In this document: positions 1 through 64,000 of the stretch, one piece after another
Numbering within the stretch: position 1 is the first letter of the stretch
Layout of the letters: every line of letters begins with the position of its first letter
NCBI RefSeq assembly: GCF_027497495.1
Contig: NZ_CP114205.1
Span: 124,001-188,000 of the forward strand
From: Streptomyces tubercidicus
Lineage (GTDB): Bacteria; Actinomycetota; Actinomycetes; Streptomycetales; Streptomycetaceae
Direction of reading: 5' to 3'
Length of the DNA: 64,000 bases
Position numbers and translations under genes: made by a program
The notes under the pieces: model-generated
What the model was told of the DNA's origin: nothing
Databases searched by the model: none
Seen by the model: only the letters and a program-made list of their open reading frames with translations

Positions 1-755
1 CGGAAGCGCATAGGGAACTCGCAGCGCTGGAGCCGTCTTTGTGCGCAGGGCGGGACACCCGCGCTCGCGCACGGGACACGGTCTCAGCCGGCCCCGGTCT
101 CCTATCTCTCTGACCCGCCATCTTCGGAGACGAACGGTCCGACCTCGGCCGCCTCGCCGTGCGTCTCGGTCTCGACGATCCCGCGCCCGTCCTCGCGTCC
201 TAGCCGACCGGCGGCGACATCCAACAGCCGAAGGCCGACTGCACCTGTACTGGCGCATCCACCTGCTCTCTGATGCCGCGCTGAGTACAGATCCGGTGGT
301 ACGAGGGAGGGCAGCCTCACGATTGAACGCCTCCCGGAGTTCCCCTCCCTCGGCCAGCGGGGCGTGGAAGGTGGCGGCGAAGACGCCCGCCAGGGTGCGG
401 GACAGGCTCGTGCACAGCCGTCCAGGGGCGGTTGGCGCACACCCTGCCCTGGACCAGGCGGACGTGGCCGCTCAGGCCCCGCACCGCGCGGCGCTCGCGC
501 CTGGAATCTCCCCGGGTGCCGGATGGCCGACGACTCAAGGCTTAGCCGTTCAGCTCGCGTCGGTCGACTCCAGCGCCGACTGGCCCAGCACACCGTAGGC
601 ACCCAACCAACGCGGCGCCGCTGCCTGCCGTTCGGGCTCGAAGCGAAGACCCCAGAAAGATCGCCCTGGTCTGCGATGGCCAGCCCGCCGCGCGGAGAAG
701 CCCCGCCGGAGCATTCCGGAGGGGCTTCTCGTCTCACGCTGCCCCATGACGGAGG
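1..755. other. Degenerate region without an intact gene
   Basis: No reading frame here looks like a complete protein. On the minus strand two short stretches have protein-like composition but lie in different frames: one around 290-420 (containing LAGVFAATFHAPLAEGGELR) and one around 110-240 (containing LRLLDVAAGRLGRED). This is what a frameshifted old gene would look like, but I cannot name a family. The stretch ends in a strong hairpin listed separately. Confidence 0.25.
696..729. terminator. Rho-independent-like hairpin
   Basis: The arms agaagcccc and ggggcttct, extended by ccgga and tccgg around a gcat loop, form a nearly perfect stem of about 14 bp. There is no clear U-tract, as is common in high-GC actinobacteria. 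It may have served the decayed gene on the left or stopped transcription from the integrase scar on the right. Confidence 0.5.
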
Positions 756-975
756 TCATGATGGTGAGGGCCTGACCAGGTTGAAGACCTCTCGGGCAAC
801 GTAGCGTTTGGCCGTCGCCACGAAGGACTTGCGGGCCACGTCGGCGAGGAACAACGGAACGTGGCGCGGGCCGAGGATCTCCAGTCGCTTGGTGCCGAGC
901 ACGGGCACGAGGGAGAGCCGTATGTGCGTCGCGTACTTACTCTGTACGTGCTGCGCTTCCGGTTGGGCTTGATCA
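756..975 (-). pseudogene. Scar of a tyrosine integrase N-terminus joined to a transposase-like tail
   Basis: The minus strand reads VQSKYATHIRLSLVPVLGTK followed by RLEILGPRHVPLFLADVARK. This resembles the SAM-like N-terminal (core-binding) domain of phage-type tyrosine recombinases. It continues in the same frame into SFVATAKRYVAREVFNLVRP and a TGA stop near 756. That ending resembles the C-terminus of IS110-type transposases rather than any integrase catalytic domain; no Arg...His-x-x-Arg...Tyr catalytic region is present. I read it as a recombined remnant of two mobile-element genes. The family match is by eye only. Confidence 0.45.
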
Positions 976-1071
976 CGTTGTCAGATGTGCACGGGCTGCC
1001 GGAGGCCGTCGGGGGGATCGTCAAAGTGAGAGACCCAAGCTGCATGGCTCGTGTCGGTGTGGGGTGCTGGG

Positions 1072-1488
1072 TTACAGCCCGCAGGAGCCGCGGTCGAGGT
1101 GGAAGTACCGGGCGTTGGCCCAGCGGCACAACCGGATACCGACGATGACGCCGACGATGGTGATCAGGGCAGGTAGGTATCCGCTGGCGACCTGGATGAT
1201 CGGAATTGCCGGGCACCCGCCTGAGATCGCCCAGCCCGTACCGAACAACACCGCGCCGGGGATCACGCCGGCGTGGATGCGTCCCGGGGTGCGGCGGACC
1301 CGCAGCAGAGCGAACGCGCACACGAGGATCGCCACAGCGCCCGCGAAGGAGAGGATCATGCGCAGGTCCTGGAAGGTGAACATGCGGTTCAGCTCAGCGA
1401 AGTCGCCGAAACCGATGTTGGTGACGGTGTAACCGAGAGCTAGTCCGGTGATGATGTTGGCCAGCAGAATCGCGCCCCGAGTACGCAT
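1072..1488 (-). CDS. YeeE/YedE-type sulfur transporter, C-terminal half protein
   Basis: A 138-residue integral membrane protein with about four hydrophobic segments. It carries the motif GGCPAIPIIQ near residues 89-98, matching the conserved Cys-containing segment of the YeeE/YedE family, members of which import thiosulfate or other sulfur compounds (TsuA). It probably forms one half of a transporter together with the gene upstream, whose stop overlaps this ATG by one base (TGATG). The ATG at 1488 was chosen because of this coupling; a longer frame upstream only reads through the neighbour. The substrate is inferred from the family, not from residues seen here. Confidence 0.8.
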   Translation of the reverse strand: MRTRGAILLANIITGLALGYTVTNIGFGDFAELNRMFTFQDLRMILSFAGAVAILVCAFALLRVRRTPGRIHAGVIPGAVLFGTGWAISGGCPAIPIIQVASGYLPALITIVGVIVGIRLCRWANARYFHLDRGSCGL

Positions 1489-2156
1489 CAGATCACCTTC
1501 CACAGCAGGAACGACACCGCGACGGCGGTGCCGAAGAACACGGCGGTCGCGACGAGGCTGACCGGCCGCAGCCGGCCGCAGCCGCTGAGTCCGTGGCCGG
1601 AGCTGCACCCACCGGCCAGCCGAGTGCCGAAGCCGACCAGAACACCGCCCACGAACAGCATGGCGACCATGGTGGTCGAATCGGCGGTGACCAGGTCCCG
1701 AAAACCGGGGCCCATGTCGTAGCGGAGGTGGAACCGCCCGGAGGCGACCGCGGCGATGAACCCACCAAGGAAGATCGACATCAGCAGGGCAGCCTGAGTG
1801 ACCAGCGGGGCCGGGCGCAGGCTCGTGGCTGCCGGGCGCTCACTCGCTGCCGATTCGGCGTTGGCTTCGAGCGGCTGCGACTTCTCGTACGGTTCCTGCG
1901 GCACGGTGGACGCGCCGGTGCCGGTGCCGGTGCCGGTGCCGAAGTGCTCCGCTGTGGCTACGGCAAGCGCCTCGGCCAGAGCTTGATCGTCGGCGAACTC
2001 CTCGTCCATCCGTTCGAGCTCGCGTTCGCGACGCCAGTGCAGCACGCGATCCCACGCGGCCGACACCCCGAGAGACCGATCAGTGATGAGGGTGTGGTTG
2101 ATGGTGACCAGAGCGAGCCCGATAGCGCCCGCCCACCAGGGCCAGTAGGTACTCAT
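1488..2156 (-). CDS. YeeE/YedE-type sulfur transporter, N-terminal half protein
   Basis: A 222-residue membrane protein. One hydrophobic segment lies at residues 5-20. A charged cytosolic stretch follows, with a GTGTGTGTG run near residue 75 encoded by ccggtg repeats. After residue 110 comes a YeeE/YedE core with the hallmark [14 protein letters not shown] motif. Two-gene YeeE pairs are common, each protein giving half the pore, and the conserved cysteines are thought to relay the sulfur substrate. The ATG at 2156 has GAGAGGA upstream and overlaps the stop of the preceding gene by four bases (ATGA), so three genes appear to form one operon. The long linker between the first helix and the core is unusual. 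Confidence 0.85.
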
Positions 2157-2689
2157 GCGGGTCCTCTCATCCAATCGGCAAAACGAGCCCACCAGCCGCG
2201 CTTCGGGGCGGGCGCGTGCCGCGATTGTCGAGCGAGGCTTTCTGAAGATCGGTCGACCTGTGGGGGCGGTGACGGCCGGTCATGCCAGACATCTGCTGGT
2301 GGAGGTGTGGCTCCGAACTGGGCCATGGCTTCCGGTGTCGCGGTTCCAGGCCCCGACTGTGACTGCTCATGTGGCTGGGTCGGTGCCGGCTGGGGCCAGG
2401 ACGCGGGCTCCGGTGACCCCGGAGCGGGGCGTGGCGGCGGGGACTGTCGAGGGGCGGCCGCCGCGCTGGTGGCGCTGGCTCGGCCCGCCTCGGCCGGGGC
2501 TTCGAGGTGTCGCGCGCTGGCCCCGTTGGGCAGCAGACTGATCGGCACGCGCTCGCCGGTGAGTGACATCTGGTAGCGGGCACAGCCGAGCCATCGATCT
2601 GCGCTGTCGCAGTAGTACTCGCGCCACCCTTGCAGGCTCGCCCTGAGTAGAGGGAAAAGGGGGCATCCTGTGGCATGCGAGCAACTCAT
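2153..2689 (-). CDS. Small Cys-containing protein with Pro-rich linker and Trp-rich tail
   Basis: A 178-residue protein of unknown function, first gene of the YeeE operon. The N-terminal 60 residues hold four cysteines (positions 3, 9, 27 and 36, in [15 protein letters not shown] and WLGCARY) that could bind a metal or act as thiols. Residues 65-150 are low-complexity Pro/Ala/Ser linker. The last 15 residues, [15 protein letters not shown], form a possible amphipathic helix that also occurs at the end of the divergent gene at 3128. The ATG at 2689 has AAGGGAG seven bases upstream. The stop overlaps the next start (ATGA). The context suggests a role in sulfur or thiol handling at the membrane, which is inference. 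Confidence 0.65.
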
Positions 2690-3127
2690 GTTGCTCCCTT
2701 CTGGCCGGCGCACCACTCGTTCGGGGAGAGTGGTTGCCGTTCTCGATTCCTGCCCTTGCTGTGCCCGGTCGAAGGTCTCAAAAGCAGTGCGGTGAGGGGC
2801 AATGACATAAGGCGCTGTGCCTCCCTTTCTCGACCGGGCGAGATGCAACCATTGTTTCAGTGTCCCGAGCAACTCTGGGAATTTTTCCAAACAGGTCACT
2901 TGGCACCACTCAGTGAGATACTCTCCGCGACGGACATGCGGCGCCTGCCTCTCATGTCCCGATTTTCATGACCGCCAGCGAGGTAACTTGGGTCATGATT
3001 CAGCTTCATGAGGGTGGCCCACGCCGGCACAAGGAAGCTGTTTCTGAAGGAGTTGTAAATTCTGGAGTTTCTTGTGGTGGTGGCGTGAATATCGTGGATC
3101 TCAAGCGAAGAACCAAGGGAGGCAATC
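2690..3127. promoter_or_regulatory. Divergent intergenic region between two Cys-protein genes
   Basis: About 440 bases separate two divergent genes whose products share a C-terminal tail, so both promoters must lie here. The region is more AT-rich than its surroundings (for example around 2870-2900 and 3040-3060). I see no convincing paired -35/-10 boxes and no coding frame. Confidence 0.4.
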
Positions 3128-3421
3128 GTGTGCCAACGTGCTATCTGTCCGTCGTGCCGGAAGTTGACCTTTGAGGGTTGCGGGAGGCATGTGGACCAAG
3201 TACTCATGGGCGTACCCAACACTCAGCGGTGCATGTGTGAGCCTGCGGAACGCAAGCGTGCGCGCCCAGTAAAGGCGGCGACTCGAACGGGATCGGCGCC
3301 AGCCCGACAAGGCGGGTGGTCGCGACGCACACGCGCTCCTGGTGCCCCGGGGAGTCCACCGGGCCGGTCGAGGGGCGGCTGGTGGGCTCGGCTCATCGAT
3401 TGGGCGAAAAGCCCGGCCTGA
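3128..3421 (+). CDS. Small Cys-rich protein with Trp-rich tail
   Basis: A 97-residue protein with six cysteines in the first 37 residues (MCQRAICPSC at the start, EGCGRH near 18, RCMC near 35). This resembles a family of short Streptomyces proteins of unknown function. A basic Ala/Pro/Arg linker follows, and the end GGWWARLIDWAKSPA matches the tail of the divergent YeeE-operon protein at 2153-2689 in 9 of the last 14 positions. The GTG start is preceded by GGGAGG at a good distance. A metal site or a redox-active thiol cluster is plausible. The tail could attach both proteins to the same membrane or partner. Confidence 0.65.
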   Translation: MCQRAICPSCRKLTFEGCGRHVDQVLMGVPNTQRCMCEPAERKRARPVKAATRTGSAPARQGGWSRRTRAPGAPGSPPGRSRGGWWARLIDWAKSPA

Positions 3422-4356
3422 GGTAATCATCCGAGTGTGCTTGCTTTCGGTCCCTTGAGCCCAAGGCGTGGATTGTTGGGCTCATGAGAACCTCGATTTC
3501 AGAACTCCGGGGTGCCGTGACGCCGAGCACGGAGCCAGCACCGACACTCGCGTCTCGCGACGAACGTCATAGGCGCTCTGCGTGACAGCATCCGCTTCTT
3601 CTGATGGCCTCATCCTCATCCACTTTCCGCGGACCCGCTGCACCGAAGAATGGCGGAGCGCGATGATGCTCCGGATGTAGAGATGATGCTCCGGATGGAA
3701 AACTGCCAGTCACGCGTCGCCGACGTGAATGCCGGGCAGACCGTCGTGGACGTGTGCGAGAGGGCGAATATCCTGGCCGCCGGTGCATCCGACGGCCTCT
3801 GAGGATTCGCTACTGACGGCAGCCCGGGTGCCACTGCCACGTGGGACGCCCGGGCTGGCGTATGTGAGCGGGAGCGGGCCGGCACGGGGGGGGAACCGGC
3901 CCGCTCCTGCGATCGGCGCCCGCGCACCTCTCCATGAGGGTGAGCGCCTCGACCCTCGTGATCGGGTCACTCCTTCCTGCGCGCCATGTCCCTGAAATGT
4001 CACTGATGGCTGGAGATGGCCACGAATCCAGCGCTCTTGTGAATGGAGCAACTTGAAGCCGTCACGACTCAGCCAAGAACCATGCACGCATCCCGCCCTC
4101 TGGCAGGGCTGCCCGTAGCAGCCGGGCTCTGCGCCGCCCGGAAAGACAAGGTTGCAGGGCCGGTAAGCCGGGGCCGCTGCGGCCCCCCGCACCTTGATCC
4201 GCGCCCCACGGCGAGCCACCGTTCTCAACGATGATCGCTTGACCGGGAAAGTCGAATGACCCCGCCTCTTGGCACTACTCACAGAATGAGCATGCCGTTT
4301 TTCGCGGGGGCAGCCGGTCGTGTGTCAGTGATCGTTGCTTCTGGTCGTGGCTTCGG
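3422..4356. other. Long non-coding stretch (about 930 bases)
   Basis: No convincing gene. Notable items are a direct repeat of gatgatgctccggatg near 3663 and 3683, a strong hairpin at 3872-3906, and a GC hairpin near 4169-4186. Forward codons near 3690-3800 read MENCQSRVADVNAGQTVVDV in a protein-like way but have no recognisable start or partner domain. Confidence 0.35.
3872..3906. terminator. Strong hairpin, terminator-like
   Basis: The arms gagcgggccgg (3872-3882) and ccggcccgctc (3896-3906) pair perfectly over 11 bp around a 13-base loop with a G run. No U-tract follows. It sits in non-coding DNA, so which transcript it would end is unclear. Confidence 0.45.
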
Positions 4357-4947
4357 TCAGCCGGAGCAGGAAGAGCAGGAGCAGCAGGACCCGCCCCTCA
4401 CGTTGTCGATCACCGGACCGTAGGCGCCGCTGGCAGTGGTGCTGGCGAACGACAAGGTCGTGGAGGCGCCGGTGGCCACGAACGTCACCTGACGTCCCAC
4501 GTAACCCATCCGGGCAAATGTCTTGCCAGTGGTGTCGAACGAGAAGTCCTGGAAGTTCTGTCCGTCGATGAGAACCTCACCTGTCTTCACGCCCTGATTG
4601 CCCGCCGGGTTGCCGGCCAGCGCGTAGGAGACCGTGTACGTGCTGCCAGCTGTCGTCCTGAAGGTCTGCGACACCTTGCCTGGGCCCTGGCCGTTGAGGT
4701 CGACGGACTGCGCCCCGTCAGCCGCCTGCCAGAAGCCGCTGCCGATCAGGTCCACCGAACCGCTGTCGACCGTCCAGGGACCGATGGACTGCCCCGCCTG
4801 CAGCGCGCTGAAGGAGTTCGCGGGCGCGGTCGGGTATTCGAAGCTGCCGTCATCGAGCGCGACCGGGGCCGCCAGCGCGGTACCGGGCATGAGAGCCAGC
4901 AGGCCGGCAGCGGCAATAGTTGTGACGGATGCGCGTAAGGCCACCAT
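4357..4947 (-). CDS. Secreted choice-of-anchor-C / DUF642-like protein with Cys-rich tail
   Basis: A 196-residue exported protein. A signal peptide occupies residues 1-27 (LLALMPGTALA with AAP after it as a likely cleavage site). The mature part looks like the beta-sandwich 'choice-of-anchor C' (DUF642-like) domain: DDGSFEYP, GPWTV, SVDLNG, and VIDNV at the end are typical. In this family the C-terminus carries lineage-specific sorting tails; here it ends in GGSCCSCSSCSG, with five Cys in the last eleven residues, which matches no anchor I know. The ATG at 4947 has GGAGG upstream. It is monocistronic. Likely a surface or extracellular protein. Confidence 0.75.
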   Translation of the reverse strand: MVALRASVTTIAAAGLLALMPGTALAAPVALDDGSFEYPTAPANSFSALQAGQSIGPWTVDSGSVDLIGSGFWQAADGAQSVDLNGQGPGKVSQTFRTTAGSTYTVSYALAGNPAGNQGVKTGEVLIDGQNFQDFSFDTTGKTFARMGYVGRQVTFVATGASTTLSFASTTASGAYGPVIDNVRGGSCCSCSSCSG

Positions 4948-5163
4948 GAGTTCCTCCAGGTGAAAGGAGCGTTCGGGCGTACTGGTGGAGCACACGAAGT
5001 CTGTAGCGCGGGCCTTGCCAGGGACAGATCGCGAAGACGGCGCCCGGGGGTAACGGCCCTGGTGAGTTCGCCGTCGTGCGCCGTGCTTGCGCATGGGCGC
5101 GCCGATAAAATCAGCCAGGGTCGGGCGCGGGCGCATCACCGGCTGCGAGTGGCGGCTGACTGA

Positions 5164-6948
5164 TCAGAGGCCATCGCCCTCGGGTCGGCCTCCCCGCCCG
5201 CCCGGGGCCAGCAGGACGACCGTGTCCCCCGGCCCCGGCAGCGGTGTGCTGCCTTCCATGACTGGGTCGAGGCGGCCGTCCGGCCGCACCAGGAACAGCA
5301 GTTCGCAGTCGGGGGGCAGCGAATCACCAGCGGGCTGTGCCAGGACGGCAGCCCCGTCCGCGTACTTACGGGCGAGTGCCGGCCAGGTCAGATCGGCACC
5401 GAAGAGGATCTCACCGCCGATGAACGGCGCCACCACGCCGTGACTGTCGGGCGGTGCGTTGAGGCGATGCACCGTCTCCTCCACGGTGCCACGCAGAATC
5501 ACCGCCGCCAGTGCGTTGAAGTCGTCCTCAGCGGTGAGGAAGTACACCGCCGTGATGCCCTCCAACTCGGCAGCACCACCGGTGGCGGCTGCCAGCAGCT
5601 CCCCGGGCGCAAGCTCGATCCCTGCCTGCCGGATGTGTTCGCGCTGCTCCTCTTCCCCTGACCACATCAGCACCTCCAGCCCTGCCGACCTCAGAGCCAC
5701 CCCCAGATCGACCACCCAGGGGTCGCCGCCGACCAGCAGCGGACGCGAGCGGGAGGGGCGCACGACGCCCAGGCGCCGAGCCGCGAGCGAGGCGGTCAGG
5801 CCATAGAGAGTCACGGTCGTGACGATGACCACGAACGTAGCCGGAAGGATCTCCGACGCACCGCCGATCCCCTTGGCCACCAAGGTGGCCGAGAAAGTCG
5901 ACGCCGTTGCGGCCGCCACGATGCCACGCGGCGCCATCCAGCCGATGAAGCCCCGCTCGCCGCGCGTCAGGTCGGTGCCGAGAGTTGACACGGCCGCGAC
6001 CAGCGGCCTGACGACCAGAACCAGGACGACGGCGAGCCCGAGCGCGGGCAGCCATACATGACGCAAAGAGTGCGGGGTGACGGTGGCCGAGATCGAGATG
6101 AAGAGCAGGCCCAGGATGAGGCTGGCCAGGGTCTCGAAGAACGGCCGACGCGCTGGGACGTCGATGCCGGGGAGGTTGGCCACCGCCAGGCCCATCACCA
6201 CGGCGGCGATGAGTCCTGTGTCGCCGCGCAGGACGTCACAGAGCGCCGCCACACCGATCACTGCGGCGAGCTGCGCCGTGGTGCCCAGCACCTCGCCGAG
6301 CCGCAGCACCCGGAACAGCGCCCACAGCAGAGCCGCCCCGATCACTCCCCCGGCGGCTCCGAAGCCCACGCTGGCCAGGAAACCTCCCACCACGGTGCCG
6401 AAATGGTGGCCCGTGCTCGCCACGACCGCGTGGAAGACCAGTGCTCCCAGGATGCCGCCGATCGGGTCGATGAGTGAGCCTTCCCAGATCAGGATGCGCT
6501 GGAGCCGGTCCTTGGGCCGCACGAAGCTGAGCAGCGGTCCGACGACCGTCGGCCCCGAGACCACGAGGATCGCGCCGATCATGACGGCTGCCCGCTGGGA
6601 CATGCCCAGCAGCGCCGCGGCGAGAAGCGTGCCGAGCAGCCAGGTGATCAGGACACCGATCCAGATCAGCCGGACGACGACACGGCGGGTGTGCCCCTTC
6701 AGCAGCGCCAGATCCAGCCCGAGACCCGCGTCGTAGAGGATCACTGCGACGGCCAGCGACACCAGCGGTGAGAACGCCGCCCCCAGCAACTGTTCGGGAT
6801 TGACGTCGTCGATCAGCGCGCCGGCGGCGAAGCCGACCGGCAGGAGGACGATGAGGGCGGGGACGCGCAGGCGGCCGGCCAGGATCTGCGATCCGACGGC
6901 GAGGAGCAGGATCAGGCCCACGCCGATGAGCACCTGGTCCGTCGTCAC
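5164..6948 (-). CDS. Cation:proton antiporter (CPA family) with cytosolic nucleotide-binding-like domain
   Basis: A 594-residue protein. Residues 1-395 hold about twelve membrane segments of the Na+/H+ or K+/H+ exchanger fold, including ILYDAGLGLDL near residue 70 and WEGSLIDPIGG near 155, which match ion-binding helices of NhaP-like antiporters. Residues 405-590 form a soluble domain resembling a degenerate TrkA-N/TrkA-C (RCK) unit (VGGDPWVVDLGVALRSAG), likely a regulatory sensor. It would exchange monovalent cations for protons across the membrane; the exact ion cannot be told. The GTG at 6948 has AAAGGAG six bases upstream and is preferred over a longer in-frame start at 6993. Confidence 0.88.
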   Translation of the reverse strand: MTTDQVLIGVGLILLLAVGSQILAGRLRVPALIVLLPVGFAAGALIDDVNPEQLLGAAFSPLVSLAVAVILYDAGLGLDLALLKGHTRRVVVRLIWIGVLITWLLGTLLAAALLGMSQRAAVMIGAILVVSGPTVVGPLLSFVRPKDRLQRILIWEGSLIDPIGGILGALVFHAVVASTGHHFGTVVGGFLASVGFGAAGGVIGAALLWALFRVLRLGEVLGTTAQLAAVIGVAALCDVLRGDTGLIAAVVMGLAVANLPGIDVPARRPFFETLASLILGLLFISISATVTPHSLRHVWLPALGLAVVLVLVVRPLVAAVSTLGTDLTRGERGFIGWMAPRGIVAAATASTFSATLVAKGIGGASEILPATFVVIVTTVTLYGLTASLAARRLGVVRPSRSRPLLVGGDPWVVDLGVALRSAGLEVLMWSGEEEQREHIRQAGIELAPGELLAAATGGAAELEGITAVYFLTAEDDFNALAAVILRGTVEETVHRLNAPPDSHGVVAPFIGGEILFGADLTWPALARKYADGAAVLAQPAGDSLPPDCELLFLVRPDGRLDPVMEGSTPLPGPGDTVVLLAPGGRGGRPEGDGL

Positions 6949-7158
6949 GGGAGGCTCCTTTCGGTGCGTGGTGGGACGAGTCGGTGCTCTCACCGGCCCG
7001 TTGCGCGACGGGCGGGTCAGACCTCAGCGAAGCGCGATCTTGTCCCGCACGACCACGACCACGGCTGCGGCTGCGGGCTGCGGCGATTCCCAGGAGGCCC
7101 ACGTCGCACAGTGGTCCTCGGCCCGATGAGGATCAGACCGGGGACCGTGACGGCGCCG

Positions 7159-8079
7159 TCACCCACCCCACGGCGCGATCCCCCACCGGACGGTGTGCTG
7201 CTCGCCGGGGCCGAGGCTGACGAGCCCGGTGCCACTGCGGAAGGCGTCCGGCGGGCAGGTCATCGGCTCGATGGCAAGCGCGCGCCGTCGAACCCCCGGT
7301 GCGAGGGTGTCGCCCGTGTAGAGCTGTACGTAGTGGGCGCCTTCACCGAGCCACACGTCCGTACCGAGAGCACCTGACGGGTGGGCCAGACGGACCACGG
7401 CCCGCCCGTCCGCGTCCCGGTGGAGGTCGCCGAAGGGCGTGTCCAGCCGGAGCGCTCCGACAGGCTGTGGCGTTCGCAGGTCGTACTGAGTCCCGGCGAC
7501 CGGCTCGGCGGCCACCGGCAGGCCACGCTCATCGGTGCGCAGCCACGTCCGTGCGGGGACGGTCAACATCGCCTGGTCGACGACGGCGGTGCCCGCCATG
7601 ACGTAAGGGTGCTGGCCGAAGCCGTAGGGTGCGGCGCTCGAGTCAAGGTTGCGTGCGGTGACGGCGACTTCGAGCCCGCCCTCACCCAGGGTGTACTCGG
7701 CGCGGACGTGCAGGTGAAACGGGTAGCCCGGCTGCGGCCACAGCGGGACCTCCAGGACGGCCCGGCTGTCACTCACTTCCTCGACCCGCCATGCGACCCA
7801 CCGGAGCAGCCCGTGGATGGCGTTGCCGCCTCCAGGCTCGGTGAGCGGAAGCTGCCGGTCCTGCCCGTCCCAGTGATATTGGCCGTCCCGGATCCGGTTG
7901 GGCCACGGCACCAGGATCTGGCCGCACCCGCCCGTGATCTGGTCCTGTTCGGCGAATCCGTCGACCACGGGACGTTCACCGACCGCGTACGACCTGAGCG
8001 CCGCGCCCAGCTCGACGATGACGGCACTGTGCGCGCCGTGGCGGAGGGTCAGTTGCCGTCCGGTGCGGCTCTCCTGCAC
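7159..8079 (-). CDS. Aldose 1-epimerase (galactose mutarotase family)
   Basis: A 306-residue cytosolic protein of usual length. Family features are ALRSY near the start, LVPWPNRIRDGQY (the NRI sugar-contact segment) near residue 56, NAIHGLLRW with the catalytic-type His near residue 88, and YGFGQHPYV with a second His near residue 155. It would interconvert alpha and beta anomers of sugars such as galactose or glucose. The GTG start is preceded by GGAGG. It lies between an antiporter and a DUF389 gene on the same strand, with gaps of about 190-210 bases, so it may have its own promoter. The GH15 hydrolase and gluconokinase nearby fit a sugar-related role. Confidence 0.9.
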   Translation of the reverse strand: MQESRTGRQLTLRHGAHSAVIVELGAALRSYAVGERPVVDGFAEQDQITGGCGQILVPWPNRIRDGQYHWDGQDRQLPLTEPGGGNAIHGLLRWVAWRVEEVSDSRAVLEVPLWPQPGYPFHLHVRAEYTLGEGGLEVAVTARNLDSSAAPYGFGQHPYVMAGTAVVDQAMLTVPARTWLRTDERGLPVAAEPVAGTQYDLRTPQPVGALRLDTPFGDLHRDADGRAVVRLAHPSGALGTDVWLGEGAHYVQLYTGDTLAPGVRRRALAIEPMTCPPDAFRSGTGLVSLGPGEQHTVRWGIAPWGG

Positions 8080-8267
8080 GCGTGGCCTCCTCGCTCCGCC
8101 GGGTGTCCGTGGACATGGGCGTGGTGGCCTGCGGCGTCGGGCCCCCTCGTCGGGAGGGTGCGGTCCCGCACCGGCCCGGTCAAGCGCGACACGTTCCTGC
8201 GGGCGGAATCACCCGGCACGTTCACCCTCTGGGGGCCGCAGAAAAGCAGCTGAACGGGGCGGCGGCC

Positions 8268-9221
8268 TCACCTGCCGCCCGAGACCCCGCTGCCCCGGCT
8301 GATGCGCCGCCAGACGGCCCGCTGGAATCTGAGCATCAGCACGCCCACCACGATCAGCAGCACGATGTTGAGCAGGAGTTGAATCAAGGAGCCGCGCGCC
8401 TCGCTCCAGCTGGAGAACGCGCAGGAGACGCCGATGTCGGCGGCGGCTGGGATGGTGGTGACCGAGATGAAGACGCCGAGCAACGCGCTCGTCCGGGCCT
8501 GGGTCAGGGACACGATCCCGACGATGCCGGCCAGCACCGCAACGACCACGGAGAAGACGTTGGGGGTGTTGATGAGCGAGGAGACCGGCCTGAGGCCCAG
8601 GTCGAATGCCTCAGGCTGGAGACCGAAGCCCCGGATCGCCCACGAGAACAGGAGGGTCGCCACGATGGCCAGCAGGAATCCCGCGGTCAGGGCGAACAAG
8701 CCCTGCCGGACCCTGGTGCCGTTGCCGCGGTCGATGCCCAGGGCGACGCTGGTGATGGCGCCGTACTCCGGTCCGACGACCATCGCCGCGACGATCAGGA
8801 TCTGGGAGTTGGTGATGATGCCCACCGCCCCGATGACGCCTGCGATGACCAGGTAGACATAGAAGCTCGGCAGATAGGTGCCCTCGGCGCGGATGCGGGC
8901 TTCGACCTCCGCCCAGACCGGCGCGTGCGCGAGCGCCCCGAGCTGCTTCTGCTGCGCCTCGGCCGCTGTACCCAAGAAGGCCATCTCGACCGGTTCGATG
9001 ACCATGGATCCGCGGCGGTCGATTCCCAGGTCGCGCAGCCCGCGCAGCACGGCGTTGGCCGCACCCGCCAGGATGTCGCACTCGATCGCGTCGCCGTCGG
9101 GGTTGCGCGCCTGTTCAGGAAGGATGACCAGGTTGAAGACATAGCGGTCGCCGGTCAGTAGCCCAACTGCTCGGGGAGTGAGATCAGGGGGACTCACCAG
9201 TCGGACGTGGATCATCTCCAT
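8268..9221 (-). CDS. DUF389 family integral membrane protein
   Basis: A 317-residue protein. The N-terminal 130 residues are soluble and fit the small domain found before DUF389 (VRLVSPPDLT, VEMAFLG). Residues 135-300 hold about six membrane segments, including ILIVAAMVVGPEYGAI and SALLGVFISVTTIPAAADIGV, which match the DUF389 core (MxxxPxxGP and TxIPAAA-type motifs). The function is unknown in the family; a transport role has been suggested. The ATG at 9221 has GGAGG six bases upstream. A gggcggc/gccgccc hairpin overlaps the stop codon at 8257-8280. Confidence 0.85.
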   Translation of the reverse strand: MEMIHVRLVSPPDLTPRAVGLLTGDRYVFNLVILPEQARNPDGDAIECDILAGAANAVLRGLRDLGIDRRGSMVIEPVEMAFLGTAAEAQQKQLGALAHAPVWAEVEARIRAEGTYLPSFYVYLVIAGVIGAVGIITNSQILIVAAMVVGPEYGAITSVALGIDRGNGTRVRQGLFALTAGFLLAIVATLLFSWAIRGFGLQPEAFDLGLRPVSSLINTPNVFSVVVAVLAGIVGIVSLTQARTSALLGVFISVTTIPAAADIGVSCAFSSWSEARGSLIQLLLNIVLLIVVGVLMLRFQRAVWRRISRGSGVSGGR

Positions 9222-9570
9222 GCACAACCTCCATCGCCGGCCTGGCGGGCACACCGCGGCGCTGCGGCGCCCGAGCACCGGAAACGGGAGACCTTCTGTG
9301 ACCGATCGGCCCCAGCCAGTAACGCCCGAGGGGGAGGGGGGCGGCAAGCCGAGTGCGGTACTCGGCTCCGGCATCCGTGGTCACTTCGACGACCGGCGAA
9401 GGCCCTGGCTGCGGCGGGTCTGCGGCCGGCCGCCGTTGGCGCCGTAAGGGCGCCGGCCCGGCCGTGGGCGGGGCAGCGGGCGAGCGCCCGTCAACCACCG
9501 CGACGTGGCAAGGGCCACCCGAGTGGCGGATAGTTGGCCCCAGGGGCCATTCCGAGACGTCGGAGCAGCC
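9222..9570. promoter_or_regulatory. Divergent intergenic region with a small hairpin
   Basis: About 350 bases between divergent DUF389 and GH15 genes, so it should hold both promoters. The perfect inverted repeat gccgagt-gcggt-actcggc lies at 9348-9366 and could be an operator or a transcript hairpin. A G-rich run (9328-9341) precedes it. No gene is seen. Confidence 0.35.
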
Positions 9571-11391
9571 ATGGATCGCTACCCTCCCATCGCCGAGCAC
9601 GGCCTGGTGGGCGACCTGCAGACCGCCGCACTCGTCTCGTCGCAGGGCGTCGTGGACTGGTTCGCCGCTCCCCGGTTCGACTCGCCCAGTATCTTCGCCG
9701 CGCTGCTCGATCACGACGGCGGCGGGTACCTTCGGCTGGCTCCCGAGCACCCCGAGGTGACCTGCAAGCAGCTCTACTACCCCGACACGGCCATTCTGGT
9801 GACCCGGTTCATGTCACCGGACGGCGTGGGCGAAGTGGTTGATCTCATGCCGCCGGACCGGACCCGCACCGCTAGCGACCGTCACACCCTGATACGCGTT
9901 GTGCGTGCCGTGCGGGGAACCGTCGACTTCATGCTTGAGTGCCGGCCGCGCTTCGACTACGGCCGGGTCGAGCACCGGCTGGAGCTCGGCGAGGACAGCG
10001 GCCTGTTCCGCGCCCCGGGGATGGACGCACACCTGCAGACCTCCTTCCCGCTGGAGCGGGACGGCCAGGATGTGTGCGGCAGGGTGACGCTGAGGGCCGG
10101 CGAGTCGGGCGGCGCCGTGTTCACGGTCTGCGCCTCCGGCGGCGAGGCGCCCCCACCTCTGACGGCCGACGGGCTCACCGCGCAGGTCGACGACACCGGC
10201 CTCTTCTGGCAGCGCTGGCTGCGCCAGTCCCGCTACCGGGGACGGTGGCCCGAGCTGGTGCACCGCTCGGCCATCACCCTCAAGCTCCTCACCTACGCCC
10301 CCACCGGCGCTCTGATCGCGGCTGCCACCATGGGCCTGCCCGAACAGGTCGGCGGAGAGCGGAACTGGGACTACCGGTTCACCTGGGTACGCGACGGCTC
10401 GCTGTCCGTGCGGGCCATGCTGGACCTCGGCTTCGTCGAGGAAGCCACCGCCTTCGTCCACTGGCTCGTGGACAGGCTGCACGACCGCGAAGGCAAGGAG
10501 GAAGAGCCGCTCCAGACGATGTACCGGATCGACGGCAATCCGGACCTGCCGGAGGAGACACTCGAACACTTCGAGGGCTACCGCGGCTCCTCCCCCGTCC
10601 GCATCGGCAACGGCGCCGCCGACCAGCTCCAGCTGGACATCTACGGCGAGGCCCTCTACGCGGTGTCCCAGGGCCACGAGATCGGGCAGCAGGCCACCTA
10701 CCGCGGTTGGAAGGCGATGGCCAGGGCGCTGGACTGGTTCGCCGATGCCTGGGACCGGCCGGACGAGGGCATCTGGGAGACTCGCGGCGGCCGCCAGAAC
10801 TTCACCTACAGCCGGGTGATGTCCTGGGTCGCCCTCGACCACGGGATGCGCCTGGCCGAGCACTTCCGCATGCCCGCCGACGTGGAGAAGTGGCGCAGCG
10901 CAAGGAACGCCATCCTTGAGCAGGTCATGGAAAACGGCTGGAGCGAGCAGGAGGGCGCCTTCGTCCAGCACTACGGCGGTGACGTCCTGGACGCTTCCCT
11001 GTTGCTCATGCCGAGGGTCGGCTTCATCGCCCCGAAGGACCCTGCGTGGCTCTCCACGCTCGACGCGATGGACCGCAAGCTCGTCTCCGACAGCCTCGTC
11101 TACCGCTACGACCCGGCGGCATCGCCGGACGGGCTGCGCGGCTCGGAGGGCACCTTCAGTCTGTGCACCTTCCTCTACGTCGACGCACTGGCCCGGGCGG
11201 GTCGGCTGACCCAGGCCCGCTACACCTTCGAGAAGATGCAGACCTACGCCAACCACGTCGGGCTCTTCGCCGAGGAGGTCGGTCCGACCGGGGAGCAACT
11301 GGGCAACTTCCCGCAGGCGTTCACCCACCTGTCGCTCATCATGGCGGCCACCACCCTCGACCAGGCGCTCGACGCGGAACAAGGGCGCTGA
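9571..11391 (+). CDS. Glycoside hydrolase family 15 protein (glucoamylase or trehalase type)
   Basis: A 606-residue cytosolic protein. The N-terminal beta-sandwich domain (residues 1-230, starting PIAEHGLVGDLQTAALVS) and the (alpha/alpha)6 barrel are typical of bacterial GH15. Signature stretches are RNWDYRFTWVRDGSLSVRAM near residue 265, GIWETRGG near 400 with a candidate catalytic Glu, and EEVGPTGEQLGNFPQAFTH near 565 with the second acidic residue. Such enzymes hydrolyse alpha-glucosides; mycobacterial relatives act on trehalose. No signal peptide is seen, which favours an intracellular substrate. The ATG at 9571 has GGAG upstream. The next gene starts 3 bases after the stop, so these are in one operon. 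Confidence 0.9.
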   Translation: MDRYPPIAEHGLVGDLQTAALVSSQGVVDWFAAPRFDSPSIFAALLDHDGGGYLRLAPEHPEVTCKQLYYPDTAILVTRFMSPDGVGEVVDLMPPDRTRTASDRHTLIRVVRAVRGTVDFMLECRPRFDYGRVEHRLELGEDSGLFRAPGMDAHLQTSFPLERDGQDVCGRVTLRAGESGGAVFTVCASGGEAPPPLTADGLTAQVDDTGLFWQRWLRQSRYRGRWPELVHRSAITLKLLTYAPTGALIAAATMGLPEQVGGERNWDYRFTWVRDGSLSVRAMLDLGFVEEATAFVHWLVDRLHDREGKEEEPLQTMYRIDGNPDLPEETLEHFEGYRGSSPVRIGNGAADQLQLDIYGEALYAVSQGHEIGQQATYRGWKAMARALDWFADAWDRPDEGIWETRGGRQNFTYSRVMSWVALDHGMRLAEHFRMPADVEKWRSARNAILEQVMENGWSEQEGAFVQHYGGDVLDASLLLMPRVGFIAPKDPAWLSTLDAMDRKLVSDSLVYRYDPAASPDGLRGSEGTFSLCTFLYVDALARAGRLTQARYTFEKMQTYANHVGLFAEEVGPTGEQLGNFPQAFTHLSLIMAATTLDQALDAEQGR

Positions 11392-11394
11392 CGC

Positions 11395-12339
11395 ATGGTC
11401 ACTCGTGCCCGTCCGGCGAAACCGCCCCGGCTGACCGCGGACGAGTTCGACGTCCTGTACCGGCGTCTGCTCTCCCGCACCGCCTGGGCCTCGGGGGACC
11501 GCGGTGCTCTGGAAGCGCTCACTCCCGCCCGGGTGCTGGCCGCCGCCCGGGAGGTGCGGACCGGCCGGACGGTGACGCTCGCCGCGCCGGTGGAGACGCT
11601 GCCCGGTCCGGACAATCCGGAGCCCGCGAGGCACCGGATGAGCGGGCAGCCGGAGGAAGACGTCTCGGTTGGGCTCCACTTCGCGAGGGACAGCTTCGCG
11701 ATGAACGTGCACGGCGACGCCGACAGCCACATCGACGCCCTCTGTCACGTGATCTACAACGGCACACTGCACGGCGGCGTGGCCGCGAGCAGCGTTACGG
11801 CGGACGGGGCCACCACGCTCTCCATCAAGGCGGCTCGGGACGGGATCGTCGGACGCGGAGTGCTGCTGGACATCCCGCGGCTGCGTGGCGTGCGGTGGCT
11901 CGAACCGGGTGATCATGTGACCGCCGATGACCTGACCGCGGCCGAGACCGCCCAGCGCGTCCGCGTGACCGAGGGCGACCTTCTCTTCGTCCGGGTCGGC
12001 CACCGCCGACGCCGCACCGAACTGGGAGCCTGGCACGCGGCGGACGCGCGCGCCGGACTCCATCCGTCCGCGCTGGAGTTCCTGGCCGACCGGCGGGTCG
12101 CCGTGCTCGGGGGCGACGGCAACAACGACACCGCCCCCAGTTCCACCGACGGCGTCGACTTCCCCGTACATGTGCTGGCGATCCACGCCATGGGCCTTCA
12201 CCTGCTGGACTACCTGCAGTTCGAGGACCTGGTGCCGCTCTGCGCGGCGGAGGGGCGCTGGTCGTTCCTCTGTGTGATCGCCCCGCTGAGGCTGCCGGAT
12301 GCCACCGGCTCACCGGTCAACCCCATCGCCGTCCTCTGA
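11395..12339 (+). CDS. Cyclase-family metal-dependent hydrolase
   Basis: A 314-residue protein of the putative cyclase / kynurenine-formamidase-like family. The metal-binding signature appears as HGDADSHIDALCHV near residues 104-117, a variant of the usual HxGTHxDxPxH, with further ligands likely in GDGNNDTAPS near residue 240 and AIHAMGLHLLDYL near 262. It would hydrolyse an amide or a lactone-like bond; the substrate is unknown. It starts 3 bases after the GH15 stop and is followed after 5 bases by gluconokinase, so it lies inside a sugar-acid operon and might act on a sugar lactone, which is inference. Confidence 0.82.
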   Translation: MVTRARPAKPPRLTADEFDVLYRRLLSRTAWASGDRGALEALTPARVLAAAREVRTGRTVTLAAPVETLPGPDNPEPARHRMSGQPEEDVSVGLHFARDSFAMNVHGDADSHIDALCHVIYNGTLHGGVAASSVTADGATTLSIKAARDGIVGRGVLLDIPRLRGVRWLEPGDHVTADDLTAAETAQRVRVTEGDLLFVRVGHRRRRTELGAWHAADARAGLHPSALEFLADRRVAVLGGDGNNDTAPSSTDGVDFPVHVLAIHAMGLHLLDYLQFEDLVPLCAAEGRWSFLCVIAPLRLPDATGSPVNPIAVL

Positions 12340-12344
12340 CCGCG

Positions 12345-12851
12345 ATGCCCTCGGTCGTGGTGGTCATGGGCGTCTCGGGTTCAGGGAAGTCGACCGTGGG
12401 AGGACTCCTCGCGCAGCGGCTCAAGGTGCCCTTCCTGGAGGCGGACGACGTCCACCCGGCCGCGAACCGGGCCAAGATGGCCGCAGGCCGCCCACTCGAC
12501 GACGAGGATCGCCGTCCGTGGCTGCTGTCCGTCGCCGGCTGGATCCGCAGGGCAACCGACGACGGCCAGGGCGGGGTGGTGGCGTGCTCGGCACTCAAGC
12601 ACGAGTACCGGGATCTGCTCCGCCAGGCAGGCGCAGGCGTGTGGTTCCTGTATCTGGCGCTCGACCGGGCGACCGCCGACCGACGGGTCGCAGGCCGCGT
12701 GGACCATTTCATGCCCGCCCGGCTGCTGGACTCCCAGTACGGCGCCCTCGAACCGCTGCGGCCGGACGAGCCCGGTCTGACCGTCGATGCGGCGGCCGCC
12801 CCGGAGACGATCGTCGACGAGGCGCTACGCACCATGCGGGAGATCGGGTGA
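12345..12851 (+). CDS. gntK: Gluconokinase
   Basis: A 168-residue cytosolic kinase of the normal length for the GntK family. It has the P-loop GVSGSGKS at residues 9-16, the family signature EADDVHPAANRAKMAAGRPLDD following it, ACSALKHEYRD near residue 83, and VDHFMPARLLDSQYGALEPL near residue 120. It phosphorylates D-gluconate to 6-phosphogluconate, feeding the pentose phosphate pathway. The ATG lies 5 bases after the stop of the cyclase-family gene, so translation is probably coupled. Third gene of the GH15 operon. Confidence 0.93.
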   Translation: MPSVVVVMGVSGSGKSTVGGLLAQRLKVPFLEADDVHPAANRAKMAAGRPLDDEDRRPWLLSVAGWIRRATDDGQGGVVACSALKHEYRDLLRQAGAGVWFLYLALDRATADRRVAGRVDHFMPARLLDSQYGALEPLRPDEPGLTVDAAAAPETIVDEALRTMREIG

Positions 12852-13019
12852 CCACGCACCTGTCCGGCTCCCGGGTCGCCGCTACCCAACCCACCCCCTA
12901 GTTTGGAAATTGGCACTGCAATGTCCCGATTGTGCGCGTGTCCATCCGGAACAGCGCAGCGGTCCCCGGGCGGGCGCTACGGCCAGGACAGCCGACGACT
13001 CCTAGAACGGGGCCCTCGC

Positions 13020-14602
13020 ATGACCGACGATCAGCACTACGACGTCATCGTGATCGGGACGGGAGCCGGCGGCGGTACGCTCGCACACCGGCTGGCCCCC
13101 ACGGGGAAGCGGGTCCTGATCCTGGAACGCGGCGGCTACCTGCCGCGGGAACGGGACAACTGGGACTCCACTGCCGTCTTCGTCAAGGGCAAGTACCGGG
13201 CCCCCGAGTTCTGGTACGACAAGCAGGGCAAGCAGTTCCCCCCCCGGAGGTGAACTACTACGTCGGCGGCAACACCAAGTTCTACGGCGCCGCGCTCTTC
13301 CGGCTCCGGCCCGAGGACTTCGGCGAACTGCGCCACCACGACGGCATCTCTCCGGCCTGGCCAATCCGCTACGAGGACCTGGAGCCGTACTACACCCAGG
13401 CCGAACACCTCTACCTGGTGCACGGCCGGCACGGCGAGGACCCCACCGGAGGCCCGACCAGCGCGCAGTACGCATACCCGCCGGTCGAGCACGAGGCGCG
13501 CATCCAGCAGCTCAGCGACGATCTGGGGAAGGCCGGCCTGCACCCCTTCCACCTGCCCATCGGCGTGAACCTCACCCAGGACGAGCACGGCCGGGCCACC
13601 CATGACAGCGTCTGCATCCGGTGCGACCGGGTCGACGGCTTCCCCTGCCTGATGGGCGCGAAGTCCGACGCACAGGTGATCTGCGTCGACCCGGCGCTCT
13701 CGTACGGCAATGTCACGATGGTGACCAACGCCCATGTGCGGCGCTTGGAGACCGACGCGACCGGACGCACCGTCACCAGGGTCGTCGCCGAGCTCGCGAA
13801 CGGAGCGACCGAGGGATTCAGCGCCGACATCGTGGTGGTCGCCTGCGGCGCGGTCAACTCCGCCGTCCTGCTGCTCCGTTCGGCCAACGACAAGCACCCC
13901 GGTGGCCTGGCCAACAGCTCGGACGTGGTGGGACGCCACTACATGCGTCACAACAACCTGGCTCTGATGGCGGTGTCGAAGGAACCGAATCCCACCACAT
14001 TCCAGAAGACCCTGGCGCTGAACGACTGGTACCTGGGCGCGGATGACTGGGAGTATCCGCTCGGCGGCATTCAGATGCTCGGCAAGTCGGACTCCGACCA
14101 GATCCATGGCGAGGCGCCGCGCTGGGCCGGCGCGGTCTCGCCCGACATGCCCTTCGAGGTACTGGCGCACCACGCCGTCGACTTCTGGCTGTGCGGAGAG
14201 GATCTCCCGCTGCCCGGGAGCCGGGTCACCCTCGACAAGGACGACACCATCCACCTGGCCCTCGACGAGAAGAACAACATCGCCGCATTGAAGCGCCTCC
14301 AGCACAAGCTCCAGGGCATGCTCGGGCATCTGGGCATGCACGAGCACCACCTGCTGGATCACAGCATCTATCTGCACAAGGGCATGCCGATCGGCGCCAC
14401 CGCGCACCAGGCCGGCACCGTGCGGTTCGGCGACGACCCGAGGAGTTCGGCCCTCGACGTCAACTGCAAGGCGCACGACCTCGACAACCTCTATGTCGTG
14501 GACACCAGCTTCTTCCCCAGCATCGGCGCCGTGAACCCGTCCCTGACCGCCATCGCCAACGCCCTGCGGGTCGGCGACCACATCGCCGCCCGGCTGCGCT
14601 GA
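13020..14602 (+). pseudogene. GMC-type oxidoreductase split by a frameshift at a C run
   Basis: The first frame (13020-13253) gives a dinucleotide-binding motif VIVIGTGAGGGTLAHRL and LILERGGYLP. It then runs into a run of eight C at 13238-13245 and stops. The second frame carries on without loss (PEVNYYVGGNTKFYGAALFR, then the C-terminal GMC signature LYVVDTSFFPSIGAVNPSLT) to 14602. Removing two C or adding one restores a full-length protein of about 526 residues; six C gives the family spacing. It would oxidise an alcohol or sugar using FAD. Either the gene is broken or the homopolymer was misread. The ATG at 13020 has only a weak ribosome binding site. Confidence 0.8.
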
Positions 14603-14680
14603 CGGGGCGTCGTACCCAGCGCCGCTACAGGTTGTCCCCAGGGACTCCGGCGGCCCGGGTGTCGGCGTCGGTGAGTTCGA

Positions 14681-15520
14681 TCAGCCTCCGGTGGCGAAGC
14701 CTGGGAAGAGCGTCATTCCGCCGTCGACGAAGAGCGTGGTGCCGACGACGTAATCGAGCAGGTCGGACGCCATGGCGACGACGGCGTTGGCGATGTCGTC
14801 CGGGTCACCCACGCGGCGGTACGGAATCAGGCGCAGCAGGTCGGCCTCGGCCTCGGGGGTGGACCAGGCGTCGCGGTTGATCGGCGTGCGGATGGCGCCG
14901 GGTGCGACCGCGTTGACCCTGATCCGCTGGGGAGCCAGCTCCTGGGCGAGGGTCGTCATCAGCATGCCCACGCCGCCCTTGGAGGACGCGTAGTTCACGT
15001 GGCCCGACCACGGGATGATCTGGTGGACCGAGCTCATACAGATGATCTTTCCGGCCGAACGGGAGACCTCCTCCACCACGCCGCGCCGGATGAACTCCTT
15101 GGCGGCCTCCCGCGCGCACAGGAACTGGCCGGTCAGGTTGACGTCGATAACCTTCTGCCACTGGGCGAGCGTCATCTCCGTCACGACCGCGTCCCGCTGG
15201 AGGCCCGCGTTGGCCACCATGATGTCGATGGTGCCGAACTCCTCGACCATCCGCGCGACCATGGCGGTCACCTGGTCCTCATCGGACACGTCGGCTTCAT
15301 GGGCGTAGGCGCGGACCCCGAAGCCCTCGATCTCCTTCACGACATTCTCTGCCTCGTGCGCGCCGACGACGTAGTTCACCACGACGTCCGCTCCGGCCCG
15401 GCCCAGGGCAACGGCGGTCGCCAGGCCGATGCCCGAGTTGGCGCCGGTCACCAGCGCCTTCTGGCCCCTGAGAAGCTGCGCGGACGTGGTACCGCGGTTC
15501 TCGACTTTTCCTGCCACCAC
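14681..15520 (-). CDS. SDR family oxidoreductase (glucose 1-dehydrogenase-like)
   Basis: A 279-residue classical short-chain dehydrogenase. The cofactor motif TGANSGIG lies near residues 25-32, NAG near 104, the catalytic Ser near 160 (MSSVHQ) and the YxxxK motif in VNYASSKGG near 178. The C-terminal PGAIRTPIN and FVDGGMTL stretches are standard. The N-terminal 20 residues are an extension beyond the usual start. Best guess is a sugar (glucose 1-dehydrogenase-like) substrate, which fits the neighbouring gluconokinase and GMC genes, but SDR substrates cannot be read from sequence. Tandem GTG codons begin the gene at 15520, with AAGGAG five bases upstream. It is convergent with the GMC gene. 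Confidence 0.88.
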   Translation of the reverse strand: MVAGKVENRGTTSAQLLRGQKALVTGANSGIGLATAVALGRAGADVVVNYVVGAHEAENVVKEIEGFGVRAYAHEADVSDEDQVTAMVARMVEEFGTIDIMVANAGLQRDAVVTEMTLAQWQKVIDVNLTGQFLCAREAAKEFIRRGVVEEVSRSAGKIICMSSVHQIIPWSGHVNYASSKGGVGMLMTTLAQELAPQRIRVNAVAPGAIRTPINRDAWSTPEAEADLLRLIPYRRVGDPDDIANAVVAMASDLLDYVVGTTLFVDGGMTLFPGFATGG

Positions 15521-16486
15521 GATCTCTCCTTCGGCGTTTCGGACGGCACGTCAGCCGAAAGCGAACGGGGTGCATGAGGAGGGTCTGGAGCCAGCCGCTC
15601 GCCAGGACAGACACAGGAGCCGTCGCATACCAGCCTCCAGACGAAAGCACCCTGCGCCTCGGGCGGGACGAACCGGCACGCACGCAGCCGCATTTCGACA
15701 GGGCAGGTCACACGGTCGGGCTAGGAGCCGCCCCGGGCCTTTGCCGGCTGGCATCATGCGGCCCATCAGGTGCCAGGATGACGCCAAGCCCGCTCGACGA
15801 CGGCAACGGGGGCGACTGTCGTCCCCGCCGTTGATCCACCTGCGTTTCTCCGGATGCCTGGTGAGCGGGGAGAACCTGGCGTGCCGGTATGGAAGCGATG
15901 CGGGTGCCACCACAAGGGCGGTCAACGGTTTCCACGGCGTAGCGGTCGGCATGAGCGTTGCCGTGCCGCCTGCAGCTCATGGCGCCTGGCTACCAGGGGC
16001 CCGCTGTCATAACGTGCGTCACACGTGCGTCGAGGAGTGCCTGGGCGGTGGCGAGGGGGTCGCTGTCCCCTCTCAGGCGGTGTGACCAGCCTCCGTCATG
16101 GTTGGTTGTGCGTGTCCAGCAGGCCATCCAGGACGAAGGTGGTGGCGTTGGTAGATTCCTGTTCTGCCAGCCCTCGGATGCCGGGGTTACCAACGCCCGC
16201 ATGTCGCTTTCCCGGCGTGCGGGCGGCGTATGTGCGGGATACGCTTTGACGACAAGGTCAGGTTCTCCGGGCGGTTTGGCAGACGCCCGGGCCGCATTCG
16301 CGATGCTCAGTTCTTTCTACGGAGACCTTTCTGCGGAGACCTTTGACATGCGTGGTGCCCCCCTTTCGTATGCGCAGGGGTGAGCAACAGCCGAACCCCC
16401 TCTTCGAAAGCGTGCCTCGCGCTTGGGGCGCCGTTTCCGTGCTGCCTCAGGGCCCGCAGCTTTGCAGTCCTGAAACGGAGTTCGGG
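15521..16486. other. Non-coding gap upstream of the P450 operon
   Basis: About 965 bases with no credible gene on either strand. The right end must contain the promoter of the ferredoxin-reductase-P450 operon. A tandem duplication of ggagacctttctgc / ggagacctttgac is visible at 16321-16346, about 145 bases before the ferredoxin start. Short open frames on both strands lack ribosome binding sites and family features. Confidence 0.35.
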
Positions 16487-16711
16487 ATGAAAGTTGTCGT
16501 TGATCTTTCCCGGTGTCAGGGATATGCACAGTGCGCGTTCCTGGCTCCGGACGCTTTCCGGATGCACGGCGAGGAAGCGCTGATGTACAACCCGAAGCCC
16601 GACGACGCCCAGCGCGAACAGGTGCTGCGCGCCGCGGCGGCCTGCCCGATCCAGGCCATTCTGGTCGACCAGCTGGAGGGGCAGGACGCACCGGTGGAGA
16701 CGTCGCCGTGA
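16487..16711 (+). CDS. 3Fe-4S ferredoxin (P450 partner)
   Basis: A 74-residue ferredoxin. The cluster motif is C-x5-C (SRCQGYAQC, residues 9-15 region) with the third ligand in AAACPIQAI near residue 59; the residue taking the place of a fourth Cys makes a [3Fe-4S] cluster likely, as in other actinobacterial P450 ferredoxins. It carries electrons from the reductase to the cytochrome P450. The ATG has GGAG upstream. The stop overlaps the reductase start (GTGATG), so the two are translationally coupled. Confidence 0.92.
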   Translation: MKVVVDLSRCQGYAQCAFLAPDAFRMHGEEALMYNPKPDDAQREQVLRAAAACPIQAILVDQLEGQDAPVETSP

Positions 16712-18105
16712 TGGGCAGCGCCGACGCCTTGCAAGCGTTCAGGCGTGACGGCCGCATCGTGATCGTCGGGGCGTCACTGGCGGGACTGCGGGCCGCGGAG
16801 GCTCTGCGCGAGGAGGGCTTCACCGGATCACTGACCATGATCGGTGACGAGCTGGGCGAGCCCTACGACCGGCCCCCGCTGTCCAAGCAGGTACTGACCG
16901 GGTGGGTGGCGGCCGGGAACACCACGCTGCCGCGTCGCCGTGACATCGATGCGCAGTGGCTGCTGGGCGTGCCCGCCGACGGGCTGGACCTGGCGACCAA
17001 TCACGTACATCTCGCTGACGGCCGCGAGGTTCCCTTCGACCGCGTGCTGATCTCCACCGGAGTGCGGGCCCGGCCCTGGTTCGTCGAGGCCGAGGCCGCC
17101 CTGGACGGCGTGTTCGTCGTCCGCACCCGCGAGCACGCCGAGAGCCTGCAGCGGGCGATGGCGGCCGGGCCCTCCCGCGTAGTGATCATCGGCGCGGGCT
17201 TCACCGGCTCCGAGATCGCCTCCATCTGCCGCGAGCGGGACATCCCGGTGACCGTCGCCGAACTCGCACCGGCCCCGCTGGTCGGCGCGCTCGGCGCCAT
17301 GGTCGGTGATGTCGCGGCGGACATGCAGCGCACCCACGGTGTCGACCTGCGCTGCGGCGTCAAAGTCACCAAGCTGGAAGGCGACGCCCAGGGGCACTTC
17401 CGCCGCGCCCACTTCTCCGACGGCAGCACCATCGATGCCGACGTGGCGGTGGTAGCGCTCGGTGGCATCCGCAACACCGAGTGGCTGCGCGGCTCGGGAC
17501 TGGCGGCAGGTCCATGGGGCATCGCCTGCGACACGGGCTGCCGCGCCCTCGACCTCAACGGCCTGATCACGGACGACATCTTCGTCGCCGGAGACGTGGC
17601 ACGCTGCCCGAACCCGATCTACGAATACCGACTCATCTCACTGGAACACTGGGTCAACGCCGTGGAGCAAGCCAAAGTCGCGGCGCACAACATGCTCAGC
17701 GGCCAGGCGGACCGCTGGCCACACCTGTCCATCCCGACGTTCTGGTCGATCCAGTTCGGCGTCAACATCAAGTCCGTCGGTGTACCGACCTTCGCCGACG
17801 AGGTCGTCGTCACCCAGGGATCCGTGCCCGACCACCGCTTCGTCGCCGCATACGGCTATCAGGGCCGCGTCACCGCGGCAGTCAGCTTCAACAACGCCAA
17901 GTGGCTCGACCATTACCGGCAGTTGATCGAGACGGCCGCGCCCTTCCCTCCCCCCTGCCCCACACCCGACGAGCCCGCCGACGCAAAACCCGTGCCCGTC
18001 GACTTCCCCAGCCCCAAGCTGCTCGCCCAGGGCGCCACCGTGGTCGTCACCGGCCACGACCCAGGAGAGCGGCGTGTCACCGCCGCGTGGCAGCACCACC
18101 GGTAG
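16711..18105 (+). CDS. FAD-dependent ferredoxin reductase (P450 system)
   Basis: A 464-residue flavoprotein. It has two dinucleotide folds: FAD binding in IVIVGASLAGLRAAEALRE near residue 16 and NAD(P)H binding in VVIIGAGFTGSEIASICRE near residue 155. The second FAD segment DDIFVAGDVARCPNP lies near residue 288. It resembles ferredoxin reductases of P450 systems but is about 50 residues longer, with a Pro-rich C-terminal extension after residue 410. It passes electrons from NAD(P)H to the ferredoxin encoded just upstream. The ATG at 16711 overlaps the ferredoxin stop by one base; a GTG three bases earlier is an alternative start. Confidence 0.9.
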   Translation: MGSADALQAFRRDGRIVIVGASLAGLRAAEALREEGFTGSLTMIGDELGEPYDRPPLSKQVLTGWVAAGNTTLPRRRDIDAQWLLGVPADGLDLATNHVHLADGREVPFDRVLISTGVRARPWFVEAEAALDGVFVVRTREHAESLQRAMAAGPSRVVIIGAGFTGSEIASICRERDIPVTVAELAPAPLVGALGAMVGDVAADMQRTHGVDLRCGVKVTKLEGDAQGHFRRAHFSDGSTIDADVAVVALGGIRNTEWLRGSGLAAGPWGIACDTGCRALDLNGLITDDIFVAGDVARCPNPIYEYRLISLEHWVNAVEQAKVAAHNMLSGQADRWPHLSIPTFWSIQFGVNIKSVGVPTFADEVVVTQGSVPDHRFVAAYGYQGRVTAAVSFNNAKWLDHYRQLIETAAPFPPPCPTPDEPADAKPVPVDFPSPKLLAQGATVVVTGHDPGERRVTAAWQHHR

Positions 18106-18139
18106 GAAGGAAGCAGGAGGACACAGGAGGAAAAGCGAC

Positions 18140-19354
18140 ATGACCACGACCCACACGCCCGACACCCTGCACCGGATCCTCGACTTCTCCTCCCGCGCCG
18201 ACCCCTATCCGCTCTACGCCGAACTGCGCAAGACACCGGTGGCCCTCCAGGAGGACGGCAGCTACGTCATCAGCACCTACCGCGAACTCACCGGCATCCT
18301 GCACGACCCACACCTGAGTTCCGACGTCCGCCACCTGTCACGGCCCATGCCCGCGGCCGAAGCACACACCACTCCCTCGTTCATCAACCTCGACCCGCCC
18401 GAGCACGACCGCCTGCGACGCCTGGCCATGCGGCACTTCGGCCCCCCGCACACCCCGGGCCTGGTGACCGGCATGGAACCCGACCTGACCGCCGTCGTCA
18501 ACGGCCTGATCGACGACTTCGCGGGCAAGGAGCGGATCGACATCGTCGACGACTTCGCCTACCCGTTCCCCGTCACCGTGATCTGCCATCTGCTCGGCGT
18601 GCCACGCGAGGACGAACCACGGTTCCACGTGTGGGTGAACGGCATCGTCGACTCGCTCGACTACAACCCCAAGACCGACCCGAAGGAGAAACTCGACAAG
18701 GGCGTGCAGGCCAGGAATGACCTGACCCAATACCTCGGCGGACTGCTGGAACAACGCCACGGCCGGCCCGGCGACGACCTCCTGACACGGATGGCCAACG
18801 ACGACGGACCCGACGGACGCATGACCGACGACGAAATCGTCAGCACCGCGAACCTGCTGCTCATCGCCGGCCACGAAACCACCGTCAACCTCATCACCAA
18901 CGGCATGCTCACCCTGCTGCGCCACCCGCAGATACTGCAGCGGCTGCGCGACGAACCGGACCTGATCGTGCCGCTCGTCGAGGAACTGCTGCGCTATGAG
19001 CCCCCCGTGCACATCATTCCCTGGCGAGCGGCATACAGCGACATCACCGTCGCCGACACCGTCATCCCCAAGGGCTCGCAGATCATGCTCATGCTCGCCT
19101 CAGGCAGCCACGACCCGGCCCGCTTCACCGACCCCGACCGCTTCAACCCCGACCGACAGGACAACCAGCACCTGGGCTTCGGGAGCGGCATCCACCTGTG
19201 CTTCGGAGGTCCGATGGCCCGGCTGGAGACCCAAACCGCACTGAGCGCGCTCGTACGCCGCCTGGAACGCCCCACACTGGTCACCGACCCACCGCCCTAC
19301 CGGCCCAGCCCTATCCTGCGAGGCCCCATCCACCTGCACATCGAACAGAGCTGA
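18140..19354 (+). CDS. Cytochrome P450
   Basis: A 404-residue soluble bacterial P450. The I-helix motif AGHETT is at residues 243-248, the K-helix ExxR at 282-285 (EELLRYEPP), and the haem loop FGSGIHLCFGG near 347-357 with Cys354 as the iron ligand. All key residues are present, so an active monooxygenase is expected. The substrate cannot be told. The ATG has AGGAGG with an eight-to-nine-base gap and lies 34 bases after the reductase stop, so this is the third gene of a complete electron-transfer operon. No other biosynthetic genes flank it, which suggests a stand-alone oxidation or detoxification role. Confidence 0.95.
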   Translation: MTTTHTPDTLHRILDFSSRADPYPLYAELRKTPVALQEDGSYVISTYRELTGILHDPHLSSDVRHLSRPMPAAEAHTTPSFINLDPPEHDRLRRLAMRHFGPPHTPGLVTGMEPDLTAVVNGLIDDFAGKERIDIVDDFAYPFPVTVICHLLGVPREDEPRFHVWVNGIVDSLDYNPKTDPKEKLDKGVQARNDLTQYLGGLLEQRHGRPGDDLLTRMANDDGPDGRMTDDEIVSTANLLLIAGHETTVNLITNGMLTLLRHPQILQRLRDEPDLIVPLVEELLRYEPPVHIIPWRAAYSDITVADTVIPKGSQIMLMLASGSHDPARFTDPDRFNPDRQDNQHLGFGSGIHLCFGGPMARLETQTALSALVRRLERPTLVTDPPPYRPSPILRGPIHLHIEQS

Positions 19355-19549
19355 CGCCGAACGCGGCAGCCGCGGGCATCCCCATCGCGTACCACCGCTT
19401 CCGTCGCGACTGCGACGACGGGACGTGGTGCAGCTCCCCCGCCAGGGCCGCACGCGTGGCATCCCGCAGCTCGCCGCTCCTGTGGCGGCTGGTCGGTAGT
19501 CGCTGCCTTCAGTGTTGGTTCGTCAGGAAAGGTCCACGCACGTTGCATG

Positions 19550-20411
19550 CGACCGGCGTGCCGTCGACGGCCGGGCCGTAGGCGGTGATCGCAGTAGCGT
19601 TTGAGGCACCGGACGATCTCGCGCCGAGTCTTGCCCTCCTTGATGCGGCGCTCAAATTAGTCACGTGTGCGCGGGTCGAAGCGCAGCCTGGTGTGCACGA
19701 TCCGGGGCAGGGCGGCGTTGGCCTGCCGGTCACCGCCGCGGTTGAGGCGACGGTACTGCGGACTGCCCGAGGAGCGCTCGACCGGGCCGACCCCGCACAG
19801 CACGGCGAAGGACGCCTCACCGCCCAGGCGCTCCGGGTTGTCCCCCATCGTGATCAACAAGGTGACGGCGGTGTCCGGGCCGATGCCCACCGGGGCAAGC
19901 AGCTGCGGGAAGTGACGTTCCACGAGTCGCGCCAGGCGCTGTTCCAGTTCCCGGATCTCCCCGGTCAGCTGCGCGATGCGCTTTGAACATCCTCGCGATC
20001 TGCACCGGTCCGTCGCCGGACTTGGCCCGGGCACGTGCCCGCCCGCTCAGCACCGCCCGGGCCGCGTTCTGCGCATCGGCCGCCTCCGACTTCCCGCGCC
20101 GGCGGCGGTCCGACCGGTCGGGCCGGTTCACATCGAACACCTCGACCTGCTGGGCCAGCAGATATCGGCACAGGGCCGCGCTGAAGCTACCGGTCCTTCC
20201 GCCCCGGCCCGGCGCACCGTTCCCAATCCCCTGGCCCACGCCAGCAGTTCGCGAAAGCCCACCGCGGTGGCGGGGAAGCTTCCCGTCCCGATCACCTCCC
20301 CGGCGAGGAGAGCACTGCGGCGGCATGAACATCCCGGTGCCTGTCCACACCGAGGACGACCTCCTCACCAAGCGGACGCCGGCCGGTGCATGGGCTGGGC
20401 GTACGGGCCAT
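19550..20411 (-). pseudogene. IS110-family transposase, decayed
   Basis: Pieces of one IS110-type transposase can be followed on the minus strand: VVLGVDRHRDVH at the start (DEDD/RuvC-like domain), then FPATAVGFRELLAWARGLG, then VEVFDVNRPDRSDRRRRGKS and VQIARMFK, then GPDTAVTLLITMGDNPER and FAVLCGVGPVERSSGS (the transposase-20 domain). They sit in different frames, so there are at least two frameshifts. A deletion joins MFK near 19983 directly to a much later segment, and a TAA near 19658 interrupts R-D-stop-F-E-R-R-I-K-E. The element is dead. No clear ends were found. Confidence 0.85.
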
Positions 20412-20830
20412 GGACATGCGCCTCCCGACCACATGGCGGTCCCAAGTGGCCGACACCGGACCGCGCGGACGGTCAGAACCGTGACAACGCCTGATGGGTC
20501 GGCAGGCCCCTATCGGGACGCGCCCCCGAGGGGGCCGGTGGTTCCGATGGGTGTAGTAGAGCCCGAGCCCGGCGATCGCCCCGTCCCCTACGGCGGCGAG
20601 CATGGTCCGGAAGCCGGTGATGACGATGCCGTCGGCTGGCTGGCGGTTCGCACGGAGGGCAGCATGCCGTCCCAGCGTGATCTGCGACTCAAGATCATCG
20701 CCCGGCGCTGGGCGGTTATCCGCCAGCCGCGTGTGTGGAGGCGGTCCGGCAGGGCGCTCATGGCGGCAGTCTTGGTGTGCCTCGTTGGATGACTGGAGGT
20801 GAATGAATCCGTACGGGTCTGACTGTTGTA

Positions 20831-20858
20831 TTGACTTGGACTTGGTCCATCGTAAGAT
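20831..20858 (+). promoter_or_regulatory. Promoter with embedded palindrome upstream of a catalase fragment
   Basis: TTGACT at 20831-20836 and TAAGAT at 20853-20858 are separated by 16 bases, close to the vegetative sigma consensus. The spacer contains the perfect palindrome TGGAC-TTG-GTCCA (20837-20849), well placed to be an operator. Fur/PerR-type regulators often control catalase genes in Streptomyces, so a peroxide- or iron-responsive repressor is a reasonable guess, not shown by the sequence. Confidence 0.6.
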
Positions 20859-20905
20859 CGGCTCCGGCGGCAGCCAAGGGACAGGACAACAGCAGGGACA
20901 CGCCC

Positions 20906-21040
20906 GTGACGGTTCAGGAAACGGGTCCGCTCACCACCTCATCCGGTGCCCTGGTCGCGGACAGCCGGAAGAGTGAGCAGGTCGGCGTCGGCGGCACGCC
21001 GTCGGGCCGGGACCAGGTTCTGTTGGAGACCCCCGCCCGT
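20906..21040 (+). pseudogene. N-terminal fragment of a monofunctional catalase
   Basis: After a GTG at 20906 the frame reads TGPLTTSSGALVADSRKSEQ and ends near GRDQVLLE. This corresponds to the conserved start of small-subunit catalases (LTTxxGxPVxDNxxS...GPxLLQD...LLE). The catalytic His region (FDRERIPERVVHAKG) does not follow; the frame drifts into unrelated Arg-rich sequence. The rest of the gene is missing from this window, so this is a truncated remnant that still has its promoter. It lies between the dead IS110 and intact katG. Confidence 0.65.
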
Positions 21041-21363
21041 GCCCGCCTCCGCCACCGCCCCCGCCGTGAGCGCCTCGCCGCGATGCGCCATGTCGACACC
21101 TGGCGGGCTGCCGACCGGATATCGAGGAGTGTTCGGCGTGGGCACGGCCGTCAGGGTTAGTGCCGTGGCCAGGCTGCCCATGCACTGTGTGTCGTGTATG
21201 CCGGGTGTGGCTCGCGCCGTGGGTGTGCCTCGTTCCGCCGAGCCGCGTAGGCCGTGCATGACTCCCCTGCCCCGACGAGACCGGCCCTCAGCGGGGCCCA
21301 CGGCCCCGCCCCGGCAGGCCCCCTGCCCCGCCCTCGACCGCCCGCAGTTTCTGAGCAGTGTGA

Positions 21364-23619
<2,256 letters not shown>

Positions 23620-23630
23620 AGGTGACGGAC

Positions 23631-23686
23631 GGCGTCCAGGCCGGTCGGCCCACGTGGGCCGAGTGGTGCCGGCCGGCCTGGACGCC
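23631..23686 (+). terminator. Terminator hairpin after katG
   Basis: The arms ggcgtccaggccgg (23631-23644) and ccggcctggacgcc (23673-23686) pair perfectly over 14 bp. It starts 11 bases after the katG stop. No U-tract is seen, as usual for high-GC actinobacteria. Confidence 0.65.
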
Positions 23687-23809
23687 CCCTTCCGAAGGAC
23701 CGCAACAGCTCTACCGCCCCGGCCCGCCCACGCCCATCAGACCCTCGCTCGGCCCCCGGGGCGCCGACGGCACTGGGCAATGGCGGTGCGGCGTGGCACG
23801 ATCTCGTGG

Positions 23810-24253
23810 GTGAGCAGCAAAGCCGCCCCGGCGCCCCATCTGCGCGATCTCGCGCTGCTGCGGCGCGTCCGCGACCGGATCGATCGCGAGTACGCGCAGC
23901 CGCTGGATGTCGAGGCCCTCGCACGCGGCGTGAACATGTCAGCCGGGCACCTCAGCCGCCAGTTCCGGCGTGCCTACGGTGAGAGTCCGTACGGCTACCT
24001 GATGACACGGCGTATCGAACGCGCGATGGCGCTGCTGCGGCGCGGTGACCTCAGCGTCACCGAGGTCTGCTTCACCGTCGGCTGCTCTTCGCTGGGCACC
24101 TTCAGCAGCCGCTTCACCGAGCTGGTCGGTATGCCGCCCAGTGTCTACCGGCGCCAGGCCGCACAGGCGACCGCGGGCATGCCGTCCTGCGTGGCGAAAC
24201 AGATCACCAGACCGGTCAGGAATCGAGAAGCGCCGGCTCCGCCCCGCCTCTAG
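23810..24253 (+). CDS. AraC family transcriptional regulator
   Basis: A short regulator of about 147 residues that is mostly the AraC DNA-binding domain. The first helix-turn-helix is in LARGVNMSAGHLSRQFRRAY near residue 38 and the second in VTEVCFTVGCSSLGTFSSRF near 85, followed by the signature VGMPPSVYRRQ. There is no large sensor domain, so it may respond through a partner or simply by level. The GTG at 23810 begins the conserved VSSKAAPAPHLRDLALL stretch; an ATG at 23780 is an alternative. The gene ends 10 bases before the VOC gene and probably controls it. Confidence 0.85.
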   Translation: MSSKAAPAPHLRDLALLRRVRDRIDREYAQPLDVEALARGVNMSAGHLSRQFRRAYGESPYGYLMTRRIERAMALLRRGDLSVTEVCFTVGCSSLGTFSSRFTELVGMPPSVYRRQAAQATAGMPSCVAKQITRPVRNREAPAPPRL

Positions 24254-24263
24254 CGTGACTGCC

Positions 24264-24698
24264 ATGGACATCGCCATTCACGCAAGCTTTCTGCCCCATA
24301 ACGACCCCGAAGCCGCCCTCGCCTTCTACCGCGACACCCTCGGTTTCGAGGTCCGCAACGATGTCGGATACCAGGGGATGCGCTGGCTCACCGTCGGCCC
24401 CGTCGGCCAGCCCGGCACCTCCATCGTTCTGGCACCACCGGCCGCCGACCCCGGCATCACCGACGACGAACGCCGCACCATCACCGAGATGATGGCCAAG
24501 GGCACCTACGCCGCGATCCTCCTGGCCACCCCGGACCTCGACGACACCTTCACCCGACTGCAAGCCGGCGACACCGAGATCGTGCAGGAACCCACCCAGC
24601 AGCCCTACGGCATCCGCGACTGCGCCGTCCGCGATCCCGCAGGCAACCTCATCCGTATTCAGGAGCAGACGTCGGCCACGCCGCCGCGTCGGTCCTGA
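24264..24698 (+). CDS. VOC family protein (glyoxalase/bleomycin-resistance fold)
   Basis: A 144-residue single VOC module. Paired beta-alpha-beta units are visible: ALAFYRDTLGFEVRNDVGY in the first half, and YGIRDCAVRDPAGNLIRIQE at the C-terminal strand with the metal-ligand-type Glu. Proteins of this family bind a metal or a small molecule; sequestering a drug or acting on an aldehyde adduct are both possible. Here it follows an AraC regulator and precedes a UvrA-like resistance ATPase, so a protective role fits. The sequence TAGCGT at 24251-24256 looks like a -10 box 7 bases before the ATG, so the transcript may be leaderless. Confidence 0.85.
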   Translation: MDIAIHASFLPHNDPEAALAFYRDTLGFEVRNDVGYQGMRWLTVGPVGQPGTSIVLAPPAADPGITDDERRTITEMMAKGTYAAILLATPDLDDTFTRLQAGDTEIVQEPTQQPYGIRDCAVRDPAGNLIRIQEQTSATPPRRS

Positions 24699-24707
24699 AT
24701 CTCACAG

Positions 24708-24765
24708 ACACCACCCCCACCCCCACCCCCACCCCCACACCCACACCCACACCCACATCCACGGA
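24708..24765. repeat. C-rich hexanucleotide microsatellite
   Basis: Tandem ccccca and then cacacc-type hexamers run for about 55 bases just after the VOC gene stop and before the UvrA-like gene. The length could vary by slippage. It lies outside coding sequence. Confidence 0.8.
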
Positions 24766-24922
24766 CCTACGGCACGGGCGCGGGCGGGCGGCACCGACCG
24801 TCCCGCTCCCGCGCCCTCCGCCCCGGCCACCGACTCTGCAAGGCCGCGCAGGTCAGACCGAGCAGACCGAGCCCCACCGGCACGAACCACCAGCGCAGCC
24901 CCGCGTCACAGATGGAGACACG

Positions 24923-27319
<2,397 letters not shown>

Positions 27320-27380
27320 CGGACCGACGAGGGCGGCCGCGGCTCTCGGTCCGCCGCGAGCAAACACGGCGTCGCTGCTT

Positions 27381-27405
27381 CTGAGGCCCAGGCATGTGGC
27401 CTCAG
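27381..27405. terminator. Hairpin between convergent genes
   Basis: Arms ctgaggcc (27381-27388) and ggcctcag (27398-27405) form an 8-bp stem with a 9-base loop between the UvrA-like gene and the convergent GNAT gene, overlapping the latter's stop codon. It probably works in both directions. Confidence 0.5.
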
Positions 27406-27833
27406 TGCGCAGGTTTCATGATCATCAAGTGCTCGGGGTCAGGGACCGTGACGAAGCCGACCTTGGCGTAGACCTCATGGGCATCGAGGGTGGCCAGGAG
27501 CGTCCGCTTGAGGTTGTACGGGGCCAGGTGGTCGCGGACAGCGGCGGCCAGCCAGGTGCCGAGGCCCTTGCCGCGGTGCGTGGGGGCGACGTAGACATCG
27601 CAGAGCCAGGCGAAGGTCGCCAGGTCGGTGACGACACGTGCGTAAGCGACCTGGGCACCGCGGTCATCGTAGAGACCGAAATTGAGAGATCCGCGGATGG
27701 ACTGCTGGACCGTTTCGCGGCTGCGGCCCAGTGCCCAGAACGCGTCGGTCGAGAGCCAGTGGTGCACCAGGTCGATGTCGAGGCGGTCCGGGTCGGTGGC
27801 GACCTCGTAGCCGTCTTCCCTGCGAGTGATCAT
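27402..27833 (-). CDS. GNAT family N-acetyltransferase
   Basis: A 143-residue single-domain acetyltransferase. The acetyl-CoA pyrophosphate loop is VAPTHRGKGLGTWLAAAV near residue 82 (R/Q-x-x-G-x-G/A pattern), preceded by FAWLCDVYV. The C-terminal HEVYAKVGFV is typical of the family end. The substrate is unknown. The ATG at 27833 has no Shine-Dalgarno sequence, but TACCAT lies 9 bases upstream (27842-27847 on this strand), so a leaderless message is likely. A longer frame starting at 27896 is not supported. Confidence 0.85.
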   Translation of the reverse strand: MITRREDGYEVATDPDRLDIDLVHHWLSTDAFWALGRSRETVQQSIRGSLNFGLYDDRGAQVAYARVVTDLATFAWLCDVYVAPTHRGKGLGTWLAAAVRDHLAPYNLKRTLLATLDAHEVYAKVGFVTVPDPEHLMIMKPAH

Positions 27834-27923
27834 GGCCAAGGATGGTAGGTCCGAGGGGTGCCGGGCAGCCAGCAGTTTTGTGGTCTGCCCAGGCACCTTG
27901 GCGCTTGTTCAGGGGCCGACGGC

Positions 27924-28184
27924 CTACAGGACCACCGACTCGACGAGCTTCGCCATGGCCTCGACGGCCGTCTGCTCATCGTCCCCCGTGGCCACGATGA
28001 GGATCTCCTTGCCGTGGCTCATCTCCAGCGTCTGCAGGCTGAACAGGCTCTTCGCGCTGGCTTCCTTGCCATCGACCTGGAACAGGATGTCCGAGGCGTA
28101 GCCCTTCGCTTCCTGAGCAATGCGCGAGGCCGGGCGCACCCGCACACCGCCCGGCGAAGCGATGGTTACGGTCGTCTCCGCCAT
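27924..28184 (-). CDS. HPr-like protein without the phosphorylatable histidine
   Basis: An 86-residue protein that aligns over its full length with HPr of the sugar phosphotransferase system. The active-site stretch GIHARPA of HPr reads GVRVRPA here, so His15 is replaced by Arg15. The regulatory serine is kept: AKSLF with Ser46 at exactly the HPr position. It therefore cannot carry PTS phosphate but could still be a serine-phosphorylated regulator, as Crh of Bacillus is. The ATG at 28184 has GGAGG eight bases upstream. It stands alone, with no other PTS gene nearby. Confidence 0.85.
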   Translation of the reverse strand: MAETTVTIASPGGVRVRPASRIAQEAKGYASDILFQVDGKEASAKSLFSLQTLEMSHGKEILIVATGDDEQTAVEAMAKLVESVVL

Positions 28185-28442
28185 GAATGACTCCTCCAGC
28201 CGACAGCTACGTGAGCCGACGGCGCGATCTGGTCATCCGCCGTCCGGGCGTACGCCACGTCCGGAGGATGCTCTCCCACCGGGCCCACCCTCGTACGAAG
28301 TCGACGGTAGGGCAACTGCGGTGTGGCTGTGGGGTGTTCCTCGCATTGCGATAAAGCGCTTCCTTGCTCCGCGTCAGCATTCTCTGCGTCGGCTGTCTCT
28401 GCGTCGGCTTCATCTGCATCGGTGTTCTCTTCGTGCGCGCGG

Positions 28443-29801
28443 TCAGTTCACGGCGAGGACCTCGCGGGCGGCTCGTTCGCCGGAGCGCACCGCGCCCTCC
28501 ATCAGGCCGTGCATCAGGGTCGCCGATTCCGTGTTCGCCCAGTGGATGCGGCCCACGGGCTCGCGCAGTGCGCTGCCGTAGTTGGTGAGTGTGCCCGGCG
28601 GGAAATGGGCGACCATCCCGCCCAGTGACCATGGCTGTTCGGACCAGTCGGTCTCCAGGTACGCGGTGGGACGGCGGGCCTCCGGGCCGAATCGCTCGGC
28701 GAGCGCGTCCAGCCAGACCGCTTTCCGCTCCGTGGGGTCCAGGCGGCCGATCCGTACGGCCCCGTCCCCGAACGCGTAGCTGCTCAGCACACCCGGCTCT
28801 CCCGAGCGGGGAGTCTGATCGATGGTGATCGGGACGGGTGACTGGGGCGCGAGCGTCTGGCCGGACAGCTGCTGGCCCCGCCAGAACGGCTCGGAGTACT
28901 GCGTGTGCACCCGGATGATCGCGCCGGGCACCAGGCGTTGCCGCAGGTGGCTGTGGGCGGCGGGCAACGGCGGGTCGAAGAAGATGCGGCCGGCGAGCAC
29001 GGGCGGCGTGGCGACGATGACGCGTCGTGCCCGTACGGCGAACGCGTCCGAGGTGACCTCTACGTCGGACGCGTTCTGGACGATCCGCCGGACCGGGCTG
29101 GACAGGTGCACCGCCGCGCCCAGGCGCGCGGCCATCCGCCGGGCCAGTTCGGGGGCTCCGCCGTCCACCAGGTGGGATTCCGTCTTCCGGGAGTCGGTGT
29201 AGTAGCCGAAGCCGGCGCCCCCGCCGCCGCGTGCCAGGACAAGTGCGCCCAGCAGGGACACCTCGGCCGGGTCGGCGCAGAACAGCAGATTCATCGTCGA
29301 CTTGAGGAGGGTGTGGGCGGTGGCCGAGGGCACATTGAGCGGATGGGAGAGCCACTGTGCGAGCGTGCGGGCGTCCCAGGCCCGTGCGTGCCGGGCGTCC
29401 CAGGGGGCGTCCAGCGGAAGCCGCCGTGTCATCAGGTTCAGGCGCAGGAACGCCATCCCGAGTGTGGCGAGTGCCGCCGGGCCGGTCTTGGGAATGCCGC
29501 GGTGGCGGCGGTTGCGGCCGTCGAGGCACAGGAGGTGATCGCCCTCGTCGTACTGCGGGTAGACCTCAAGTCCCAGCTCGCGGCAGAGCTGGAACATCCG
29601 TTCCTGGCCCTTGCCCAGCCAGGTGCCGCCCGCGGAGACCACGGTGCCGTCGGGCAGTTCCCGGTTCCAGACCCGCCCGCCCACGCGGTCCCTGGCCTCC
29701 AGCACCACGACGTCACGCCCGGCCCCGGCCAGTTGCCGCGCGGCCGCCAGTCCGGCGAATCCGGCGCCCACGACGCAGACGTCCGCTGTCACCTGTTCCA
29801 T
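28443..29801 (-). CDS. Flavin monoamine oxidase family protein
   Basis: A 452-residue flavoprotein. The FAD-binding motif is VCVVGAGFAGLAAARQL near residues 8-24, followed by VLEARDRVGGRVWN, the GG-doublet motif of amine oxidases. The C-terminal HWANTESATLMHGLMEGAVRS stretch matches the second FAD contact region (usually W-x-G-T-E). It would oxidise an amine to an aldehyde with release of ammonia and peroxide, in the cytosol; putrescine-like substrates are typical in actinobacteria. The ATG at 29801 has GGAGG six bases upstream. Alone on its strand, with a 130-base gap to the hydrolase gene upstream. Confidence 0.85.
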   Translation of the reverse strand: MEQVTADVCVVGAGFAGLAAARQLAGAGRDVVVLEARDRVGGRVWNRELPDGTVVSAGGTWLGKGQERMFQLCRELGLEVYPQYDEGDHLLCLDGRNRRHRGIPKTGPAALATLGMAFLRLNLMTRRLPLDAPWDARHARAWDARTLAQWLSHPLNVPSATAHTLLKSTMNLLFCADPAEVSLLGALVLARGGGGAGFGYYTDSRKTESHLVDGGAPELARRMAARLGAAVHLSSPVRRIVQNASDVEVTSDAFAVRARRVIVATPPVLAGRIFFDPPLPAAHSHLRQRLVPGAIIRVHTQYSEPFWRGQQLSGQTLAPQSPVPITIDQTPRSGEPGVLSSYAFGDGAVRIGRLDPTERKAVWLDALAERFGPEARRPTAYLETDWSEQPWSLGGMVAHFPPGTLTNYGSALREPVGRIHWANTESATLMHGLMEGAVRSGERAAREVLAVN

Positions 29802-29927
29802 GACCCACCTCCACAGAGCAGCGTCGCTCGCCGGGGCGCGCGGCGCCCGGTGGGTGACTCGGGCGGGCGGCTTCGGCGGCCAGTCGAGTGACCTGCCCGA
29901 TCGGGAGGTGGAGTGGGCCCGGCGGGA

Positions 29928-30896
29928 TCAGTGCTGGAGGAACGGGAGGAGGTGGTCGAGGAGGGCGTCGGGCTGCTCTTCGGGGACGTAGTGGCCGCAG
30001 TCGGGGAGGACGGCGCTGTCGAGCCGCTCGGTCACGGGGCCGAGGAGGGCGGCGAGGCGTTCGCCTTGTCCTTGGGCCCCGGCGACGCTGAGCACGGGCA
30101 GGGTGAGCGGGTGGCGCTTGCGCTGGTGGTTCTGGGCGATGTTGTCGTCGGTGGCCCGGTAGTAGTCGAAGCTGGCGCGCAGTGCTTCGGGGTCGCGGGC
30201 GAGGCTTTCGACGTAGAAGCCGACCGCTGAGTCCGGCAGGGCGCGGGCGGCTTTCTGGCGGAACTGGTCGCCGTAGTAGATGTCCTCCCGGCCGCGGACG
30301 AGCTGTTCGTTGACGGAGCGCTTGCGGTTGAAGGCGAAGTGCCAGAGCAGGTCGTTCTGTGCCTCGGGGCCGAAGAGGGGGATGTCGGGCGCGAGTCCGG
30401 GGAGCGTGGCGTCGAGCAGGGCGAGGTGTGTGAGCGCATCGCGGTGGTCGGCGGCGAGGGCATAGCCGATCCACATGCCGACGTCGTGTCCGGCCATGGC
30501 GAAGCGTTCGTGGCCCAACACCCGCATGAGGGCGACGAGTTCGGCCGCCACGGTGCCGGTGTCGTATCCCCCGTGGGGCTTGTCGGACGGTCCGACGCCG
30601 CGGGGGTCGACCGCGATGACGCGGAAGTGTTCCGCCAGGCGCGGCATGACCAAGCGCCACGCGTACCAGTTCTGCGGCCAGCCGCCGACGAGGAGGACGG
30701 GCTGCCCGGCACCGCCCTGGACGGTGTGCAGCGCCACCTCGCCTACGCGGACGAGGGTGCTGTCGAAGGTGTCGGTGAAGCCGTCGGGGAGGCAGGGCAC
30801 GCCGGTCGTGGTGCCGAAACCGGTGAGTGGCCGGATGGGCCGGATGGGCCGGATGGGCCGGGTGGGCCGGATGGGCCGGTTGGTCGTCGTGGTCAT
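29928..30896 (-). CDS. Alpha/beta hydrolase, epoxide hydrolase-like
   Basis: A 322-residue protein. The oxyanion-loop motif is GGWPQNWYAW near residue 71, the nucleophile elbow AGHDVG has Asp138, and the catalytic His is in DCGHYVPEEQP near residue 300. An Asp nucleophile points to an epoxide hydrolase or haloalkane dehalogenase rather than an esterase. The N-terminus carries a run of RPI repeats (residues 7-23) encoded by 9-bp tandem copies of ggatgggcc. The ATG at 30896 has AAGGAG upstream. Divergent from a CGNR regulator with a large perfect palindrome between the two, so regulation by that protein is likely. Confidence 0.88.
   Translation of the reverse strand: MTTTTNRPIRPTRPIRPIRPIRPLTGFGTTTGVPCLPDGFTDTFDSTLVRVGEVALHTVQGGAGQPVLLVGGWPQNWYAWRLVMPRLAEHFRVIAVDPRGVGPSDKPHGGYDTGTVAAELVALMRVLGHERFAMAGHDVGMWIGYALAADHRDALTHLALLDATLPGLAPDIPLFGPEAQNDLLWHFAFNRKRSVNEQLVRGREDIYYGDQFRQKAARALPDSAVGFYVESLARDPEALRASFDYYRATDDNIAQNHQRKRHPLTLPVLSVAGAQGQGERLAALLGPVTERLDSAVLPDCGHYVPEEQPDALLDHLLPFLQH
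30832..30880. repeat. 9-bp tandem repeat in the hydrolase 5' end
   Basis: Five copies of the nonamer ggatgggcc, one with a single change, encode the Arg-Pro-Ile tripeptide repeats near the N-terminus of the alpha/beta hydrolase. The copy number can change without breaking the frame. Confidence 0.85.
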
Positions 30897-30968
30897 GGGC
30901 GATCTCCTTGCGTGGGGGGGAGGGGTGGGCAGTCGCCCTGTCCGGAGCGTCGGCAGTCCGATCAGAGG

Positions 30969-31010
30969 GAACCCTTTTAACTGGTTCACATGAACCAGTT
31001 AAAAGGGTTC
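30969..31010. promoter_or_regulatory. Perfect 20+2+20 bp inverted repeat, divergent operator
   Basis: The left arm gaacccttttaactggttca (30969-30988) and its exact reverse complement (30991-31010) flank two bases. It sits between the divergent alpha/beta hydrolase and CGNR regulator genes, is AT-rich compared with its surroundings, and is far longer than a usual dimer operator. The simplest reading is a binding site for two dimers of the adjacent regulator covering both promoters. It could also form a long transcript hairpin. Confidence 0.8.
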
Positions 31011-31066
31011 GCATTGCAAGCGTCAAGCGTTGGCTTCCGGGAGCTGAGCGGCTACGCTGAACCACC

Positions 31067-31789
31067 ATGACCGGTTCATCTGCTGTCGGAAGCACTCCCC
31101 TCCCGGCCTCCGGGCGGCGCAGCGCGGAGGGATTCCGGCTCGGCAACGAGATCCTCGCGTTCCGTTTCGTCGCCACGCTCGGGGAGCGGCGTGCCGATCC
31201 CGTGGAACGGATCGCCACCCCCCAACAGCTGCGCGCCTGGCTGATCGCCAACGGGCTGATCACTGATGGACTGATCGCTGATGGCCTGGCCGCTGATGGA
31301 CCGGCCACTGATGGACTGACCGCCGATGAGCTGGGTGCCGAGGGGCTGGGCGGTGCCGAGATGCCGGTCTCCGACGCGCTTCTACGGGACGCGCGCGCAC
31401 TGCGCGAGGCCATCCACCGGGCCGGCACCGCCATCGCCTCCGGCGGCGTGCCGGATCCGGCCGACGAAGAGCTGCTCAACCGCTGGACCGTGCGTCACCG
31501 GGCGCGGCTCGTCCTCACCGGCGGACAGGCCAGGTGGCATCTCCCGGAGGCCGATCCCGCGCGCGCCGCGCTCGCCGTCGTCGCCGTGGACGCCGTCGCG
31601 ACCCTCGGCGGCCACGTTGACGGTGTGATCAAGCGCTGCGAGCAACGCACCTGCGGGGGGCTCTTCGTGGACACCAGCCGCGGTCGGCGGCGGCGCTGGT
31701 GCTCCATGGCCACCTGCGGAAACAAGGTGAAGAAGGCCAATCTGAAGGCAGCGCGCGACGAGGCCGAGGCGGGCGAACCGGCCGGGTGA
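31067..31789 (+). CDS. ABATE-domain / CGNR zinc finger regulator
   Basis: A 240-residue protein. Residues 20-180 correspond to the stress-linked ABATE domain (FRLGNEILAFRFVATLG). The C-terminal CGNR zinc finger has Cys191, Cys196, Cys212 and Cys217 (CEQRTCGGLFVD ... RWCSMATCGNK), a DNA-binding module. Residues 63-93 are an inserted run of near repeats of the type DGLIA encoded by 15-bp tandem units, not usual for the family. It is likely a transcription factor acting on the palindrome between it and the divergent hydrolase gene. The ATG start is chosen from frame and family; only a weak ribosome binding site is seen. Confidence 0.85.
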   Translation: MTGSSAVGSTPLPASGRRSAEGFRLGNEILAFRFVATLGERRADPVERIATPQQLRAWLIANGLITDGLIADGLAADGPATDGLTADELGAEGLGGAEMPVSDALLRDARALREAIHRAGTAIASGGVPDPADEELLNRWTVRHRARLVLTGGQARWHLPEADPARAALAVVAVDAVATLGGHVDGVIKRCEQRTCGGLFVDTSRGRRRRWCSMATCGNKVKKANLKAARDEAEAGEPAG

Positions 31790-32160
31790 GCTGGCGAAGC
31801 TGCCGCCGCGTTCGACGGGGCCCACGTTCTCCTTATCGGCGACGCCGTCATAACTGGACAGCAGCCGCAGTGCCTTGGCGGTCGTCGGGTCCGTCGAACG
31901 CAGCTTTTTGAGATACGACAGGAATTGGCGGGCGACTCCCGACTTCTCGTCGTTCTGCAGTGCCAGGGTGCCGGCGAGGGAGGTACAGCCGCGCGGCCCT
32001 GTCCTGTTCGACGTAGGAGGCGCCCAGCGCCTCGCTGATACGGCCCAGACCGCGCCGCCGCCAGGTATCGATCTGGGTCGGCTCCAGCAGGGAACATTTG
32101 GCCCGGTGAACCTTCCGCGCCGGGCCCGCGTCTTCTTCCGCGACCGCCACCACGTGCCCA
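31790..32160 (-). pseudogene. Frameshifted fragment of unknown family
   Basis: Two minus-strand segments have clear protein-like composition and join end to end with a frame change near 31978: ISEALGASYVEQDRAARLYL and then LALQNDEKSGVARQFLSYLK followed by SYDGVADKENVGPVERG. The second segment runs up to the end of the CGNR gene. No start codon with a ribosome binding site is seen. I do not recognise the family. It may be a piece of a larger gene removed by rearrangement. Confidence 0.45.
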
Positions 32161-32172
32161 GGAGAACAGACC

Positions 32173-32463
32173 ATGGCCGACAAGGACGTTGAGCAGACCG
32201 ACGCGCGGGGTTACGCCCCGGGGCCGTGGTGGGCGGACCTCGGGACGTGGGGGGCTGTCGCACTGATCGTCTTCGGGGGCCTCGCGGCGGCATGGGTCTT
32301 TCTCCGGCTGCCCGGCACCCCAGACGAGCCGGCTTCCGGCTACTACGGGGCCTCCAAGGTCATAGCCATCGGCCTGGTGACTGTGGGATGCGCCTTGCTC
32401 GGCCGCCGTCGCACCCGGGCCGCCGCAGCCATCGAGGAGACGAATGAACGGGAACGCGCCTGA
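32173..32463 (+). CDS. Small two-helix membrane protein
   Basis: A 96-residue protein with two hydrophobic segments, about residues 24-44 (WGAVALIVFGGLAAAWVFL) and 62-80 (KVIAIGLVTVGCALLG), and charged ends. It is not a family I can name. The ATG has AGGAG nine bases upstream. It is monocistronic and ends before a strong terminator that it shares with the convergent MerR gene. Confidence 0.65.
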   Translation: MADKDVEQTDARGYAPGPWWADLGTWGAVALIVFGGLAAAWVFLRLPGTPDEPASGYYGASKVIAIGLVTVGCALLGRRRTRAAAAIEETNERERA

Positions 32464-32539
32464 CGCCGCCGACCGGTGAGCACCATCAGACGGCGACGAC
32501 TTCCTGAATCCCGCACAAGCTCGCACATGCGAAAGAGCC

Positions 32540-32583
32540 CCGGGGCCGCCGCCATGGACCCATGGGTGTGGCGGCGGCCCCGG
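32540..32583. terminator. Bidirectional terminator hairpin
   Basis: Arms ccggggccgccgcc (32540-32553) and ggcggcggccccgg (32570-32583) pair perfectly over 14 bp with a 16-base loop, between two convergent genes. Confidence 0.75.
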
Positions 32584-32591
32584 TTGGCGCC

Positions 32592-33353
32592 TCAGCTCAG
32601 CCGCGTCGTGGCGTACGCCTCGATGGCCTCGCGCTGATACGCGGCCAGGCCGGGCGCGATCGCCTCGTACGCCGCGCGCCACGCCTCGTTGTCCACGCAG
32701 GCACGGCCGATCGCGCGATACTCCTCGGCGGAGGCTGCCCGGAGTTCGGCCAGCGCCCGGTACTGGGCATCGATCTCGGCCTGCACCGGATCGGCGTCGG
32801 CCGGCGTGCCGGCGGCCATCAGCTCGGCCAGCCGGATCATCTGGGCCGTGCGCTCACGGTGCCCGGCCTCGATCTCCGCCTCGCTCATCGCCGAAGTGCG
32901 CCGCTCGATCTCCTCCGCCAGCTCCGGAAAAGCCCGCAGGCTCTCCTCGTACTGGGCGGGCTGTACCCCTTCGAAGAGGTTTTCCGGCCGGTTGACACTG
33001 GTCATGGGGCTCCCGTCCTTCCTGGACTGCTCCAGTTCGGTGATCGTGCGGGAGACGGTGCCGGCCAGGACGTCCAGCCGGTCGCGCTCGGCGATGAGCC
33101 GGCGATGGTGGCCGCGCAGGGCCTCCAGCTCGTCGATCTGCGCCGCCAGCACCCGACCGATCTCGGTCAGCCCCAGGCCCAGCGCCCGCAGGACGAGGAT
33201 CTGCTGCAGGCGCAGCAGCTCGCGCTCCTCGTAGTAGCGGTGACCGTTGGTGCCGATCCTGGCCGGCGGCAGCAGGCCGATCTCGTCGTAATGCCGCAGC
33301 GTCCGGGCCGTCACACCCGACATCCGCGCGACCTCCGCAATCGGCCAGGCCAT
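32592..33353 (-). CDS. MerR family regulator, TipA-like with drug-binding domain
   Basis: A 253-residue protein. The winged-helix MerR domain is at residues 1-70 (IAEVARMSGVTARTLRHYDEIGLLPP). A coiled-coil dimerisation helix follows at about 75-110, and residues 125-250 match the TipAS-type antibiotic-recognition domain (LFEGVQPAQYEESLRAFPEL). TipAL proteins bind thiopeptides or other drugs and activate their own and multidrug genes. An internal Met at about residue 117 could give a short drug-binding form, as tipA does, since GAAGG-like sequence lies just before it. The ATG at 33353 has GGAGG six bases upstream. Confidence 0.85.
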   Translation of the reverse strand: MAWPIAEVARMSGVTARTLRHYDEIGLLPPARIGTNGHRYYEERELLRLQQILVLRALGLGLTEIGRVLAAQIDELEALRGHHRRLIAERDRLDVLAGTVSRTITELEQSRKDGSPMTSVNRPENLFEGVQPAQYEESLRAFPELAEEIERRTSAMSEAEIEAGHRERTAQMIRLAELMAAGTPADADPVQAEIDAQYRALAELRAASAEEYRAIGRACVDNEAWRAAYEAIAPGLAAYQREAIEAYATTRLS

Positions 33354-33504
33354 CGTCGCCTCCGCACGAACACTTCGCCGGGCCGGTCTCTCCGGCCCTG
33401 TTCAGGACGGTAGAAGCTGCCGCAGCGACAACTTCAAGTCCCCTGTCCGTCCCCGGCCACTCCGGGAGACCGAGGTCGCGGAGGAGCGGTGACCGGCGGC
33501 CTCC

Positions 33505-34893
33505 TCAGCGTACGGGCGCCGTCAGCTCCGCGTCCCGTCCGGCCGGGACCGCGGTCCCGGCGAGGCGGCTCATGCCCTGCTTGAGGCAGGACCGGGCGAT
33601 GGAGTCGCCCTGGAGCAGGGTGCGGGAGTTGACGTGCGGGCGGGCGCCGATCGCGGTGACCCACTGGACCGACTCCACCGGAGGACCGTAGGAGAATCGG
33701 GCCGGGTGGGGGACGCCCCGGGCGTCGATGAGCTGGAAGGTCACATCCGTGACGTCCAGGCCGCCCGTCTCGTAGCCGGGGCCTGCCGCGTCGGGGATGA
33801 AGTGGGCGCGGCATCCGCCCGCGGAACGGAGCGACGCCAGCAGCGGGTCGGTGGCCCGGCGCACGTCGGTCGTCGGCAGGTGAGCCTCGACGAGTGCCGT
33901 CACACGAAGCGGCGGGCCCGGCACCTGGGGCGAGCCGACGAGGAAGGCGCCGGACTCCTCGTCCGCCGTCATCCTCATGCGCGGGCCGAGCAGCTGGACG
34001 ACGCCCGCCTCGACCAGGGCGCGGAGCTCCCGGACGCGCGTGGCCGGCGGCCCGCTGGCGGCGTAGTTGTTCAAGCCGCTGAACCAGTGGTCGATGTGGT
34101 CCCGGTAGGAAGCACCGCTCAGGCCCCGGTGGGAGATGACCTGCCGCACCTCGTCGCGCAGGTCACGCATGACCGCGGCGGCAGCCTTGACGGCGCTGAC
34201 GGCCGGGCCCAGATCCGAGTGCCGCAGATCCTCATCGAGGACGCCGAGGATCCACGCGCGGTAATCGGCGGAGTCGGTGAACTCCCTGCGGTCCGCCGGC
34301 CGGTCGAGTGCCTCCCAGTTCCAGCGCAGTTCCGGATCGGGCACCAGGTCGCTCAGGAGCGCCTCCATGCCGGGGGATCCCCAGGCGTGCCGCGGATACT
34401 CGGCCAGCAGCCGGGCGTGCCCGGTCGGGTCGTCGGTCTGCAACAGCACCTTGTAGTAGTTCCAGGCGACCTCCTTCGCCACGAGGGGGAACAGGTCGCG
34501 CAGGAAGTCGGTGCGACCGGTGCCCGCCGGGCTCCTCAGCCGGGCGATCTCGTCGGCGGACAGGAACGTCGCCCGGTAACGGGGCACGATCTCCTGACGG
34601 ATCTCCGCCCGCGCGCGATATGGCACACCGCGCCCCGAACCGGCGTGCACCACCAATTCGTTGCCGCTCGGCAGATAGGTCAGCCGGCCGTCGGAACCGG
34701 GGACGAAACGCCCGCCCCTGCCCTCGGTGAGCAAGGCCATGTAGTCGTAGAAATTCAGCCCGAGTCCGCGCAGAGCGACGGGCTGACCCGCGCCGACCGG
34801 CGCCAGGTCCGCCTCCGCCGGGCTGCTCGGCGGGACGTAGTGCAGACCGTGGCGGGAGGCGAAACCGGCGAGTTCACGCTGCCTGTCCGTGGG
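33505..34893 (-). pseudogene. FAD/NAD(P)-binding oxidoreductase lacking its N-terminal half
   Basis: About 460 residues align with the C-terminal two thirds of a family of long FAD/NAD(P)-binding proteins: RELAGFASRHGLHYVPPSSP, then VALRGLGLNFYDYMALLTEG, YLPSGNELVV and GVPYRARAEIRQ. The expected N-terminal FAD-binding Rossmann part (about 190 residues) is missing. The frame stays open upstream only because it runs antisense through a quinone reductase fragment. The join lies near 34890. The remaining protein has no FAD motif and is presumably inactive. Confidence 0.7.
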
Positions 34894-35034
34894 CTCGACG
34901 GCTGGCTGCGCGACGGTGAGATCGACGCCTCCGTCGGCGGGACCTACCCGCTGGAGGAGGCGGCCCACGCCCACCGCGATCTCCAGCAGCGCCGCTCCAC
35001 GGGCAAGCTCCTCCTCAGCCCTGAGGGCTCTTGA
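34890..35034 (+). pseudogene. C-terminal fragment of an NADPH:quinone oxidoreductase
   Basis: The plus strand reads LDGWLRDGEIDASVGGTYPL, then EEAAHAHRDLQQRRSTGKLL and a stop at 35034. This is the typical end of zinc-independent quinone reductases of the MDR superfamily (GGRYxLxEAxxAHxxLExRxTxGKxxLxP). Everything before it is missing; the fragment abuts the truncated FAD protein gene, which lies on the other strand. Its end overlaps the end of the GNAT gene by about 20 bases. Confidence 0.7.
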
Positions 35035-35605
35035 AGCTCCTGAGCGCGCCGTGCCGCAGGTGCAGATGGCTCTCAAGGGGGTATCGCGGCGGCGCCGCCG
35101 GCAGAGTCCGTGCGAACGTGTAGCCGCACTTCTCCGCGACACGGCACGAGGCGAGGTTGTCCACCTGGTGCAGAAGCTCGATGGCTTCCAGCCCCTCGGC
35201 GTGGAAGGTCTCGAAGGCCCAGGTGGTCAGCGCTTCCAGAGCGCGTGCGGCGACGCCCCGTCCACGTGCGTGTCCTGCTGTCCAGTAGCCGGCTTCGGCA
35301 GTCGGTTTGCCGGGAGCGACGTCCTTGAGGATCACATTGCCCACCAACCGTGGGGCAGCCTCATCGGGAGACTCTTCCAGGACGGCGAAGCCGAATCGGT
35401 CTCCCACGGACCAGCCTCGCTGCTGGTCCTGTATCCACTGCACCCCTTGCGCCTCGTTTTCCGGCCGTGACCTGGCCCAGCGTCCCAGCATGGGATCCCG
35501 GTACGCCGCCACCAGTGCGTCCACGTCCTCCAGGCACCAGGGGCGGAGAACGAGCGCGGGCAGGGCCGGTGTTGCGGGCGCGCGCAGGATCACGGAAGCG
35601 TTCAC
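35015..35605 (-). CDS. GNAT family N-acetyltransferase (RimJ/RimL-like)
   Basis: A 196-residue acetyltransferase of the GNAT fold: LVLRPWCLEDVDALVAAYRD at the start, VGNVILKDV at strand 4, GYWTAGHARGRGVAARALEAL with the acetyl-CoA loop, and VAEKCGYTF near the end. It may modify a ribosomal protein N-terminus or a small molecule. The GTG at 35605 overlaps the stop of the GntR gene in a GTGA arrangement, so it is translationally coupled to the regulator; other possible starts inside the frame lack this support. Confidence 0.82.
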   Translation of the reverse strand: MNASVILRAPATPALPALVLRPWCLEDVDALVAAYRDPMLGRWARSRPENEAQGVQWIQDQQRGWSVGDRFGFAVLEESPDEAAPRLVGNVILKDVAPGKPTAEAGYWTAGHARGRGVAARALEALTTWAFETFHAEGLEAIELLHQVDNLASCRVAEKCGYTFARTLPAAPPRYPLESHLHLRHGALRSFKSPQG

Positions 35606-36294
35606 CGGGCAGGTGATGAGGTCGCCGCGGTCCCGCTCCTGGCCCAGAGTGAGCGGACATGGCCCAGGTGCTTGGCCATGCACTTCTCGGCTGCCTTCGC
35701 GTCGCCCGCCAGCATCAGATCGAGGAGTTCGTGGTGCTCCTCGGCCGACGGGATCAGCTCGCCCTGCTCGTCCAGGGCGGTGAGCCCGTACAGCCGCGAG
35801 CGTTTGCGCAGATCGCCGACGGTCTCGACGAGGCGGTCATTGCCGCTGAGGCCGAGCAGTTCGAGGTGGAACTGCCGGTCGGCCTCCAGGTAGCCGATGA
35901 GGTCGTGGTCGCGGGCGGCTCGTACGATCTCCTCGGCGACCGGCCGCAGCGCTTCCAGCTCCGCGCGGGCGGCGGTGCGGGTGATCCGGCCGACCATGGG
36001 GATCTCGATGAGCGCGCGGATTTCGGTGTACTGGTCGAGATCGCGTTCATTGACTTCGGTGACCCGGAAGCCCTTGTTGCGGACGGGCTCGACCAGGCCC
36101 TCGCGCGCCAGATCGAGCATCGCCTCGCGCACGGGCGTGGCCGAGATCCCGAAGTCCTCGGCCAGCACCGGCGCCGAGTACACCTCCCCCGGCCGCAGCT
36201 CACCGGAGATCAGGGCGGCGCGCAGGGCGTGGGCGACCTGGTCGCGCAACCGCTCCCGGGTGGCATTGAGATCGCGGTGCTTCAGGTGCCCCAT
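35602..36294 (-). CDS. GntR family regulator (FCD domain), hydroxyproline operon
   Basis: A 230-residue FadR-subfamily regulator. The winged helix at residues 12-78 has SGELRPGEVYSAPVLAEDFG and SATPVREAMLDLAREGLVE. The FCD ligand domain at residues 88-215 has metal-ligand-type residues in DRQFHLELLG and EEHHELLDLM. It is a likely repressor of the hydroxyproline genes beside it; its own upstream region and that of the oxidase gene at 41502 share the decamer atttcacatt. The ATG at 36294 has AGGGAT about ten bases upstream. Confidence 0.88.
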   Translation of the reverse strand: MGHLKHRDLNATRERLRDQVAHALRAALISGELRPGEVYSAPVLAEDFGISATPVREAMLDLAREGLVEPVRNKGFRVTEVNERDLDQYTEIRALIEIPMVGRITRTAARAELEALRPVAEEIVRAARDHDLIGYLEADRQFHLELLGLSGNDRLVETVGDLRKRSRLYGLTALDEQGELIPSAEEHHELLDLMLAGDAKAAEKCMAKHLGHVRSLWARSGTAATSSPAR

Positions 36295-36339
36295 AACGGT
36301 GGTGATCCCTTCATGCCGGAGCGGAATCACCAGCATACA

Positions 36340-36349
36340 ATTTCACATT
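36340..36349 (-). promoter_or_regulatory. Candidate GntR operator, copy 1
   Basis: The decamer atttcacatt lies in acaatttcacattttgt, an imperfect inverted repeat (ACAA...TTGT), about 46 bases upstream of the GntR start. The same decamer stands before the oxidase gene at 41512. This suggests autoregulation and operon control by the same protein. Confidence 0.5.
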
Positions 36350-36397
36350 TTGTCAGTGGTCCAGAGGGGGGAGAGTCAGCCGGGGGACGGCCGGTGG

Positions 36398-37402
36398 TCA
36401 CAGGAGGAAGCCCCCGGGAAACGGGTCGTCCGGGTCGAGGAAGTACTGGGCGGTGCCAGTGATCCAGGCGCGGCCGGTGACGGTCGGGACGACGGCGGGC
36501 CGTCCGCCGACCTCGGTCTCGGCGATCAGCCGGCCGGTGAAGCGGGTGCCGATGAAGGACTCGTTGACGAAGTCGCGGTCCAGGGGCAGTTCACCGCGGG
36601 CGTGCAGCTGCGCCATCCGCGCCGAGGTGCCGGTGCCGCAGGGTGAGCGGTCGAACCAGCCGGGATGGATCGCCATCGCATGCCGTGAGTGGTGGGCGTC
36701 CGAGCCGGGAGCGGCCAGGTAGACATGCTTGACCCCGGCGATCTCCGGCTGCTCGGGGTGGACCGGCCGGTCCGGTGAGGCGTTGATTGCCGCCATGACG
36801 GCCAGCCCGGCGGCCAGCAGGTCGTCCTTGCGGGCACGGTCGAACGGCAGCCCCAGCGCGTCGAGTTCGACGAAGGCGTAGAAGTTGCCGCCGAAGGCGA
36901 GGTCATAGGTCACCGTCCCGTATCCCGGGACCTCCACGGTGCGGTCCAACCCGGCGCAGAAGGCGGGCACATTGGTGAGGGTGACCGACTTCGCCACCCC
37001 GTCCGCCACCTGGACATCGACGGCGACCAGACCGGCCGGGGTGTCGAGCCGCACCGGGGTGACCGGCTCGGTCACCGGCACCATGCCCGACTCGACGAGG
37101 ACGGTGGCGACGCCGATGGTGCCGTGCCCGCACATCGGCAGCAGGCCGGAGACCTCGATATAGAGCACGCCGTAGTCGGCGTCGGCGCGGGTGGGCGGCT
37201 GGAGGATGGCGCCGCTCATGGCGGAGTGCCCGCGCGGCTCGTACATCAGGAGCGTTCTGAGATGGTCGAGGTGCTCGATGAAGTGGAGCCTGCGCTCGGC
37301 CATGGTGGCGCCGGGGAGCACACCGACACCACCGGTGATCACGCGCGTGGGCATGCCCTCGGTGTGCGAATCGACGGCGTGGAAGACATGACGCGTACGC
37401 AC
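36398..37402 (-). CDS. 4-hydroxyproline 2-epimerase (proline racemase family)
   Basis: A 334-residue cytosolic enzyme. Both catalytic cysteines are present: Cys91 in MCGHGTIG and Cys255 in SPCGTGTSA. A two-Cys active site means racemase/epimerase rather than the Thr-containing 3-hydroxyproline dehydratase. Together with the DapA-like and oxidase genes upstream it should turn trans-4-hydroxy-L-proline into cis-4-hydroxy-D-proline. The GTG at 37402 has AAAGGA upstream. It is the last gene of the operon, 96 bases after the DapA-like gene, with tandem repeats in the gap. Confidence 0.9.
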   Translation of the reverse strand: MRTRHVFHAVDSHTEGMPTRVITGGVGVLPGATMAERRLHFIEHLDHLRTLLMYEPRGHSAMSGAILQPPTRADADYGVLYIEVSGLLPMCGHGTIGVATVLVESGMVPVTEPVTPVRLDTPAGLVAVDVQVADGVAKSVTLTNVPAFCAGLDRTVEVPGYGTVTYDLAFGGNFYAFVELDALGLPFDRARKDDLLAAGLAVMAAINASPDRPVHPEQPEIAGVKHVYLAAPGSDAHHSRHAMAIHPGWFDRSPCGTGTSARMAQLHARGELPLDRDFVNESFIGTRFTGRLIAETEVGGRPAVVPTVTGRAWITGTAQYFLDPDDPFPGGFLL

Positions 37403-37430
37403 GATGAGTCCTTTCGAAGCGGCACGGAAG

Positions 37431-37503
37431 CGGTCAGCTGATGCGGTCGACTGATGCGGTCAGCTGGTGCGGTGAAGTGATCCGGTCAAGTGATGCGGTC
37501 AGT
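37431..37503. repeat. Imperfect 13-bp tandem repeats between operon genes
   Basis: Five imperfect copies of a unit like tgatgcggtcagc run between the epimerase and the DapA-like gene, reaching the stop codon of the latter. They are not coding for either gene. They may affect the transcript between the two cistrons or simply be slippage products. Confidence 0.7.
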
Positions 37504-38419
37504 GGTGTCCGGCGGCCACGGCCTTCTCGGTGGCGGCCCGTACTTCGGCCTCGGTCTCCCCCGTGAGCGGGGAGCGCGGCGGGCGGGCGGGGCCGCCGCG
37601 ACGGCCGACGAGGTCCATGGACAGCTTGATGCACTGGACGAACTCGGTCTTCGAATCCCAGCGCAGCAGCGCGTGCAGGGACTTGTAGAGCGGCAGGGCG
37701 GTGTCCAGGTCACCGGCGACGGCGGCGTGGTACAGCGTGGCGCAGGTGGCGGGGAAGGCGTTGGGGTAGCCGGCGATCCAGCCGACCGCACCGGCCACGG
37801 CGAGTTCGAGCAGGACATCGTCCGCGCCGATCAACAGGTCCAGTTCCGGGGCGAGTTCGGCGATCTCGTAGGCGCGCCGCACATCGCCGGAGAACTCCTT
37901 GACCGCGACGATGCTGCCGTCCTGGTGGAGCCGGGCCAGCAGCCCGGGTGTCAGATCCACCTTGGTGTCGAGGGGGTTGTTGTACGCGACGACCGGTACG
38001 CCCGCCTTGGCGGCCTCGGCGTAATGGGCGCGGACGGCCGGTTCGTCGGCGCGGTAGGCGTTCGGGGGCAGCAGGAGGACCGAGCCGCAGCCCGCCTCGC
38101 CCGCCTGCTCCGCCCAGCGGCGGGACTCGGCGCTGCCGTACGCGGCCACACCGGGCATCACCCGCGCCCCGTCACCCGCCGCTTCGACCGCGGTCCGCAC
38201 CACGCGGGCCCGCTCCTCGTCGGTGAGGGTCTGGTACTCGCCGAGCGAGCCGTTCGGTACGACGCCGTCGCAGCCCTGCTCGATCAGCCAGCGGACGTGC
38301 CGGGCGTAGGCGTCGTAATCGACGGACAGATCGTCGCGCAGGGGCAGCGCCGTGGCGACCATGATTCCGCGCCAGGGGCGGCTGCTGTTCCAGGTGATGG
38401 CGGTGGCGGAGGCGGTCAT
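37499..38419 (-). CDS. DapA/NAL family lyase, probable pyrroline-hydroxycarboxylate deaminase
   Basis: A 306-residue class I aldolase-like enzyme. The Schiff-base Lys174 is in VAVKEFSGD and the catalytic Tyr146 in VVAYNNP; the carboxylate-binding GSLGEYQTLT stands in for the GTTGE motif. In hydroxyproline operons this family member converts delta1-pyrroline-4-hydroxy-2-carboxylate to alpha-ketoglutarate semialdehyde and ammonia. The assignment rests on its neighbours (epimerase, oxidase). The ATG at 38419 is preceded by AGAAAGG. Confidence 0.87.
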   Translation of the reverse strand: MTASATAITWNSSRPWRGIMVATALPLRDDLSVDYDAYARHVRWLIEQGCDGVVPNGSLGEYQTLTDEERARVVRTAVEAAGDGARVMPGVAAYGSAESRRWAEQAGEAGCGSVLLLPPNAYRADEPAVRAHYAEAAKAGVPVVAYNNPLDTKVDLTPGLLARLHQDGSIVAVKEFSGDVRRAYEIAELAPELDLLIGADDVLLELAVAGAVGWIAGYPNAFPATCATLYHAAVAGDLDTALPLYKSLHALLRWDSKTEFVQCIKLSMDLVGRRGGPARPPRSPLTGETEAEVRAATEKAVAAGHH

Positions 38420-38522
38420 GCTGGTGAACCTTTCTCTCGCGTGTGACAGGTGTACGGCTCTCGTTGTGGGCTTTTTTGTTGGCTGGTGTGCAGCGGCCCC
38501 CGCAAGGGGCGGGGCCGGTGGA

Positions 38523-40016
38523 TCAGTCGCCGTCGGCCGGGGCGGTGTCCGGCCGGCCTCCGGCGGGCTCGTCGGGTGAGGCGGCGAGCGCCGAGAGCGG
38601 AACGGGTACCGCGAGCGGGCGGCGTTCGGCGGGTGGTTCGACCGGGCGGTGCGCGGCGGGTGGTTCCGCGGCTCCTTCGCCCGCCGCGAGGCAGGCGGTG
38701 GCCGTACCGCACATCCGGCCCTGACACCAACCCATACCGGCCCGGGTGAGGAGTTTGACGGTGCGTGCGTCATGGGCGCCGAGGCCGCTGACGGCCGCGC
38801 GAATCGTTCCGGCAGTCACTTCCTCGCAGCGGCAGACCTCCGTGTCGTCGGTCAGCCAGTCGGTCCAGCCCGCCGCCGGTGCATGGCTGACGGCCATCGC
38901 CTCGGCGAAGGCGCGCATCCGGTCCCGCCGACGCCGCAGCGCCCGCAGGCGCCCTTCGTGGACGGGATGCCCGTGGAGCCTGGCGGCTGCCGCGAGTCCG
39001 GCCAATTCTCCTTCGGCGAGGGCGAGTTGGGTGCCCCCTACTCCCCCGGTCTCCCCCGCCGCCCACAGACCGCGTACCGAGGTCTCCTGAAGGGCGTCCA
39101 GGGTCAGGGCCAGGGTCCCATCGGTGGTGCGGCGGGTGGCGCAGCCGAGTGCGGTGGCCAGTTCGATCTGCGGGACCAGGCCGTGTCCCACCGCGAGCGC
39201 GTCGCAGTCGATCCGACGGCCCGTCCCCCGTACGGGCCGCCAGTCGCGGTCGAGCCGGGTGACGGTGACGGCCGCCACCCGTTCGGTGCCGTGCACCTCG
39301 GTGACCGCGCTGCGGGTACACAGCCGGACCCGGTGCCGCAGCAGCGCGGCCCCGTGGACCGCCGCCTCGACGAGCTTGTGCGGATGGGCCGCGAGCGCAC
39401 GGGGATGGCGCGCGTATCCCAGATAACCGGACGCCTCGATCACGGCGGGGACCCGCGCACCGGCGACGGCCAGCGACGAGGCGACCGCGAGCAGCAGGGG
39501 GCCACTGCCCGCCACGACGATCCGCTTGCCGGGCAGCACCAGCCCGGATTTGAGCATGGCCTGCGCTCCCCCGGCTCCCACAACTCCCGGCACCGTCCAG
39601 CCGGGAAAGGGGAGTTGACGTTCATAGGCGCCGGTCGCGAGCAGCACCGTACGGGCCCGCACCCGCACCGACCGCTCGGCGGTGCCGTCGGCCCCGGTGA
39701 CGGCGTGCACCGCCCACTGCTCACCGTCCTCCTGGGTGACGGCCCAGACATGGTGCCCCGGCAGATGACGGACATCGCTTCGCTCCAGGCGTCGGCGCAG
39801 TGCGGCGAAGGCCGCCCAGTCGTGGTGCAGCGCCTCGGGCCGGGCCGCGCCGATGGCCCGCGCGGGATGCCGGTAGAACTGTCCGCCGGTCTGCGGCGCG
39901 GCGTCCAACAGGGCCACGGACAGGCCGAGTCCGGCTGCCGTGACGGCGCCGGCGAGACCGGCGGAGCCCGCGCCGATCACCGCGAGGTCGTACGGGTCAG
40001 ACGCCGATACGGGCAT
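38523..40016 (-). CDS. Hydroxyproline/amino acid oxidase subunit, FAD/NAD(P)-oxidoreductase with Cys cluster
   Basis: A 497-residue protein. The FAD motif AVIGAGSAGLAGAVTAAGLG is near residue 13 and the second Rossmann motif IVVAGSGPLLLAVASSLAVAG near 170. Near residues 390-435 four cysteines (EVCRCEE and GWCQGRMCG) match the BFD-like [2Fe-2S] domain of multi-subunit D-hydroxyproline and opine dehydrogenases. A Pro/Ala-rich tail of about 55 residues follows. It should act with the small 2Fe-2S protein and the DAO-type subunit encoded upstream. The ATG at 40016 has AGGAGG upstream and overlaps the previous gene by 20 bases. Confidence 0.87.
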   Translation of the reverse strand: MPVSASDPYDLAVIGAGSAGLAGAVTAAGLGLSVALLDAAPQTGGQFYRHPARAIGAARPEALHHDWAAFAALRRRLERSDVRHLPGHHVWAVTQEDGEQWAVHAVTGADGTAERSVRVRARTVLLATGAYERQLPFPGWTVPGVVGAGGAQAMLKSGLVLPGKRIVVAGSGPLLLAVASSLAVAGARVPAVIEASGYLGYARHPRALAAHPHKLVEAAVHGAALLRHRVRLCTRSAVTEVHGTERVAAVTVTRLDRDWRPVRGTGRRIDCDALAVGHGLVPQIELATALGCATRRTTDGTLALTLDALQETSVRGLWAAGETGGVGGTQLALAEGELAGLAAAARLHGHPVHEGRLRALRRRRDRMRAFAEAMAVSHAPAAGWTDWLTDDTEVCRCEEVTAGTIRAAVSGLGAHDARTVKLLTRAGMGWCQGRMCGTATACLAAGEGAAEPPAAHRPVEPPAERRPLAVPVPLSALAASPDEPAGGRPDTAPADGD

Positions 40017-40311
40017 GGCCGTGTCCCTCCTGGGTGGTGATCGCGTCACCGGGGCGGGCGGGCACCAGACAGGCCCGGCGGTTGGGCTCCCCATTGATGG
40101 TGGCCAGGCAGTCGTAGCACTGTCCGATGCCGCAGAAGGCGCCGCGCGGGCGACCGGTGGTGCGGGTCGTCCGCCAGGCGAGGATGCCGGCGGACCACAG
40201 GGCCGCGGCGACGGACTGGCCGGGCAGGGCGGGGACCGGACGGCCGTCCATCGTGATCTCGAACGGTGCGCCGGAGTTCGCCCCTGCCAGTTCAGCGGGC
40301 GTACGGGCCAC
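39997..40311 (-). CDS. Small (2Fe-2S)-binding oxidase subunit
   Basis: A 104-residue protein with a plant-type ferredoxin-like [2Fe-2S] motif: Cys60, Cys65, Cys68 and Cys81 in FCGIGQCYDC and NRRAC. It corresponds to the small subunit of heteromeric hydroxyproline/opine oxidases and would link the two flavin subunits. The GTG at 40311 has GGAGG upstream, and the stop lies inside the next gene, so translation is coupled. Confidence 0.88.
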   Translation of the reverse strand: MARTPAELAGANSGAPFEITMDGRPVPALPGQSVAAALWSAGILAWRTTRTTGRPRGAFCGIGQCYDCLATINGEPNRRACLVPARPGDAITTQEGHGHARIGV

Positions 40312-40338
40312 TGCTGGCCTCCTCTCGTCACGGACGGG

Positions 40339-41502
40339 TCAGTCGGCGGATGCGAAGCGGGCGGGGCTGAACGGGCTTGCTTCCAGGGGTGGTTGCTCAC
40401 CGCTCAGGGCCTGCGCGATCAGGAGCCCGGTGGCCGGGGCGAGACCGATCCCCGCGCCCTCGTGACCGCAGGCGTGCAGCAGACCGGGCACCCGCGGATC
40501 GGGGCCGATGGCCGGCAGGTGGTCGGGCAGGTAGGGCCGGAACCCCACGTACGTCCGCAGCGCGCGGACCCCGGCGAGGGCCGGGAACAGTGCGGTGGCC
40601 TGGGCCGCCAGACGGTGCAGCACCTCGGTCGACACCGTCCGGTCGAAGCCGACCCGTTCCCGGCTGGCCCCGATCAGGACGGGTCCGGCCGCGGTCCCCT
40701 CGACCACCGCCGAGGTCTGCAGCGCCGCCGAGCCGCTGGCGACGTCGGCAACGTAGTCGGCCGCGTACACCTTGCGCCGTACCACCCGCGGCAGCGGCTC
40801 CGTGACGAGGACGAAACCGCGGCGCGGCAGCACCGGCAGCCCGACGCCCGCGAGCCGGGCGAACACACCGCCCCAGGTACCGGCCGCGTTGACCACGTAC
40901 GGGGCCGACACCTCGCCGGCCGTCGTCCGCACCCCCCGCACCGCTCCGTCCGGTGTGGTCAGCAGGCCGGTGACCTCCTCGCCGAGCCGCACGCGCACCC
41001 GGTCACCGCCCGCGCGCAGCAGATGCGCGGCGGCCAGGGCCGGCATCACCTGGGCATCCTGCGGATAGTGAAACCCCCCTGCCAGACCGGGAGTCAGATG
41101 CGGTTCCAGCTCCGGCAGCCGGTCCGCGGGGATCTCCTCCGCCCTCACTCCGGCCTTGTCCTGTCCGGCCGCGAAGTCGCGCAGGGCGCCCATTCCGGCC
41201 TCATCGGAGGCGACCACCAGGCCGCCCTTGGCCTCGTACTCGATCTGCGGCGGGAGAAGTTCCGCCAGCTCCCGCCACAACCGGGTGGACAGCAGCGCGA
41301 GAGCGAGTTCGGGACCGGGTTCCTTGTCGGAGACCAGGAGATTGCCCTCGCCGGCACCCGTCGTGCCGCCCGCGACCGAGCCGCGGTCGAGCACGGTGAC
41401 GGAGAGCCCGGCGCGGGCCGCGTAGTAGGCGCAGGCCGCGCCGACCACGCCCGCTCCGACGACGATGACATCCGAGACATCCGAGATTCTTCCCGAGAGC
41501 AC
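40339..41502 (-). CDS. FAD-dependent D-hydroxyproline oxidase, DAO-type subunit
   Basis: A 387-residue flavoprotein of the DAO family: VIVVGAGVVGAACAYYAARAG near residue 12, and the C-terminal GLLHACGHEGAGIGLAPATG typical of glycine/D-amino acid oxidases. It should oxidise cis-4-hydroxy-D-proline to the pyrroline with the two other subunits downstream. First gene of the operon. It starts with GTG at 41502 and has no Shine-Dalgarno sequence, but AT-rich tattac lies a few bases upstream, so a leaderless message is possible. The candidate GntR operator sits within 20 bases of the start. Confidence 0.88.
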   Translation of the reverse strand: MLSGRISDVSDVIVVGAGVVGAACAYYAARAGLSVTVLDRGSVAGGTTGAGEGNLLVSDKEPGPELALALLSTRLWRELAELLPPQIEYEAKGGLVVASDEAGMGALRDFAAGQDKAGVRAEEIPADRLPELEPHLTPGLAGGFHYPQDAQVMPALAAAHLLRAGGDRVRVRLGEEVTGLLTTPDGAVRGVRTTAGEVSAPYVVNAAGTWGGVFARLAGVGLPVLPRRGFVLVTEPLPRVVRRKVYAADYVADVASGSAALQTSAVVEGTAAGPVLIGASRERVGFDRTVSTEVLHRLAAQATALFPALAGVRALRTYVGFRPYLPDHLPAIGPDPRVPGLLHACGHEGAGIGLAPATGLLIAQALSGEQPPLEASPFSPARFASAD

Positions 41503-41511
41503 ATCAGTAAT

Positions 41512-41521
41512 ATTTCACATT
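41512..41521 (-). promoter_or_regulatory. Candidate GntR operator, copy 2, at the hydroxyproline operon promoter
   Basis: The decamer atttcacatt, identical to that upstream of the GntR gene, lies 10 bases before the first gene of the operon and overlaps where a -10 region would be, so binding here would block transcription. Confidence 0.5.
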
Positions 41522-41694
41522 GCACTGGCCCTGCCAAGGGTGGCGCGTGATCCGGCCGCAACTCCCCCGGAGCCGGGGCCCGTCGCCCGTTGCCCATTGC
41601 CCATTGCCCGCCATCGCGTCCGGATTCTTCACGAGTCCTCGGGCCGGGGTAAGTCACGGACGCGCCAACAGTCGTGACAGCGGCGCCCTTTCCG

Positions 41695-44600
41695 TCAGAC
41701 GACCAGCTGGCTCGTGGTGCCGGTGGAGGGCGCGAAGCTGACATCGCCGTTGTAGTTGCCGGTGACCAAGTGGAGGCCCCTGGGAAGCGGGTTGAAGGTC
41801 GCGCTGGCCTGTCCGCCGACGAGAGGCACGGTCTGGGGGGTGCGTCCCGGGATGGCGAGGGTGACGGTCCCGGTGGGCGTACCCGTTCCGGGGGCGACGG
41901 GAACCACGGTCGCGGTGACCGTGACCCGGTCCCCCGTCCCCGAGGGGTTGGGTGTGGAGACCACGGTGGTGGAGGTCGCGGACCGGGTGACGGTCTGGGT
42001 GTCACTGCCGGTGGAGCCTGTGAAGCCGGCGTCCCCGCCATAGGTGGCCGTGACGGTGAACGGGCTTCCGGTGGTGGTCGTGTAGGCGTGGGTGACGGTC
42101 GCGACACCGCCGGAGAGGGTGCCGGTGGCGGTGCCGGTGCCGTCACCGAAGCTGAAGGTGACCGTACCGGTCGGCGTACCGGCCGGGGACGAGACGGTCG
42201 CCCGGATGGTCACCGTCCCACCGGACGCCGAGGGATCGGGAGTTGAGGTCACCGTAGTGGTGGACACGTTCTTGCTCAGCGTTTGGGTGTCGGTGCCGGT
42301 GGAGGCCGAGAAGGTGGCGTCCCCGTTGTAGGTGGCCGTGAGGGGGAACGGGCTGCCGGACCTGCTGGCGTAGGTGTGGGTGACGGTCGCGATGCCGCCG
42401 GAGAGCGTGGCGGTACCGGCGCTGGTGCCGTCACCGAAGCCGAAGGTGACCGTACCGGTGGGAGTACCGGCCCCCGGCACCGTCGAGGCAACCGTCGCGG
42501 TCAGCGTCACCGCCTGCCCGGCCACCGACGGATCCGGCGACGACACCAGCTCCGTGGTCGTCGCCACCTTCCCCACGGTCTGCGTGTCACTGCCACTCGA
42601 CGCGGTGAAGTTGCCGTCCCCGTTGTAGATCGCCGTGACGGCGTACGGGCTGACGGAGGCGCCGTTGAACGTATGCGTCACGGTCGCGGTGCCGTTGGAG
42701 AGAGGTTTGGTGGCGGCGCTGGTGCCGTCACCGAAGCTGAAGGTGACCGTACCGGTGGGAGTACCCGCCCCCGGCGCCACCGCGGAAACCGTCGCGGTCA
42801 GCGTCACCGCCTGCCCGGCCACCGACGGATCCGGCGACGACACCAGCTCCGTGGTCGTCGCCGCCCTGCCCACCGTCTGGCTGTCACTGCCGCTCGACGC
42901 GGTGAAGCCGCTGTCCCCGTTGTAGGTGGCGGTGAGGTGGAAGGGGCTGCCGGACCTGGTGGCATAGGTGTGGGTGACGGTCGCGATGCCGTCGGTGAGC
43001 GTTGTGGTGGTGGAACCGGTGCCGTCGCCGAAGGTGAAGGTGACCGTGCCGGTGGGGACGGCGGCACCAGGCGTGGCGGAGGCGACGGAGGCCGTGAGGG
43101 TGGTGGGCTGACCGACGACCGTGGGATCGGGCGAGGAGGCCACCGCCGTGGTCGTCGCCGCCTTGCCGACGCTCTGGGTGTCGTGCCCGCTGGAGGAGGT
43201 GAAGTTGGCATCGCCGCCATACGTCCCGGTGATGACGAACGGACTGCCCGAGGTGCCGCTGTAGGCATGCGTGACGACTGCCCGACCATCACTCACCGGC
43301 GCCGTCAACGTCGGACTGCCATCACCGAAATCAAACGTCACCGTCCCCGACGGCGCCCCCGCCCCCGGCGCAATCGACGCCACCGAAGCCGTCACCGTCG
43401 TCAACTGCCCCACCACCGTGGGATCAGGAGAAGACACCACCCCCGTCGACGTCGCCGCCTTACCCACCGTCTGGGTATCGCCCCCGCTGGAGGAGGTGAA
43501 GTTGGCATCGCCGCCATACGTCCCGGTGATGACGAACGGACTGCCCGACGTACCGCCGTACGCATGGGTCACGACCGCCAGACCATCACTCACCGGCGCC
43601 GTCAACGTCGGACTGCCATCACCGAAATCAAACGTCACCGTCCCCGACGGCGCCCCCGCCCCCGGCGCAACCGACGCCACCGAAGCCGTCACCGTCGTCA
43701 ACTGCCCCACCACCGTGGGATCAGGAGAAGACACCACCGCCGTCGACGTCGCCGCCCTACCCACCGTCTGGCTGTCGCCCCCGCTCGACGGCAGGAAGCC
43801 GGCGTCCCCGTCATAGTCCGCGGTCACCTGGTAGGGGCCGCCCGCGCTCGTGTAGGTGTGCGTGATCCTGGCGACGCCGTCGGAGAGCGAGGTCAGGGTG
43901 GGCGGTGTGCCGTCCCCGAAGGTGAAGGTGACCGCGCCGGTCGGCACCCCTGCTCCCGGTGCCGTCGGTGCCACGGTCGCGGTGAGGGTCACCGGCTGGC
44001 CGACCACCGACGGGTCCGGCGTGGCCGTCACCGTGGTCAGTGTCGACGCCGGAGCGACCGTCTGGCTGTCCGTGCCCGAGGAGGAGCTGAAGTTGGCGTC
44101 TCCGCTGTAGCCCGCGGTCACGGTGTACGGGCTGTCGGCCACGGTGTTGTAGACGTGGGTGACGCCGGCGATCCCCCCGGAGAGCGGTGCCGTGACGGCC
44201 GCCGTTCCATCGCCGAAGGTGAAGGTGACCGTGCCGGTGGGGACACCGGCGCCGGGCGGGGTCGGGGCCACGGTCGCGGTGAAGGACACCGGCTGGCCCG
44301 TCACCGCGGGGTCCGGGGCGGAGCTCACGGTCGTCGACGTGGTGGCGGCGCTGACCGCCACCGTGTGGACTCCGGTGGCGGTGGCGGAGGTGAAGTCGTC
44401 GTCACCGCTGTAGTCGGCGGTGACCGTGTAGGGGCTGCCCGACGTGCCCACGTAGGCGTGTGTCACGGTCGCCACCTCGGAGGTGACCGGTGCGGTGACG
44501 GGTGCGGTGCCGTCACCGAAATCGAAGGTGACGGTCCCGGTGGGGGCGCCCGCGCCCGGGGGGACTGCGGAGACCAGGGCGGTGAAGGTGACCTGCTGTC

Positions 44601-47600
44601 CGGCCACGGACGGATCCGGGGAGGAGAACAGGGAGATGGTGGAGGTTGCCTGGCCGACGGTCTGGCTCCGGGTGCCGGTGGAGGGGCTGAAGTCGGCGTC
44701 CCCGCCGTAGGCGGCCGTAATGGTGTACGGGCCGGGGGCGGTGCCGGTCCAGGTGTGCGAGACGGTTGCCACACCGGCGGTGACCGTGGCGGTGACGGAG
44801 GGGGTGCCGTCGCCGAAGTCGAAGGTGACCGTACCGGTCGGGGTACCGGCCCCCGGCGCGGCCGCGGAGACCGTCGCGGTGATGTCCACCGGCTGGCCCG
44901 TCACCGAGGGGTCCGGCGAGGAGGCCACTTCGGTGGTGGTCGCGGCCGGGGTGACGGTCTGGGTGCCGGTGCCGGTGGAGGGGCTGAAGTCGGCGTCCCC
45001 GCTGTAGGCGGCCGTGAGGGCGTAGGGGCTGCCGGAGGTGCTCGCCCAGGCGTGGGAGACGGTCGCGGTGCCGTCCGTCACGGGTGCGGTGACGGGCGCG
45101 GTGCCGTCGCCGAAGTCGAAGGTGACCGTACCGGTCGGGGTACCGGCCCCCGGCGCGGCCGCGGAGACCGTCGCGGTGATGTCCACCGGCTGGCCCGTCG
45201 CCGAGGGATCCGGCAGCGAGCTGACCGTCGTCGCCGACAACGACGGCTGCACACCGTGGTTTCGGGTCCCCACGGAGGCGGTGAAGCGGTCGTCGCCGTC
45301 GTAGGTGGCGCGGACCGTGTACGGGCTGCCCGTGGCACTCGTATAGGCGTGGACGGCGGTCGCCACACCACCGGCCGCGGCGACGGTGACCGGCGCGGTG
45401 CCGTCGCCGAAGTCGAAGGTCACCGTCCCGGTCGGCGCGCCGGCCTCCACGGCGTCGGATGTCACCCTCGCGAGGAACATCACCGGCTGGCCCGTGACCG
45501 AGGGGTCCGGCTGTCCGCTGACGGTGGTGCTGGTCGTGGCCGGGGCAACGGTGTGGGTGTCGGTTCCGGTGGAGGGGCTGAAGTCGGCGTCCCCGTTGTA
45601 GGCGGCCGTGACGGTGTAGGGGCTGCCGGAGGTGCCGGGCCAGGCGTGGGTGACGGTGGCGGTGCCGTCCGTCAGGGGTGCGGTGAGGGGCGGGGTGCCG
45701 TCGCCGAAGTCGAAGAGGACGGTGCCGGTGGGGGTGCCTGCTCCTGGTGCGATGGTGGAGACGGTCGCGGTGATGTCCACCGGCCGGCCCGTGATCGAGG
45801 GGTCCGGCAGCCCGGTGACAGTGGTGCTGGTCGCGGCCCGGGCGACGGTCTGCGTGCCGGTAGCGGTGGACGGGAGGAAGCCGCTGTCCCCGCTGTAGGC
45901 GGCCGTGACGCTGTAGGGACTGCCGGACGCGCCGGTCCAGGTGTGGGTCGTCGTGGCCACCCCGGAGGTGACCGGAACCGTGGTGGGTGACGTGCCGTCA
46001 CCGAAGTCGAAGGTGACCGTGCCGGTCGGTGTGCCGTCGCCTGGCGCGGCGGCCGAGAGGGTCGCGGTGACGGTCACCGGCTGGCCGGACACCGCCGGTT
46101 CGGGCGACGAGGTGAGCAGCGTCGTGGACGCGGCCTGGCCGACGGCCTGTGTGGTGGTGCCGCTGGAGGCGGTGGAGTCGGTGTCCCCGCCGTAGGTGGC
46201 GGTGATGGTGTACGGGCTGCCTAACGGGCCGGTGTAGGCGTGCTCGGCGGTCGCCACCCCGTCGGTGACCGGCTGCGCGACCGGGTCCGTACCGTCGCCG
46301 AAGTCGAAGATCACCGTGCCGGTCGGCGCGCCGCTGCCCGGTTCCGCCGCGGTGACGGTCGCCGTGAAGGTGACCGGCTGACCGACGACGGACGGGTCCG
46401 GCGCGGAGCTCACCGTCGTGGTCGTCGCGTCCGGCAGGACCGACTGCGGGGACGTGGCCACCGAGTTGGTGAAGTCGTCGCTGCCGCTGTAGGTGGCGGT
46501 GATCGTGTACGGGCTGCTGAGGCTGCCGGTGTAGGCGTGGGTGACCGTGGCGGCCCCGCCGGCCAGGGGCACCGTGGCGGGAGTGGTGTCATCGCCGAAG
46601 TCGATGGTGACCGTACCGGTCGGGGTACCGGCACCCGGCGGGACGGGTGCGACGGTCGCGGTGATGGTCACCGGCTGTCCCACGACCGCGGGTTCGGGGC
46701 CGGAGGTCACCTCGGTGGTGGTCGCGGCCGGGTGCAGGGTCTGGGAGCCGGTGGCCGTGGCAGGGCTGAAGTCGTCGTCACCGCTGTAGGTGGCCGAGAA
46801 GGTGTACGGGCTGCCGACGGCGGTGGTGTAGGCATGGGTGACCGTCACCGTGCCGCCCACCGCGGTGGCGGTGACGGTCGGGGTGCCGTCGCCGAAGTCG
46901 AAGGTGATCGTCCCGGTCGGGGTGCCCGCCGCCGGGGCCTCCGCCGCGAGGTTCGCGGTGAGGGTCACCGGCTGGCCGACCGCGGAGGGGTCCTTCGACG
47001 AGAAGACGGTGAAGGTCACCGCCGCCGCGTTCACGGTCTGGGTGTCGGTGTCCGTCGACGGCAGGAAGCTCGCCTCGCCGTGGTAGGTGGCGGTGACCGG
47101 ATACGGGCTGCCGGAGGTGTGCGGGTAGGCGTGGACGGCGATCGCCGTGCCGTCGCTGAGGGGCGCCCGGACGGCCGGGGTGCCGTCGCCGAAGTCGAAG
47201 GTGACCGACCCGGTCGGGGTGCCGGCATCCGCGTCCGTCGAGGTGACGGTAGCGGTGAAGGTGACGTCCTGGCCGGTCAGGGACGGGTCGGGAGCGGAGT
47301 CCACGGTTGTCGAGGTGGCGGCCTGCTCCACCGTATGGGTATCGAGACCGGCCGAGCCGGCGAAGTTCCCGTCACCGCTGTAGACCGCGGTGATGGTGTG
47401 GGGGGCGGCGGCCGCGGTGTAGGTGTGGGTGGCCGTGGCCGTAGCGCCCGTGAGCGGGGAGGTCACGGCCGGGGTGCCGTCGCCGAACTCGAAGGTCACC
47501 GTGCCGGTCGGGGTGCCCGCTGCGGGCGGAACCGCCACGACGGTCGCGCTGACGGTCACCGGCTCACCGACGACGGACGGGTCCGGCGCGGAGCTCACCG

Positions 47601-50600
47601 TTGTCGAGGTGGCCGAGACGCTGGCCTCCACGCCCTGGGCGGCCGTCCCGGTGGAGGCGCCGAAGTCGCCGTCACCGCTGTAGGCCGCGGTGACGGGGTA
47701 GGGACTGCCGGCGGTGCTGGTGTAGGTGTGCGCCACCATGGCCACGCCGTGCGAAACCGGTGCGGTCGCGGGCGCGCTGCCGTCGCCGAAGTCGAAGGTG
47801 ACCGTCCCGGCCGGCGTACCGGCGCCCGGTGGCACCGGAACCACCCGCGCGATCAGCGTCACGCTCTCGCCCACCGCCGAGGGCACCCGCGAGGAGGTCA
47901 CCGTGGTGGTGGTCTCGGCCGGGTCGACGGCGTGGACGATGGTGTCCTCGGACGCGGCGTAGTTGGCGTCACCGAGATAGACCGCAGTGATCGTGTAGGG
48001 GCTGCCGGACACGCTGGTGTAGGGGTGGGTGACCGTTACCGTGCCGTCCACGAGCTGGGCGGTGAGGACGGGGGTGCCGTCGCCGAAGTCGAAGCTGACC
48101 GCCCCGGTCGGGATACCCGAGGCGGGCGCGGTGGGGGCCACGGTGACGGTCACCGACTCGCCGGTCACGGACGGGTCGGGTGCGGCGGTGACCGTGGTGA
48201 CGGTCGCGGCCTCCTCGACGCTGTGCGTACCGATGCCGACGGACGCGGTGAAGTTGATGTCCCCGCTGTAGGTGACGGTGACCGTGAACGGGCTGAGGGG
48301 CGCGGTGGTGTAGGCGTGGGCGAGCGCGGCGGTGCCGTCGGTGAGGGGTGCGGTGACGGGCGCGGTGCCGTCGCCGAAGTCGAAGGTGACCGACCCGGTC
48401 GGGGTGCCCGCGGCCGGTGAGCCTGCCGCGACGGTCGCGGTGAAGGTGACCGTCTCGCCGGTGACCGAGGGGGCCGGAGTGGACGTCACCGTCGTCGTGG
48501 GCACCGCTGGGGCGACCAGCTGACTGTCCGTCCCCGCCGAGGGGTTGAAGTTGTCATCGCCGCTGTAGGCGGCGGCGACCGTGTACGGGCTCTCCGCCAC
48601 CTCCGGATTGGCGTGGGTGACCTTTGCCGTACCGCCCTCGACGGGTGCCGTGACGGGCGGGGTGCCGTCGCCGAACGCGAAGGTCACGGTGCCCGTGGGC
48701 GCTCCGGCCGCCGGGGCCTCGGGGGAGATCTGCGCCACGAAGGTCGTCAACTGCCCCACTGTGGAGGGGTCCGGTGCGGAGTTCACGCTGGTGGTGGTGT
48801 CGGCCGGCTGCACGGTCTGGGTGTCGGTGCCGAGGGAGGTCGTGAAGTCCGCGTCGCCGTTGTAGGTGGCGGTGACCGGGTACGGCAGTTCGGCCGCGTC
48901 GGTGTAGGTGTGGGTGATTTCGGCGGCGCCGTCGGTGAGGGACGCGGTGCCGGGTGGGGCGCCGTCGCCGAAGTCGAAGGTGACCGTACCGGTCGGGGTA
49001 CCGGCACCGGGCGCGAGCGCGCTGACCGTCACGCCGAAGGTCACCGGCTCCCCCACCGTCGACGGATCCGGCGTGGACACCACGGCGAGCGCGGTGCCGG
49101 CCGGCTGGACGCTCTGGGTGTCGGTACCGGAGGAGGTGGTGAAGTCCGCGTCACCGTCGTAAGTGGCGGTGACCGTATAGGGGTTGTCCTCCGCGGCGGT
49201 GTAGACGTGGCCGGTGGTGGCGGTGCCGTCCGTGAGCGGTGCGGTGACGGGCGCGCTGCCGTCACCGAAGTCGAACGTGACCGTCCCGGTCGGCGTGCCC
49301 GCGCCGGGCGCGAGCGCGCTGACCGTCGCACCGAACGTCACCGGCTCCCCCACCGTCGACGGATCCGGCGCGGAGACCACCGTCGTCGTCGACCCGCTCG
49401 GTCCCACCGACTGGCTGCCGGTCCCCGTGGAGGGTTCGAGGTTTCCGTTGCCTTGATAGGTGGCGGTGACCGTATAGGGGCTGGCGGCCGTACCGGCGTA
49501 GGCATGGCTGATGGCAGCCGTGCCGTCGGTGAGCGGTACGTCGACGGGCGGGGTGCCGTCACCGAAGTCGAAGGTGACCGTGCCCGTCGGTACGGCCACT
49601 CCGGGCGGGACGGCGGCAACGGTCGCGGTCACGGTCACGGGCTGCCCGGCAACGGAGGGCTGGGGCGCCAGGTCCACCGCGGTGGTCGTCGCCGCCTGCT
49701 CCACGGTCTGGCTGTCCGTCCCCGTGGAAGCCGTGAAGTTGTCGTCGCCGCTGTAGGTGGCGGTGACCGGGTACGGCAGCTCGGCGGCGTCCGGATAGGC
49801 GTGGGTCACGGTCGCGGAGCCGCCCGCCATCGGCATGGTGACGGGTGCGGTGCCGTCGCCGAAGTCGAAGGTCACCGTGCCGGTCGGCGCACCGGCTCCC
49901 GGCGGGGTCGGCGCGACCCGCGCGACGAAGGTGACCGGCTGCCCCACCTGCGACGGATCGGGCCCGGACGTCACGGTGGTGGTGGTCGACGCCGCTTCGA
50001 TGACCTGGGTGTCCGTCCCGGTGGCGGGCAGGAAGTAGGGGTCGCCGCCGTAGTTGACGGTGACGGCGTAGGGGGTGTCCGACGGGCCGGTGTAGGCGTG
50101 CTCGACGGTGGCCGTGCCGTCCGTGAGGGAGGCCGTCACCGGCGCCGTTCCGTCGCCGAAGTCGAAGAGGACGGTGCCGGACGGTGTACCCGTCGTGGAC
50201 GGGACCCCCTCCAGGGTTGCGGTGAAGGTCACCGGCTGGCCGACGGGGGCCGGATCCGGCGCCGAGGTGACGGTCACCACCGAGGGCGCCTTGTAGTCGA
50301 AGCCCCCGGGGAGCGTCACACTGCCCCCGGGCGTGGTCAGCACGATATCGGCGGGACCGGGGACGCCCGGCGGCGTCACCACGACGAGCAGGCTGTCGGA
50401 GAACGCGCGGAAGGAACTGACGGGGACACCGCCGATGGTGACGCCGGTGACACGGGCGAGGCCACTGCCGGTCAGCACGAGAGTGGTGCCGCCCGCGATC
50501 GGCCCGGTGTCCGGGCTGACGCCGGTGACATGAGCCACCGTCGCATAGGTGTAGAGCAGTCGGTTGCTCACTCCGCCGAGGGTGGTGACGTAGACGGGGA

Positions 50601-51318
50601 CGGTGCCGGGACCCGTGGTGGGCGGCACCGTGACACTGATCTCCCGGTCGGAGAGCACGGTCGGGAAGGCGACGGCGTCACCGAAATACACCCGCAGCGA
50701 GGTGGACAGGTTGGCGCCGGTGAGGATGACGGTGTTGCCACCGCCGATCGGGCCGGTGGCCGGGGCGATGCCCGCCAGGCTGGGCCAGGGGAGGTAGAAG
50801 AAGTAGCCGACCCTGGCGGATCCGCCAGGGGTGGTGACCGTGATCGGGACGGACCCCTGGCCGGAGGGCGTCACCGCGACGATGGTCCGGTCGTCGAGGA
50901 CGGCGAAGCTCGCCGCCGGGCGCGGACCGAAGTTCACGGTTGTGGCGCGGGTGAAGTTGCGCCCGATGATGGTCACCAGGGTGCCGCCGCCGGAGGAGCC
51001 CTGGTCGGGGAAGACACCGGAGAACTGGTTGCGCTCCGCCAACAGCCCGGGACGGGCCGCCACGGTATCGAGCCGCCCCCAACTCGGCGTGGAGGCAAGC
51101 CGGTTCCGCACCCCCGCGAGGGCGCCCAGCAGAGTGGCTGCGCCGTCGACCACAGTGCGGACGACCGGCCCCCCGCCGACACCATCCCGTACCGGCAGCG
51201 GTGCCGGCGCGCCGAGTAGGGGGACGACCCGGTGGGACAGCGGGTCGACGAGGGCGATGCCGTTCCCCTGACAGTCGGTCAGGATGGCGAGCCCATACGG
51301 GCTTTCCGGAGTCAGCAT
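41695..51318 (-). CDS. Giant IPT/TIG and Ig-like repeat protein (3207 residues)
   Basis: One uninterrupted gene. Residues 1-95 are unlike the rest, with YGLAILTDCQGNGIALVDPL recalling a beta-propeller blade. Three IPT/TIG domains follow at about 99-168, 181-256 and 264-340 (for example SGVFPDQGSSGGGTLVTIIG). From about residue 347 to the end there are 29 tandem Ig-like (Big_3_5-type) repeats of 95-99 residues, 28 of which have the FGDG core (PTGTVTFDFGDGTAPVTAPL). I find no signal peptide, no C-terminal anchor and no membrane segment, although such repeats are usually surface-exposed adhesins. The ATG at 51318 has a G-rich sequence upstream. It is monocistronic. The function is unknown. Confidence 0.9.
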   Translation of the reverse strand: MLTPESPYGLAILTDCQGNGIALVDPLSHRVVPLLGAPAPLPVRDGVGGGPVVRTVVDGAATLLGALAGVRNRLASTPSWGRLDTVAARPGLLAERNQFSGVFPDQGSSGGGTLVTIIGRNFTRATTVNFGPRPAASFAVLDDRTIVAVTPSGQGSVPITVTTPGGSARVGYFFYLPWPSLAGIAPATGPIGGGNTVILTGANLSTSLRVYFGDAVAFPTVLSDREISVTVPPTTGPGTVPVYVTTLGGVSNRLLYTYATVAHVTGVSPDTGPIAGGTTLVLTGSGLARVTGVTIGGVPVSSFRAFSDSLLVVVTPPGVPGPADIVLTTPGGSVTLPGGFDYKAPSVVTVTSAPDPAPVGQPVTFTATLEGVPSTTGTPSGTVLFDFGDGTAPVTASLTDGTATVEHAYTGPSDTPYAVTVNYGGDPYFLPATGTDTQVIEAASTTTTVTSGPDPSQVGQPVTFVARVAPTPPGAGAPTGTVTFDFGDGTAPVTMPMAGGSATVTHAYPDAAELPYPVTATYSGDDNFTASTGTDSQTVEQAATTTAVDLAPQPSVAGQPVTVTATVAAVPPGVAVPTGTVTFDFGDGTPPVDVPLTDGTAAISHAYAGTAASPYTVTATYQGNGNLEPSTGTGSQSVGPSGSTTTVVSAPDPSTVGEPVTFGATVSALAPGAGTPTGTVTFDFGDGSAPVTAPLTDGTATTGHVYTAAEDNPYTVTATYDGDADFTTSSGTDTQSVQPAGTALAVVSTPDPSTVGEPVTFGVTVSALAPGAGTPTGTVTFDFGDGAPPGTASLTDGAAEITHTYTDAAELPYPVTATYNGDADFTTSLGTDTQTVQPADTTTSVNSAPDPSTVGQLTTFVAQISPEAPAAGAPTGTVTFAFGDGTPPVTAPVEGGTAKVTHANPEVAESPYTVAAAYSGDDNFNPSAGTDSQLVAPAVPTTTVTSTPAPSVTGETVTFTATVAAGSPAAGTPTGSVTFDFGDGTAPVTAPLTDGTAALAHAYTTAPLSPFTVTVTYSGDINFTASVGIGTHSVEEAATVTTVTAAPDPSVTGESVTVTVAPTAPASGIPTGAVSFDFGDGTPVLTAQLVDGTVTVTHPYTSVSGSPYTITAVYLGDANYAASEDTIVHAVDPAETTTTVTSSRVPSAVGESVTLIARVVPVPPGAGTPAGTVTFDFGDGSAPATAPVSHGVAMVAHTYTSTAGSPYPVTAAYSGDGDFGASTGTAAQGVEASVSATSTTVSSAPDPSVVGEPVTVSATVVAVPPAAGTPTGTVTFEFGDGTPAVTSPLTGATATATHTYTAAAAPHTITAVYSGDGNFAGSAGLDTHTVEQAATSTTVDSAPDPSLTGQDVTFTATVTSTDADAGTPTGSVTFDFGDGTPAVRAPLSDGTAIAVHAYPHTSGSPYPVTATYHGEASFLPSTDTDTQTVNAAAVTFTVFSSKDPSAVGQPVTLTANLAAEAPAAGTPTGTITFDFGDGTPTVTATAVGGTVTVTHAYTTAVGSPYTFSATYSGDDDFSPATATGSQTLHPAATTTEVTSGPEPAVVGQPVTITATVAPVPPGAGTPTGTVTIDFGDDTTPATVPLAGGAATVTHAYTGSLSSPYTITATYSGSDDFTNSVATSPQSVLPDATTTTVSSAPDPSVVGQPVTFTATVTAAEPGSGAPTGTVIFDFGDGTDPVAQPVTDGVATAEHAYTGPLGSPYTITATYGGDTDSTASSGTTTQAVGQAASTTLLTSSPEPAVSGQPVTVTATLSAAAPGDGTPTGTVTFDFGDGTSPTTVPVTSGVATTTHTWTGASGSPYSVTAAYSGDSGFLPSTATGTQTVARAATSTTVTGLPDPSITGRPVDITATVSTIAPGAGTPTGTVLFDFGDGTPPLTAPLTDGTATVTHAWPGTSGSPYTVTAAYNGDADFSPSTGTDTHTVAPATTSTTVSGQPDPSVTGQPVMFLARVTSDAVEAGAPTGTVTFDFGDGTAPVTVAAAGGVATAVHAYTSATGSPYTVRATYDGDDRFTASVGTRNHGVQPSLSATTVSSLPDPSATGQPVDITATVSAAAPGAGTPTGTVTFDFGDGTAPVTAPVTDGTATVSHAWASTSGSPYALTAAYSGDADFSPSTGTGTQTVTPAATTTEVASSPDPSVTGQPVDITATVSAAAPGAGTPTGTVTFDFGDGTPSVTATVTAGVATVSHTWTGTAPGPYTITAAYGGDADFSPSTGTRSQTVGQATSTISLFSSPDPSVAGQQVTFTALVSAVPPGAGAPTGTVTFDFGDGTAPVTAPVTSEVATVTHAYVGTSGSPYTVTADYSGDDDFTSATATGVHTVAVSAATTSTTVSSAPDPAVTGQPVSFTATVAPTPPGAGVPTGTVTFTFGDGTAAVTAPLSGGIAGVTHVYNTVADSPYTVTAGYSGDANFSSSSGTDSQTVAPASTLTTVTATPDPSVVGQPVTLTATVAPTAPGAGVPTGAVTFTFGDGTPPTLTSLSDGVARITHTYTSAGGPYQVTADYDGDAGFLPSSGGDSQTVGRAATSTAVVSSPDPTVVGQLTTVTASVASVAPGAGAPSGTVTFDFGDGSPTLTAPVSDGLAVVTHAYGGTSGSPFVITGTYGGDANFTSSSGGDTQTVGKAATSTGVVSSPDPTVVGQLTTVTASVASIAPGAGAPSGTVTFDFGDGSPTLTAPVSDGRAVVTHAYSGTSGSPFVITGTYGGDANFTSSSGHDTQSVGKAATTTAVASSPDPTVVGQPTTLTASVASATPGAAVPTGTVTFTFGDGTGSTTTTLTDGIATVTHTYATRSGSPFHLTATYNGDSGFTASSGSDSQTVGRAATTTELVSSPDPSVAGQAVTLTATVSAVAPGAGTPTGTVTFSFGDGTSAATKPLSNGTATVTHTFNGASVSPYAVTAIYNGDGNFTASSGSDTQTVGKVATTTELVSSPDPSVAGQAVTLTATVASTVPGAGTPTGTVTFGFGDGTSAGTATLSGGIATVTHTYASRSGSPFPLTATYNGDATFSASTGTDTQTLSKNVSTTTVTSTPDPSASGGTVTIRATVSSPAGTPTGTVTFSFGDGTGTATGTLSGGVATVTHAYTTTTGSPFTVTATYGGDAGFTGSTGSDTQTVTRSATSTTVVSTPNPSGTGDRVTVTATVVPVAPGTGTPTGTVTLAIPGRTPQTVPLVGGQASATFNPLPRGLHLVTGNYNGDVSFAPSTGTTSQLVV
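41698..50280 (-). repeat. About 29 tandem repeats of roughly 290 bp inside the giant gene
   Basis: The unit encodes one Ig-like domain. Copies differ by substitution but share PSVxGQPVT, PTGTVTFxFGDGT, THAY and YxGDxxFxxSTGTDTQTV segments. Two neighbouring copies near 43200-43790 are almost identical at the nucleotide level with a period of 297 bp, which points to a recent duplication or gene conversion. Confidence 0.9.
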
Positions 51319-51842
51319 GAGGGTGCCACCCCCGGCACCGTGTCGCCGCCGGCCGGGCCAACGGGCCGATCATTGCCCGGCAGTTGAGGGAGAGTGGCGT
51401 GCCTCTCCCCCGGAGCCATCCATCGGAGAGCGGTGACGGGTACGGGGCACGCATTCGCGGGGCGCACATTCACGGGGCACGCATTGCGGGCAGCAGGCAT
51501 GACGGCTCCAGGCCAAACTTATGGGCCCGCCGCACCATGTGACGCCCGCGCACGCGCGCCGCCATGGCCCGTCCTGCACATCCTCCACAGAGGAGCAGCG
51601 CTCGCACGGCACCGTCATACACCGGTGCTCCGAGACAGGCAGGGCGCCTTCCGCTCCCCCGGAAAGGATGGGCGGCCCACCGGTATCGGACCGCTTCAGT
51701 AACCCATCCCGGTGAGGCGCAGACAACACGCCGTGCACCAGCTCACCCGAACGGACGAGCGGATCCCGGTCACCGATGAACCGCGGTGGATCGCCACCCG
51801 GCGCGGTGGCGATCCACGTCCGCCCGTCCGGCGCTCCCCCGC
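51319..51842. promoter_or_regulatory. Intergenic region upstream of the giant gene
   Basis: About 520 bases without a gene. It should hold the promoter of the giant repeat gene (right side of that gene). Direct repeats of the type cggggc-gca-catt occur near 51450-51490. The left-facing chitinase gene on the right ends with the hairpin at 51786-51817. Confidence 0.4.
51786..51817 (-). terminator. Terminator hairpin after the GH18-like gene
   Basis: Arms gtggatcgccacc (51786-51798) and ggtggcgatccac (51805-51817) form a perfect 13-bp stem with a 6-base loop, about 25 bases beyond the stop of the GH18-like gene. Confidence 0.75.
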
Positions 51843-52928
51843 TCAGTCCGCGAAGGCGCGCACGAACTCGTTCGTCTTCTTCCCGAGGCTCGAACAGGTC
51901 GCTACCGCCTTGAGGTTCGCCCCTCCCGGGCAGGGCTTGTCGCGGGTGATCGACCACATCGACAGCCGGCCGAGCCGCTTCTCCTCGGCGAACTTCTTGA
52001 GTTCGGCCGCGTCGTCGGGCCGGAAGACCTCACCCTTGACGTCATTCACGCCGATCATCGGTGTGACCCCGACGCTCTTCCACGCCGTGGCCTCGTCCCG
52101 GATGCCCAGCACCCCCTTGACCTGCTTCTGGGTGGCGGTGGCGGCCGCGACGGCGTATTTGCCCATGTCCCCGTCGTAGTACGTGCCGTAGTCCATGGCC
52201 ATGATGTTCACGGTGGAGATCCGGGCACCGTTCTTCCTGGTGTCCTTCAGCACCGCGAGGGAATTCCGGTTCAGGCCGGAGGGCATCACCGGGAGCGTGA
52301 CGGAGACATCCAGCTTCCCGCGCTGCTGAAGCCGGGCGATCGCCTGGGCGCGGAGCCGGTTGGCCTTGGTGTCCGTGAGCGCGGGGCCCTCGATGTCGAA
52401 GTCGGCCTTCTTCAGGCCGTAGGCGTCGATGACCTTGCTGTACGCGGCCACCAGCTTGTCCACCGAGCCGCAGACCCTGGCCAGTTCGTTGCCGCTCTGC
52501 CCGCCGAAGGAGACCCGTACATCGCCGCCCTGTGCACGCAGTTGGTCCACCTGCCGCGCGACGGGGTTGGCGCCGAGCGCCTGCCGCCCGCCCCACTTGG
52601 GCACACAGCCGCCCCCCGGGGAGACGAACGCCAGGTTGTACTCCTTCACCCCGGTCTCCTCTGCTCCCTTGACGAGGTCGAAGGAGGGCGTGAGCGAAGT
52701 ATCCACATACGGCGAGAAACCGCTGGTTTTCGGAGTGGGGGCGTGGCTGCTCTTGTGCGGGGAGGGCACCACCGGGTCCGGACGCTTGGGCGGCTTCGCC
52801 GCCGGCTCCTCGGACGAGCAGCCGGCGAGCAGCGACGCCGCGGTCACGGCCGTCACCACCGCGAGGGCGGTCGATATCCGCTTGCGGCTCCTCCGAGAAG
52901 CGTGCGCGTCTGCGGGGTGCGTCATCAT
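51843..52928 (-). CDS. GH18-like chitinase-family lipoprotein
   Basis: A 361-residue exported lipoprotein: a basic N-terminus, then a hydrophobic stretch and lipobox LLAGC near residues 31-35, followed by a Pro/Lys-rich linker. From residue 70 on it follows the GH18 barrel: FSPYVDTSL, YNLAFVSPGGGCVPKWGG, VRVSFGGQSGNELA, and KKADFDIEG. In that last motif the usual DxxDxDxE is reduced to xxxDxDxE, so the catalytic Glu and two Asp remain and the first Asp is missing. It ends MWSITRDKPC near the usual strand 8. It may bind or cut chitin-like glycans at the cell surface. The ATG at 52928 has GGAGG seven bases upstream. Confidence 0.82.
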   Translation of the reverse strand: MMTHPADAHASRRSRKRISTALAVVTAVTAASLLAGCSSEEPAAKPPKRPDPVVPSPHKSSHAPTPKTSGFSPYVDTSLTPSFDLVKGAEETGVKEYNLAFVSPGGGCVPKWGGRQALGANPVARQVDQLRAQGGDVRVSFGGQSGNELARVCGSVDKLVAAYSKVIDAYGLKKADFDIEGPALTDTKANRLRAQAIARLQQRGKLDVSVTLPVMPSGLNRNSLAVLKDTRKNGARISTVNIMAMDYGTYYDGDMGKYAVAAATATQKQVKGVLGIRDEATAWKSVGVTPMIGVNDVKGEVFRPDDAAELKKFAEEKRLGRLSMWSITRDKPCPGGANLKAVATCSSLGKKTNEFVRAFAD

Positions 52929-53397
52929 CGAGCTGCCTCCAACGGTGGGGGGTGGGCAGTGCAGTCCGAACCTGCGGCCTCTCGGCGGCGCCGGCGGAAG
53001 ACTCCGTCCGGCGCGGGCCGCGTCCGGGGACTTCGGGCGGCGGGTGCGGGAGAGAAGGACCCGGTGCGGCGGCCCACCCGGCACACGCGACATCAGCACG
53101 TCAGCAGGTAAGGTCGGCCCGTTTGTCATGTCCGCCATCGTGCCATCCGATGCGGTTCGGACGCAGCGGAGGGTGGAAACGGGGCAGGACCCGGCGACCT
53201 TCCGTATGGGGCAGCTCACACCACACGGCCGGAACTCGGGCTCCGGTCCGTCCGACTCCCTGAGCGGTACCGGCAGCGGGCCGGGCCACCTCACCCACGA
53301 GCCGGGAGCCCCCGCGTGCCCACTTCAGCGCAGCCGGCCGGCCGTGACCGTCCGCCCCTACTGTCCACCGTGACCGTAACGGGACATAAGCCCCAGA

Positions 53398-53673
53398 TCA
53401 CGCGTCCCGCATCTCCGACAGCCGGAAGGGCCCGGCCGCACCGGGACCGAACATCACCGGCAGGTTGCGGCCCAGAGGTACGACGACGAGCGGCTCGTCG
53501 CGGTACTCCCTGAGGAATTTCTCCAGGGGCTCCCAGATCAGGCTCCGGTACCCGGACTCGGTCCGCTGATGCTCAAAGGAGAGGGTGAGCGCGGAGTCCA
53601 TCACGGTGACGCTCACGGCGTCGACCTCCAGCCACTCTCCACCGATCCAGGCCTCAAGCCTTACGTATGACAT
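53398..53673 (-). CDS. Small conserved-looking hypothetical protein
   Basis: A 91-residue soluble protein (MSYVRLEAWIGGEWLEVDAV start, LSEMRDA end) with mixed charge and predicted beta/alpha character. I do not recognise the family. The ATG at 53673 lacks a clear ribosome binding site. It is transcribed on its own between the GH18-like and I36-type genes. Confidence 0.55.
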   Translation of the reverse strand: MSYVRLEAWIGGEWLEVDAVSVTVMDSALTLSFEHQRTESGYRSLIWEPLEKFLREYRDEPLVVVPLGRNLPVMFGPGAAGPFRLSEMRDA

Positions 53674-54208
53674 GGCGCAAGGGTGCCCCGCGCCACACCC
53701 GCCTCGCAAACCGCACCACGCCCCAGGCAACAAACGTCGCCCAGCCAACCCACACACCACACCGCCGCCCGCCTGCCCCTCCATCCTCGCAGGTCGGACC
53801 GGCCCCGAGCCGCGGCGTCCGCCATCAGACAATCCACGGAAACCGGCGAACCGGGACCGTTGCCCGGCCCGCGCCGGTTGCGCTTGCCGAGCCCGTTGCG
53901 AAGCTGCTTTCGGGAGATGCACCCCGAGGCGTCAGAGCGCAGCGCGCCGCGTACGCCCGGTGCATACGCTGCCGCGCTCCAACAGCAGGCGGTCCGGCGA
54001 GAAATGCCCTGAGGACGGCCCCGGGCTCGGACCATACTGATGACGTTTCATCAGGCCGCCCGGCGACTGGGTCGCGAACCGACCCCCGGCCGAGGCCACC
54101 CACCAGTCGCGGCTCTCCCGCCCCGACGCGATCCCTCTCAGCCGCTCCACAGCGGCGTGACCCTTCCCACCTCACCAAGCCACCCTCACCAAGAATGGGA
54201 CCACTGCC
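53674..54208. other. Non-coding stretch before the I36-type gene
   Basis: About 535 bases with no supported gene. Several open frames on both strands are Arg/Pro-rich without family features. It must contain the promoters of the two divergent genes. Confidence 0.4.
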
Positions 54209-54598
54209 ATGCGCCGTCTCCACCGTCTCCACTCGCTCGCCATCGCCGCAGCCGCCCTGACCGCCGCCTTCACGATCGCCCCCACCGCCAACGCCACCCC
54301 CACCGCACCCACCGGCCTGGCCGCCTACAACTGCTCCTCCGGGTACTTCTGCATCTACAGCGACTGGAACGGCGGCGGAACCCGCTGCCAGTGGTCACAG
54401 GCCAGCAAGGCGAACACGGCCGACAACTGTTCCTTCATCCAGCGCGGACAGAATGTGCGCTCCGTATGGAACAACACCGGACATCGCGTCCAGTACTACA
54501 CCCAGACCAACTACCACGCACGCGTCGGCTCCACGCCCTCCCACGCCGGCGGCAACCTACAGGGCAGCTACCAAATCCGCTCCTTCAAGCCCCAGTAG
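54209..54598 (+). CDS. Secreted peptidase inhibitor family I36-type protein
   Basis: A 129-residue exported protein. The signal peptide covers residues 1-29 (LAIAAAALTAAFTIAPTANA). The mature domain has YNCSSGYFCIYSDWNGGGTRCQW, three of its four cysteines, and NVRSVWNNTGHRVQYY, which match the beta/gamma-crystallin-like I36 family, first known as a Streptomyces metalloprotease inhibitor. The fourth Cys is in ADNCSF. It probably folds outside the cell with two disulfides. Monocistronic; weak GGGA sequence upstream of the ATG. Confidence 0.85.
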   Translation: MRRLHRLHSLAIAAAALTAAFTIAPTANATPTAPTGLAAYNCSSGYFCIYSDWNGGGTRCQWSQASKANTADNCSFIQRGQNVRSVWNNTGHRVQYYTQTNYHARVGSTPSHAGGNLQGSYQIRSFKPQ

Positions 54599-54742
54599 GA
54601 GACGACGGCCGCGCGGCGGGGCGAGCCTCCACTCGCATGCTCTAGAGGCGTCCGCCCGAGCCGGCACTCTCCGGAGGATCCGGGCCGGACACAGGCGGCG
54701 TAACATACCGGGACTTGCCCGCACGTTCGTTTGGTCGCCGAT

Positions 54743-56479
54743 ATGTCCGCTGAGGTTGCCGGTCCCGCCGCCGCCCCCGCTCCACTCCCGGACCGGGCGC
54801 CGCCCCGTCCGAGTCCGTTGTTCCGGCTTCCCCGGCTTCCGTCCTGGTGGCGACCGTGGGGCGTGATCGTGCTGGACGCTCTCATAGCCGTGGGCTGTGC
54901 GGTGCTCGACGTACAGTTCCGCTCCACCTTCCCCGAGGGGCAGCTGCACAGCGCACTCCCCCAGGACTGGGCGTCATGGCTCACGGTCGTGGCCGCGCTG
55001 ACGCTGGTGCTGCGGCGCCGATTCCCCCTGGTGGTCGTCGCCGTGATCACCGGGGGCCTCCTCCTGGGCACCGGATCCGTCCTGGCCACATCGGTGGCGT
55101 ACTACTCGCTGGCCCGGCACACACCACGGCTGCGTACGGTATTCATCGCCGCGCCAACGGGCCTGTTGCTCGTGCTGGGCGTCGCCGCATCGCATCTGCG
55201 GCAGTACGCCGCGTCCCCCGGGACGCCCGGCGACCAGCAGCCGGTGGTCTTCGTGCTCGCGGGACTGCTCGCCGTGGTGCTGCCCGTGCTGAGCGGCCTC
55301 TACCCGCGAACTCCGCGGCAGCCCTGGTGGTGGGAGAGCCGCAGCGCGATGCTGTTCGACAGTCTGCTGGTGCTGCTCTTCCCGCTGGCGAATCCGGTCT
55401 CCCTGGTCAGCGGTCTGAACAACCAGAACGACGATGCCCTGCTGTTGCCGGTGCCGGTGCTCATCGTGCTCGTGATGCTCCAGGCGCTGGGCCTGCTCTG
55501 GCGGCGGCGCTATCCGGACACGCTCGCCGCGGTCGCGGTGCTTCTCCTCCCCCTCGTCACGCCGCCCTTCAGTATCCTCCCCGTCAGTCTCTACGCGCTG
55601 GCGAAGTACGGGTCGTCGCGGCGCAATCTCCTCATCGGTTCCGGCGCGTCGGCCGTGCTCCTCATCGGGTGGGCCGTGTACGTCACGCGCTCCCAGACCG
55701 AGGCGCTCATACCCTTCTCGATCTTCCTCGTGGTGCCCTCCGTAGTGGTGCCGGTGCTGTTCGGCATGTACCGGGGGGCCAAGCGGAGTCTGATGGTGTC
55801 CCTCCAGGACCGGGCGGACCGGCTGGAACGCGAGCAGCATCTGCTGGCTTCGCAGGCCCGGATGGAGGAGCGCACCCGCATCGCCCGGGAAATGCACGAT
55901 GTGGTCTCCCACCGGGTGAGCCTGATGGTGGTCCACGCCGGGGCGCTGGAGGCCGGGGCCGGCGGCACCGAGGTGTCCGCGGACACCGGCCGTCTGATCG
56001 GGGACATGGGCCGGCAGGCGCTGAACGAGCTGCGGCAGGTGCTCGGCGTGCTGCGGGTGGACGAGGGGGACCAACGGGTTCCGCTCTCCCCGCAGCCGAC
56101 CCCGGACGACCTCGCGACCCTCGTGGAGGAGTCACGGGCCGCCGGGATGCAGGTCGCCTTCGACGTCATCGGCGAACCGTCGGCCGCGGACTCCACGGTC
56201 CAGCCCACCCTGTACCGGGTGATCCAGGAAGGGCTGACCAATGCGCACAAGCACGCGGGCAAGGCACCGGCCCGGGTGGAGGTGCGGTATCAGAAGGACG
56301 CGGTGCGGGTGATCGTGGAGAACGAGGCCCCCGACGGGCCGGTCACCAGCCTGCTGCCCAGTGGAGGCCATGGTCTGGTGGGGCTGGGCGAGCGGGTGAC
56401 CGTACTCGGCGGCACCTTCGAGGCCGGGGCACTGGAGAACGGCGGCTTCCGGATCACCGCCACGGTTCCCCTTCGGTGA
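54743..56479 (+). CDS. Orphan sensor histidine kinase (NarL/DesK-type)
   Basis: A 578-residue membrane kinase. About eight to ten hydrophobic segments lie in residues 40-350, organised as two similar blocks. The HisKA_3 box EERTRIAREMHDVVSHRVSL near residue 380 has the phospho-accepting His. The ATPase domain has GLTNAHKHAGKAPARVEV near 500 and GGHGLVGLGERV near 545. Kinases of this class pair with NarL-type response regulators, but none is encoded beside it. The start at 54743 (MSAEVAGP) is taken as the first ATG; an in-frame TTG lies 12 bases upstream. Confidence 0.88.
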   Translation: MSAEVAGPAAAPAPLPDRAPPRPSPLFRLPRLPSWWRPWGVIVLDALIAVGCAVLDVQFRSTFPEGQLHSALPQDWASWLTVVAALTLVLRRRFPLVVVAVITGGLLLGTGSVLATSVAYYSLARHTPRLRTVFIAAPTGLLLVLGVAASHLRQYAASPGTPGDQQPVVFVLAGLLAVVLPVLSGLYPRTPRQPWWWESRSAMLFDSLLVLLFPLANPVSLVSGLNNQNDDALLLPVPVLIVLVMLQALGLLWRRRYPDTLAAVAVLLLPLVTPPFSILPVSLYALAKYGSSRRNLLIGSGASAVLLIGWAVYVTRSQTEALIPFSIFLVVPSVVVPVLFGMYRGAKRSLMVSLQDRADRLEREQHLLASQARMEERTRIAREMHDVVSHRVSLMVVHAGALEAGAGGTEVSADTGRLIGDMGRQALNELRQVLGVLRVDEGDQRVPLSPQPTPDDLATLVEESRAAGMQVAFDVIGEPSAADSTVQPTLYRVIQEGLTNAHKHAGKAPARVEVRYQKDAVRVIVENEAPDGPVTSLLPSGGHGLVGLGERVTVLGGTFEAGALENGGFRITATVPLR

Positions 56480-56622
56480 GCCCTGCGCCCCTCTATGTAA
56501 GGAACGCCATCTAGCACGTAAGCGATGTCTCCGCAGGAGAGAGCGGTCCGCCGCGTCCGCTTGGCCCAAGACCTGCCGCCCTCCACTCGGTGAATCCGGG
56601 GGATATCGGGCAAGCTTCCGGT

Positions 56623-56853
56623 ATGGGTACTCAACATCCGGAACCGGATCCACGTAACGCGCCGGGCCTCGGGCCCGGTGGCGGGGTGCCGCCCGAGGAA
56701 ACGCCCGCGGGCGAGGGCAGCACCGGGGCGGAAACCGGTCCCCGCGATACACAGACGCGCGGCTGGTCCACCGGCCCGATGATCGTCCTCGGCATCATCG
56801 TGGTGCTCTGCGCGGCATTCTTCATCGCGTACGCCGTGATCGTGGCGCTGTAA
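56623..56853 (+). CDS. DUF6480-like small single-helix membrane protein
   Basis: A 76-residue protein: an acidic Pro/Gly-rich N-terminal half (PDPRNAPGLGPGGGVPPEET) and one C-terminal membrane helix (residues 53-74, MIVLGIIVVLCAAFFIAYAV). The GLGPGGGVPPEETPAGE stretch followed by a helix is typical of the DUF6480 proteins of Streptomyces, of unknown function. The start is uncertain; a GTG at 56590 would add 11 residues. Confidence 0.7.
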   Translation: MGTQHPEPDPRNAPGLGPGGGVPPEETPAGEGSTGAETGPRDTQTRGWSTGPMIVLGIIVVLCAAFFIAYAVIVAL

Positions 56854-56887
56854 CCCTCGGCGGGCCGTGACGCCGGTGCGCCACCCG

Positions 56888-57244
56888 CTACAGCAGACCG
56901 GCGATGCTCGGCGGGGCGAACACGTGGCGGGCACGGTGTTCCATGATGAGTACGGGCGGCATCCGACGACTCTCGTCCGTCGTGCACCTTTCGCAGGACG
57001 GGTCGATGGCGGGGACGTCCGACTCATGGTGGGTGGCGATATGCCGGGCCAGCCGGATCTGGGTGGACACCACCGTGTCGAGCGGGTCGTAGTCCACCCC
57101 GGGCTCGCCCTCCTCCCGTGCGGCATCGACCACCTCGGGGGCGTGCTTCATCGCCTTGTACAGCTCAATGCACTCCTGGCAGCTCCACATCCATGAGGGA
57201 GGCAGCGGCCACTCATCGGCGCCGGGCGCGTCACTGGAATCCAT
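56888..57244 (-). CDS. Hypothetical protein with two CxxC motifs
   Basis: A 118-residue soluble protein. It holds CxxC in MWSCQECIELYK near residue 20 and again in PSCERCTTD near residue 84, with His-rich ARHIATHHESD between them, which suggests a zinc site. I do not recognise the family. The ATG at 57244 has a weak GGTGA upstream. It is 55 bases downstream of the YqeB-like gene on the same strand and may be cotranscribed with it. Confidence 0.6.
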   Translation of the reverse strand: MDSSDAPGADEWPLPPSWMWSCQECIELYKAMKHAPEVVDAAREEGEPGVDYDPLDTVVSTQIRLARHIATHHESDVPAIDPSCERCTTDESRRMPPVLIMEHRARHVFAPPSIAGLL

Positions 57245-57299
57245 GCCCGTCACCGTAGCGACCCGCCGGCGCCGCAGGTGGCAGATCAGCCGAATCCCC

Positions 57300-58028
57300 C
57301 TACTGAGCAGCGGGCTTCGCCGCACCCCCGTTGCGCCAGTACTGCCGCCGCTTCTCGTCACGTACGACGACCCCGAGCGCGGCCAGCTCTTCGCGCAGCT
57401 CCCGGAGGTCCGTGGTGGACTTCTTCTTTTCGAGGAGCTGTGCGCGGGCCTTGAGCAGCGCATTGGCCCCGTGCGGCAGTCCCGGCATGTCCGGTACCCA
57501 GCGCCGGAAGTCGTCCTTGTACGGGTCCTCGTCCGCCCAGGTGTAGCCGTGCGCCCGGAAGGCGTCGGCGAGGCGCCGGGCTTCCAGGTCGGACGCTTCC
57601 CGGGCGAGTTCGCTCCCGTCGTCGCCCAGCAGGACCAGTTCTTTGCCGTCCAGGAATGCCTGGGTGATGCGGTCGCGCGCGATCGCCTGACCCTTGCCTT
57701 TCCGGGTGAGAGTGATCCGCTCGCCCGATACGGCGACGGAGAGCTCCTCATACCGGGCGATGAGGCCCACGACCAGCCCCAGGGCCGTTCCGGCGGAGAG
57801 CAGGCCGACCGTGAGCCAGGGCTCCGGAATCGAGTTCAGGAGCCGGGCCGCCCCTTGCATCGGTGCCCAGGGCAGCGTCACCAGCCACCCCGCCAGGATC
57901 TTGATCAGCCAGCCGGCACCGGCTCCCACCAGCATGAGGACGGCGTGCACGAGCGCCGACATCCAGGCCGGTTGAGCCAGCACCGTGGTTTTGTCCATGC
58001 GGTGGCGCCGTGCGGTCAGGTCATTCAT
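57300..58028 (-). CDS. YqeB-like membrane protein
   Basis: A 242-residue protein. Two hydrophobic segments lie near residues 22-45 and 67-88 (VGLLSAGTALGLVVGLIARY), with LPWAPMQGAARLL between them. A PH-like soluble domain follows, with LSVAVSGERITLTRKG and ITQAFLDGKELVLLGDDGSELAREASD. This order matches the YqeB family of actinobacteria and bacilli, of unknown function. The ATG at 58028 has AGGGGG nine bases upstream; a second ATG 10 codons later is possible. Confidence 0.78.
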   Translation of the reverse strand: MNDLTARRHRMDKTTVLAQPAWMSALVHAVLMLVGAGAGWLIKILAGWLVTLPWAPMQGAARLLNSIPEPWLTVGLLSAGTALGLVVGLIARYEELSVAVSGERITLTRKGKGQAIARDRITQAFLDGKELVLLGDDGSELAREASDLEARRLADAFRAHGYTWADEDPYKDDFRRWVPDMPGLPHGANALLKARAQLLEKKKSTTDLRELREELAALGVVVRDEKRRQYWRNGGAAKPAAQ

Positions 58029-58214
58029 CTGTGGTGTCCCCCTTGAAAGTCTGCGTCGCCACGGCCAACGGGAGCCGGAGCGGTGCAACGCGGTGCGGTC
58101 CTGTCCGGTGCAAGAACGGAAGCCAATCATAAACCGAGTGCGCGGTCTATTATTGGTCGACACAGCCCCGTCGGAGGGGGGAAGGGGCCGTCCGTCAGAT
58201 GCAGCAGTCAGTCA

Positions 58215-58220
58215 TAGGGT
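58215..58220 (+). promoter_or_regulatory. -10 box of a leaderless tetR transcript
   Basis: TAGGGT lies 6 bases before the TetR ATG at 58227 with no Shine-Dalgarno sequence between, the usual layout of leaderless actinobacterial genes. The -35 region is not clear. Confidence 0.5.
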
Positions 58221-58226
58221 GATGCC

Positions 58227-58886
58227 ATGAGGACGATCGATCCGGCGAAACACGCAGCGCGGCGTCAGCACATCGTGCACGCCGCGTCCGAGCTGTTTGC
58301 CACGCAGGGGTTCGAGCGCACCACTACGGCGCAGATCTGCAAGGCGGCCGGGATGAGTTCGGGGAACGTGTTCCACTACTTCCCCAACAAGCGCGCGATC
58401 TTCATCGCCCTCCTCCAGGACGACAAGGACGCCAAGACCGAGCGGCTGGCGCGGGCGGCGACCGAAGCCGACCCATGGACCGCCCTCCTGGACGTCGTGC
58501 AGTTCCTGGCCGCACCCGCCGCGGAACCTCTGGCCCCGCCGCTGGTGATGGAGGCCATGCTCCAGGCACACCGCGACCCGGAACTCGCGGAACTCCTGAG
58601 CCAGGACAGCACCGACGAGCACACCGTGATCGCGGAACTGCTCACCAAGGCCGCGGCGGCCGGGCAGATCGACCCCGGCCTCGATCCGGACAACACCGCC
58701 TCGTGGGTCATGGCCCTCATCGCCTCGATGTACACCAGCGCGGCCACCGAGGCATCCTTCGACCCGGCCGGGCAGCTGCCCACCCTGCTCCTCATCTTGC
58801 AACGGTTCCTGCGCGGCGAGCCACGTGAGCACCGGAGGAGCGCCGCCATGGAAGAGCAACGCACCGGCGGTAGCGCAGTGACCTGA
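58227..58886 (+). CDS. TetR family transcriptional regulator
   Basis: A 219-residue regulator. The TetR DNA-binding region at residues 8-58 reads ARRQHIVHAASELFATQGFE and TTTAQICKAAGMSSGNVFHYFPNKR. The C-terminal ligand domain (residues 70-205) is not assignable to a drug class. It lies beside a YqeB-like gene on the other strand and a small lipoprotein gene on the same strand; either may be a target. Its message appears leaderless. Confidence 0.87.
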   Translation: MRTIDPAKHAARRQHIVHAASELFATQGFERTTTAQICKAAGMSSGNVFHYFPNKRAIFIALLQDDKDAKTERLARAATEADPWTALLDVVQFLAAPAAEPLAPPLVMEAMLQAHRDPELAELLSQDSTDEHTVIAELLTKAAAAGQIDPGLDPDNTASWVMALIASMYTSAATEASFDPAGQLPTLLLILQRFLRGEPREHRRSAAMEEQRTGGSAVT

Positions 58887-58942
58887 CTTCCCCCGCTTCC
58901 GGCCCCAACTCCCCCTCCCCCCACAGAAAGACGACCCCACCC

Positions 58943-59245
58943 GTGAAGAAGAGTGCGATAGCCGGCGGCTGCGTCCTCGGTCTCTTCGTGATCGCCTGCG
59001 CCTACAAGGGCAGCGCCACCACCACCGATCCGCTGAGCCTCGCCGAATACAGGAAGATCGAGGCCGGCAGCAGCGAGAAGACCCTGTTCGCCTACACCAA
59101 TACGTGTCAGCAGAACAGCGAGTCGGAGCGCGCCGACGACTACCCGACCACGTGGACGTGTTACGGCGCCGAAGGGGGCAGCAGCGCCGTGTTCTTCTAC
59201 TCCGAGGGCGTGATGTTCAGCAAGTCGCAGACCGGGCTGGCATGA
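58943..59245 (+). CDS. Small lipoprotein-like exported protein
   Basis: A 100-residue protein with a short basic N-terminus, hydrophobic stretch, and VIAC at residues 16-19 as a plausible lipobox. The mature part (LAEYRKIEAGSSEKTLFAYT, two further Cys, ending SKSQTGLA) is reminiscent of the small SmpA/BLIP-type fold in which a Y-x-x-I-x-x-G helix leads the domain, but the similarity is weak. The GTG at 58943 has AAAG-rich sequence upstream. It follows the TetR gene by 56 bases. Confidence 0.6.
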   Translation: MKKSAIAGGCVLGLFVIACAYKGSATTTDPLSLAEYRKIEAGSSEKTLFAYTNTCQQNSESERADDYPTTWTCYGAEGGSSAVFFYSEGVMFSKSQTGLA

Positions 59246-59673
59246 GGGCAGTGCACCGGCTACGCGAGCGCCCCTTCTTCACCGTGCGCAACAGCCGTAT
59301 TCCCTAAGGGAGTTGGGCAGCGGCGGAGCCGACGGACCGCCACGAGCGGCGCCATAAGCCGGCCTTTAGGGAACGCAAAGCACCGTTATGAGGGTAAATC
59401 GCGTCGTAAATCGGGTGTCAGGCGATGTCACACGACAGGTCCGGATGACCCGGGACGCGCCTCCGCGAGGTTACTACGCGTGGTAGTGGCCCTGAAATGC
59501 CGGAAAATCGCCCATGCATTCGGGAATGCGCACTCAGTGCGGCGAGCGTTTCCGGCCGCACGCGGGCCGGGAGCCGGTTGTGCGCGGCGGGCTTCGACCA
59601 GACGATTCAGGCTCCTGCGTGCCGGTCGGCCGTGCGTCGGCCGAGCGGCATGCCCGTAGGCGAGGAGGGCCTG
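59246..59673. promoter_or_regulatory. Upstream region of the encapsulin operon
   Basis: About 430 bases without a gene. It contains a direct repeat of cgtaaatcg-type sequence near 59394-59420 (gtaaatcgc and gtaaatcgg) and a tgtcacacgaca stretch near 59427. Either could be part of the promoter or operator of the encapsulin genes; none is a clear known site. Confidence 0.35.
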
Positions 59674-61056
59674 ATGAACGACCAGACTAGTCTCAGCCCG
59701 GATGCAGCACGGCAGCTCGCGACCACTACCAAGACCAGCCCCCAGATGCGCGGCATCACCCCGCGCTATCTGCTGCGGGCCCTGCCATGGGTGGATGTGG
59801 AATCCGGTGTCTTCCGCGTCAACCGCCGCCGGACCTACGTCCTCGGCGACGACCGCATCAGCGTCCACGCCGACGGCGGTTCGCCCCGTGTGATCCCGGG
59901 CGACCTGCGGGAGTTGCCGTATCTCCGGGATGCCGACGACGCCCTGCTCGCCGAACTCGCGGGCTCCTTCACGGAAGTCAGCTTCGAGGCCGGCCAGATG
60001 CTGGCGCAGGACGGCGATGCGCACGACAAGCTGTGGGTGATCGCCCAGGGCCGCGCCGAGAAGCGGGTGAGCGGCCGCTACGGCGAGGACGCGGTGCTCG
60101 AAGTGATCGGTGACGGCCAGTACTTCGACCTGGACGCATGGACCCGTTCCGAGCCGCTGCCCTACCGCGTCCGGGCGCTCACCCCCGGTGTGGCGCTGTG
60201 TGTCGAGCGCAGTGTGCTGGAGGGGCTGTGTGAACGCGAAACGGCGGTGCGGGGAGCGATGGACGCCTACCTCGCGGCGGACGGTGTGCTGCCGGGCGCC
60301 GAGGTGCCGGTCGATCTCAGCTCCGGGCACATCGGCGAACCCGACCTTCCCGCGACGTACGTCGACTACGAGGACACGCCCCGCGAGTACCACATGAGCC
60401 TCGCCCAGACCGTGTTGCGGGTGCACACCAGGGTCTCCGACCTCTACAACGGGCCCATCGACCAGATCCGGGCGCAGTCCAACCTCACCGCGCACGCACT
60501 GCGCGAGCGGCAGGAGGCCGCGCTGCTCAACCACCCGGAGTTCGGCCTCTTCAACAATGTGGCCCCCGGGCAGCGGGTCCAGGCCCGCACCGGTTCCCCG
60601 ACCCCCGACGATCTGGACGAGCTGCTGACCCGGGTCTGGAAGCAGCCCGGCTACTTCCTCGCGCACCCCAGGGCCATCGCCGCGTTCGGCCGGGAGTGTA
60701 CGCGTCGGGGGGTGCCCCCGGTCATCGACACCCGGTTCGGCAGCCCGCTGCTGAGCTGGCGCGGTGTCCCGCTGCTCCCGTCCGACAAGGTGCGGTTCTC
60801 CGGCAGTGCGGGCGTCGGCACCACCGAGATCCTGCTGATGCGGGTGGGCGAGGCCGAGCAGGGTGTGGTGGGTCTGCGTCCCGCGAAGGTCGAGGACGAG
60901 GTGGAGCCCGGTCTGTCGATGCGGAACATGGGCGTCGACCAGAAGGGCATCACGTCGTACCTGATGACGGCGTACTTCAATACGGCGGTACTGGTAGAGG
61001 ACGCGGTCGCCGTGCTCCAGAACGTCGAGGTCTCCAACTACCATGACTACTCCTGA
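59674..61056 (+). CDS. Family 2B encapsulin nanocompartment shell protein
   Basis: A 460-residue shell protein. The N-terminal arm and first HK97 segment (residues 1-80) are followed by an inserted cyclic-nucleotide-binding-like domain at about 82-200 (LLAELAGSFTEVSFEAGQML, then GDGQYFDLDAW), the mark of family 2B. The rest of the HK97 fold runs from about 220 to 460 (YEDTPREYHMSLAQTVLRVH, GITSYLMTAYFNTAVLVEDA). Many copies should assemble into an icosahedral protein shell that encloses the cargo enzyme encoded next. The inserted domain lacks an obvious canonical phosphate-binding cassette, so cNMP binding is uncertain. The ATG has GGAGG upstream. It overlaps the cargo gene by 14 bases. Confidence 0.93.
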   Translation: MNDQTSLSPDAARQLATTTKTSPQMRGITPRYLLRALPWVDVESGVFRVNRRRTYVLGDDRISVHADGGSPRVIPGDLRELPYLRDADDALLAELAGSFTEVSFEAGQMLAQDGDAHDKLWVIAQGRAEKRVSGRYGEDAVLEVIGDGQYFDLDAWTRSEPLPYRVRALTPGVALCVERSVLEGLCERETAVRGAMDAYLAADGVLPGAEVPVDLSSGHIGEPDLPATYVDYEDTPREYHMSLAQTVLRVHTRVSDLYNGPIDQIRAQSNLTAHALRERQEAALLNHPEFGLFNNVAPGQRVQARTGSPTPDDLDELLTRVWKQPGYFLAHPRAIAAFGRECTRRGVPPVIDTRFGSPLLSWRGVPLLPSDKVRFSGSAGVGTTEILLMRVGEAEQGVVGLRPAKVEDEVEPGLSMRNMGVDQKGITSYLMTAYFNTAVLVEDAVAVLQNVEVSNYHDYS

Positions 61057-62422
61057 CGTCGTCCGGGGTCTGTGGCCGGGGGCGCCGGCTCCGAACCTCC
61101 TCGGTGACGGTCTGCTGTCGCCCGATCCGGCCACGACCCCGGCCACGGAAGCGGACATTCCGGCCGCCCACCCCGCACAGTTCACCGGCCTCCCCGGCCA
61201 AACAGCCGCCTTCTCACCGGAGTTGGCGCGCCGCGATGTCCCGATCCTGCACCGGACGGTGAACGGGCACCCACTGGTCTGGCTGGACAACGGGGCCACC
61301 ACACAGAAGCCACGCCAGGTGATCGAGGCACTGGCCGGCTTCTACGGATCCGCCAACTCCAATATCCACCGCGGTGCGCACACCATGGCCCGGGAGGCCA
61401 CCGAGGCGTACGAGGCGGGCCGGTCGGCGGTCGCCCAGTTCCTGGGGGCGCCGTCACCGGACGACATCGTCTTCGTACGCGGCACGACCGAGGCCATCAA
61501 CCTCGTCGCGCAGAGCTGGGGCCGGGCGAACCTCGGCCCCGGGGACGACATCCTGGTGCCGGTGCTGGAGCACCATTCGAATATCGTGCCGTGGCAGTTG
61601 ATCGCCCAGCAGACCCGGGCCCGGGTGGTACCCGTACCACTGCAGCCCAACGGGCAGATCGACCTCACCGCGTACGACGATCTGCTCTCCATGCGCACCC
61701 AGCTCGTCGCGCTCAGCCAGGCGTCGAATGTGCTGGGAACCGTCCCGCCCGTACGCGAGATGACCGCCCTCGCCCACCGCTACGGGGCCAAGGTCCTGGT
61801 GGACGGGGCCCAGGCGGTGGCGCACTTCCCGGTCGATGTGCAGGACCTGGACGCCGACTTCTATGTGTTCTCCGGGCACAAGCTGTTCGCCCCCACGGGC
61901 ATCGGCGCGCTGTACGCGAAGCCGGAGATCCTGCGGGACATGGCGCCGTGGCAGGGCGGCGGCAACATGATCGAGTCGGTCGACTTCTCCCGTACCACCT
62001 ATGCCCCCGTCCCTCACCTCCTGGAGGCCGGTACCGGACATATCTCCGGCGTGGTCGGTCTGCTGGCCGCGCTGAACTGGCTGACCTCCTTCGACCGCGA
62101 CGCCATCACCGCATACGAGACCTCACTGATGGCGTACGCACAGCAAGCCCTGGCCACGGTTCCGGGGTTGGAACTACTGGGCTCCGCGCCCGACCGCATC
62201 GCCGTACTGACCTTCACCCTCGCCGGCCATGACCCGTCGGAGATCGCCGCCTGGCTGGACCGTGACGGCATCGCCATCCGGGCCGGGCACCACTGCGCCC
62301 AGCCGGCGCTGGCCCACTACGGGCTGGCGAGCGCGGCCCGCGCCTCGCTCGCGCTCTACAACACATCCGAGGAGGTGGACAAGCTGGTGGCTTCCCTGCA
62401 GCAGCTGCAGCAGGCCGCCTGA
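61043..62422 (+). CDS. Cysteine desulfurase, encapsulin cargo (SufS-like)
   Basis: A 459-residue PLP enzyme. The Schiff-base Lys280 is in FSGHKLFAPTG, the PLP-contact His in EHHSNIVPW near 177, and the catalytic Cys418 in RAGHHCAQP. It moves sulfur from cysteine to an enzyme persulfide. Residues 1-65 are an extra, Pro/Ala-rich, probably disordered stretch not found in housekeeping SufS; in family 2 encapsulins such an extension packs the desulfurase into the shell. The gene overlaps the shell gene by 14 bases. No sufC, sufD or scaffold gene is nearby, so it is not a Fe-S assembly operon. Confidence 0.93.
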   Translation: MTTPDVVRGLWPGAPAPNLLGDGLLSPDPATTPATEADIPAAHPAQFTGLPGQTAAFSPELARRDVPILHRTVNGHPLVWLDNGATTQKPRQVIEALAGFYGSANSNIHRGAHTMAREATEAYEAGRSAVAQFLGAPSPDDIVFVRGTTEAINLVAQSWGRANLGPGDDILVPVLEHHSNIVPWQLIAQQTRARVVPVPLQPNGQIDLTAYDDLLSMRTQLVALSQASNVLGTVPPVREMTALAHRYGAKVLVDGAQAVAHFPVDVQDLDADFYVFSGHKLFAPTGIGALYAKPEILRDMAPWQGGGNMIESVDFSRTTYAPVPHLLEAGTGHISGVVGLLAALNWLTSFDRDAITAYETSLMAYAQQALATVPGLELLGSAPDRIAVLTFTLAGHDPSEIAAWLDRDGIAIRAGHHCAQPALAHYGLASAARASLALYNTSEEVDKLVASLQQLQQAA

Positions 62423-62575
62423 CGCTCCGTCCGTCCGATGTCGCCAACCGGGTCCGCACGGTCGGCGACATCGGCGTACGTGATGCCGTTCCGGGCGGCC
62501 TGTGGATAACCGCGGTCTGACCTCGTGCGCGGTTCATACTGAGAGACAGGCCGCGCAGGAGGGGGAACGGCAGGC

Positions 62576-63235
62576 ATGACAGGGTCACCGGACGAGGTAC
62601 AGCCACCGCATCGGATCGAGGATCTTTCGTCCGCCCGGTGGATCGAGGAGAGCCTCGGCGGGTTCGACAGTGGGGTCCATGCCCTGCTGCCGTCGGGGTT
62701 CGAGACCTATGTGCGGTTGCTGCATCCCAGCGAACCGTCGGACGGCCGGTTCGAGCGGTGGGCGGAGGTGGCGCAGCGGTCGGGCCGCGCTCTGCACCCG
62801 CTGGTGCGTTTCGAGGACGTGGCCGGCCCGGATGACGAACCGCCGTGGCGGGGTTCGCTGCCCGAGCCCGTGCTGGCGGCGCTGTATCCGGTGCTGGCAG
62901 CGGAAACCGGCACTCCGCGGCAGTGTCTCTTCGGCCTCTGGGAAGGGTGGGGCTGGTGCGATGACAACGGGCCGATAGTGCAGTTGAGCGGACGCGCCTA
63001 CGTACTGTACGAGGGACCGGTCGAGGCGGCGATGGCCACCGGAGACCGGAGCGCGGGGGTCTTCTTTCCGCAGTCGCCGAATCTGTGGTGGCCACGGGAC
63101 CGTGCCTGGTGCGTCGCCACGGATGTGGATCTCGACTCCACCTATATCGGTGGGTCAGCGCGGCTGGCGGAGCGACTGGCGGACGCGCCGGGCATCGAGG
63201 TGGTTCCGGCGGCACTCGACGACCGGCTCGGTTGA
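62576..63235 (+). CDS. Hypothetical protein, 219 residues
   Basis: A soluble acidic protein starting with SSARWIEESLGGFDSGVHAL and containing FGLWEGWGWCDD and QSPNLWWPRDRAWCVATDVD. The Trp-rich middle is typical of a group of Streptomyces proteins of unknown function. The ATG has AGGAGG thirteen bases upstream. It is 150 bases after the desulfurase, with its own likely promoter, so I would not count it as part of the encapsulin operon without evidence. Confidence 0.7.
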   Translation: MTGSPDEVQPPHRIEDLSSARWIEESLGGFDSGVHALLPSGFETYVRLLHPSEPSDGRFERWAEVAQRSGRALHPLVRFEDVAGPDDEPPWRGSLPEPVLAALYPVLAAETGTPRQCLFGLWEGWGWCDDNGPIVQLSGRAYVLYEGPVEAAMATGDRSAGVFFPQSPNLWWPRDRAWCVATDVDLDSTYIGGSARLAERLADAPGIEVVPAALDDRLG

Positions 63236-63272
63236 GTCGGTCGCCGGGCTTCCCTGCACGGGAATCAGCGCG

Positions 63273-64000
63273 CTACCGCTGGAAGAAATCCAGCACGCCC
63301 TGGGCACCGGCCGGAGAGAGCATGATCTCCATGATGTTCGCGCACTCCTGCGCCGCGGCGGCAGCGCGTACGAACATCGCGGACTCGTAGCCGCTGAGGG
63401 CGGCGGTCATGTCGTCGGGGCGGGCGACGAGAGCGAGGGCGAGTTCGGCGGCGTCGAGCAGGGCCATGTTGGCGCCGAGCCCGGTGGGCGGCATCAGATG
63501 GGCGGCATCGCCGAGGAGGGTGACGCCGGGGACGCCGGGCCAGGTCAGGCCGACGGGCAGCATGGTGGTCGGACGGGGCACGAAGGTGTCGCCGCAGGCC
63601 TGGATCAGGGCGGTGAACTGCGGGGCCCAGCCGCTGAAGAGATCCGTCAGGGCGGCGCGGGCCCGGTCGGGTTCCGTGAACGGGACACCGCAGGTGGTGA
63701 GCCAGTCCTCGGGGGTGCGGAAGGAGAGGTATATGCGGACGCTGCCGTCGCCGTTGCGCTGGGCCGCCAGGGCCTGGTTGTTGCCGAAGGCCCAGTAGTT
63801 GCCGCGTCCGACCATGGCGGCGAGGTCGGGGTGGGTCCGGTCGATATCGGGGATGGCGCATTCGATCGCGTTGACACCGATGTGGTGGGGCACGGCGTCG
63901 GTCACCAGCGGGCGGACCCGGGAGTGGGCACCGTCCGCGCCGATGAGCAGGTCGCAGTCGGCGGTGCTGCCGTCGGCGAAGAGGAGCCGGTGTCCGCCTT
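63273..64000 (-). CDS. FAD-dependent monooxygenase (TetX/PHBH-like), truncated by the window edge
   Basis: Only the C-terminal 242 residues are visible; the start lies beyond the right edge. The DG motif region reads LLIGADGAHSRVRPL, and the second FAD motif GVTLLGDAAHLMPPTGLGAN near the middle is typical of TetX-like class A flavin monooxygenases. The end MEIMLSPAGAQGVLDFFQR is intact. It would hydroxylate an aromatic or polyketide substrate using NAD(P)H and oxygen; the substrate is unknown. Confidence 0.88.
   Translation of the reverse strand, partial: GGHRLLFADGSTADCDLLIGADGAHSRVRPLVTDAVPHHIGVNAIECAIPDIDRTHPDLAAMVGRGNYWAFGNNQALAAQRNGDGSVRIYLSFRTPEDWLTTCGVPFTEPDRARAALTDLFSGWAPQFTALIQACGDTFVPRPTTMLPVGLTWPGVPGVTLLGDAAHLMPPTGLGANMALLDAAELALALVARPDDMTAALSGYESAMFVRAAAAAQECANIMEIMLSPAGAQGVLDFFQR

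Follow-up and report, generated by a model that had tools for sequence, protein, structure and literature searches.

In Streptomyces tubercidicus, positions 59674..62422 of the window (the whole 64,000-nucleotide stretch analyzed here) hold a gene pair of a family 2B encapsulin shell and a SufS-type cysteine desulfurase. The two open reading frames (59674-61056 and 61043-62422) lie on the + strand and overlap by 14 bases. We propose that the desulfurase is the likely cargo of the shell, that the fixed overlap couples its translation to shell translation, and that loading likely proceeds without the N-terminal domain used by family 2A; we assign this reading a probability of roughly 0.5. The case for a cargo enzyme draws on family membership, an overlap conserved in 57/57 loci, a CAT codon bias, agreeing trees, an exclusive neighbor, the undetected 2A domain, and a changed residue at the position of SrpI F262.

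This kind of locus is already known, as 199 operons combining a family 2B shell with a cysteine desulfurase are counted in the accessible portion of PMC8346489. Those operons resemble the present pair in shell type, partner enzyme, and the disordered N-terminus of the partner; that same portion makes no mention of the fixed start codon within the shell tail, of the two species that have lost the extension, or of the F262 change. Neither the fixed overlap nor an eroded tag is named in the titles or abstract openings of the papers on encapsulins and cysteine desulfurases listed by full-text searches of mostly open-access literature. The features discussed below are:

59550..59557, +, box TTCCGGCC upstream of the promoter, belonging to the conserved three-part pattern
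59578..59606, +, TTGTGC, 17 nt spacer and GACGAT, likely promoter of the pair
59617..59653, +, hairpin-forming inverted repeat (16-nt arms, 88% complementary), likely in the 5' leader
59662..59668, +, GAGGAGG, ribosome-binding-site-like, ahead of the shell start codon
59674..61056, +, family 2B encapsulin shell (460 aa), HK97 fold with inserted CNB-like domain
59905..60273, +, inserted CNB-like domain (about residues 78-200), PF00027 match, CNB structures aligned
60109..60183, +, non-canonical cassette region of the insert (residues 146-170) with a conserved form of its own
60925..60927, +, Asn418 codon, equivalent to F262 in S. elongatus SrpI
61039..61050, +, shell YHDY tail; the desulfurase ATG spans its His-Asp codons
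61043..61056, +, overlap ATGACTACTCCTGA, exactly 14 nt in all loci counted
61043..62422, +, SufS-type cysteine desulfurase (459 aa, TIGR01979), likely cargo
61043..61234, +, N-terminal extension of the desulfurase (residues 1-64), length-variable among relatives

Relatives and genomic context

A protein-guided scan of genome contigs returned 70 loci, comprising 60 of the Streptomyces type (69-93% identity in the best segment; 61 with the window) and 10 more distant ones. Overlap counts cover 57 of the 61, leaving out L014 and L061, which end before the desulfurase, and L036 and L064, which are broken; counts of shell positions cover 59 loci (the 57 plus L014 and L061).

The desulfurase was the only recurrent neighbor of the shell, the next commonest gene family occurring in 9/61 loci. 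With S. elongatus genes as queries, cysE was found near the pair in 0/61 loci (controls 3/3 found) and cysK in 1/61, as a weak match (control 1/1); the rhodanese query missed its two positive controls, so that this part of the sulfur-gene test had no power. Among the annotated 2A plasmid loci, that of S. elongatus has cysE, cysK, and rhodanese next to the pair, those of Azospirillum, Variovorax, and Aliarcobacter carry some of these genes, and the Methylosinus 2A locus has none of them in the stretch viewed. At L049, a weak match to cysK and a further, remote match to desulfurases adjoin the pair.

Upstream of the shell, a three-part pattern (TTYMRGMC, TTGYGG, 17 or 18 nt, GACGATC) was matched with ≤3 mismatches of 21 in 50/59 loci, compared with 1/295 shuffled sequences, which are the only control for a motif derived from the same sequences that were scored. 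The window's copy (59550-59607) has 2 mismatches. We suggest that this pattern would act as the promoter of the pair, and that its upstream box may be an activator site or an upstream promoter element. SigR-type promoters, also looked for upstream of the shell, appeared in 2/59 loci. Some near relatives (e.g. L007, L008, L010, L013, L020, and L026) have a similar GCATGC-flanked repeat at the hairpin's position, a feature that most loci lack; Rfam models gave nothing at gathering scores over 58800-62700. Overall, the pair is a two-gene unit with a conserved upstream pattern and without any other conserved neighbor.

Two further features of the window were noted. A predicted 100-aa protein (58943-59245, + strand) without a Pfam match lies between a TetR-type gene and the shell, and its family is present in 3/61 loci. 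On the - strand, a 3207-aa frame (41695-51318) matches the bacterial Ig-like domain Big_3_5 29 times and TIG 3 times; it probably encodes a giant cell-surface repeat protein.

The shell and its inserted domain

The product of 59674-61056 contains an HK97/SrpI-like shell domain, interrupted in the E-loop by a CNB-like insert placed as in the S. griseus structure 9bhu. Both the HK97-type family 2B assignment of the first-pass annotation and the CNB-like domain it placed at residues 82-200 were borne out, the latter by PF00027 (50.2 bits, residues 102-188). The shell also passes NF041162 (397.5 against a cut-off of 380); despite this score, the insert excludes a family 2A identity. A two-component 2B system at this locus was likewise rejected, as there is a single PF19307 gene and the genome's adjacent pair sits at 1.036 Mb. 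The insert and overall fold agree with those of the 2B shells of S. griseus (9bhu) and S. lydicus (9bje, 9bix), whose systems have other cargo types (xylulose kinase in S. lydicus, according to the available part of PMC12407261). By contrast, SrpI of Synechococcus elongatus (2A; 6x8m, PMC8049743) has no CNB insert. The window's shell protein is presumed to assemble into a closed shell with the desulfurase inside.

Three further 2B shells are encoded in the genome. Two form the adjacent pair at 1.036 Mb (L005), next to genes of the FGGY-kinase, xylose-isomerase-like, and ROK types; the third, at 5.262 Mb (L006), stands singly next to a terpene synthase and a methyltransferase. Together with the window pair, three 2B cargo types occur in one genome. 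Some Streptomyces seem to carry two desulfurase-type shells (P0015/P0025, P0017/P0026, and P0030/P0033, each two lying on contigs of equal length), perhaps as two-component desulfurase systems.

The phosphate-binding cassette of cyclic-nucleotide domains, which we take to be marked by a Glu and an Arg and located in the insert from sequence anchors, had been described as degenerate, and it is: the Glu (residues 152-153) and the Arg (162-163) are absent in 59/59 shells. The region is nonetheless conserved in a form of its own, with F151, V166, T170, G172, A174, and L175 invariant in the 59 shells and W156 present in 57. Conservation across these shells averaged 77% in the insert against 89% in the shell body, and within the insert 81% in the cassette region against 76% in the remainder. 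In the portions of PMC12407261 at hand, a 2B insert is reported not to bind cyclic nucleotides, and the inserts of solved 2B shells sit above the two-fold pores. An altered CNB domain that answers nucleosides rather than cAMP is described for trypanosome PKA in the accessible text of PMC6440977 and PMC10959531; its regulatory subunit (6h4g) belongs to an unrelated system and offers a precedent for a non-cyclic CNB ligand. An insert over the two-fold pores would likely respond to some ligand that is not a cyclic nucleotide, or to no ligand at all, and its conserved non-canonical cassette directs ligand searches away from cAMP and cGMP.

In SrpI, F262 lies near the 2A cargo density (PMC8049743, accessible portion). 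The equivalent residue, Asn418 in the window, is Asn in 57 and Asp in 2 of the 59 Streptomyces-type shells and never aromatic; Ala occupies it in Kitasatospora, Pro in S. clavuligerus, Tyr in M. bullatum, and Leu in Schlesneria. All seven 2A shells compared have Phe, but so do 17/18 2B shells without a desulfurase gene, which makes the loss of F262 a correlation and no proof of changed loading. The position of SrpI Y273 is retained (Tyr 56, His 2, and Phe 1 of 59).

A start codon fixed inside the shell gene

The 14-base overlap stated by the first-pass annotation recurs exactly in 57/57 loci with both genes intact. The desulfurase ATG starts 14 nt before the end of the shell stop codon and spans CAT GAC of the YHDYS tail. 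Where the tail has its His (56 of 59 shells), the codon is CAT in 56/56, against 10/455 His codons elsewhere in the same shells, indicating that the desulfurase ATG is under selection. The desulfurase N-terminus reads MT[TI]P[DE] in 55/57 loci because the shell-tail codons are read there in another frame. Beyond the start codon, we found no sign of a hidden element in the shell 3' end, since codon conservation over its last 12 codons was unexceptional (0.168 against a mean of 0.119; 68/264 windows equal or higher).

The same 14 nt occur in four more Streptomycetaceae loci (L077, L078, L121, and L124) and in the proteobacterium Methylobacterium bullatum (L079, 2B shell); in S. clavuligerus (L078) both peptides have changed and the register is retained. 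In family 2A, the ATG lies within the same tail codons in 6/9 loci. The overlap is 14 nt in Azospirillum (L083 and L123, not independent, as their shells are one protein accession), 17 nt in Aliarcobacter (L086), and 26 nt, with the start inferred from the frame, in Paraburkholderia (L087), Burkholderia (L122), and a same-genus genome (L119). The greater length in these last three follows from a shell extending four codons further; L119 is assigned to family 2A on its complete shell without an insert. The ATG falls outside the tail codons in the 2A loci of S. elongatus (L082), Methylosinus (L084), and Variovorax (L085) and in four Schlesneria 2B loci. Some 2A loci show a gap in place of the overlap (234 nt between the S. 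elongatus SrpI and CyD genes). Unlike the window shell, none of the 18 compared 2B shells without a desulfurase gene has a YHDY-like tail.

The desulfurase and its N-terminal extension

The first-pass annotation's SufS-like enzyme beside the shell was confirmed by TIGR01979 (522.3 bits against a cut-off of 475.1). It contains SGHK (residues 277-280) and GHHC (415-418), present in 55/57 and 57/57 relatives, respectively, which we take to be the PLP lysine and the catalytic cysteine.

The extension was less consistent with a family 2 cargo extension, as first supposed. Residues 1-53 are predicted to be disordered (pLDDT under 50), and across the 57 loci the extensions consist mostly of Ala, Pro, Thr, and Gly. 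Between 15 and 260 residues precede the core motif (median 62, n = 57), with >16 in 55/57 loci and ≤30 in 13/57. A tail ranging from almost nothing to ~250 residues implies that packing would likely have to work another way. The first-pass annotation had named a free desulfurase with a dispensable extension as evidence against its reading, and the second half of this holds in evolution: the extension is gone in S. mashuensis (L024, 16 residues before the core) and S. alanosinicus (L031, 15), where shell, enzyme, and overlap are intact. Their tails are about as long as that of the genome's free SufS, if the GTG start of the latter is right. Seven very short desulfurases (P0187, P0194, P0199, P0214, P0225, P0229, and P0234) were not counted as tail-less; the P0214 core equals the P0188 core from an inner Met, so such short entries may be start-site annotations.

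For 2A CyD relatives, two loading motifs typified by LARLANEFFS and AASPYYFLDG are published at the N-terminus (PMC8049743, in the portion accessible), and S. elongatus CyD carries both in a loading domain of 225 residues, unlike the window enzyme. Pattern searches found neither motif in any of the 57 extensions, the window's included, with moderate power (in controls, motif 1 was recovered in 4/7 and motif 2 in 3/7 2A enzymes). Motif 1 was also found in M. bullatum and motif 2 in Kitasatospora (PRYWLP). RYWL is common to the Kitasatospora (L077) and S. clavuligerus (L078) extensions and may be a remnant of AASPYYFLDG. NF041166, the 2A cargo model, scored 640.6 bits against a cut-off of 800 and matched the window enzyme only over profile positions 213-623. 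We rejected a 2A cargo desulfurase identity on this score and the missing motifs. Matches began at profile positions 212-225 in L031, L024, and L060, with short or long tails alike, at 139 in L051, and at 18 in M. bullatum, whose enzyme is above the cut-off. The terpene-cyclase-type motif GPTGL was absent from all 57 extensions; GL[GPS] occurred in 18/57 (6.8 in shuffles) and TGL in 8/57 (above shuffles), counts that come from relatives sharing ancestry. Judged from these comparisons, no conserved loading domain is formed by the 65 residues of the extension.

Ancestry of the shell and of the enzyme

In an unrooted shell tree (50 rows, insert removed, including the window and 15 of the 60 Streptomyces-type loci), the desulfurase-adjoining shells (2A and 2B, 32 rows) split from 18 other 2B shells with 100/100 support, and six 2A shells form one side of a branch, also with 100/100. 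Whether the partner is a desulfurase, and not the insert alone, determines how shell bodies group. In the tree of enzyme cores (36 rows), 24 from encapsulin loci separate from 12 other desulfurases at 95/77, below the tool's mark for a firm branch. Both trees place S. clavuligerus, Kitasatospora, and Streptomyces in the same order. Among the residues fixed in Streptomyces-type enzymes, Trp80, Arg146-Gly147, Trp303-Gln304, Phe315, and Gln420 occur in 5 or 6 of six 2A-type cores and in 0/11 free SufS enzymes. The genome's housekeeping SufS adjoins its sole NifU_N (SufU-like) match, at 6.305 Mb. The trees and residues indicate shared descent among the desulfurase-associated shells and likewise among their enzymes.

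Cargo selection and alternative explanations

Under the proposed mechanism, ribosomes finishing the shell would start the enzyme, which would be made where shell protein is made. Entry would depend on contacts made by the enzyme's folded core or by a few residues at its start, not on a long tag, and once inside the enzyme would take sulfur from cysteine, as reported for 2A systems. The compartment may store or gate sulfur. Retention of >16 residues before the core in 55/57 loci counts against this tag-free reading, as a motif-less tail may matter. The disordered extension could still be a degenerate loading signal, a low-complexity Pro/Ala/Thr tail making weak contacts at many points and drifting, with tail-less species having lost packing or using another route. 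Disordered N-terminal domains load 2A cargo and are proposed to do so in 2B (accessible portions of PMC8049743 and PMC8346489), and the GL[GPS] excess, though found among kin, would fit. We consider such a signal rather unlikely: the 2A motifs are missing throughout, 13 loci have short tails, and two with practically none keep shell, ATG, and enzyme. It is improbable that the desulfurase is no cargo at all, being co-made and working outside, for instance by passing sulfur to another protein, with the shell holding something else or nothing. The undetected loading domain and the replaced 2A contact residue would suit that reading; exclusive adjacency, the fixed overlap, matching trees, and the placement of enzyme cores beside 2A cargo and apart from free SufS (95/77) oppose it.

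The overlap itself may be a passive relic, the YHDY codons having once offered an ATG from which the start never moved, without coupling. This possibility, which we hold to be unlikely though worth keeping in view, gains from the unexceptional codon conservation of the shell 3' end and from the SD-like GAGG lying 12 nt before the desulfurase ATG, as SD-to-start spacing is usually shorter. The forced CAT codons argue for a maintained start instead, and the gapped 2A loci indicate that the arrangement can be lost. A +1 frameshift at the shell stop (TCC TGA C), yielding some shell-desulfurase fusion with the extension as linker, seems very improbable. The enzyme is indeed encoded in the +1 frame, its extension resembles a linker, and C follows the stop in 40/57 loci, but the last codon (TCC 48, GCC 8, AGC 1) is explicable by common codon use, and the stop sits 12 nt further on in three 2A loci.

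In descriptions of encapsulins, a targeting peptide or loading domain selects the cargo; here the presumed tag has eroded. We tentatively raise a further idea, itself rather doubtful: Streptomyces desulfurase encapsulins may have given up the targeting tag, with cargo chosen by a start codon inside the shell gene, so that shared ribosomes would make both proteins at one site and the two would meet by folded surfaces. The YHDY start would then be an old device, predating the split of 2A and 2B, that took over after the loading domain decayed. Across the loci, which form a natural series and include two tail-less members, shell, enzyme, ATG position, and upstream pattern stay fixed while the presumed tag erodes, and this tail series offers ready test proteins for cargo choice in family 2B.
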